A stretch of 33,553 nt of DNA, taken from NCBI RefSeq assembly GCF_001939115.1, contig NZ_MQTZ01000002.1, forward strand, positions 1-33,553, written 5' to 3'. The DNA is from Leptolyngbya sp. 'hensonii'. GTDB lineage: Bacteria > Cyanobacteriota > Cyanobacteriia > GCF-001939115. Shown here piece after piece: positions 1-33,553 of the stretch; positions within the stretch are counted from its first letter, which is position 1; every line of letters begins with the position of its first letter. The notes under the pieces are model-generated. The model searched no databases. It was not told the origin of the DNA and was given only the letters and a program-made list of their open reading frames with translations. A program made the translations under genes and the position numbers.

Positions 1-1
1 C

Positions 2-1120
2 CTGTTCCGCAAGGCCAAGGAGAATGCCCCCTGCATCATCTTCATTGATGAGATTGATGCGGTTGGACGGCAGCGGGGTGCTGGCATTGGGGGTGGCAAC
101 GACGAGCGGGAACAGACCCTGAACCAGTTGTTGACCGAGATGGATGGGTTTGAGGGCAATACAGGCATCATCATCATTGCGGCCACCAACCGGCCTGATG
201 TGCTGGATTCAGCTTTGTTGCGCCCCGGTCGTTTCGATCGTCAGGTGACGGTGGATCCCCCCGATATTAAGGGTCGCCTGGAGGTTCTGAAAGTTCATGC
301 CCGTAACAAGAAGTTGGCTCCCGAAGTTTCCCTGGAATTGATTGCCCGCCGCACGCCCGGATTTTCTGGTGCGGACCTGGCCAACCTGCTGAATGAGGCT
401 GCGATTCTAACGGCCCGTCGCCGCAAGGAAGGCATCACGATGCTGGAAATTGATGACGCAGTCGATCGGGTCGTCGCTGGCATGGAAGGCACCCCCCTGG
501 TCGATAGCAAGAGCAAGCGCCTGATTGCCTATCATGAAATTGGCCATGCGATCGTGGGCACCGTCATCCAGGCCCATGACCCCGTTCAGAAGGTAACCCT
601 GATTCCACGCGGTCAGGCCCGAGGGTTGACCTGGTTTATGCCCAATGAAGATCAGGGTCTGATCTCTAGAGCCCAGATTCTGGCCCGAATTACCGGAGCC
701 CTGGGGGGGCGGGCCGCCGAGGATGTCATTTTCGGGGATGCAGAAGTGACCACAGGTGCTGGCAGCGACCTGCAACAGGTGGCTGGGATGGCCCGCCAGA
801 TGGTAACCCGATTCGGCATGTCTGCTCTGGGTCCCCTTTCTCTGGAAAGCCAGCAGGGTGAGGTATTTCTGGGGCGTGATTGGATGACCCGGACCGAATA
901 CTCAGAAGAAATTGCCACCAAAGTGGATGGGCAGGTGCGGGCGATCGTCGATCAGTGTTACCAAGATGCCAAGCGCATCATGCAGGAAAATCGGACGGTC
1001 ATCGATCGCCTGGTGGATCTGCTGGTGGAAAAGGAAACGATCGATGGGGATGAATTCCGTCAAATCGTGGCGGAGTACATCCCGGTTCCTGAGAAGGAAC
1101 AATTCGCCCCGCAACTGTAA
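2..1120 (+). CDS. ftsH: ATP-dependent zinc metalloprotease FtsH, 3' part
   Basis: This is a membrane-anchored AAA+ protease; in cyanobacteria FtsH complexes degrade damaged thylakoid and cytoplasmic-membrane proteins such as photodamaged D1. The reading frame is already open at base 2, so the N-terminal membrane segments and Walker A lie upstream of the window. Visible are Walker B ([11 protein letters not shown], about 35-70), the second region of homology ([20 protein letters not shown], about 183-242), and the protease zinc motif HEIGH at about 533-547. The distal [14 protein letters not shown] region should carry the third zinc ligand. The C-terminal helical domain is complete and ends in a TAA stop. 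All catalytic motifs expected in this part are intact. Cyanobacteria usually have four FtsH paralogues, and this fragment alone does not show which one it is. Confidence 0.97.
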
Positions 1121-1149
1121 ATTGGGTTTTGGCATCAATTGATTTGTCG

Positions 1150-1179
1150 AGTAGGGGCGTTGCATGCAACGCCCCTACT
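1150..1179. repeat. 30-bp perfect palindrome, interspersed-repeat type
   Basis: A perfect inverted repeat with no loop bases, centred on GCATGC, lies 30 bp after the ftsH stop. Its core GGCGTTGCATGCAACGCC matches the second palindrome at 11172-11198 except for one compensated base pair. The position after ftsH suggests it could form a hairpin in the 3' end of the transcript. From memory, palindromes of this kind are common interspersed repeats in cyanobacterial genomes. Confidence 0.8.
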
Positions 1180-1249
1180 TGGTATATTGCCGGGTTGCTG
1201 TTACATTGTTTGAGGATTGTGACCCCATGTCTTGAGTGACCTGTGACCC

Positions 1250-2770
1250 ATGGCTGATGCTTCCCTGCCACCGCTAATTCAACAGATGTTACAGCCGGAT
1301 TTTTATCCCCATCCGGTGGTAGAACCGATCGAGCTGATTCAAACCCATGTCTCCTACGTTTTCTTAACTGGAGACTATGCCTACAAGCTGAAAAAGCCCG
1401 TCAATTTTGGCTTTCTGGACTACAGCACCCTGGAAAAAAGACAGCACTTTTGCCAGGAAGAACTGCGCCTGAACCAGCGGGGCGCTGCTGAACTCTATCT
1501 GGACGTTCTGCCCATTACTCAAACCGGAGACCAGTTTCACCTGGAGGGTACCACCGCCCCCGTAGAGTATGTCCTGAAAATGGTGCAGTTTCCCCAGGAG
1601 AATTTGTTGCTGGCTGTCTTCGAACGCAATGGGCTAACCTTCCAGCAGATGGAAGAACTGGGCCGACGAGTGGCCCAATTCCATGCTGTGGCGGAAACCA
1701 ATGACTACATCCGCACCTTCGGTGAGATTTCCCAGATCCGGGCTGCTTTTGACGAGAATTATCAGCAAACGGAGATCTACATCGGAGGGCCTCAAACCCA
1801 GGCTCAGTTTGACGGCACTCGGGAATATACCGATCGTTTCTTTGCGACCCGTCAGTCCCTGTTTGCCGATCGGATGGCCCAGCACTTTATCCGCGAATGC
1901 CACGGCGACCTGCACCTCCGTAATATTTGTCTCTGGCACGATCAGATCCTGCTGTTTGATTGCATCGAGTTCAACGAGCCCTTCCGGTTTGTCGATGTCA
2001 TGTACGATGTCGCCTTTACGATCATGGATCTGGAAGCCAGACAGCGGCCCGATCTGGGCAATGCCTTCCTGAATACCTATATCGAGCAGACCGGGGACTG
2101 GGAGGGGTTACAGTTATTGCCGTTGTACCTGAGCCGTCAGGCTTATGTGCGCGCTAAAGTCACGTCCTTTCTGCTGAATGACCCGGCAATTCCGGAGGCT
2201 GTTAAGCAGGAAGCCACCCAGGCAGCGGCCCATTACTATCATCTGGCCTGGAACTATACCAAACCTCGTGAGGGCTGTCTGGTACTGATGACGGGTCTTT
2301 CCGGTTCGGGCAAATCCACCACGGCCCGGAACCTGGCCCGCCGGATGAATGGCATTCACATTCGATCGGATGCGGTGCGCAAACATTTGGGCGGCATTCC
2401 CCTCCAGGAGCGTGGCGGGGACGACCTGTATACCCTGGAAATGAGTCAGAAAACCTATGGGCGCTTGCTCGAATTGGGGGTTGCTCTGGCCAGTCAGGGC
2501 TTCCCGGTGATTCTGGATGCCAAGTACGACAACCAGCCCCTGCGGTTGGAGGTGATTGGGGAGGCTCAGGTCCATCAGATTCCCTTGCATATCCTGCACT
2601 GTACCGCTCCCATGGAAGTCCTCCAGGAACGGGTTCGGCAGCGCACCGGAGATATTGCTGATGCCACCCTGGAGGTGCTGGCCCAGCAGTCTATGGATGT
2701 TTTCTCAGAAGTCGAGCAAGGATATGTCCGCACGATTGACACCACTCAGACTGTGGATGTCATCCTGTAG
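1250..2770 (+). CDS. Bifunctional aminoglycoside phosphotransferase-like / P-loop kinase protein
   Basis: Two domains are fused in 506 residues. Residues about 25-310 resemble the APH/choline-kinase fold: the catalytic loop is HGDLHLRN (218-225) and the metal-binding DCIEFN follows (237-242). Residues about 340-506 form an AAA_33/zeta-toxin-like P-loop kinase with Walker A GLSGSGKST (349-357). This architecture is known in bacteria (COG2187 joined to COG0645), usually annotated as AAA family ATPase, and its substrate is unknown. Both active sites look intact. It is unlikely to be an antibiotic-resistance enzyme; the APH label reflects fold only. The ATG at 1250 was chosen because it is the first in frame, although the ribosome-binding site is weak. 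It stands alone between the palindrome and the convergent M20 gene. Confidence 0.85.
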   Translation: MADASLPPLIQQMLQPDFYPHPVVEPIELIQTHVSYVFLTGDYAYKLKKPVNFGFLDYSTLEKRQHFCQEELRLNQRGAAELYLDVLPITQTGDQFHLEGTTAPVEYVLKMVQFPQENLLLAVFERNGLTFQQMEELGRRVAQFHAVAETNDYIRTFGEISQIRAAFDENYQQTEIYIGGPQTQAQFDGTREYTDRFFATRQSLFADRMAQHFIRECHGDLHLRNICLWHDQILLFDCIEFNEPFRFVDVMYDVAFTIMDLEARQRPDLGNAFLNTYIEQTGDWEGLQLLPLYLSRQAYVRAKVTSFLLNDPAIPEAVKQEATQAAAHYYHLAWNYTKPREGCLVLMTGLSGSGKSTTARNLARRMNGIHIRSDAVRKHLGGIPLQERGGDDLYTLEMSQKTYGRLLELGVALASQGFPVILDAKYDNQPLRLEVIGEAQVHQIPLHILHCTAPMEVLQERVRQRTGDIADATLEVLAQQSMDVFSEVEQGYVRTIDTTQTVDVIL

Positions 2771-2853
2771 CGCCATTGCCTGTAATCTCCCTGTTATACG
2801 TGTTATACGTCCCATGCCATGTCGTTACCCTAGAGACATTCTCTGGAACGTCT

Positions 2854-4050
2854 CTAGGGCGACGATGATGAACCCTGTTGTTGCCAGTATTTGTAAGCTG
2901 CATAGGCCATCGTAACCACACCCGTGACGATCGCGGTTTCATCTACCTCAAACTGGGGATGGTGCAACGGATAATTGGGCCGATCTTTGTAACCCACCCC
3001 CAGGCGGAACATGGTACCTGGAGCATGCTCCAGGTAGAGGGAAAAATCCTCAGCCCCCAGGGACGGCTCCAGCAGAATCTGCACCCGATCGTGCCCCCAG
3101 GCTTCCGCCGCTGCCGCTTCCACAATCTGGGTCAGGGCCAGGTTGTTCTGAACCGAGGGTACTCCCCGCCGGTAGTTAACCTCGTACTTGGCCCCATAGG
3201 ATTGACAGACCCCAGCCACAATCTGTTCGATCCAGGCTGGTAGTTGGGTTCGGGTATCTGGATGGAGCGATCGCACCGTTCCCTGTAAGCGCACCTGGTC
3301 GGCAATCACATTGGGAGCCCGCCCCCCATTAATCTGACCGATTGTCAGCACCACCGGGCGGAGGGGATTCTGGGTGCGACTGATGGCCTGTTGCAGAGTC
3401 GTCACTACCTGAGCGGCAATCCAGATCGCATCGGTGGCTTCATGGGGTCGGGCTCCATGACCCGATTCCCCAATAATGGTCATTTCCAGATCATCGGCAG
3501 CCGCTGTCAGTGCCCCATAGCGGATCCCAATCGACCCGGCTGGAATGGACGGGAACACATGCACAGAGAAAATGGCTCCAACCTGGTCCATGACGCCATC
3601 TTCCACCATCCAACCAGCTCCCTGGGCCACCTCCTCCGCAGGCTGGAATAGCAATCGCACATTCCCTGGCAGATCTTTCCCCAGTTGAGACAGAACCATG
3701 GCGGTTCCCAGCCCCACGGTGGTATGCACATCATGGCCACAGGCATGCATGACACCAGCCCGACGGGAAGCAAACTCCAGGCTGGTTCGTTCCTGGATCG
3801 GCAGCGCGTCCATGTCTGTTCGAATCGCCAGGAGGCGATCGTGGGCTCCCTCCTGAATCAGATCACCTACCACCCCCACTCGCCCCACCGCCTCCTGCAC
3901 CCGCAATCCACAGGAAGACAGAACTCCGGCAACGTAGGCAGCGGTTTGATGCTCCTGACCGCTCAGTTCCGGATGGCTATGGAGATGACGACGGATCTCA
4001 ATCAAGCGGGGAGCCAGGGTGGCGACCAGATCCTTAATACGACTGAGCAT
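2854..4050 (-). CDS. M20 family metallopeptidase / amidohydrolase (HipO-like)
   Basis: This is a di-metal amidohydrolase of the M20D group (N-acyl-amino-acid, hippurate or IAA-amino-acid hydrolase type), which cleaves N-acyl or peptide-like amide bonds in the cytoplasm. Metal-site residues are present: DMDALP (79-84), HACGHD (102-107, Cys104 and His106 as likely ligands), PAEE with the general-base glutamate at 139-140, His164 in SVHVFP, and a late His in LHHPQFEVDE. The dimerisation lid with GHGARPHEATD follows at about 198-208. The length of 398 residues is normal. It is transcribed towards the preceding gene. The exact acyl substrate cannot be read from the sequence. Confidence 0.92.
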   Translation of the reverse strand: MLSRIKDLVATLAPRLIEIRRHLHSHPELSGQEHQTAAYVAGVLSSCGLRVQEAVGRVGVVGDLIQEGAHDRLLAIRTDMDALPIQERTSLEFASRRAGVMHACGHDVHTTVGLGTAMVLSQLGKDLPGNVRLLFQPAEEVAQGAGWMVEDGVMDQVGAIFSVHVFPSIPAGSIGIRYGALTAAADDLEMTIIGESGHGARPHEATDAIWIAAQVVTTLQQAISRTQNPLRPVVLTIGQINGGRAPNVIADQVRLQGTVRSLHPDTRTQLPAWIEQIVAGVCQSYGAKYEVNYRRGVPSVQNNLALTQIVEAAAAEAWGHDRVQILLEPSLGAEDFSLYLEHAPGTMFRLGVGYKDRPNYPLHHPQFEVDETAIVTGVVTMAYAAYKYWQQQGSSSSP

Positions 4051-4090
4051 TATGTAACTGAAATAGGATTGTTATCCAGTTTACACAAGT

Positions 4091-6178
4091 TTACTGATTG
4101 GGTTTGTCCCGTGGTTCGGGCCTGACTGGGGCCAGAACTAGCAGACCATCTACCTGCTCCTTTTCAGCAGTCGTGAGACTGCTACCACTGATACTCCGAA
4201 TGGTCCCCATCACCTGCCTCACTTCCGTTGCCCCCGGAAAAAGTCCCAACGGAATTAAGCTATAAATCCAGGACAGGGAAGCCCCCATATTGATATAGAA
4301 GTACCCCTCATTGGGGCTAGGAAAATCTGCCGTTGCCGTTTTGAAGGTATAGTCCTGGGTCAGGTTCCACAAAGGTTTGGGGACCAGATCAGCCATTGAG
4401 CCTGTGCCCAGGGCCACAATTAGCGTGTCCTGGCTAATCCAGGTATAGGCGAAGATGCTCTGGGACTTTTTCTTGTCGTCTTTCACGTCCCAACTGATTA
4501 CCGTCTGCCCCCGCAACTTCCGGGCCACAGTTTTGATCTCCCCCTTGGATTTCACTCGGACGAACTCGTTCAACCGTTTCAGGGTCGTTTCTGCTACCGA
4601 TCGCTGGCTGGTTGTCAGAATTAGGGCCGTACCCAGGTTGAGTTTTGGAAAGAACTCATTGAACACACTTTTCCGAGCCGGATAAAGCAGCAGGGCATAG
4701 TCCCCATCCATCCAGGCAAACAGGTCCCGATCCAGATCCAGACCAATGTTCTGGCGAGCGGCTTTGCGAAATTCACCCAGACTCTTTTTCAGCTCTGGAT
4801 CCGCCTCGAACTGCTTGACAAATTTTTCCCATTGCCGTTTCAGGTTATAGCCCGTGGAGGTCAGATAGGTAATTGCCGGAATGCGGGTCAGAATCTGATC
4901 TTGCTGCGATGTTAACCCACTAGCCCGATCGGGTTGAGGTTTTTGAAAGTAAATGCTGGATTGGGTGCGGATTCCCTGGGGCAGTACCCAAACAAACCCC
5001 TCAACCGTACTGTATTCATCGGTTAGAAGCTGAAGTTGCTTTTCCAGTTCATCTCTGGAGGGCAGGGGAATAGGGGTATATTCCGGGTCAGCGGAGTTTT
5101 CAGGGGGAAGAAAATCAGAAAACTGGACGACCTCGGGAAAGTTCATGTAGAAGGACAGCAGGGACGGCTTGAACTGTGAGTGATTCAGAGTTTTCTGGAA
5201 CAGAGGATTGGCCGTCAACCGGGAAGGCTGTTCCTGGGCGTCAATGAATCGCTCGATCGGAGCCGCAATATTGGTCATCACCACATAACCGGGGAAGCGA
5301 GCCACGACCAACCCCTCTTCAGGGAGTTCCCCCTCTGCCGGTGGCTTGTCTGGATCAGCCTCATCGGGCTCGGAGGAAGGTTGCTTCTCCAAGAGAGGTG
5401 GTTGGGCTGGGTCTGCCGGAAGCGGCGAGGGGGCTAGAGAGGGGTTGGGGGAACTTGGGAGCGATCGAGAGGGCAACGGTTTAACTTCGTCACGCCGAAC
5501 TCCAGACTGAAATGCCAGCAAGGCCCTGGAGGAAGCGGGTTGCCAAAGGAAGCGGGGCACGGCCAAGAGTTGGGGCAGTAGAGGACGGCGAGTCTCGGTT
5601 TGGTTGGGTGGAGTGGGCTCCTCTGGAGGCTCCTCTGGTTTCCACTCCTGCAGAAGGATTCCCTTATAGCGACGTTCAATTGGGTTAGGAACATCCTTCT
5701 GAGCTGTTTTGAGGAAACTATCAAATTTCTGAAAGTCTTTCACCGGCACTAACAAGATGAAATTAGACTCCAGGGTTACGTCTTTGGCTCCTCCGGTGGG
5801 CAAGAGGGCCACCACAGCCTTGCCCTCTCCTAACCAATCTGGAATCTCCTTTAAAACCTCAAACTCTTCTGGCAAAGAAGTAGACTCCCCTGCTGCCAGA
5901 CTGAAGAATGTTTCTATGATCGATCGCACCTCTGAAAAGAGTTGAAATCGATTCAGCTCACTCCAGGCTGATCCCGACGTGTTAATGGTAATGACTGCCG
6001 CCGTATTCTCCGGTAGATCGGTGATGGCCTGAGGATCGGATGTCTGAGCCAGCGTGCGGGAGGGAGAAATAAGAGTCCAGACTGGGGCGATCGCAAAAGC
6101 CGCTGCGATCGAGAGGGCAGTACGGTGCAGCAATTTAGTCCTACCTTGGTTTTTGGACACAGCGTAGCCGATCGTCAC
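4091..6178 (-). CDS. DUF3352 domain protein, exported
   Basis: This cyanobacterial protein of unknown function has 695 residues. It begins with a basic N-terminus and a hydrophobic stretch (about 21-40) ending near TLAQ, which looks like a signal peptide or anchor, so the bulk probably lies in periplasm or lumen. The mature start (ITDLPENTAAVITINTSGSAW) is typical of DUF3352. Two Pro/Glu/Ser-rich, probably disordered insertions lie at about 178-200 and 233-288. It follows the thioredoxin-fold gene by only 11 bp on the same strand, so the two are probably cotranscribed and may act in the same compartment. No catalytic motif was recognised. Confidence 0.8.
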   Translation of the reverse strand: MTIGYAVSKNQGRTKLLHRTALSIAAAFAIAPVWTLISPSRTLAQTSDPQAITDLPENTAAVITINTSGSAWSELNRFQLFSEVRSIIETFFSLAAGESTSLPEEFEVLKEIPDWLGEGKAVVALLPTGGAKDVTLESNFILLVPVKDFQKFDSFLKTAQKDVPNPIERRYKGILLQEWKPEEPPEEPTPPNQTETRRPLLPQLLAVPRFLWQPASSRALLAFQSGVRRDEVKPLPSRSLPSSPNPSLAPSPLPADPAQPPLLEKQPSSEPDEADPDKPPAEGELPEEGLVVARFPGYVVMTNIAAPIERFIDAQEQPSRLTANPLFQKTLNHSQFKPSLLSFYMNFPEVVQFSDFLPPENSADPEYTPIPLPSRDELEKQLQLLTDEYSTVEGFVWVLPQGIRTQSSIYFQKPQPDRASGLTSQQDQILTRIPAITYLTSTGYNLKRQWEKFVKQFEADPELKKSLGEFRKAARQNIGLDLDRDLFAWMDGDYALLLYPARKSVFNEFFPKLNLGTALILTTSQRSVAETTLKRLNEFVRVKSKGEIKTVARKLRGQTVISWDVKDDKKKSQSIFAYTWISQDTLIVALGTGSMADLVPKPLWNLTQDYTFKTATADFPSPNEGYFYINMGASLSWIYSLIPLGLFPGATEVRQVMGTIRSISGSSLTTAEKEQVDGLLVLAPVRPEPRDKPNQ

Positions 6179-6189
6179 CAGTTTCGCAA

Positions 6190-6756
6190 TTATTGCTGGA
6201 CCAGTTCCGTATTGATTTCGTTGACGATGCGACGACGCAACTCAACCGATTCAGAGCGGGGTAATAAATCGAACACCTGGCGGAAAACATCATCCACCCG
6301 TTCGAAGGGAATTTTCCCTTTTTCATCCAGCACCACCTGGCCTGCCTGGTCGATCAGGACAGTCTGAGGCACTCGGCCCTTGTAATAAAATCCAGGATCC
6401 TGGGGACTGTACTTCACATCCGGCAGGAGAGAATCACTCGAAACGGGGATGAAGTTGGCAGCTCGACCGTAATAGGCTTGGAGCTGGGAGATAACACCTG
6501 AATATTCCTTACAGTCGCGACTATCTTCGGTATAGAACATGAGCAGGGCTGGCTTTTGGCGCTTCAGAGACTCTGCCAGGCTAATTCTGGGCGGAACCAA
6601 GGATCCGTTTCCGGCGTAGAGCGCAAAAATATTGCCATCGAAGTGATCATCGTGTAACCCGGCCTGAGCGGGAAGAACACCGGCAACGAGAGAGGTGAGC
6701 AAGAGAACCAGAATCAGGGTCAGTCTGAACAGCGGCTTCCACCAGGACAAAGACAT
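6190..6756 (-). CDS. Exported thioredoxin-fold protein; possible photosystem I accessory factor
   Basis: The product has 188 residues with an N-terminal signal or anchor (hydrophobic about 10-28, ending PAQAG) and a thioredoxin-like body (KPALLMFYTEDSRDCKEY, then VPQTVLIDQAGQVVLDEKG). The redox CXXC is absent: the equivalent site has a single Cys in SRDC, so it is unlikely to act as a classical disulfide oxidoreductase. From memory, close cyanobacterial relatives carry the product name 'thylakoid membrane photosystem I accessory factor'; that label is recalled, not tested here. The C-terminus (DLLPRSESVELRRR) also fits that family. The start ATG at 6756 gives the complete signal sequence. It lies directly upstream of the DUF3352 gene. 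Confidence 0.75.
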   Translation of the reverse strand: MSLSWWKPLFRLTLILVLLLTSLVAGVLPAQAGLHDDHFDGNIFALYAGNGSLVPPRISLAESLKRQKPALLMFYTEDSRDCKEYSGVISQLQAYYGRAANFIPVSSDSLLPDVKYSPQDPGFYYKGRVPQTVLIDQAGQVVLDEKGKIPFERVDDVFRQVFDLLPRSESVELRRRIVNEINTELVQQ

Positions 6757-6923
6757 ACAGGTGCGACTGAATCATCAGTAACGTTACAGACTGTAGTCTA
6801 CCGTAAATGGGCCAGACAATAGCTAGACCTTTCCCCCTCCAGCCCCCCTTCCAGGGACGATCGCCCGTCCAACCTGTTCTGGGGCTGCAGGTAGCTGCCT
6901 CGGCGGTCCAAGCCACTGCAGGA

Positions 6924-8006
6924 TCACGGAGAGGAAGGGGCATTGGGATGGGTCATCACCAGGTTTTTAAGCTGTGCAGGTACTGCCGGGTGGTACATGA
7001 TCTCTTGCAAGATCTGGGGCGAAGCCTGGGGATGTTGGGCAATCCGTTCCCAAAGAATAAGGTCAACCTGCTGCCCTGGTTCAGATTCGATCAGTTGCGC
7101 CAGGATCGACGCAGAAGTATGGGGATGCTGAGCCAAACTGCGGCGAATCGCAGTCCAATCCAGAGAAGGATAGAAGACTGCATTTTGTTCCAGCAATGCC
7201 AGCTTTTCCAGCGTCTGCTCTGAGGTGTTGGGATGCTCAATCAGGCGGCAGTAGGTAAGGCTGCGATCGGGGGAGTGATGTTTCTTCAGTGAAAACCTCA
7301 AGTCGGATACCTGATCGAAGATCCAGTCCAATGCATTGCCGGAAAGGTGGGCATAGGGAGAGAACCTGGAGTTCAGTAACATGTAAAAATCTGGGTCATC
7401 GGTCAGTTCTAGCTCAAAAATTCGGGGCAATTGGTCTAAAATCCCTCGCGTGACATGGGGGTGAGAGAAAAGCTGCAATCTGAAATACTTCCCCAAGGGG
7501 CCTTCGGCGATCTGTTGCAGGATAGGGGCCGGAGTACCGGGATTTTGTACGATCGCCCCCAGAACCTGCTGGGCTTCTTCTCGCCACTTTTGCCAGTTGC
7601 TCTGGGAACCCGCATGGGGTAATTTCTGATACCGCTGAACTGCTCTTTCCACAAGGGAAATTGGGATTTCTGGCAACCCAAGCAGGCTCATCAGAGTGGC
7701 CACAGGGATTTCATCAATCAAGTTGGGATGCTCCAACCAGAGTAGGGAAAATACAGGGTTATGCAAAAGCTGCCTGGGGAACTCAGCCCCCAGGTTAAAC
7801 AAAATATCACGAGGGGTCTTGGGATTCTCGATAATGATTTGCCGCACCGGAGGACAACCCAAACCCAGTTCTCGCAGGAGATCAGGCGGAGTTCCAGGAT
7901 TCTGGGCAACGAGGCAGGCCAGTTCAAAACTTTGATGGGCCAGAGATCGCAACAATTTAGGAGAAGTTGTCGCATCAGCCGCTTGCTGTTCACGGGTGGG
8001 ATACAT
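6924..8006 (-). CDS. Leucine-rich-repeat-variant (LRV) protein
   Basis: This 360-residue protein is built of degenerate repeats of about 24-40 residues with the signature xxxNPxTPxxxLxxL. Examples are VAQNPGTPPDLLREL, IENPKTPRDILFNL, VQNPGTPAPILQQI, SHPHVTRGILDQL, IEHPNTSEQTLEKL, AQHPHTSASILAQL and AQHPQASPQILQEI. These match the LRV superhelical repeat, an all-helical solenoid usually linked to protein binding. No signal peptide or membrane segment is seen, so it is probably cytoplasmic. The N-terminal cysteine cluster that carries an Fe-S centre in the Azotobacter LRV protein is not evident. It is divergent from the carbonic anhydrase across about 154 bp. The binding partner is unknown. Confidence 0.8.
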   Translation of the reverse strand: MYPTREQQAADATTSPKLLRSLAHQSFELACLVAQNPGTPPDLLRELGLGCPPVRQIIIENPKTPRDILFNLGAEFPRQLLHNPVFSLLWLEHPNLIDEIPVATLMSLLGLPEIPISLVERAVQRYQKLPHAGSQSNWQKWREEAQQVLGAIVQNPGTPAPILQQIAEGPLGKYFRLQLFSHPHVTRGILDQLPRIFELELTDDPDFYMLLNSRFSPYAHLSGNALDWIFDQVSDLRFSLKKHHSPDRSLTYCRLIEHPNTSEQTLEKLALLEQNAVFYPSLDWTAIRRSLAQHPHTSASILAQLIESEPGQQVDLILWERIAQHPQASPQILQEIMYHPAVPAQLKNLVMTHPNAPSSP

Positions 8007-8160
8007 AGGGCAGTAGGGAACGACGATTCACATTTCTGTGAAGTTGTATCTCCAGGCCGAGTGGAGTTATGCAGAACCTGCTAAGTCTTTCAAAGAAGCC
8101 ATTGCATCGGGGTCCAAGGCCCAGTATTCTCAACCAGAGATACCTTTCCATCCCAGTTCC

Positions 8161-8892
8161 ATGAAAAAACTCCTCAAAGGTCTCCACGAATTTCAGACCC
8201 AGCACTTCAGCCGCTATCGAGACCTGTTTGAACAACTGGCCGAGGGCCAGACCCCCAGAATTTTGTTCATTACCTGTTCCGATTCTCGGATTGATCCCAA
8301 TCTGATCACCCAGGCTGAAGTTGGAGACCTGTTCGTGATTCGCAATGCGGGCAATATTATTCCACCTTTTGGCTCGGCTAATGGGGGGGAAGGTGCTGCG
8401 ATCGAATATGCCATCCATGCCCTGGGGATTGAACAGGTGATTGTTTGTGGGCATTCCCATTGCGGGGCCATGAAGGGGTTGTTAAAACTGGATACCCTCT
8501 CAGCCTCCATGCCGTTGGTTTATGAATGGCTCCAGCATGCTGAGGCTACCCGACGCCTGATTCAAGAAAACTATGGGGATTATGTCGGAGAAGAATTGCT
8601 GGATGCCACGATCGCTGAAAACGTCTTGACCCAAATTGAGAACCTCCGCACTTATCCGGTCATTCGCGCCAAACTGCATCGGGGAGAGATCTTCCTCCAC
8701 GGTTGGGTGTATCGGTTTGAAACCGGAGAAATCCTGGCCTATGATGCCGCCCGTCAGGATTTTGTCGCTCCCTACAGCCAGCTTGCTACAACCTCTGGTC
8801 TGGGTTATGTCCTGCCCAAGCCTGAAAAGCTGTCCCGCTCCTGGATTTCACCTGAGCAGGCCGATCGGATTTATCGCGGGTCTCAAGCTTGA
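8161..8892 (+). CDS. ccaA: Beta-class carbonic anhydrase, carboxysomal type
   Basis: This enzyme interconverts bicarbonate and CO2; the close relative in Synechocystis (CcaA) is packaged in the beta-carboxysome and supplies Rubisco. From the ATG at 8161 the protein has 243 residues. Its zinc site falls at Cys39, Asp41 (CSDSR), His98 and Cys101 (CGHSHCGAM), the same numbering I recall for Synechocystis CcaA, which supports this start. The frame stays open upstream to 8038, but those 41 extra codons look unrelated to the family. The C-terminal tail ends QADRIYRGSQA, like the CcaA tail, though the linker before it is shorter. It is monocistronic, with a terminator candidate at 8957-8985. Confidence 0.93.
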   Translation: MKKLLKGLHEFQTQHFSRYRDLFEQLAEGQTPRILFITCSDSRIDPNLITQAEVGDLFVIRNAGNIIPPFGSANGGEGAAIEYAIHALGIEQVIVCGHSHCGAMKGLLKLDTLSASMPLVYEWLQHAEATRRLIQENYGDYVGEELLDATIAENVLTQIENLRTYPVIRAKLHRGEIFLHGWVYRFETGEILAYDAARQDFVAPYSQLATTSGLGYVLPKPEKLSRSWISPEQADRIYRGSQA

Positions 8893-9328
8893 ACCTCCAT
8901 ATCTATGGATATGGATACAATCTATTCTTACAAACTGTAGGGAGTGGGATGCATGGATCTTCAACTTCTCTAAGAAGTTGGAGATTTGTTGCAAGAGGTT
9001 GGAGATCTAAGCAGTTACTCCAGTTCACACTGTGACGACGATCGCGATACGGATTTAAAATCAGTGATTTAGAACCTGCTAGTTAAAGAATTTAGGAATA
9101 ATTAAAATTCCTTCGAATCTGCTCAGATGAGCCTTCTGAAGTCGATCGAAATCTCTTTTGATATGGGGGAGTTTAATTCTGCTGAAATAGTGCCATTTAA
9201 GACAGAAGGGCGTATCCTGGTACTAGTTTAAAGCTATAGGGAATTTTAACGATATAACTCCTACGGATAGCGCATCTACACCGAAAGAGCATCGAACTAT
9301 TTGCCACCAGGGTGAAGGTTGAATATTA
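8893..9328. other. Intergenic region between ccaA and the DMT transporter
   Basis: These 436 bp contain no convincing ORF. Near the ccaA end there is a short AT-rich hairpin (8897-8914, CCATATC/GATATGG) and then the stronger hairpin at 8957-8985. The rest (about 9050-9320) is AT-rich and presumably carries the promoter and 5' leader of the downstream transporter, whose ribosome-binding site is GAAGG near 9314. No known RNA family was recognised. Confidence 0.5.
8957..8985 (+). terminator. Candidate intrinsic terminator after ccaA
   Basis: A 13-bp stem (one G-T pair) closes on a CTA loop, with left arm ATCTTCAACTTCT at 8957-8969 and right arm at 8973-8985, and is followed by TTGTTG. It lies about 65 bp after the ccaA stop. 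The T-run is interrupted, so strength is uncertain. Confidence 0.5.
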
Positions 9329-11152
9329 ATGTCGCAGACAGGCAATCAACCCAACAATTTTGGAAGTCATTCTGTCAATGAGGAGGCTCGAATCGTAGAG
9401 AGCACCCTCAAGGGGATGACCCGTGAATTAAAGACGCTGCAGCAAAATGTTTTGTTGCAACTCAATCAAGATATCAACCGACTTCAAGCTGAAAAAAATC
9501 GTCTGGTTGATGAAGTTGAGCATCTGAGATCTGAACAACAAAAATTACAGGCGCAACAGGCTCAATCCCTCTCGCGCCGAGATGCAGCTCAGCAACAACT
9601 TTGGGCCAAACAACTGGCTCAGGTGCTGGCGATTCATCTACAGGAATTGCTGAAGCAACGCTTGGATGAGATGGCCCAATCCTATCGGCACGCTAATGGG
9701 GGTTCCCCGCCCAGCCTTCAGCCTTCTTCCTCCACCAATGGCTATAGCGATAATGCGTATAAGCTGCTGGCTTCCCTGGATGCCACCTTCAGCTCAACTT
9801 TTAGAACTCTGCAGCAGGAGCTGAATAGCTATCAGAGTTCTCTGTCAGAACAGTTGAACCAGATGCACAGTATGGAGCAGCAAGGGACAACTATTCTGGA
9901 AGCCCTGGTGGCCCGTCTGCGAGAGCAACTCGAAGCTGAAACCCGCAGACTACAGTCCGAAATGGTCTACCGCACCAATGGTTACGGGCAACTCACGACC
10001 GGAGAGAGAGTTGAGAGGCCGTCCTCTAGTTGGGGATCAACATCATCCCTACCATCCCAAACCTCTTTTTCCCCTCCTTCTGTTGTCCCATCCCCTCCGT
10101 CCTCCAGACCCGCTCCTCCCCGGACGGAAGCCAAACCGAAGCCGATGTCCCAGATCAACCTGGGGGTCATCATGATATTGCTGTCCACCCTGGCGTTGTC
10201 CGTGCACAATGTGGTGGTTCAGATTCTCGGTAGTAATAATCAGTTGTTGGGCCTGATTGCAATGGGGGGGTATATCAAACCCAGCCTGGGCAATTCTCTT
10301 ATGACCCTCTGGGTGCGAATGTTGGTGGTGGTCCCCCTGATGATTGTCATTGCTGGGGTGCTTTATCCACCGGTCTGGAAAGACATCAAGCGATTCTTAT
10401 TAATGCGCGATCGTCGCCCTCTGTTTATTGTGGCTGGGAGTGGTGCTTTCTTGTTTCTCTCCCAGGTGCTGATTTATATCGCGATTCCTATTCTGGGGCC
10501 AGGAGTGGCTGTGACCATTCTGTTCATGTATCCCATTTTAACCGTCCCTCTGGCCTGGGTTTTCTTTGGCGATCGACCGACCCTGCTCCGGCTCGGGGTG
10601 ATGGCGATGATCACAGCGGGTGTGGTTCTGGCTGCCCTACCCAAGATTCAAAGGGGAGGGGCTCCCGCGCTGCAGGCGCTGTATGGGCTGGGATTGTGGA
10701 CTGCAATCATCTCTGGAGTGGCCTTTGCCCTCTACTTGATTTTCATGCAGATGGGCTTTAAGAAGTTGCATCCGGTCCCGGTTAGTTTAGTTCAATTTAC
10801 AACCATCTTCATCCTGACCAGTCTCAGCCTGATGGTAGATTTACCCTCTGATCTGAAACCCCATGTGCTGGATCTACCTGGTTTTCTGGTCAGTTGCTTG
10901 GTTCTGGGTGTCCTGACTCTGGCCGGATACCTGCTGAATAATTTCGGAGTCCGTTATATGGGAGCTGGACCTGCTTCCATCATTGCCTCCAGTGGTCCAG
11001 CCCTGACTGCCATCCTGGCTTTTCTGCTGCTGCCCAATAGTATTAATAATCGGATCTGGCCGATCCAGATTATTGGGATTATCCTGGTCACGTTGGGAGT
11101 CACAGCCTTGAGTTTTGAGCGCATGAAAAACCAGGCGAAACCGGCTAAATAA
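9329..11152 (+). CDS. DMT/EamA family transporter with long N-terminal coiled coil
   Basis: The 607-residue product has two unlike halves. Residues 20-120 and 145-212 are Gln/Glu/Leu-rich with heptad character and should form coiled coils. Residues 225-272 are a Pro/Ser-rich linker. Residues 275-600 hold about ten hydrophobic helices of two EamA modules, as in drug/metabolite exporters (VAVTILFMYPILTVPLAWVFFGDRP; GPASIIASSGPALTAILAFLL). Most DMT transporters have only about 300 residues, so the cytoplasmic extension is unusual and may tether or oligomerise the carrier. The substrate is unknown. The ATG at 9329 has a GAAGG ribosome-binding sequence about 10 nt upstream. It converges on the response regulator, with a palindrome between. 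Confidence 0.85.
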   Translation: MSQTGNQPNNFGSHSVNEEARIVESTLKGMTRELKTLQQNVLLQLNQDINRLQAEKNRLVDEVEHLRSEQQKLQAQQAQSLSRRDAAQQQLWAKQLAQVLAIHLQELLKQRLDEMAQSYRHANGGSPPSLQPSSSTNGYSDNAYKLLASLDATFSSTFRTLQQELNSYQSSLSEQLNQMHSMEQQGTTILEALVARLREQLEAETRRLQSEMVYRTNGYGQLTTGERVERPSSSWGSTSSLPSQTSFSPPSVVPSPPSSRPAPPRTEAKPKPMSQINLGVIMILLSTLALSVHNVVVQILGSNNQLLGLIAMGGYIKPSLGNSLMTLWVRMLVVVPLMIVIAGVLYPPVWKDIKRFLLMRDRRPLFIVAGSGAFLFLSQVLIYIAIPILGPGVAVTILFMYPILTVPLAWVFFGDRPTLLRLGVMAMITAGVVLAALPKIQRGGAPALQALYGLGLWTAIISGVAFALYLIFMQMGFKKLHPVPVSLVQFTTIFILTSLSLMVDLPSDLKPHVLDLPGFLVSCLVLGVLTLAGYLLNNFGVRYMGAGPASIIASSGPALTAILAFLLLPNSINNRIWPIQIIGIILVTLGVTALSFERMKNQAKPAK

Positions 11153-11171
11153 AAGATCCAAAAATCACACC

Positions 11172-11198
11172 ATAGAGGCGTTCCATGGAACGCCCTAT
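11172..11198. repeat. Near-perfect palindrome between convergent genes
   Basis: An inverted repeat with core GGCGTTCCATGGAACGCC (11177-11194) and ATAG/CTAT outer arms, with one unpaired A, lies just past the transporter stop and overlaps the stop codon of the opposing response regulator gene. It could end transcription in both directions. It shares the consensus GGCGTTSCATGSAACGCC with the palindrome at 1150-1179. Confidence 0.7.
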
Positions 11199-11800
11199 TG
11201 CATTTTCTGCCGGATAAATCCGACGATCTGGTTCACCTGTTTCTTCAGTTCGCTCACTTCTGCCTGCAGTTTGACATTGGAGGTCGTGAGGGCGTCTACC
11301 TGAGCCTGCAGGAGTTTGACCTGCTCTGGCAGATCTGATGAGATAGGGGGTTGGGACGTTGGGGTTGCCGTTGGTGGAGCGGTTGGGGTTGCCGTTGGTG
11401 GAGCGGCAGTCGGTGGAGCCTGTCTGGCTTTTACCTTCGCCATCGCCGATCGCACAGATTCTACCAGCGTCTTCTGCTCAAAGGGTTTCTCGATACAGGC
11501 ATAGTAGTCAAATAGATCGGGTACCTTCTGTAAAACTTCTTCTTTGCGCCCAGTCATCACAACGATCGGGATACTGTGCAATTCCGGAAGGGCACGGACC
11601 TTCTGTAAGACTTCCCAGCCATTCATTCGCGGCATAAAAAAGTCCAGCAGCACAAGATTCGGGTGCTCCTGACAGATCAAACTGAACCCCTCAACACCAT
11701 CTGCGGCCTCAGTAAACTCAAACTTGTTCTGAGGCAGGAGTTCTTTAACCTGCATCCGCACCATGCGGCTGTCATCTACAATCAGAATCTTAGGTAGCAC
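11195..11800 (-). CDS. Response regulator with Pro/Thr linker and C-terminal coiled coil
   Basis: The receiver domain spans residues 1-125 with acidic Asp9 and Asp10, phospho-acceptor Asp53 (LLDFFMPRMNG), Thr83 (VVMTG) and Lys105 (IEKPF), so all phosphotransfer residues are present. There is no DNA-binding output domain. Instead a Pro/Thr/Ala linker (about 127-155) leads to a predicted coiled coil (about 158-195, LLQAQVDALTTSNVKLQAEV). This suggests signalling by protein contact or dimerisation, as in CheY/PatA-like regulators. The linker contains two exact 24-bp tandem copies. The gene is divergent from the kinase-like gene at 11929, separated by 128 bp. No histidine kinase lies nearby. Confidence 0.88.
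   Translation of the reverse strand: MLPKILIVDDSRMVRMQVKELLPQNKFEFTEAADGVEGFSLICQEHPNLVLLDFFMPRMNGWEVLQKVRALPELHSIPIVVMTGRKEEVLQKVPDLFDYYACIEKPFEQKTLVESVRSAMAKVKARQAPPTAAPPTATPTAPPTATPTSQPPISSDLPEQVKLLQAQVDALTTSNVKLQAEVSELKKQVNQIVGFIRQKMQ
11358..11405. repeat. Two exact 24-bp tandem repeats in the response regulator linker
   Basis: Two adjacent identical 24-bp units (11358-11381 and 11382-11405) encode the repeated Pro/Thr/Ala stretch of the linker. Because the unit is a multiple of three, copy-number change would alter linker length without shifting frame. Confidence 0.85.
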
Positions 11801-11928
11801 TGCTCTACTTCGGCAACGATTAGTTCAGGATACTAATTCACTATAGTTTGAGATGTCGATTTCGTCTCTGTTCTGATCGGGATCGAGCTAAGGCAGTACA
11901 ATCTCATTGAGTAAAGAACATCGTTAGC

Positions 11929-12768
11929 ATGTCGGATCAGGTAGTCGCAGGCCGATTTCAGTTACGCCAGCAGTTAAAAAAACGAGAGGGTCAGCGTACC
12001 CTCCTGGCCTATGACCAATGGACCCAGGAATTTGTCATTCTCAAGTTCCGCTTGTTTGTTCCTGATCTGCCCGAGGAGACTCTGGCTCGTCTGGAACGAG
12101 ATTCAGAAATTCTGAAGACGCTCTATCATCCGTCTATTCCCGCTTATCTAGATTATTTTACGATCGACCTCCCGCCAGCCAGGGCATTTGTGATTGTGCA
12201 AGAGCAGGCTGAAGGGAAATCCCTACGGGAACATCTGGCTACGGGACGCCTGTTTACCGAACTCCAAGCACGCCAAATTGCCAGGGCCATCCTGGATATT
12301 CTGGCCTATTTGCATGGCCTGCCAACCCCGGTTATTCACCGCAACATCAAGCCCAGTAATATCCTGGTGGGGGATTGGGCCGAGGAAATTGCCTGCCCTG
12401 CTGGTGTGTTCCAACAGATGAGCCCGCTCTACCTGATTGACTTTGGGGCACTTCAGGCTCCTATCATGCCAGAGGATACCAGTTCCACCATCATGAACAG
12501 CTATGATTACATGCCTCCAGAACAATTTGCTGGCCGGGCTGTGATGGCTTCTGACCTGTATGCCCTGGGGATCACGCTCATTGATCTGGTCACCCAGGTC
12601 AGAATTTCGGAACTTCCCCGGAAAGGGCAGCGAATTTTGTTTGAACAGGTGGTGACCACCCTCAGCCCTGGCTTTACTGATTGGCTAAAACGCATGACCG
12701 AACCCGATCTGCCCTTCCGTTTTCCGAATGTTCAGATCGCCCTGAATACGCTAGAAAAATTACCGTAA
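11929..12768 (+). CDS. Ser/Thr protein kinase-like protein, probable pseudokinase
   Basis: This has the Hanks-type kinase fold in 279 residues with no extra domain or membrane segment. Lys39 (VILKF) and Glu60 fit the beta3-lysine/helix-C pair, Asn144 fits the metal-binding Asn, and Asp171 is in DFG (LIDFGAL). However, the catalytic loop reads HRNIKPSN: Asn139 (codon AAC, 12343-12345) replaces the catalytic Asp. The glycine-rich loop is also absent (LKKREGQRT). The activation segment through YMPPEQF is present. The most likely reading is an ATP-binding but poorly active or inactive pseudokinase that works as a scaffold or switch. The start ATG at 11929 was chosen as first in frame. The next gene, a carboxypeptidase, follows on the same strand after 94 bp. 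Confidence 0.85.
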   Translation: MSDQVVAGRFQLRQQLKKREGQRTLLAYDQWTQEFVILKFRLFVPDLPEETLARLERDSEILKTLYHPSIPAYLDYFTIDLPPARAFVIVQEQAEGKSLREHLATGRLFTELQARQIARAILDILAYLHGLPTPVIHRNIKPSNILVGDWAEEIACPAGVFQQMSPLYLIDFGALQAPIMPEDTSSTIMNSYDYMPPEQFAGRAVMASDLYALGITLIDLVTQVRISELPRKGQRILFEQVVTTLSPGFTDWLKRMTEPDLPFRFPNVQIALNTLEKLP

Positions 12769-12862
12769 AAAATTCTCTGGCGCTGGCTGAATTGATGCAT
12801 CTGGATGTCTGGCGCAATGAAGTTTATACTGATTCCGACGATCGGATAACTGTGCGAAGAAC

Positions 12863-14200
12863 ATGCTGGAACCATTCAGCAGTGGATTAATGGCTTTGTG
12901 GTTAAGTGTTGCAGGGGGTTCGGATTCCATCAGTCAGGATGACCTGGCTGCATCGTGGAATACTCCGACTGTGCTTCTATCCGGTACGCCGGATCTGGCG
13001 GCGCAGGCACTGGTGAATCAATATCTGGCTGGTTTGGGCACCAGGGGGCTTCCAGCCTCTGATCAGGGGTTGTGGATTCAGTCGCAAGCAGGTCTATTAG
13101 CGGCGCACCAGGGCAGCACCCCCCTTTCGGCAGCCTCCCTCACGAAAGTAGCGACGACTCTAGTCGCTTTGCACACTTGGGGCACGGAATACCAGTTTGA
13201 AACTCGGGTCAGTGGGACAGGGCCGATCGAGAATGGGGTGTTGCAAGGGGATCTGGTCATTGAAGGGAGTGGGGATCCGTTTTTTGTCTGGGAGGAGGCC
13301 ATCGCTCTGGGAAACGCCCTCCAGCAACTGGGGATCAGACAAGTCACGGGCAACCTGGTCGTGATTGGCAATTTCTCCATGAACTATGAAACCAGTCCCC
13401 TCAAATCAGGGCAGTTGTTAAAACAGGCGATTAATTCCGGGCTCTGGCCCGGCGAGGCAGCAACTCAATATCAGGGGTTACCTCCAGGCACACCCAAACC
13501 AGGACTCGTGGTGATAGGGGCCGTCAAACTCGCAAAAGTTCCTCTGCCAGAACAGTCTTTGCTGATTCGCCATCGATCGCTGCCCCTGATTCAGTTGTTG
13601 AAACTGATGAACACCTACAGTAACAATGCCATGGCCCAGTCTCTGGCAGAGTCTTTAGGTGGGGCCCAGGTGGTTGCGCGCAAGGCAGCCGTAATTGCAG
13701 GGTTTCCACCCCGGGAAATCAGTCTGATTAATGGGTCGGGATTGGGGCCGGAAAACCGTATTTCTCCTCGGGCTGTCTGTGCAATGCTGGTGACGCTCGA
13801 TCAGATCTTGCGTCCGTCTCTACCCATTACCAAGCAACCGACCTATACGATCGCAGATATCTTTCCAGTCATGGGGCGGGAACAGGGAACCCTCATAGAC
13901 CGCAACATCCCGAGGGCTGCTGTCGTCAAGACTGGAACCTTGTGGAATGTCAGTGCTTTGGCAGGGGTTCTATCGACACAGACCTATGGCCCCATCTGGT
14001 TTGTCGTGATTAATGGTGGGGACAATGTGGAAGGCTTCCGCAAACAGCAGGATGGGTTGCTGCAAAGTTTACTCCAGCAATGGGGTATGACAGAGCAAAT
14101 ACCGGTGGGGATCACGCCTCAGAACAGTGCGCATCAGGATCGATATCGTCTGGGTTCTCAGACTCGAAATGAACGGGTCTCTAAGGAACAATCTCCGTAA
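12863..14200 (+). CDS. dacB: D-alanyl-D-alanine carboxypeptidase, PBP4/S13 family
   Basis: This is a low-molecular-weight penicillin-binding protein that trims or cleaves peptidoglycan cross-links in the periplasm. The active-site triad of motifs is complete: SLTK (92-95, nucleophile Ser92 and Lys95), SNN (253-255) and KTG (356-358). The N-terminus (MLEPFSSGLMALWLSVAGG) is only weakly signal-like, but a similar start is common in cyanobacterial members as I recall them. At 445 residues it is within the family range. The 3' end overlaps the convergent lptC gene by 20 bp. Confidence 0.92.
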   Translation: MLEPFSSGLMALWLSVAGGSDSISQDDLAASWNTPTVLLSGTPDLAAQALVNQYLAGLGTRGLPASDQGLWIQSQAGLLAAHQGSTPLSAASLTKVATTLVALHTWGTEYQFETRVSGTGPIENGVLQGDLVIEGSGDPFFVWEEAIALGNALQQLGIRQVTGNLVVIGNFSMNYETSPLKSGQLLKQAINSGLWPGEAATQYQGLPPGTPKPGLVVIGAVKLAKVPLPEQSLLIRHRSLPLIQLLKLMNTYSNNAMAQSLAESLGGAQVVARKAAVIAGFPPREISLINGSGLGPENRISPRAVCAMLVTLDQILRPSLPITKQPTYTIADIFPVMGREQGTLIDRNIPRAAVVKTGTLWNVSALAGVLSTQTYGPIWFVVINGGDNVEGFRKQQDGLLQSLLQQWGMTEQIPVGITPQNSAHQDRYRLGSQTRNERVSKEQSP

Positions 14201-15287
14201 CGACGTTACCACCACTGATGACGATCGTCTGTTCCTGCAGCCGACCCAGGGCTCTGGGGCCAATGAGGCTGAAAGGGGGGCTAACCTGACGATAAGAAAC
14301 ATTTCCCTCGGCCAGAAGTTCTTGAGTCGGGATCGCCCAGGTTAAGGTGTCAGCCTCTAACTGGCTCTGGTTGACACCGATGACCCGAACTCCACCAACC
14401 AGGTAGAACACCTGTGGTTTCAGGTCAAACTGCCCCTGACTGGCGGTCAAGGTAACCTGCTGTTCCCGATGGACAATCTTGAGTGGTTTTTCTGAGATCA
14501 CGGTCTGACGGCCCAGATTCCAGGTCAGCACTGCCCCATTCACTGTGACTGGGGGATCAACCAGAGTGAGTTGAACCTCCTGACTGACCGTTGCTGTTTT
14601 GGCTTTCAGATCCACAACAGCCTTTTTTCCCGTAATCCGATCTGTGGGAACCTGTTTCACCAAGCGATCAATCTGAATGGGTTGATCCGTGGTTACCAAC
14701 TGCTTGGGTAATTGCCACACCAACTTCTCAGCTTGTAATCGTAGAGTCGGTTCTTTCACCACTGCAATCACATTGCCCACCAGTTCCAGACGACGCGATC
14801 GGCTGTAAGCCCTTGCTTCTTTAGCAGAAGCCTGCACCTGAGGATGGTTTCCCTTCAGATCCCGGCGCACGATTAACAAATCCTGCTTGGGTATCCATTC
14901 CAGTTCCTGACCCTTTAGGGTCGCCCCATCCTGGACCATGGTGGCCGTAATTTCCTCTTTTAAGAAGATCTTCTGCCCATCCTGTTGGACCTCTCCCTGT
15001 TTTGCTTTAATGCGGAAGACCAATTTCCCATCTTGAAAGAGTTCCCCTGAAGGATCCTGAATCTTGGCAATTTTCTTGTCGTTACTGTATCGGGCTTGTT
15101 TGGCCTTCACCCGCCAGAGAAGCCGACCCTGCTCATCAAACTGTTGCAGGGTTACATCTTTGAACGTCAATCGACTATCCCTGATCAAAGTGCCGGTGTC
15201 TTCATCAACCGATTTTTTATCGGTCAAATTGCCACAACCACTGACGATCAGACTCAGGATCAAATATAGGGGCAGGAAACGCGCCAC
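14181..15287 (-). CDS. lptC: LPS export ABC transporter periplasmic protein LptC
   Basis: This protein is part of the bridge that carries lipopolysaccharide from the inner-membrane LptBFG pump to the outer membrane. It has 368 residues, longer than the proteobacterial protein, as usual in cyanobacteria. The GTG start at 15287 yields MARFLPLYLILSLIVSGC, a signal with a lipobox-like Cys18, so it may be a lipoprotein. The LptC beta-jellyroll follows (LTFKDVTLQQFDEQGRLLW), then repeated beta strands in the C-terminal half (VTLTASQGQFDLKPQVFYL). It starts 8 bp after the NYN gene stop, so they share an operon. Confidence 0.88.
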   Translation of the reverse strand: MARFLPLYLILSLIVSGCGNLTDKKSVDEDTGTLIRDSRLTFKDVTLQQFDEQGRLLWRVKAKQARYSNDKKIAKIQDPSGELFQDGKLVFRIKAKQGEVQQDGQKIFLKEEITATMVQDGATLKGQELEWIPKQDLLIVRRDLKGNHPQVQASAKEARAYSRSRRLELVGNVIAVVKEPTLRLQAEKLVWQLPKQLVTTDQPIQIDRLVKQVPTDRITGKKAVVDLKAKTATVSQEVQLTLVDPPVTVNGAVLTWNLGRQTVISEKPLKIVHREQQVTLTASQGQFDLKPQVFYLVGGVRVIGVNQSQLEADTLTWAIPTQELLAEGNVSYRQVSPPFSLIGPRALGRLQEQTIVISGGNVVTEIVP

Positions 15288-15295
15288 AACCAGAC

Positions 15296-15907
15296 CTATC
15301 TCTGATCCTCGTCTTCAACCACCCCGATCCCCGATAGGGGCCGATAGGTGTAGTTTTGACGAGGTGTTTTCTGAATGTCTTCTTTAATGCTGTCCAGGTC
15401 GATATAGCGATCGGATACGTTAATTAAGCTATCACTGGTCATGGAACGCAGGCTGACTACCTCAACCCGCACCCCCCGATAGCTGACCGCATCCACAGCA
15501 TAGGCTAGATCCCCGTCTCCGCTCACCAGAACTGCCGTGTCGTAGGAGCCAACCAGAGCCATCATGTCCACGGCAATTTCCACATCCAGGTTGGCTTTCT
15601 TGGAACCATCCGGAAGTTGGACCAGATCTTTTGAGATGACCCGGTAACCGTTGCGCCGCATCCACAGCAAAAATCCCTGCTGCTTCTCGTTGGTTCGATC
15701 CACGCCTGTGTAGAAGAAGGAGCGTAAAAGCCGGGAACCAGCGGTCAAACGACAGAGAAGCTTGGTGTAATCGATTTCGATCCCCAGTTGCAAGGCTGCA
15801 TAAAACAGATTGGATCCATCAATGAAAATGGCTACCCGTCCACGATTCTCCAGAACTTGTTCCGGTGTGAATATAGGGGAACTAACCGGTTCAGAATTAT
15901 TTAACAT
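15296..15907 (-). CDS. LabA-like NYN domain protein
   Basis: The NYN/PIN-like fold (predicted RNA-processing nuclease) occupies residues about 25-170. Acidic residues of the expected metal site are seen: Asp30 in FIDGSNLFY, the DVEIAVDMM strand, and LVSGDGDLAYAV. Relatives include LabA of Synechococcus, a factor in circadian output; whether this gene has that role is inference. The ATG at 15907 is preceded by AGAGG at suitable spacing. It sits between metG (71 bp upstream) and lptC (8 bp downstream) on one strand. Confidence 0.88.
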   Translation of the reverse strand: MLNNSEPVSSPIFTPEQVLENRGRVAIFIDGSNLFYAALQLGIEIDYTKLLCRLTAGSRLLRSFFYTGVDRTNEKQQGFLLWMRRNGYRVISKDLVQLPDGSKKANLDVEIAVDMMALVGSYDTAVLVSGDGDLAYAVDAVSYRGVRVEVVSLRSMTSDSLINVSDRYIDLDSIKEDIQKTPRQNYTYRPLSGIGVVEDEDQR

Positions 15908-15978
15908 GATTATTATCCTCTCTTATTATCAAAAATCTGATGGGGGCTGAAGTTAGCAAGTACAGCATTTATCTTGAA

Positions 15979-17592
15979 TTAATTTTCAACATTAGGCTCC
16001 TTCAGCTCTAGCTTCAGGAATACCGGCTGGGGATCACTCAACGCTTGCCCTGCGGGTAACATTCCCCAAGTGGAATGGTTCCTGAATAACGGTGGCAGTG
16101 TCTTATCTTCCAGATCGACAGCAAAGCCCAGTTGCCGGTAGATAGCATTGCTGGTAGTTGGAATAATCGGTGAGAGGAAATAAGCGGCCAATCGGACTGC
16201 CTCTAAGACAGAATACAATACCCACTCACCTACCGCTTGCTGTCCTTGCTTGAGCAGAGTCCAGGGAGCCTGTTCATCCACAAATTTGTTGCCCGTTTTA
16301 ACCAGTCCCAAAACCTCTTCACAAACTTGATGGAAGGCCAAAACATTATAAGCCCGAATAATTCGATCCCCGAGACCTAGCCCGATCTGTTTCAATGGAT
16401 TATCGATGCTGATATCCAGTTCCACAAAGGCGGGAACCTGGCCATTGCAGTACTTATGGGCCAGTTTTAGAATTCGGTTTAAGAGATTACCCAGATCGTT
16501 AGCCAGATCGGCATTCACAATATTGACAAAGCGGATGGCGCTGAAATCTCCATCCCGGCCAAACTCAATTTCTTTCAGCAAATAGTACCGAATAGCGTCA
16601 GAACCATAGTGCTCAATCAGTTCAAATGGGTCGATCGTATTGCCCAGACTCTTCCCCATTTTTTGACCATCTTTGGTTAAGAATCCATGACCAAACACCT
16701 GTTGCGGCAGCGGCAAGTCAGCAGACATTAACATAGCAGGCCAATATACCGCATGGAAGCGCAGAATGTCCTTGCCAATCAGGTGCAGGTTAATCGGCCA
16801 CCAGCGAGCCAGTGCTTGATCCAATCGGGGATCACTCTCCTCATCCAGGAGGGCTGTGACATAACCCAGCAACGCATCAAACCAGACATACAGGGTATGC
16901 CCGGGATCAACGGGCACTGGAAACCCCCAATCCAGATTGACTCGGGAAATTGAAAAATCCTTTAATCCCTGACTAACAAAGCTGAGCACCTCATTCCGGC
17001 GGATCTCAGGTTGAATGAAGTCCGGTTGATCCTGATACAGGGCCTCCAGTTGATCCTGATATTTGGAAAGCCGGAAGAAGTAGTTTTGCTCATCGCGCCA
17101 TTCTGCCTCCCGATTCGTGTGAATCGCACAGCGGTGGCCCGCCAGAAGTTCTCGTTCCTCTTTAAACTCCTCGCAGGAGACACAGTACCAGCCCTGTTGT
17201 TGACTGAGGTAAATATCTCCCTGTTCCCAAACCCGGGTAAAAAATTCTTTAACAATGGCTTCGTGCCGAGGAGTGGAGGTGCGACTGAAGCGATCGTACT
17301 GAATATTCAATTTCTGCCAGAGCGCCTTGAACCCGGCTGCCACCTCATCACAGTGTGCCTGGGGAGATAGCCCTCGACTTTCAGCCGTTCGCTGAATCTT
17401 TTGACCATGTTCATCGGTGCCCGTGATTAACAACACAGACTTACCCTGAAGTCGGTAGAAACGGGTAATTGCATCGGCAGCGATCGTCGTGTAGGCGCTC
17501 CCAATGTGGGGTAAATCATTGACGTAGTAAAGAGGGGTTGTAACAGCAAACCTGTCTTTGTTTGCGTTTTCACAATTTTCTGATGAGTTCAT
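15979..17592 (-). CDS. metG: Methionyl-tRNA synthetase
   Basis: This class I aminoacyl-tRNA synthetase charges tRNA-Met. It has 537 residues with the HIGH-type motif PHIGSAY (28-34), the TGTDEHGQKI block (57-66), a zinc knuckle made of Cys137, Cys140, Cys155 and probably His158, and KMGKS (311-315) as the KMSKS loop. The anticodon-binding helical domain follows, without the C-terminal tRNA-binding extension found in some bacteria. Start ATG at 17592 leaves a short 15-residue leader before the Rossmann fold. It is the first gene of the metG-NYN-lptC cluster. Confidence 0.96.
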   Translation of the reverse strand: MNSSENCENANKDRFAVTTPLYYVNDLPHIGSAYTTIAADAITRFYRLQGKSVLLITGTDEHGQKIQRTAESRGLSPQAHCDEVAAGFKALWQKLNIQYDRFSRTSTPRHEAIVKEFFTRVWEQGDIYLSQQQGWYCVSCEEFKEERELLAGHRCAIHTNREAEWRDEQNYFFRLSKYQDQLEALYQDQPDFIQPEIRRNEVLSFVSQGLKDFSISRVNLDWGFPVPVDPGHTLYVWFDALLGYVTALLDEESDPRLDQALARWWPINLHLIGKDILRFHAVYWPAMLMSADLPLPQQVFGHGFLTKDGQKMGKSLGNTIDPFELIEHYGSDAIRYYLLKEIEFGRDGDFSAIRFVNIVNADLANDLGNLLNRILKLAHKYCNGQVPAFVELDISIDNPLKQIGLGLGDRIIRAYNVLAFHQVCEEVLGLVKTGNKFVDEQAPWTLLKQGQQAVGEWVLYSVLEAVRLAAYFLSPIIPTTSNAIYRQLGFAVDLEDKTLPPLFRNHSTWGMLPAGQALSDPQPVFLKLELKEPNVEN

Positions 17593-18183
17593 TAAAACGA
17601 CAGCGCTCTCATACGTGCTCAGGATGCTTTCAAATAATGCTCGAAGCTTAAAAAGTTATAGACAATTTAACAATCACCAAATCACCATTAGGATGGCAGG
17701 GAAGGAGGGCCTTGATCTATACAAGAAATGGCACAATCGACAAACTATAGCTCTGTTTCAAGCAGCAAGTAACTGAATTCAAAGCGATTGACCTGCATTA
17801 GCGGTCTGTCGCTGTTAGGTTTCTGTTACTAATTTTACAGTTAAGATTCATAGCTAGTATTCACAGCAATTTCTTAAAACTAACACTAACATCTAGCTCT
17901 CACCGCCAATTCGTTAACAGCTCTTGCTTTGAGCTGGAATTGCCCCAATCATCTTTTGTTCTTATCTCAACTTTTGTATTCACTCATTAAATTGCTTTAA
18001 CTTATTCACACGATTAACTCAGCTTATTTACACTTCAAAGTGCCCGATCTTAATCTCAGTCTATGACCTTAACCCTATAGCCTGAATAGATCAGGGGGGT
18101 AGTGTTTGTATCTTAATTCTTAAGTCGATCGTGTAAACAGGCTATTCAACAACAGTCTAACGAAGGGATGTGATAATTGCTAC

Positions 18184-18213
18184 CTTTGGGAAAGAGAGGC
18201 CTTTCCGCCAAAG
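18184..18213. other. 11-bp hairpin in the metG/acyltransferase intergenic region
   Basis: Arms CTTTGG-GAAAG (18184-18194) and CTTTC-CG-CCAAAG (18201-18213) pair with a two-base bulge and a six-base loop. It has no following T-run, so it is not a simple terminator. It may be part of a structured transcript. Confidence 0.4.
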
Positions 18214-18406
18214 CACGATTGAAATTCCGGAATTGGGGATGTCAAATTTGCTCTCTGACTCTGTAAACCTCCTATCTAATACGGCTGATGGGAGCAAAAG
18301 TGATACATCAGTAATCTTGATTGCACTCCACATCGTAACGGTTCTCTCAAGGGTAAAAGTTTAGAAATTTCTTAAGCTCCAGAAGGTTCAAGAAGGGCTG
18401 AACGCC

Positions 18407-18454
18407 ATGAAAATCTGCCACCAAAACTACCTATTCATCCGGATCGGGCCTTGA
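18407..18454 (+). CDS. Possible 15-codon leader peptide
   Basis: The ORF encodes MKICHQNYLFIRIGP. An AGAAGGG sequence lies about 9 nt upstream of the ATG, a usable ribosome-binding site. It lies about 200 bp before the acyltransferase gene. No family is recognised, and such short frames arise by chance, so support is weak. Confidence 0.2.
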   Translation: MKICHQNYLFIRIGP

Positions 18455-18492
18455 TCCAACGGACATTAGAAACCGCGCAAATGAGGGCACAT

Positions 18493-18552
18493 CCTTCCAT
18501 AAAAAGGAGCATAAAAATGACTCTGGGTGTGGAAGAATGCCCCCTTTCCTGA
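18493..18552 (+). promoter_or_regulatory. Strong SD, masking hairpin and 11-codon ORF upstream of acyltransferase
   Basis: AAGGAG at 18504-18509 is 7 nt from an ATG at 18517 that opens an 11-codon frame (MTLGVEECPLS, stop at 18550-18552). TCCTT at 18493-18497 can pair with AAGGA at 18504-18508, hiding the ribosome-binding site in a small hairpin. This is the best ribosome-binding site in the intergenic kilobase, and it serves only a tiny ORF, which suggests a leader that could control the downstream gene. Confidence 0.3.
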
Positions 18553-18656
18553 ACCCTCTTCCTGGCCCAGCCTGCGTTGCGCTATCCACCCAACTCAGAT
18601 TTTAGGTTGAAAAGGTTAAGCAATGTTAAGGTATCAGAAGACCTCTTTTCTGATTC

Positions 18657-19382
18657 ATGCCCTCGGACACCTCTTTGCAACTTTCTCACTGGCTCCTTGC
18701 CGCCACCGGAACACGCCTGTTTCTCTGTCATGAGAATCGCATTCCTGCGGCAGGGCCTCTACTGGTGATCAGCAATCATCGAAGTTTTATGGATGCCCCC
18801 TTGTTAATGACTGCGATTGGGCGTCCGATTCGATTTGCTTGCCATCACTACATGGGGCAGGTACCGATCTTGAAAGAGATTGTCGTGGAGAAGTTGGGCT
18901 GCTTTCCCCTGGCTTCTCTGGAAAATCGGCAGCGCAACTTTTTCCAGCAAGCCGCTCAACTCCTGCAAGCACAGCAGGCAGTTGGGGTGTTTCCGGAGGG
19001 GGCAGAGCCCATGCTCCATTTGACCAGGCCAAATCAGGTAGGAGACTTCCAGCGGGGATTTGCCCATCTGGCTTTACGGGCTGCTGTTCAAGATTTGGCC
19101 ATTTTGCCGATCGCTATTGCTGTGACAGAAGAAGAGCTTCTGTCCTCCTTTCCCGTCCGCTGGCTGAGCTTATTCGATCCTTCAGAACCCCTGTTTATTC
19201 AGGATGGCTGGCATCCAATGGTGGTTTACAAACGAGTTCAGGTCCTGATTGGGAAACCTTTCTGGATCAAGTCTTCTCTACAAAAGGACTATCAAGGAAA
19301 GGATGCCAGAACATTGGTCACCGATCTAACAGAATATTGTCGCTCGGAAGTTTGTAACTTGATTGCCCAAGGCTATTACTAA
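18657..19382 (+). CDS. Lysophospholipid acyltransferase-like protein (PlsC/LPLAT family)
   Basis: This family transfers acyl chains onto glycerolipids or related alcohols at the membrane. The product has 241 residues with the catalytic NHRSFMD (40-46, the NHX4D motif) and the FPEG motif (112-115) that binds the acceptor phosphate in PlsC enzymes. No strong membrane segment is seen. The ATG at 18657 lacks a close ribosome-binding site, but the family-like sequence starts here. The gene is 6 bp from an alpha/beta hydrolase gene; the same two activities are fused in plant phytyl ester synthases and in Synechocystis Slr2103. It is probably a paralogue rather than the housekeeping PlsC. Confidence 0.88.
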   Translation: MPSDTSLQLSHWLLAATGTRLFLCHENRIPAAGPLLVISNHRSFMDAPLLMTAIGRPIRFACHHYMGQVPILKEIVVEKLGCFPLASLENRQRNFFQQAAQLLQAQQAVGVFPEGAEPMLHLTRPNQVGDFQRGFAHLALRAAVQDLAILPIAIAVTEEELLSSFPVRWLSLFDPSEPLFIQDGWHPMVVYKRVQVLIGKPFWIKSSLQKDYQGKDARTLVTDLTEYCRSEVCNLIAQGYY

Positions 19383-19388
19383 CGGAAC

Positions 19389-20189
19389 ATGCTACCGCTG
19401 AAGAATGAAGTTTGTTTCCTGGCCCCTGAGACCCTGAGACCTGACTATCCCCTGTTTGTGTTTCTACCGGGAATGGATGGCACAGGGCAATTATTAAGAC
19501 CCCAAACGATTGGGTTAGAAGCTGCTTTCGATGTTCGTTGTTTATCCATTCCAGCCGATGATGTGATGAGCTGGGATGGGTTGACAGAAAGTGTCCTTCG
19601 TTTAGTGAAGGTGGAACTGAGCCAGAAGCCTGCCGGATTACCGGTTTACCTGAGCGGGGAGTCCTTTGGAGGATGTCTGGCTCTGAAATTGATCTTGAAG
19701 GCTCCAGAATTATTTGATCGTCTGATCTTGATTAATCCCGCTTCTTCTTTCAGTCGCAGATTTTTGACCCACTGGGGATCACAAATCGTGCCGCTGTTCC
19801 CAGAACCTTTCTTCAAAATGGCCTCGATCGGCTTCCTGACCCTTCTGGCTTCCCTGGAGCGGATGAAGGCAGACGATCGGGAAGAGTTGATCAAAATCAC
19901 CCAACTTGTGCCTCAAAAAACATCGGTCTGGCGTATGGCGCTCCTGCGGGAGTTTTATATCAATCCAGAGCGCTTGCGCCATATCTGCCAACCGACCCTG
20001 ATTATTGCCAGTCTCCACGATCGTCTTCTCCCATCTCTGGAAGAGGCCCGATATCTGGTTGGTAACCTGCCCACGGCCCAGGTTGCTGTCTTGCCAGACA
20101 GCGGCCACGCCTGTCTTTTGGAAGCAGACGTTAACCTTTACGAGATCCTGAAAGCCCAGGACTTCCTCCATCAGGCTGTTTCAGTTTAG
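19389..20189 (+). CDS. Alpha/beta hydrolase, phytyl-ester-synthase type
   Basis: The 266-residue hydrolase has LPGMDGTG (26-33) as the oxyanion-side loop, nucleophile Ser92 in GESFGG, a late Asp in SLHDRLLPS and the catalytic His in PDSGHACLLE. The blocks FLPGMDGTG and GESFGGCLAL match what I recall of the N-terminal half of plant PES1/PES2, which move fatty acids onto phytol or diacylglycerol. The downstream partner domain in those proteins is an LPLAT acyltransferase, here encoded by the gene immediately upstream with a 6-bp gap. It is likely cotranscribed and functionally coupled. The substrate (phytol, plastoquinol, diacylglycerol or other) is not decided by sequence. Confidence 0.85.
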   Translation: MLPLKNEVCFLAPETLRPDYPLFVFLPGMDGTGQLLRPQTIGLEAAFDVRCLSIPADDVMSWDGLTESVLRLVKVELSQKPAGLPVYLSGESFGGCLALKLILKAPELFDRLILINPASSFSRRFLTHWGSQIVPLFPEPFFKMASIGFLTLLASLERMKADDREELIKITQLVPQKTSVWRMALLREFYINPERLRHICQPTLIIASLHDRLLPSLEEARYLVGNLPTAQVAVLPDSGHACLLEADVNLYEILKAQDFLHQAVSV

Positions 20190-20280
20190 ATCTATCTGGA
20201 CATTGCAGGGGTTCGGCTGGGCTTCCCTCACGGGCTGGGTAGGGTAGGGACTTGACGAGGTTCCCCGCCACAGTAACAGT

Positions 20281-20303
20281 TACCCTGACAAAAAACAGGG
20301 GTA
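20281..20303. terminator. Weak hairpin between convergent genes
   Basis: TACCCTG and CAGGGGTA flank an A-rich loop, with one unpaired base, between the hydrolase and the phycobiliprotein-like gene, which are transcribed towards each other. It might end transcription on either side. No clear T-run follows on the + strand. Confidence 0.3.
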
Positions 20304-20322
20304 TCAGACGGTTATCAGCCTA

Positions 20323-20796
20323 TTAGGCGTGAGATTCAAGGGTTGTAATGATCATTTCCAGGTAGGAGCGGGTAAGACCACTGCTAATCGCAGGGAGCGC
20401 ACTGTTGATGGCATCTTGTAAATAGCGATAGGCTGCCGTGCAGTGAGTCGTTTTTTTGTGCGCCATCAGAATGGTGTCTAACCAGGACATCATCTGCTCT
20501 TTGAAGAAAACCTCATCATCCCGCAAGATTGACAGGGCAACGTAGCGCAGAACCTCAGTCATGTCATACTTACACCGCTGACCATGGCTCTGGATTAACT
20601 CCGGATAGGTCTGGGCCAGATGCCGCAGCGCCTGTAAAACCAATTTGTCACTGAGGTCTCGTAATTGTTGATATGTTGCCAGACGAGTGGAATAGGTTTG
20701 AAGGTATCGCTCCAGGGGTTCGAGACCCCTCGCATCCAGATACTGACCGTCTGCCTCCAGGATTTTCTTTTCCAACTGCTGGTTAAATGTATGCAT
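20323..20796 (-). CDS. Phycobiliprotein-like (phycobilisome family) protein
   Basis: The 157-residue all-helical product resembles the globin-like phycobiliprotein family (PF00502). The segment GQRCKYDMTEVLRYVALSIL matches the chromophore region of allophycocyanin/phycocyanin, with a Cys and an Asp three residues later as in KCXRD-type bilin sites. It is therefore a likely bilin binder, though divergent from ApcA/B/D/F and CpcA/B. The start was set at the ATG at 20796: the 26 codons upstream look unrelated, and this gives the usual family length. It stands alone, away from any phycobilisome operon, which suggests a regulatory or accessory role rather than bulk light harvesting. Confidence 0.72.
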   Translation of the reverse strand: MHTFNQQLEKKILEADGQYLDARGLEPLERYLQTYSTRLATYQQLRDLSDKLVLQALRHLAQTYPELIQSHGQRCKYDMTEVLRYVALSILRDDEVFFKEQMMSWLDTILMAHKKTTHCTAAYRYLQDAINSALPAISSGLTRSYLEMIITTLESHA

Positions 20797-21020
20797 AAAT
20801 TTGCACGATGGATAACTTGGGTGACTGTTGTCAGCTTGCCCGGACAAAAAAAATTGCTCAACAAGCTGATGCATTTCTTAACGCGAAACCCGCACATAAC
20901 TTAATGATCCCCGGATTTGGCCCTCCATCAGCCCAAGACTCCAATCAAAAAACTGACACATGGGACACATTTTATGAAGTAATTCAATGTAGGATGAAGA
21001 AGTGTTAGGAGTGAGTAAAA

Positions 21021-21254
21021 ATGACTAGTAAATTGTTGGCCCCTGAACGTCCAGTTAGCACTGTCGGTGTTAGCGTGAACAATGGCTCCCATCGTAGCGA
21101 TCGGCTGGTTGAGTTAACCAAATCTCTCTACAAAACAGATCACCAGCTTGAGTTCATGCATCTCAGAGCTGAAGCTGAAGCCCTCCTCCAGGAAGTTCAG
21201 GTGATGAAGCAGCAGCGCCTCTCTCTGACTATCTCTTTATCCGATCAAAACTAG
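21021..21254 (+). CDS. Small conserved-looking protein of unknown function
   Basis: The product has 77 residues. It has a Pro/Val/Ser N-terminus, then an amphipathic helical half (RSDRLVELTKSLYKTDHQL through EAEALLQEVQVMKQQR) that may be a coiled coil. A good ribosome-binding sequence (TAGGAG) precedes the ATG. Similar small proteins occur in cyanobacteria as I recall, with no assigned role. It is divergent from the phycobiliprotein-like gene. No membrane segment or signal is seen. Confidence 0.65.
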   Translation: MTSKLLAPERPVSTVGVSVNNGSHRSDRLVELTKSLYKTDHQLEFMHLRAEAEALLQEVQVMKQQRLSLTISLSDQN

Positions 21255-21346
21255 AGATAACGTCTGTCTTTTATCAGCTTGGCTTTCGATGGTGATGCTG
21301 TAGAGCCGATTGGGACAGCCCTCTAGCGGTTCGAGTTAAGCTTACG

Positions 21347-21475
21347 ATGAAGTCAAAAATTCAACCGGCATCTCAAAAAGTTCTACAAGTTGCAAAACGC
21401 ACCAAGCTGTTATCAGATCACTCCTCCAATGCGTCGGTTGATTTGTTTGATGCGTTGTTTTACCTGGCAGGTTAA
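21347..21475 (+). CDS. Possible 42-residue small protein
   Basis: An ATG at 21347 opens a 42-codon frame starting MKSKIQPASQKVLQVAKRTK and ending SVDLFDALFYLAG. The composition is protein-like: a basic amphipathic front, then an acidic/hydrophobic tail. The ribosome-binding site is poor (only GAG about 12 nt upstream). A terminator-like hairpin at 21529-21562 lies 54 bp after the stop, which supports a transcript ending here. It was too short for usual ORF cut-offs. No homologue is recognised. Confidence 0.4.
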   Translation: MKSKIQPASQKVLQVAKRTKLLSDHSSNASVDLFDALFYLAG

Positions 21476-21528
21476 CGGCGATCTAGCCTGTGCAAATCTC
21501 TTGGGATCGAGCAAAACCAAAATTTCCT

Positions 21529-21562
21529 GGGGGTGAGATGAACCAGATTCAATCTCATCCCC
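21529..21562 (+). terminator. Intrinsic terminator candidate
   Basis: An 11-bp stem with one G-T pair (GGGGGTGAGAT at 21529-21539, ATCTCATCCCC at 21552-21562) has a 12-base loop and is followed by TTTTGTTG. Orientation is for + strand transcripts, that is the 77-residue gene or the 42-residue ORF. Confidence 0.6.
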
Positions 21563-21572
21563 TTTTGTTGTC

Positions 21573-21597
21573 AAGCTATTGTTCGCAACAATAGCTT
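21573..21597. other. Perfect 11-bp inverted repeat
   Basis: AAGCTATTGTT and AACAATAGCTT flank a CGC loop. It lies between the + strand terminator candidate and the end of the - strand coiled-coil gene. It could be a second termination hairpin for either strand, but the following T-run is minimal. Confidence 0.5.
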
Positions 21598-21656
21598 TTG
21601 CAGGGGGTAGTGGACTGTTGCTCCAAATCCCTAAGGTCGAGCTTAAACCTCAGGTA

Positions 21657-22241
21657 TTAGTCTGCCCAGCCTACATCCAACTTTGAGTTACTTGATCGAG
21701 CTGGCCCGATCGGACGAGAAAAGGCATGGGGCATGGGCGATCTGACTGGAGGAGCCAGCGCAACTGACATGGACTTGGCTTGACTTTGTTCGGCTGACCT
21801 GGCCTTACTTTGCTCGGTCAGGCTCAAAATAGCCTGTCCAGCCTTATCCAGATCAGCCTGTAATTTCTGAGTCAGGGCCGTTTGAGCCTGTAGTTGCGAT
21901 CGGGCTGCCGTCAACTCCTGCTGCAATGATTCCTCCCTCTTCTGAGCTTGCTGTACCGCAGCTTGCAGATCGGCAAGCTGGGTTTCCAGCATAGACTGAG
22001 CCTTGAGCTGAGATCGAACGGCGGCGACCTCCTGTTGCAAGGTTGCCTCCCGTTCCTGAAGCTGAAGCAACGTTGCTTGCAGCGCTGCGAGTTTGACCCC
22101 TTCATCAGGAGGTGCAGGACTCTGCTCGGCTTCTGCTCCCTCCGGAATTGCCGGACTAGCCTCAGGTAACTCAACCGGTTCCGCTTCCAGAGACTTTTGA
22201 GCCTCTTCCCGGAGCAGATCTCCCAGGCGTTTTCTAACCAT
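21657..22241 (-). CDS. Q-rich coiled-coil protein, candidate ParA partner (McdB-like)
   Basis: The product has 194 residues from the ATG at 22241. That start has GGAGG five bases upstream; the longer frame begins only with TTG at 22253. Order along the chain: a charged N-terminus (MVRKRLGDLLREEAQKS), a Pro/Glu-rich disordered segment to about residue 50, then a Gln/Leu/Ala coiled coil (about 52-145) built from two similar units of about 38 residues (LQEREATLQQEVAAVRSQL and QKREESLQQELTAARSQL), and a disordered tail ending LDVGWAD with Trp third from the end. The start overlaps the parA stop, so translation is coupled. Layout and terminal Trp resemble McdB, the carboxysome-positioning partner of the ParA-type McdA. 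This is inference from layout, not homology. Confidence 0.6.
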   Translation of the reverse strand: MVRKRLGDLLREEAQKSLEAEPVELPEASPAIPEGAEAEQSPAPPDEGVKLAALQATLLQLQEREATLQQEVAAVRSQLKAQSMLETQLADLQAAVQQAQKREESLQQELTAARSQLQAQTALTQKLQADLDKAGQAILSLTEQSKARSAEQSQAKSMSVALAPPVRSPMPHAFSRPIGPARSSNSKLDVGWAD

Positions 22242-22888
22242 CATGTCCTCCAATCTCGCTGAATTTCATCCACTACCCGACGGTAGTCTGCCTCTGCTTC
22301 GCGGGCATTTTTGCCGCGCCATCGAATGATGGGCTGGCCATCCAGAGCTGCTCGCTCATGGGCTTTATAAGCTCGCACAAACGCATTACAAGCTGGAATT
22401 CCCAACTCCATCAATGTATTTTGGGCCTCCAAAGCTTCCCCCAAACTGCGCGGATCAACCCGCGTCAGCAACACCCGGTGGGCAACCTTGGTTGGCATCA
22501 CCGCCTGCTTGACTGTCTCAATTAAAACCGTCAGATCCATAGGAGCAGGCGGAGTGGGGAGGAGCAGATAATCTGCGACAGAGACAACGGTAGTCAATGT
22601 TTCAGAGCCCAGAGCTGGTGGCGTATCCACCACAATAAGCTCATATCCGGTCAACTGACGCAGATTACACAGCAATCGGGGTTCCGTTTCCTGGGTGAGT
22701 TCAAACCCCATACCCACGTCACTTCTGCCAACCCACCAACTGGCTGACCCCTGAGGATCCGCATCCACTAGCAACACCCGATGATCCTCAGCCAGAGTTG
22801 CTGCCAGATTAATGGCTGTTGTTGTCTTACCGACTCCTCCCTTGCCGTTCAGGACGACCAAAATTTTCGGTGCGGGAGATGATTTCAC
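22241..22888 (-). CDS. ParA family ATPase (McdA-like candidate)
   Basis: This is a minimal 215-residue ParA/MinD-type ATPase. Its deviant Walker A is GKGGVGKTT with signature Lys16 and Lys21, Walker A' is LVDADPQGS and Walker B is ELIVVDTPP. It should dimerise with ATP and bind DNA non-specifically to position a cargo. There is no N-terminal HTH domain and no neighbouring parB, so chromosome or plasmid partition is less likely than cargo positioning. The start is GTG at 22888. It overlaps the coiled-coil gene (TGA/ATG). An inverted repeat lies just upstream (22917-22935). McdA of the type carrying the signature Lys is the main hypothesis; another orphan ParA is the alternative. Confidence 0.85.
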   Translation of the reverse strand: MKSSPAPKILVVLNGKGGVGKTTTAINLAATLAEDHRVLLVDADPQGSASWWVGRSDVGMGFELTQETEPRLLCNLRQLTGYELIVVDTPPALGSETLTTVVSVADYLLLPTPPAPMDLTVLIETVKQAVMPTKVAHRVLLTRVDPRSLGEALEAQNTLMELGIPACNAFVRAYKAHERAALDGQPIIRWRGKNAREAEADYRRVVDEIQRDWRT

Positions 22889-22916
22889 AAAAATTGCACC
22901 TTTTCAGCCCAATGGC

Positions 22917-22935
22917 TGATCAGTGTACCTGATCA
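22917..22935. promoter_or_regulatory. Inverted repeat upstream of the parA-like gene
   Basis: TGATCAG and CTGATCA flank a 5-base spacer (TGTAC), 28 bp upstream of the GTG start. The symmetry and place fit an operator overlapping the promoter or 5' leader. No regulator is assigned. Confidence 0.35.
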
Positions 22936-22988
22936 TCTGGCCATCCCACAGAAAAAACCGTTTTCCGTTGATACTTCTCAAACTTGGT

Positions 22989-23633
22989 TTACAGGGGGGA
23001 TGGATGGGAGGTTTTATTCGCCTGAATACCATGCCAGTAGGCACCGATCGCCAGTGTCATTTGTTTCATGAGCCAGTACAGGGAGGTAATCACCACCAGC
23101 GTGATGAACATCACGAAGGCAGGGCGTTTGGCCACCAGATCATCTATCACTGTAGTAGCCAGGGTATCCAGGCGGGTCACAATATCCCAACTGTTGTAGC
23201 GCAGGAAACGGCCCAGGTAAATCCCGATCGCGCTCAGGATATGCAGAGCCAGTTCTGCCCAAATCACAAACTTTCCCCAGCCCTGCCGTTTCAGGTAGGA
23301 GCCCAGATTAATCAGGGACAAGACATAGGCCTCCATGCCAGCCATCATAAACAATAGATACTGAGGGATCAACAATAGGGTAATCGTCCAGACAGAGTAG
23401 CCTCGGCGGATATCGTTGATTAGATGAATAATATCGGTCAGCACATAGGGGGCATTGGGAAGAAATGCCACAAAGGTGATCAGCCCAATCCACCAGAGCA
23501 GGGAGCGCGATCGGCCTGGGCGAAACAACCAGAAACTGAGGCCCAGAGGCACAAAAGCCAGGAACAGGTTCCAGGTCATCCAGCGCACATTCCTGCTCAC
23601 AACAAACAGACCAAATCTTAACCAGGACAGCAT
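22989..23633 (-). CDS. DUF1361 multi-pass membrane protein
   Basis: This is an integral membrane protein of unknown function, 214 residues from the ATG at 23633. The family signature FLPNAPYVLTDIIHL is present near the middle, and about six hydrophobic helices are visible. The start was set at 23633 because AGGAG lies five bases upstream and the sequence MLSWLRFGLF begins as the family does; an in-frame GTG at 23672 would add 13 residues. It is transcribed in the same direction as parA but about 100 bp upstream of it. No catalytic motif is known in the family. Confidence 0.85.
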   Translation of the reverse strand: MLSWLRFGLFVVSRNVRWMTWNLFLAFVPLGLSFWLFRPGRSRSLLWWIGLITFVAFLPNAPYVLTDIIHLINDIRRGYSVWTITLLLIPQYLLFMMAGMEAYVLSLINLGSYLKRQGWGKFVIWAELALHILSAIGIYLGRFLRYNSWDIVTRLDTLATTVIDDLVAKRPAFVMFITLVVITSLYWLMKQMTLAIGAYWHGIQANKTSHPSPL

Positions 23634-23818
23634 AGGGGCTCCTACACAGAAACTCAAAATCGAAGTAGTCACTACTTCACTATGGTAAAGAGACCTTCCG
23701 TCATCCGGAGTAAGCGGGATGGAACCCGAATTAGAGAAATGCAGTCTGCTCCCATAAGCGTTTTCACCTATTCAAAGACCACCAGATCATTCCCTGAGAT
23801 TGGGAGACTTTGCCTGGT

Positions 23819-25474
23819 ATGAGATTTGTCTGGCCCCCCTTACATTTTGCTTACCGCAGAATTTTGCCCATTGGACTGGCGGTATTAGCGTTGGTCTCGA
23901 TCGTCCTGTTTCAGCCCCTTCAAACGATTGGGGCTTCGGCACCACCAAAGTTTGTCACAGAAATTCCGCTCCCACCCTTTGGGCCAGAAGCCCTGGAACA
24001 ACGTCCGATACCTCAGGCCCAGGCTAGTTCTCCCAAGATGGAGTCAGGCCAGTCCCCTCCCCCCACCCCAAAACCGGACTCGGTCCCTCCGGCAGCAGAG
24101 GCTGCTACACCAGTTCCCGACCCCGAACAGGTGAAACGCTTCCAGACGATGTTACAGGCAGATCAGCTCTACCTGGGGGGACAGTATGATGCCGCTGCCA
24201 CCCTCTATCGGGAGGTGAAAGCCCCGTTTAAGTCTGGGGAAACCATCAAACCCTATCCGCCTGCTTTCAATGATCCAGCCTTACTACCTCCGGCTGGCAA
24301 AGTTTACTGGCGAGAGGCCCAGGCTGGTCTGGAAAAAAATTTAGAAACCCGCATCCTGGTACCCCTGAAGTTACTGACGGAGCAATATCCCCAATTCATT
24401 CCGGGAGTGATTCTCTATACCCAACAGTTACAGACCCATGGCCAATCTCAGACCGCTCTGGATTTGCTAGAGCGGGTGGCCACCCTGTATCCAGAGCAGG
24501 CGGACCTGATTCGAGCCAGAGTCACGGCTCTGGGTGAGGCGGAGCAGTGGATGGAAGCCTCGATCGCAGCTCGCCAATTTGCCATCCTATATCCCCAGGA
24601 CCCAGCCGCTCCAGAATTGGCTCGGTTGGCCGATCAATACCTAGAACAGTTTAAGGTCGCCACCAACGAAAAACTAACGGGCAATGTGATTGCGAATGTG
24701 CTGACGGGGGCTCTGGGCTATGCCCTGACGGGCAGCCTCTTTGGACCTTTCTCAGCCCTACAGACTACCATCCTGCTGTTACAGGGGGAATCCGAGGTGG
24801 GGCGTTCCGTATCCGAGGCGGCCAAACAACAACTGGATATGGTGACCGATCTGGAGGTTGTCGCCTATGTCCGGGAACTGGGGCAAAAATTGTCCACCTT
24901 GGCTGGCCGCAATGATTTTCAGTATGAGTTCAACGTCATTCTGGACAAGCGGTTGAATGCCTTTGCTTTACCAGGAGGAAAAATATTTATCAATGCCGGA
25001 GCCATCCAAGACACCGGGTCCGAAGCAGAGATCGCTGGCTTGTTGGCTCATGAAATTTCCCATGCCGTCCTCTCCCACGGGTTCCAACTGGTGGTGGAAG
25101 GAACCCTGTTCGAGAATGTAACCCAATTCATTCCCTTGGGCGGCATCGCAGCCCAGCTCTTTGTGTTGGACTACAGTCGTTCCATGGAACGGCAAGCCGA
25201 TATTTTGGGAACCCGGATACTGACAGCAACCGGTTACGCCGCTGATGGCTTGCGTAATCTCATGGTGACCCTGAGCCGAAACGAGAAATCTTTCCCTTTC
25301 AGCTGGATCTCAACTCACCCAATTACCACAGAACGGGTTGCCTACCTAGAAGAGTTAATCCAGCGTAATGGCTACAATCGTTTCGCTTACGAGGGAGTTG
25401 CCCGACATGCCCAGATTAAGCAGAAGGTCACCGAACTCCTGGCTCAAAAACCCCAGGGAGAGGACAGATTTTAA
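23819..25474 (+). CDS. M48 family metallopeptidase with helical-repeat domain
   Basis: This is a zinc protease of the M48/BepA type, likely exported or membrane-anchored. After a hydrophobic segment (about 13-35) comes a Pro-rich linker (about 45-105), then TPR-like helices (AASIAARQFAILYPQDP), then the protease domain with HEISH (411-415) and a downstream glutamate in MERQADILG as third ligand. BepA-like proteins help assemble or degrade outer-membrane proteins; that role is inferred. The start is uncertain: ATG at 23819 was preferred, but an in-frame TTG at 23810 sits closer to a GGGAG sequence and adds only three residues. Confidence 0.9.
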   Translation: MRFVWPPLHFAYRRILPIGLAVLALVSIVLFQPLQTIGASAPPKFVTEIPLPPFGPEALEQRPIPQAQASSPKMESGQSPPPTPKPDSVPPAAEAATPVPDPEQVKRFQTMLQADQLYLGGQYDAAATLYREVKAPFKSGETIKPYPPAFNDPALLPPAGKVYWREAQAGLEKNLETRILVPLKLLTEQYPQFIPGVILYTQQLQTHGQSQTALDLLERVATLYPEQADLIRARVTALGEAEQWMEASIAARQFAILYPQDPAAPELARLADQYLEQFKVATNEKLTGNVIANVLTGALGYALTGSLFGPFSALQTTILLLQGESEVGRSVSEAAKQQLDMVTDLEVVAYVRELGQKLSTLAGRNDFQYEFNVILDKRLNAFALPGGKIFINAGAIQDTGSEAEIAGLLAHEISHAVLSHGFQLVVEGTLFENVTQFIPLGGIAAQLFVLDYSRSMERQADILGTRILTATGYAADGLRNLMVTLSRNEKSFPFSWISTHPITTERVAYLEELIQRNGYNRFAYEGVARHAQIKQKVTELLAQKPQGEDRF

Positions 25475-25660
25475 TGATTGAGAAACGAAAATTTAATAAA
25501 TGATTGGTATTTGCCCTAGTCCCTGAATCGGAAACAAGGGGGATAATACTCAAGCAAGCGGGTGCAGTTGCATGATATTAAGTGCTGTCCTGCAAGTTGG
25601 TTGTGTTCCCCGGTTCGCGGTCTACCCACACACCTAAGTCAGCACACGGAAAGTCGGCAC

Positions 25661-26773
25661 ATGGAAAACCTGGCACTCATTTATACTTACTTGACTCACG
25701 AAAACTCAACATTAACCGATCGACTCATTCCTGTGCCTTACAGGCCAACGAGTTCAGTTCGGTTGGGACTGGTCGGCACTCTGGCCATTCTGCTCCTACT
25801 GGGTTCTGCTGCGGATGGCTTAGCTGCCATCAAGCGGGGAAACCGGGGAACCGCCGTGCGAGAGGTCCAAACTGCCCTCCGGATCTATGGTTACTCCGTA
25901 CAGGTAGACGGCATCTTTGGCACCAGTACAGAGCTGGCCGTGAAGAAATTCCAGCAGTCCCGTCGTCTGACCGCCGATGGCATTGTGGGACCAGCAACCG
26001 CCAGCGCATTAGGGATCTCCAGTGGCGGCAGTGGCGGCGGTGCTACAACGAGCTATGTCAAAGTGGTAACGGAAGGGGGGCGGTTAAATGTTCGATCAGG
26101 CCCCGGTAGTCAATACCCCGTTAAAGAGCGTCTGCCGAATGGCGCTAGTGTTGGGGTTACAGGTCGCCGCAGCAACGGTTGGGTAGAACTGTCCCGGGGA
26201 GGTTGGGTAGCCGATCGCTACGTTGCTGGGGGAGAAGGTAGCGACTCAGAATTGATCCCTGTTAATCCCACACCATCAAGTCCGGGCACCGTGTCTCGCT
26301 ATGTCAAAGTGGTCACCAATGGCGATGCGTTGATTGTTCGTGATGGTCCAGGAACCGTTTATAACAGGGTTGGCCAGCTCCCTAGCGGAACGGTGGTGGC
26401 CACAACCGGTGAATTGAATAATGGCTGGATCAGGTTGGCACAGGGGGGATGGATCGCTTCCACTTACACCACGCCTGATCTCGGTCCCTCACCCAGTCCT
26501 TCACCCAGCCCTTCACCCAGCCCTTCACCCAGCCCTTCTTCTCCTATTGTCAGTAGCCTACCAGCAGGGAGCCTGGTGCTGGTTTCCACCCCCGGTCATC
26601 CCTTAAACGTGCGATCGGGTCCCGGCATGGATTATCCGATCGTCAAAGTTCTAGTGAATGGCATGGTAGTTCAAACCAGTGGCAACTTCTCCAGGGATTG
26701 GCTGCAACTGGCCGATCGGGGCTGGGTCCAGACCAAATTTGTCCGTTTGGCTCAGTTTGATGCGTCTCGCTAA
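25661..26773 (+). CDS. Peptidoglycan-binding protein with three SH3 domains
   Basis: The product has 370 residues. The N-terminus MENLALIYTYLTHEN is typical of cyanobacterial members as I recall them, and is followed by a membrane/signal segment (about 34-56). A PG_binding_1 domain lies at about 57-114 (VQTALRIYGYSVQVDGIFG). Three bacterial SH3 domains follow, each with an L/I-x-V-R-x-G-PG core (LNVRSGPG, LIVRDGPG, LNVRSGPG). A (Pro-Ser)n linker separates the second and third SH3 domains. It probably binds cell-wall peptidoglycan in the periplasm; no hydrolase domain is present. The ATG at 25661 was chosen over an in-frame GTG at 25562 whose 33 codons look non-coding. Confidence 0.88.
   Translation: MENLALIYTYLTHENSTLTDRLIPVPYRPTSSVRLGLVGTLAILLLLGSAADGLAAIKRGNRGTAVREVQTALRIYGYSVQVDGIFGTSTELAVKKFQQSRRLTADGIVGPATASALGISSGGSGGGATTSYVKVVTEGGRLNVRSGPGSQYPVKERLPNGASVGVTGRRSNGWVELSRGGWVADRYVAGGEGSDSELIPVNPTPSSPGTVSRYVKVVTNGDALIVRDGPGTVYNRVGQLPSGTVVATTGELNNGWIRLAQGGWIASTYTTPDLGPSPSPSPSPSPSPSPSPSSPIVSSLPAGSLVLVSTPGHPLNVRSGPGMDYPIVKVLVNGMVVQTSGNFSRDWLQLADRGWVQTKFVRLAQFDASR
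26486..26540. repeat. 12-bp tandem repeats coding a Pro-Ser linker
   Basis: About four copies of a TCACCCAGCCCT-like unit encode PSPS repeats inside the SH3 protein. The unit length keeps frame, so copy number can vary between strains without breaking the gene. Confidence 0.85.
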
Positions 26774-26810
26774 GAGGAGGCAAAACCCAAAATCCTTGGG
26801 CTGATGGCTT

Positions 26811-26831
26811 CCCAGGAAGCTTACTCCTGGG
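26811..26831. terminator. Hairpin at the junction of convergent genes
   Basis: CCCAGGA (26811-26817) and TCCTGGG (26825-26831) form a 7-bp stem that overlaps the end of the - strand gene and follows the SH3 gene stop by about 37 bp. A smaller CCCAA/TTGGG pair lies just before it. It may act as a terminator on either strand; T-runs are short. Confidence 0.3.
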
Positions 26832-27867
26832 TATTCCAGTTCTCCAAATGGGTGAGCCAGAATTGTAAATCTGCGCCTTCAATCACGATGTCCCCGATCG
26901 CGGTACGGACGTACAGACGGCCCTGAGCAAATTTCAGAACTGAGCTGATGGCGGCAAATTCAGCCACGCCAACGGAACTAGTGGGTTCGCCAGGGCCAGC
27001 AGCAGCATCCGTTGCCGCTGGTACTCGCCCCAGTTCCACGGCCTTTGCTACCCCTACCGGGGGGCTGGCTGCAGGAGGGATCGGCTCTGTCGGGGGCAGT
27101 GAATGAAAGGGCTGCTCAGCAGGGGCCACAGGTCCAGAGGGTGGTCGGTAGGACGCCAGAGGAGTTTGAGGCTGCAGCTTACTAGCTATCACACGACCTG
27201 GTGCAGAGGGCCGGGCGATGCGGGAGGGTTCAGTGGCAGGTCTGCTGCTCAGATCGGTTTCGGGGAGCCGTTTTTCCGTCGTAGGGGAGTAGCCCTGGGG
27301 CTGAGGCTGTTGTGGTGCGAGATCTAGCCAGGCAATAAAATCACTCCCCTGGAGAATTGTTTCTCCCAGCAGGGTAGTCACAAAGATCACGCCCTCCGTA
27401 GAAACAATATCCCGAATCGGATACCACTTCTCCCGAGCCAGGACGAGCAATTCAACCTGAATACTTTGGGTGCTGTACTTCCGTCTGCGTACCCACCATT
27501 CTTTCCAGAGGATGCGGGCTTCGGCAAAACGAACCTGATAGCCTTCTGGAATCTCAGGCTTCTGATAGGTAATGAAGCTTTCTTTGCTATTAAAGTTAAC
27601 GGGAACATACTGACCTTTTAGGAACGTTGCATGCAGCAGGTCAGTATAGCTAGATTGACGCCGCACGGTAGCCACCGGAATTTTCTCCGATCGCTTAATC
27701 GTGGCCACAATCCCCTCTTTTTTGGCAATTAACTGGACCGCGTCAAAATTGGCTTCCACACGCAAGCTCTGGTTAGATAGAAGGGTTGTTTCTCCTTCAA
27801 CAAATTTTTTAATCAGAATAGCATCACCGGTCTTGCGGATTGGAAGACTGTCATCAAGTCCATTCAT
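26821..27867 (-). CDS. Unknown cyanobacterial protein with Pro-rich middle
   Basis: I do not recognise a named family in these 348 residues. The N-terminal 180 residues look folded (VPVNFNSKESFITYQKPEIP; ARILWKEWWVRRRKYST; WYPIRDIVSTEGVIFVTT). Residues about 183-290 are Pro/Ala/Thr-rich and probably disordered. The last 50 residues (LKFAQGRLYVRTAIGDIVIEGADLQFWLTHLENW) look folded again. They partly echo the earlier WYPIRDIVSTEGVIFVTTLLGETILQGSDFIAWL, which suggests a duplicated beta-rich motif. No signal or membrane segment is seen. It stands alone on its strand, 113 bp downstream of the carotenoid oxygenase gene. Confidence 0.75.
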   Translation of the reverse strand: MNGLDDSLPIRKTGDAILIKKFVEGETTLLSNQSLRVEANFDAVQLIAKKEGIVATIKRSEKIPVATVRRQSSYTDLLHATFLKGQYVPVNFNSKESFITYQKPEIPEGYQVRFAEARILWKEWWVRRRKYSTQSIQVELLVLAREKWYPIRDIVSTEGVIFVTTLLGETILQGSDFIAWLDLAPQQPQPQGYSPTTEKRLPETDLSSRPATEPSRIARPSAPGRVIASKLQPQTPLASYRPPSGPVAPAEQPFHSLPPTEPIPPAASPPVGVAKAVELGRVPAATDAAAGPGEPTSSVGVAEFAAISSVLKFAQGRLYVRTAIGDIVIEGADLQFWLTHLENWNTQE

Positions 27868-27980
27868 GGCAGAAAACCCTGGATTGCAGATATGTAAGCT
27901 GCAGGCTACCGTAAAAATACGAAATATTTATAGATATATAGAGTGTAGCGTTGCTCACATCCTGAAGAAAGACCTGATTT

Positions 27981-29492
27981 TTAATTTTCTGTTACATTCA
28001 CATCGGGTCCAAAGTACTGGGGGGTAAAGCTGCCATGTAATCCGTAGGGAATGTGATGTTTTAAGCGCAAGCGGGCGATCGGTCCCAGTTCCAAATCACG
28101 ACCATCCAGGATCACCAGCTCAGAGCGATTGTGGGCCGCATTGTACATCAGGGAAAAGACCCAACCATCGTCTTCAGCGGTGCTATGGGGTCGGGGGACA
28201 AACAGGGGCTCACCAGCAAATCCCCGAGGAGCCATGCTCCATACCTGTCGGACTCCCGTTTCCAGGTCCAGTTTCAGGATGGCCTGCAGGGGAGCATTGC
28301 CCTGGGGTTGATGGGCCGCTCCCGTGAAAACATAGCGATAGGGACGGCCCACCCGATCGGGATGAATGGTCGGAAACTCACAGCAGCGACTTTCCAGAAG
28401 TTCCTGCTGGACTGTCCCTCTGGTCGGGTCCAGGGTAAAACGCCAGAGTTGCCCTTCCGGTAAAGCCGTGAAATCTGTCTGTCGGTAGTCTGCCTGGGGT
28501 TCCAGGGCCGGGAAAGAGGCATAACAGATGGAATCGACCACCACCTGGTGCCCCTGCTCAAAGGCATTGGCATGGTGGAAGACAAATCCGGCCTTCGTTT
28601 CCAGAATCCGCATCGAAGCCCCGGCCCCTGCATGGCGGGGAATCAGAAGCATGCGGGTGGGCCGATCAGCCTGGAAGGTCATGCATTCCCCAGCAGCCCG
28701 CAGCCCCAGTGCAAAAGGCAGAGGATTAAATCGCATCGGATTTTGGAAAAAGATGCAGTAGTTGGGGGTAATGGCAAAGTCGTGCATGAAGGCAAAACCG
28801 GGGACAGCATGGTCATGCTGCTGCACGATCGTGCCGCTTTGATCCAACTCATAGATCGTGATTGTCGTAGAACGACCAGGGCGAGTTGAAAAATTGACCA
28901 GATGGGGAGCCCCCTGATCCCACACACAGTTGGGATCGATGCGGGGATGGGCGGAAAAAGCCGTGCCACGCTGCAAGACTCCATCAAAATAGTCCTGCCC
29001 CAGGGTGTCCAGAGTTCTGGGGTCGAGCCGATAAGGAGCCGCCGCTTCCCAGAGAGCCAGGAGTTTACGGCCCCAGTAAAGCACATTGGTATTGGCAATA
29101 TGCTTCAGTTTGAAGTCAAAAGCATTGGCCAGCCAGCCTCCTGGCTTCTGAGTGCCAAATACTCCTCGATACAGAATCTTCCCTGCCGCCTGTTCGGCCA
29201 GGAACCCCTCCGTGCGAACGAAGCGATTGCGGAAATGGGCTTTTCCCTGGGTAAAGGCAATCCTGCAAATCAGACCATCCCCGTCAAAAGGATGGTGGAT
29301 TCGCTGCCCCTTCACATCCAGTAGACCGGGACCATTGCGGAACAGTGTCCCCTGCAACTCTGGCGGAATCTCTCCCTCGATCTGATCAATCCAGTAGTCA
29401 AACTCCTGAGGCTGGGACCGATATCCCTTTTCCCAATCCTGATAATCGAAGGATGAAGATGATTTGTCTGACAGCAATTGACTGTTTGGCAT
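27981..29492 (-). CDS. Carotenoid cleavage oxygenase (apocarotenoid 15,15'-oxygenase type)
   Basis: This non-heme iron enzyme cleaves carotenoids or apocarotenoids to retinal-type products. It has 503 residues and a beta-propeller fold. The four iron-binding His are in place: His182 (SAHPR), His237 (FMHDFAIT), His306 or 307 (FHHANAF) and His486 (YGLHGSF). These are nearly the positions I recall for Synechocystis ACO (183, 238, 304, 484). The FRNGPGLLD motif at 51-59 and a typical near-C-terminal HGSF are also present. Cleavage position and substrate are inferred from the close match. No retinal-binding protein lies within the window. Confidence 0.93.
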   Translation of the reverse strand: MPNSQLLSDKSSSSFDYQDWEKGYRSQPQEFDYWIDQIEGEIPPELQGTLFRNGPGLLDVKGQRIHHPFDGDGLICRIAFTQGKAHFRNRFVRTEGFLAEQAAGKILYRGVFGTQKPGGWLANAFDFKLKHIANTNVLYWGRKLLALWEAAAPYRLDPRTLDTLGQDYFDGVLQRGTAFSAHPRIDPNCVWDQGAPHLVNFSTRPGRSTTITIYELDQSGTIVQQHDHAVPGFAFMHDFAITPNYCIFFQNPMRFNPLPFALGLRAAGECMTFQADRPTRMLLIPRHAGAGASMRILETKAGFVFHHANAFEQGHQVVVDSICYASFPALEPQADYRQTDFTALPEGQLWRFTLDPTRGTVQQELLESRCCEFPTIHPDRVGRPYRYVFTGAAHQPQGNAPLQAILKLDLETGVRQVWSMAPRGFAGEPLFVPRPHSTAEDDGWVFSLMYNAAHNRSELVILDGRDLELGPIARLRLKHHIPYGLHGSFTPQYFGPDVNVTEN

Positions 29493-29520
29493 AAAGGATT
29501 GAGTAGTTCTAAATTTGACA

Positions 29521-29567
29521 TCCTCTCCCCTCCCAGGAGGGGTGGGCCCGCAGGGCCGGGGTGGGTT
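29521..29567. repeat. GC-rich double hairpin, possible interspersed repeat
   Basis: CCCCTCC/GGAGGGG (29527-29542) and GGCCC/GGGCC (29545-29557) form two adjacent stems, ending GGGGTGGGTTT. Similar 'cctcccaggaggggtgggc' strings recur in cyanobacterial intergenic regions as I recall. It lies between the BT1 transporter stop and the oxygenase start on the same strand, so it may end or attenuate transcription there. Confidence 0.5.
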
Positions 29568-29600
29568 TGAGCGTGGCCGGAATCAAGGGCCAACTCAGGG

Positions 29601-31079
29601 TCATTCTACCGACTCTTCCAGGCGTTCTCTGAGCACGGGTTGGGACACCAGTTCGGGCATTAAGTCAGGTAAAAAAGGTTGTCCCAGATGCTTGGGACTG
29701 GACAGATCAAGCTCCAGGACGGGTTGTAAGACTGGAAGCTGATGTTCACCCTGGGGCAATCCGTCCTCGGATTGCTCTGCCCCAGCCGCAGGGAGCCAGC
29801 CCAGCAAGGGAAGGGGCAGCAGGGTACTGAGGTTTGTAATCACCACCAGGAGCCAGAGGGCATTGAAGTTGTGCTCATTGATGCCAAACCAGTGCATCAT
29901 CACTGCACCCAGTTCATAGGAAACCAGTCCGGCCAGGTTGTTCACCGACATCAGCAGGGCAAACAGGGTAGCTTCCACCCCTGGGGGACAGAGGCGGGCC
30001 GCCAGCACCAGCACCGGCATGTAGGCAATCTGGCCCATCACGGTCAGAATCAGGCTATCCCCCAAACTAAACCAGCGATCGTCGATGCCCAGGGTACGAT
30101 TCGTATGGGTGACCAGGAGCAGCATTGACATGCCCAGAACCGCAGAAACCACCATAGACCAGCCAAAAACTTTGCGGAAGGAAACGGCCCGAAAGAATCG
30201 CTGAAACATCCAAATCCCCAGCAAAGAAGCAATGCTAGTCACCAACCGTACTCGACCCAAAAATTCGGGTTCGAAGCCCAATTCATTGGTAGTGAAAAAG
30301 AAAAAAGCTGAATCTGCTGTGGGGGTTGCTTGCCAGAGGAAAAGAAAAACAGTGGGCATCCAGATCGATTTCTGTGTCAGTGCCTGTCGCAACTGTTTGA
30401 ATTGATGGGTTACGGCAGACCAATCTGGACGATGCTCCAACCTGGTTTCGACAATCAACCAGGCCACTAGAGACACAATCAGGGGAAAGGACGCCGTAAT
30501 TCCAAATACAGTCCGGGTACTGAAGTGCTCCAGCAGGAGACCACTGAAATAAGCCGTAATCAGGCTGCCCGCAGCCGAGGCTCCCCAGCAGAGGGATTGC
30601 AAAGACCCGGCGTCACTGACCGACTCCTTCCGGGCTCGTTCGACTACCAGAGAATCGACAATCACATCGCTGACAGCGACCGAAAGGGAACTGAGGGAAA
30701 TCGCCAGGGTGGCAGCCCAGGCAGTATGGACGATCGTTGCCAGAGCCACCCAGGACATTGCCCCCAGCAAGCCTGACAGGATCAGGTAGGGGCGGCGGCG
30801 GTAGCCTAGAATCGGCAGCCCATCTGAAATAAAGCCGAACAGAGGCTTAACCATCCAGGGGAGGGCAACAATCCCAAACAGGGCCGAAACCTGGGCAGGT
30901 CCAAGACTGAGTTCATCTTTCAGGAAAAAGCTGACCGCCAGGCGGGACAGCCCCAGGATCCCCTGCACAAAGTAGACCAGTAGAATTGCTATCAGCTCAG
31001 TATTCAGCTCATGGCCGAAGAAAGTCTTTTGACTGAGAGATTCCTTGAGCCGATTCAGAGCTGACGAAGAAACAATCAT
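29601..31079 (-). CDS. Folate/biopterin (BT1) family MFS transporter
   Basis: This major-facilitator carrier resembles the BT1 family, which moves folates, biopterin or related compounds. It has about twelve hydrophobic helices over 492 residues. Family blocks include PWMVKPLFGFISDGLPILGYRRRPYL and the DVIVDSLVVERAR region. The C-terminal cytoplasmic tail (about 430-492) is long and acidic. ATG at 31079 was preferred to an in-frame TTG at 31085. It lies divergent from the PanE-like gene, with an inverted repeat in the shared 83-bp promoter region. The substrate is inferred only from family. Confidence 0.88.
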   Translation of the reverse strand: MIVSSSALNRLKESLSQKTFFGHELNTELIAILLVYFVQGILGLSRLAVSFFLKDELSLGPAQVSALFGIVALPWMVKPLFGFISDGLPILGYRRRPYLILSGLLGAMSWVALATIVHTAWAATLAISLSSLSVAVSDVIVDSLVVERARKESVSDAGSLQSLCWGASAAGSLITAYFSGLLLEHFSTRTVFGITASFPLIVSLVAWLIVETRLEHRPDWSAVTHQFKQLRQALTQKSIWMPTVFLFLWQATPTADSAFFFFTTNELGFEPEFLGRVRLVTSIASLLGIWMFQRFFRAVSFRKVFGWSMVVSAVLGMSMLLLVTHTNRTLGIDDRWFSLGDSLILTVMGQIAYMPVLVLAARLCPPGVEATLFALLMSVNNLAGLVSYELGAVMMHWFGINEHNFNALWLLVVITNLSTLLPLPLLGWLPAAGAEQSEDGLPQGEHQLPVLQPVLELDLSSPKHLGQPFLPDLMPELVSQPVLRERLEESVE

Positions 31080-31135
31080 TGACAATTCTTAATGAATCAA
31101 TGCTTTCTATGATACCTGTCTTAACTGAAAGTGTC

Positions 31136-31156
31136 TTATTGGGATGATCCCAATAA
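31136..31156. promoter_or_regulatory. Perfect 9-bp inverted repeat upstream of the PanE-like gene
   Basis: TTATTGGGA and TCCCAATAA flank a TGA centre and end 6 bp before the ATG at 31163. It lies in the 83-bp gap between divergent genes. It could be an operator for one or both genes or an RNA hairpin near the ribosome-binding site. Confidence 0.5.
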
Positions 31157-31162
31157 TCAAAT

Positions 31163-32143
31163 ATGCCTTTTGAACTCAAGTCTGACCGGCGTTATGCCAT
31201 TCTGGGCACAGGAGCCCTAGGAGGCTTCTATGGGGCTCGTTTGCAGAAAGCAGGGGCAGAAGTCCATTTTCTCCTGCATCGAGATTATGACCATGTGGCC
31301 CAGCGGGGCCTGGTGATCGAATCTCCGGATGGGGACTTTACCTTGCCGATCGTCCATGCCTATTCAGACGTTAGCAAATTGCCCCCCTGTGATGTGGTTG
31401 TGGTAGCCCTGAAAACGACCCAAAACCATCTGCTCCCAGACCTGTTACCTTCGATCGTTCAGCCGGAGGGGGTGGTTTTGGTCTTGCAGAATGGGTTAGG
31501 CATAGAGCCAGCGGTAGCCCGCATCGTGGGAGCAGATCGGGTGATCGGCGGTCTTTGCTTCCTCTGTTCCAATAAGGTTGGCCCCGGCCATATTCGCCAT
31601 CTGGACTACAGCGAGATCAAACTGGGGGAATATGGTCCCGACTACAGCCCTGTCGGCATCAGCCAGCGGATGAGGCAAATTGCCGAGGACTTTGAGCGGG
31701 CAGGTATTCCCATGAAACTGGCGGAGGATTTACTCCTGGCCCGCTGGCAGAAACTGGTCTGGAATATTCCGTTCAATGGGTTGTCAGTGATTCTAAATGC
31801 CCGCACCGATGAATTGATGGCGGATCCAGACACCCGCCTGTTGGCAGAGCAACTGATGCAGGAGGTGGCTGCGGGAGCCCTATCGGAGGGCCGCGTCATC
31901 TCGCAGGGGTTCATTCAGCAAATGCTGGACCATACCGCCAAAATGAAGCCTTACCACACCAGCATGAAGCTGGATTATGATCGACACCACCCCCTGGAAA
32001 TAGACATGATGTTTGGCTATCCTCTGAGCAGGGTTCAGGCAGCAGGAACCGAGCTTCCTAAAATTGCTGTGCTATACCAGCAGTTAAAGTTTTTGAATCA
32101 GCGCAATCTGCACCCAAGGGAACAGGCCGATGGAACTCAGTGA
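31163..32143 (+). CDS. Putative 2-dehydropantoate 2-reductase (ApbA/PanE family)
   Basis: This enzyme class reduces ketopantoate to pantoate with NADPH, a step towards coenzyme A; many homologues act on other ketoacids. It has 326 residues. The Rossmann motif GTGALGG (15-21) binds the cofactor, QNGLG (110-114) is conserved, and Lys197 and Asn201 in WQKLVWNIPFN match the catalytic Lys and Asn. The length is typical. The stop codon overlaps the start of a 35-residue ORF by 14 bp and a GFA gene follows, so the three form a likely operon. Whether this is the main pantothenate enzyme is uncertain. Confidence 0.88.
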   Translation: MPFELKSDRRYAILGTGALGGFYGARLQKAGAEVHFLLHRDYDHVAQRGLVIESPDGDFTLPIVHAYSDVSKLPPCDVVVVALKTTQNHLLPDLLPSIVQPEGVVLVLQNGLGIEPAVARIVGADRVIGGLCFLCSNKVGPGHIRHLDYSEIKLGEYGPDYSPVGISQRMRQIAEDFERAGIPMKLAEDLLLARWQKLVWNIPFNGLSVILNARTDELMADPDTRLLAEQLMQEVAAGALSEGRVISQGFIQQMLDHTAKMKPYHTSMKLDYDRHHPLEIDMMFGYPLSRVQAAGTELPKIAVLYQQLKFLNQRNLHPREQADGTQ

Positions 32144-32237
32144 CTTAACCTATCTGGCTCTGGCGATCGGGGGAGTTTTCCTGGGCATGGCCCTACAGGT
32201 GCAGCTTAAGCGATGGCGACGATCGCAGAGGAGATAG
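32130..32237 (+). CDS. 35-residue single-span membrane peptide
   Basis: The ORF MELSDLTYLALAIGGVFLGM continues to a strongly basic end (KRWRRSQRR). An acidic N-terminus, one hydrophobic helix of about 20 residues and an Arg/Lys tail give a clear membrane topology with the C-terminus in the cytoplasm. It overlaps the PanE-like stop by 14 bp, and its last codons hold the AGGAG ribosome-binding site of the next gene, so translation looks coupled. It resembles no subunit I can name; small photosynthetic and NDH subunits have a similar shape but different sequence. It was too short for usual gene calling. Confidence 0.55.
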   Translation: MELSDLTYLALAIGGVFLGMALQVQLKRWRRSQRR

Positions 32238-32238
32238 G

Positions 32239-32625
32239 ATGGTAGAGTTGGTCCGCTATACCGGAGGATGTCATTGCGGTGCGGTGCGCTTTCGCGTTCT
32301 GGTCGATCGCCATGAAGCCACAGACTGTAATTGTTCTATCTGCAGGAAGAAAGGATTTCTCCATCTCATTGTCCCGGCGGAGCAGTTCACGCTCCTCCAG
32401 GGAGAGGAGCAGCTTACCTCCTACAGGTTCAATACCGGCACGGCAAAACATCTCTTTTGCAGGGTGTGCGGGATTCATGCTTTCTACCGCCCCCGCTCCC
32501 ACCCTGATGGCTGGGATGTCAATGTCCGCTGTCTGGATGGCAATGTGCTCTCCAGCTTTCAGGTCACCCCTTTTGATGGCGCAAACTGGGAAGACCATAT
32601 TCACCAACTGCGATCGGAAGATTAA
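32239..32625 (+). CDS. GFA/CENP-V zinc-fold family protein
   Basis: This family includes a glutathione-dependent formaldehyde-activating enzyme, but most members have no proven activity. The 128-residue product has the zinc-binding cysteines Cys11 and Cys13 (GGCHCG), Cys30, Cys32 and Cys35 (CNCSIC), and Cys74 and Cys77 (FCRVCG), all present. AGGAG lies just upstream of the ATG at 32239, inside the 35-residue ORF. The last base pairs overlap the convergent gene. It is probably the last gene of its operon. Confidence 0.9.
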   Translation: MVELVRYTGGCHCGAVRFRVLVDRHEATDCNCSICRKKGFLHLIVPAEQFTLLQGEEQLTSYRFNTGTAKHLFCRVCGIHAFYRPRSHPDGWDVNVRCLDGNVLSSFQVTPFDGANWEDHIHQLRSED

Positions 32626-33491
32626 AACAACTGGGAGAGTGATCGCCAGTCTGAGATGGCCTGGGGATACCACAGCCAGTTTTTCTGGAGTTGCTCCGGG
32701 GTAAAACTGGCCCCATTTTCTGCTATTGCCTGCTGATAAAGCTGCTGGGCTCGATTGAGCAGACTGCTCTGCTGGGTTGCGGATTGGCCCTGGGCAGACT
32801 TCACCAGAACCAGGGTTAAACCAGCATAGGCCACAGCCATATCGGTAGACCGCTGAGCCACTAGGTGGGGTTTAGGGGGAAGCTGCTGGGGCTGAGTCTG
32901 GTTCTCCTGCAACAGGTACAGTGCCCTGAACCAGGCCCGATCGGCCTGAGACAGTTTTCCCTGGGCATAGTATACAAAACCCAGGGCATTGTAGTAGCTG
33001 GCTGCATTAGGACGTTGCTGGATGGCAGCCTCCCAGTAGCGCTGGGCCTGTTCGAGGGTATAGGTCTGATCTCCCTGATGGATAGACTGCCAGACCAGTC
33101 GGCCCTTGAGAAAATTAATTTCTGGTGCTTGGGCCTGGGTTGGAGTGACTGCTTTCAGGGCCTTGTCAGCCTGCCGCAGGGCTTTGCGGTCTAGCAATAC
33201 CTCAACCGCTTTCTGGCCCGCTTGCAAATTCTGCCTTTGAAAATTTCTGATGGCCACAGCCGTCACAGTCGGCACATCTGCTTTTTTCAGGTCAGACGAA
33301 GCGGGATATTTGACCGGTGTCACCTCTGGCATAGAGAGTTGCGGGATGGAGGAGATGTCAGGAGGCGACGACTTCACGGAAAAGTGCCGTTCTGGTGCCA
33401 GGAATAAGGTCAGACAACCCAAGATCGTGGTCAGAAGTATCCCAGCAAAAATCCAAAAACTAAGGAGATTGGACCTTTGCCAGGTCAGCAT
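32622..33491 (-). CDS. TPR-like membrane-anchored protein, start uncertain
   Basis: The product has 289 residues from the ATG at 33491. An N-terminal membrane anchor spans about 9-33. A low-complexity segment follows, then helical repeats with TPR character (AQRYWEAAIQQRPNAASYYN; ALGFVYYAQGKLSQADRAWF). No enzyme motif is seen. The reading frame remains open upstream of that ATG to the window end (readable as PASFVEF before Met), and no clear ribosome-binding site precedes the ATG, so the true start may lie outside. It is convergent with the GFA gene, overlapping by 4 bp. Confidence 0.7.
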   Translation of the reverse strand: MLTWQRSNLLSFWIFAGILLTTILGCLTLFLAPERHFSVKSSPPDISSIPQLSMPEVTPVKYPASSDLKKADVPTVTAVAIRNFQRQNLQAGQKAVEVLLDRKALRQADKALKAVTPTQAQAPEINFLKGRLVWQSIHQGDQTYTLEQAQRYWEAAIQQRPNAASYYNALGFVYYAQGKLSQADRAWFRALYLLQENQTQPQQLPPKPHLVAQRSTDMAVAYAGLTLVLVKSAQGQSATQQSSLLNRAQQLYQQAIAENGASFTPEQLQKNWLWYPQAISDWRSLSQLF

Positions 33492-33553
33492 AAATTCTAC
33501 AAAGGAAGCGGGATGGGATAGTCCACTGCCTGGAAGCGGCGGTACCCCAGTTG

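Follow-up and report, generated by a model that had tools for sequence, protein, structure and literature searches.

Two adjacent genes within a 33,553-nucleotide stretch of the Leptolyngbya sp. 'hensonii' genome (hereafter the window) encode an acyltransferase with the PlsC fold (A) and an alpha/beta-hydrolase (H), and together constitute a widespread, old two-gene unit that is not peculiar to this genome. The explanation that we favour, tentatively and on correlational grounds, is that A acylates plastoquinol and H is its partner esterase, the two forming an old cyanobacterial lipid-ester module.

Both genes are intact open reading frames with ATG starts on the + strand, A at 18657-19382 (241 aa) and H at 19389-20189 (266 aa), and the ORF calls match the positions and the 6-bp spacing given by the first-pass annotation. 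In A, the NHX4D catalytic motif (N40-D46; 18774-18794, +) reads NHRSFMD with N40, H41 and D46 invariant in 22/22 aligned proteins, and the FPEG motif (F112-G115; 18990-19001, +) is likewise invariant in all 22 (profile A2, 22 of 37 A sequences used). H carries the LPGMDGTG block (L26-G33; 19464-19487, +), where L26, P27, G28, D30 and G31 are invariant in 25/25 aligned proteins (profile A3, 25 of 58 H sequences used), and the GESFGG nucleophile elbow (G90-G95, with Ser92; 19656-19673, +) within GESFGGCLAL. Residues G90, E91, S92, F93 and G94 are invariant throughout the same alignment, as are D211 (20019-20021, +) and H240 (20106-20108, +), which from their position in the fold are the probable acid and base of the catalytic triad. 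All four motifs named in the first reading are therefore present, with Pfam in agreement, and the invariance of the catalytic residues of A and H places them beyond chance. Divergent from the pair lies metG (methionyl-tRNA synthetase; 15979-17592, -; PF09334, E = 1.1e-109), which marks the conserved locus and probably takes no part in the pair's function. Just downstream of the pair, the window encodes a divergent phycobilisome-type protein of 183 aa (20323-20874, -; PF00502, E = 1.7e-17), and further on a carotenoid-oxygenase-type protein (27981-29492, -; PF03055/RPE65, E = 5e-153) beside a BT1-type transporter (29601-31085). Rfam and tRNA scans of the window gave no matches.

A scores above the Pfam gathering threshold of PF01553 (E = 8.9e-21, 74.5 bits against 23) with no match to any DAGAT model, and its NHX4D motif and PlsC-like fold place it in the same superfamily. 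The AlphaFold2 model (pLDDT 92.1 for H, 94.3 for A) of the acyltransferase has Thermotoga PlsC as its nearest solved structure (5kym, E = 1.7e-9), followed by GPAT1 and PatA; a sequence search of the PDB with A returned no match. The nearest NCBIfam models are lysophospholipid or acylglycerol-phosphate acyltransferases, every one of them under its equivalog cut-off, and against TIGR00530 A reaches 52.9 bits where 102.95 are required, so that it is not recovered as a canonical PlsC (1-acylglycerol-3-phosphate acyltransferase). A thus shares its Pfam family and fold with the PlsC/AGPAT lysophosphatidate acyltransferases, whereas it differs from them in forming a distinct group, in scoring below those cut-offs and in being linked to a hydrolase gene. 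In the tree, which has long branches, 32 A proteins form one group (98/94) apart from the Slr2103-type multifunctional acyltransferases (MFAT) and from the C-terminal half of plant phytyl ester synthase (PES); PlsC-like paralogs of the Gloeobacterales also fall outside it, their rows filling just 17-18% of the columns. We conclude that A is a distinct acyltransferase family of the PF01553/PlsC fold, other than the PES-type acyltransferase.

The hydrolase matches general alpha/beta-hydrolase models (PF12146, E = 1.4e-9; PF00561, E = 8.8e-9), and a Foldseek search with its model matched many hydrolases, the best match being uninformative. Its fold and intact Ser-Asp-His triad (S92, D211, H240; roles inferred from the fold) are those of a serine alpha/beta-hydrolase. 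A closer kinship emerges with plant PES, for which the query was an approximate sequence of 579 aa rather than a database entry, its C-terminal half scoring PF03982 at E = 2.4e-9. When the N-terminal half of this approximate PES was searched against 244 genomes of the phylum, the H gene was the best match in 74/74 H-bearing genomes, identity reaching 35% over 265 residues (E = 9e-26), and comparison of the H profile with the PES N-half is colinear over 237 columns (E = 9e-28). As the best matches are sequences that had no part in composing the query, a bias of the query towards the window is unlikely. By sequence, H and the N-terminal half of plant PES1/PES2 (ELT family) are accordingly assigned to one hydrolase family, as the first-pass annotation had held. 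In the H tree the PES N-half sits among the H proteins, without a settled placement among them, and two other Gloeobacter hydrolases lie outside (97/90), a third having too few columns to be placed.

The counterpart claims, that A is the acyltransferase half of PES and the pair its unfused state, do not survive. The C-terminal half of the approximate PES, searched against the same 244 genomes, matches only the MFAT family and never A; by profile comparison it meets MFAT at E = 9.5e-10 and A at E = 0.08 (0.7% probability), and in the tree it joins MFAT (97/83), again on long branches. Slr2103, cited in the earlier reading as a fused hydrolase-acyltransferase, is in fact unfused. MFAT proteins are relatives of the PES C-half with HNGG and PGG(A/G/V)xD motifs (for Slr2103 itself, HNGG and GGAGD are given in PMC10171310), whereas A has NHRSFMD and FPEG in place of the HNGG and GG(A)xD motifs and stands in its separate group. 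The window genome has both types. Its MFAT-type gene, P0003, is far from the pair (L001:1375-2229 (-), contig C20) and encodes HNGG and PGGARD motifs; it scores slightly under the Pfam DAGAT cut-off and is found by the MFAT profile at E = 5e-156, being itself one of the profile's 13 rows. The searches and profile comparison uphold the PES link for H, the phylogeny against PES and Slr2103 that had been proposed as a check sets A apart from both PES and MFAT, and the pair is not an unfused PES, since A is not of the PES type and the genome carries the PES-type acyltransferase separately as P0003.

A full-length fused PES in the same genome, which had been named beforehand as grounds for regarding the pair as unrelated to PES, was absent from the window genome and from the 244 phylum genomes in searches with the approximate PES; only separate ORFs were matched, in the window genome two of them on two contigs with no others. 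Open frames of ~504 aa in some Gloeobacterales were considered as PES-like fusions and rejected, being upstream read-through of the H frame where it overlaps A. Measured against the ELT family, the pair has the PES-type hydrolase and lacks both the DAGAT-type (PF03982) domain and the single polypeptide: plant PES1/PES2 is one protein with the hydrolase preceding a DAGAT-type acyltransferase, whereas here there are two genes in the reverse order and the acyltransferase is PF01553.

To count the families, A was accepted at E below 1e-58, so that eight genomes of the phylum whose best matches were weak (E 2e-16 to 8e-27, 27-32% identity) were not counted. MFAT was counted with a profile of 13 sequences (A1), which replaced counts from the Pfam DAGAT model because that model missed two genomes (G095 and G111); the count leaves out weak-only matches (E ~1e-7 to 1e-17) in seven genomes, of which six lie outside the class and the seventh is G005, as well as weak second copies, and treats G070 as positive despite its broken MFAT frame. 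Among the 244 phylum genomes, H occurs in 74, A in 43 and a strong MFAT in 74. All 43 A-bearing genomes have H, and in 37 of them A stands directly before H, the matched stretches being separated by 2 to 630 bp. Were A and H unrelated neighbours brought together by chance and engaged in separate tasks, one might expect them to part, and H does occur without A in 31/74 genomes while the two lie apart in 6/43; that A is never without H, and that the adjacency ranges from the Gloeobacterales, where the frames overlap, to Nostoc-like genomes, makes such an explanation highly improbable.

The 74 H genomes divide into 34 with A and MFAT, nine with A only, 31 with MFAT only and none with neither. The empty class compares with an expectation of 3.8 genomes (one-sided Fisher p = 0.005 by genome), and after collapsing to 45 genera the association persists at p = 0.026, although the lineages are not independent, and for that reason we regard the association between A and MFAT among H genomes as suggestive, not strong. 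A positional link between H and MFAT was rejected, their coordinates being far apart in the genomes compared by eye (no count was made). Four genomes have MFAT matches that are fragmented or contain an internal stop (G070, G099, G118 and G157), and all four have A; MFAT may be decaying in genomes that retain A, or the matches may overrun the true start. A second, distant DGAT2-like family, with frames of 335-404 aa matching the MFAT profile at E = 1e-5 to 1e-8, was seen in ten genomes, all with A (G005, G019, G030, G042, G062, G101, G167, G191, G197 and G199), and possibly represents a further class of type-2 DGAT-like protein.

Sixty-one neighbourhoods from 58 genomes were read, and 39 of them contain a metG-like ORF, with adjoining NYN-domain and LptC-domain genes recurring. 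At nine loci (L101-L109) A is missing and H still faces metG at a distance of 323-932 bp, and in one of these (L103) a 35-residue relic of A spanning the NHX4D region persists between metG and H (profile positions 15-49, E = 2e-6). Conversely, in three genomes (G157, G095 and G091) A remains by metG and H has moved elsewhere. The gaps left in place, the relic and the displaced H indicate an ancestral metG / A-H arrangement from which A has disappeared in several lineages. One A gene (L080) was missed by the ORF-based reading of its neighbourhood and found by the genome search.

Gloeobacter is a deep-branching cyanobacterial lineage without thylakoids. The Gloeobacterales were reached with a probe for the GLIC ion channel that agrees with PDB Glr4197: Aphanocapsa lilacina HA4352-LM1 carries a GLIC 79% identical to the probe and was taken for a Gloeobacter relative, and the nine genomes of its order were searched for A, H and MFAT. 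A was found in 9/9 (best E per genome 1e-68 or better) and MFAT in 0/9 at E = 1e-3, with the same profile that finds 74 class genomes. A and H lie side by side at each of the nine loci, 8/9 being the safe count given the possibly mixed genome G252. In genome G249, which we take to be G. violaceus PCC 7421, the start of H lies within the end of A (junction ATGCTGA); its GLIC is 91% identical to the probe over 351 columns, ~20 of which are gap in the probe. All nine genomes also encode a separate PlsC-like protein (second matches, E = 1e-12 to 1e-16). Two copies of A occur in genome G252 (contigs C40 and C49; L149 and L172). The copy beside H is of the thylakoid-bearing type and groups outside the Gloeobacterales in the tree, whereas the other is of the Gloeobacter type, contains an internal stop and has no H within its 3.2-kb locus; this genome may be mixed, through contamination or transfer.

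These gene contents can be set against lipid data. G. violaceus is described in PMC12048435 as lacking MFAT and making acyl-PQH with no acyl-PQC, and as having very low levels of TAG and phytyl ester; its acyl-plastoquinol enzyme is stated there to be in the course of isolation, not yet isolated as of 2025. Within the limited collection of literature searched, we found neither a gene for the Gloeobacter acyl-plastoquinol nor an account of the A-H pair. The lipid profile bears on the functions first proposed for the pair, namely synthesis of phytyl, plastoquinone or triacylglycerol esters. As Gloeobacter has the pair and, in that source, very little phytyl ester or TAG, a role in either of these is not favoured; the plastoquinol part is the one that we retain, on the distribution of the genes and the Gloeobacter lipids. 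It likewise weighs on the possibility that the pair acts as a PES in two pieces, producing phytyl esters or triacylglycerol with A replacing the PES acyltransferase. The family of H and the complementary distribution of A and MFAT, as of interchangeable partners of H, would suit such an arrangement, but A is not of the PES acyltransferase type, the protein that is of that type sits elsewhere in the window genome and both candidate products are scarce in G. violaceus, where the pair occurs with MFAT absent, and so we consider it unlikely.

If A makes acyl-PQH, then Synechocystis 6803 and Synechococcus 7002 should be without A, because deletion of slr2103 in the former or of A0918 in the latter abolishes acyl-PQH (PMC12048435). 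In agreement with this expectation, G093 and G076, whose PixD proteins share 93% and 90% identity with the Synechocystis 6803 protein, have H and MFAT with no A, and G058 and G083, whose GlbN proteins share 97% and 95% identity with Synechococcus 7002 GlbN, have MFAT with neither A nor H. Genome G036, in which KaiA is 86% identical to the S. elongatus protein, is devoid of A, H and MFAT alike, and S. elongatus 7942 is reported to contain little or no acyl-PQH (PMC12048435). The four lineages thus fit a rule whereby either A or MFAT suffices for acyl-PQH and acyl-PQC needs MFAT; three of the four stand by relatives rather than by the strains themselves, and only Gloeobacter speaks positively for A.

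Under the mechanism that we tentatively favour, A would esterify plastoquinol with a fatty acid, probably delivered as acyl-ACP, giving acylplastoquinol with a narrow range of acceptors; H, as a serine esterase, would cleave such esters or supply acyl groups. The pair would thereby make and turn over the ester, and lineages with MFAT could dispense with A. We infer what A acylates, in which direction H works and that the two act jointly from the company A keeps with H, its occurrence throughout the Gloeobacterales where MFAT is missing, the empty class of H genomes lacking both acyltransferases, the absence of A from relatives of Synechocystis 6803, Synechococcus 7002 and S. elongatus, and the kinship of H with the PES N-half. 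In Synechocystis-like genomes H lies directly upstream of hemA, and by gene order it would presumably be slr1807. An acylplastoquinol lipase (APL), which cleaves acylplastoquinol and regenerates plastoquinol, the activity expected of H, is known in Synechocystis, where it helps photosystem II to recover (Jimbo et al. 2024, as cited in PMC11973298), and is consistent with an esterase partner. Slr2103 and A0918 offer the parallel for A, being like it cyanobacterial acyltransferases, with acyl-plastoquinol as the proposed common product. H is not essential for synthesis of the ester, since slr2103 by itself yields acylplastoquinol in S. elongatus and Picosynechococcus-like genomes have no H. Against the plastoquinol function stand the other PlsC-like acyltransferases of Gloeobacter and the fold that A shares with PlsC, a lysophosphatidate acyltransferase, the 34 H genomes in which A and MFAT occur together and so are not simple alternatives, and the weakness of the association at genus level among lineages that are not independent.

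The main competing explanation, somewhat doubtful in our estimation, is membrane-lipid remodelling, with H deacylating a glycerolipid and A reacylating it as a lysophospholipid acyltransferase. The PF01553 assignment, Thermotoga PlsC as nearest structure and the sub-cut-off NCBIfam matches to lysophospholipid or acylglycerol-phosphate acyltransferases all agree with it, and a hydrolase gene next door suits a deacylation-reacylation cycle. Remodelling leaves unexplained, however, why MFAT constantly accompanies H where A is absent (31/31) and why H is kin to the hydrolase half of PES rather than to a phospholipase, and all nine Gloeobacterales genomes already encode a PlsC-like protein apart from A.

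Returning to the plastoquinol function, its value is that it names, for the acyl-plastoquinol enzyme of Gloeobacter, a specific and testable candidate gene with a conserved partner. This candidate is found where the product arises independently of MFAT, and it is missing from relatives of the strains that lose the product on deletion of MFAT. It is possible, although we hold it with some reserve, that A is the enzyme by which Gloeobacter acylates plastoquinol without MFAT and H a dedicated acylplastoquinol esterase, so that two acyltransferase subfamilies would serve one ester, the A-H pair being the more ancient and MFAT able to replace it; plant PES would then be an H-type hydrolase joined to an MFAT-type acyltransferase, both possibly cyanobacterial in origin. 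If so, acylation of a photosynthetic electron carrier independent of MFAT would be present in the deepest lineage examined, and H would be a free-standing cyanobacterial counterpart of the hydrolase half of plant PES, the role of which could be tested separately.
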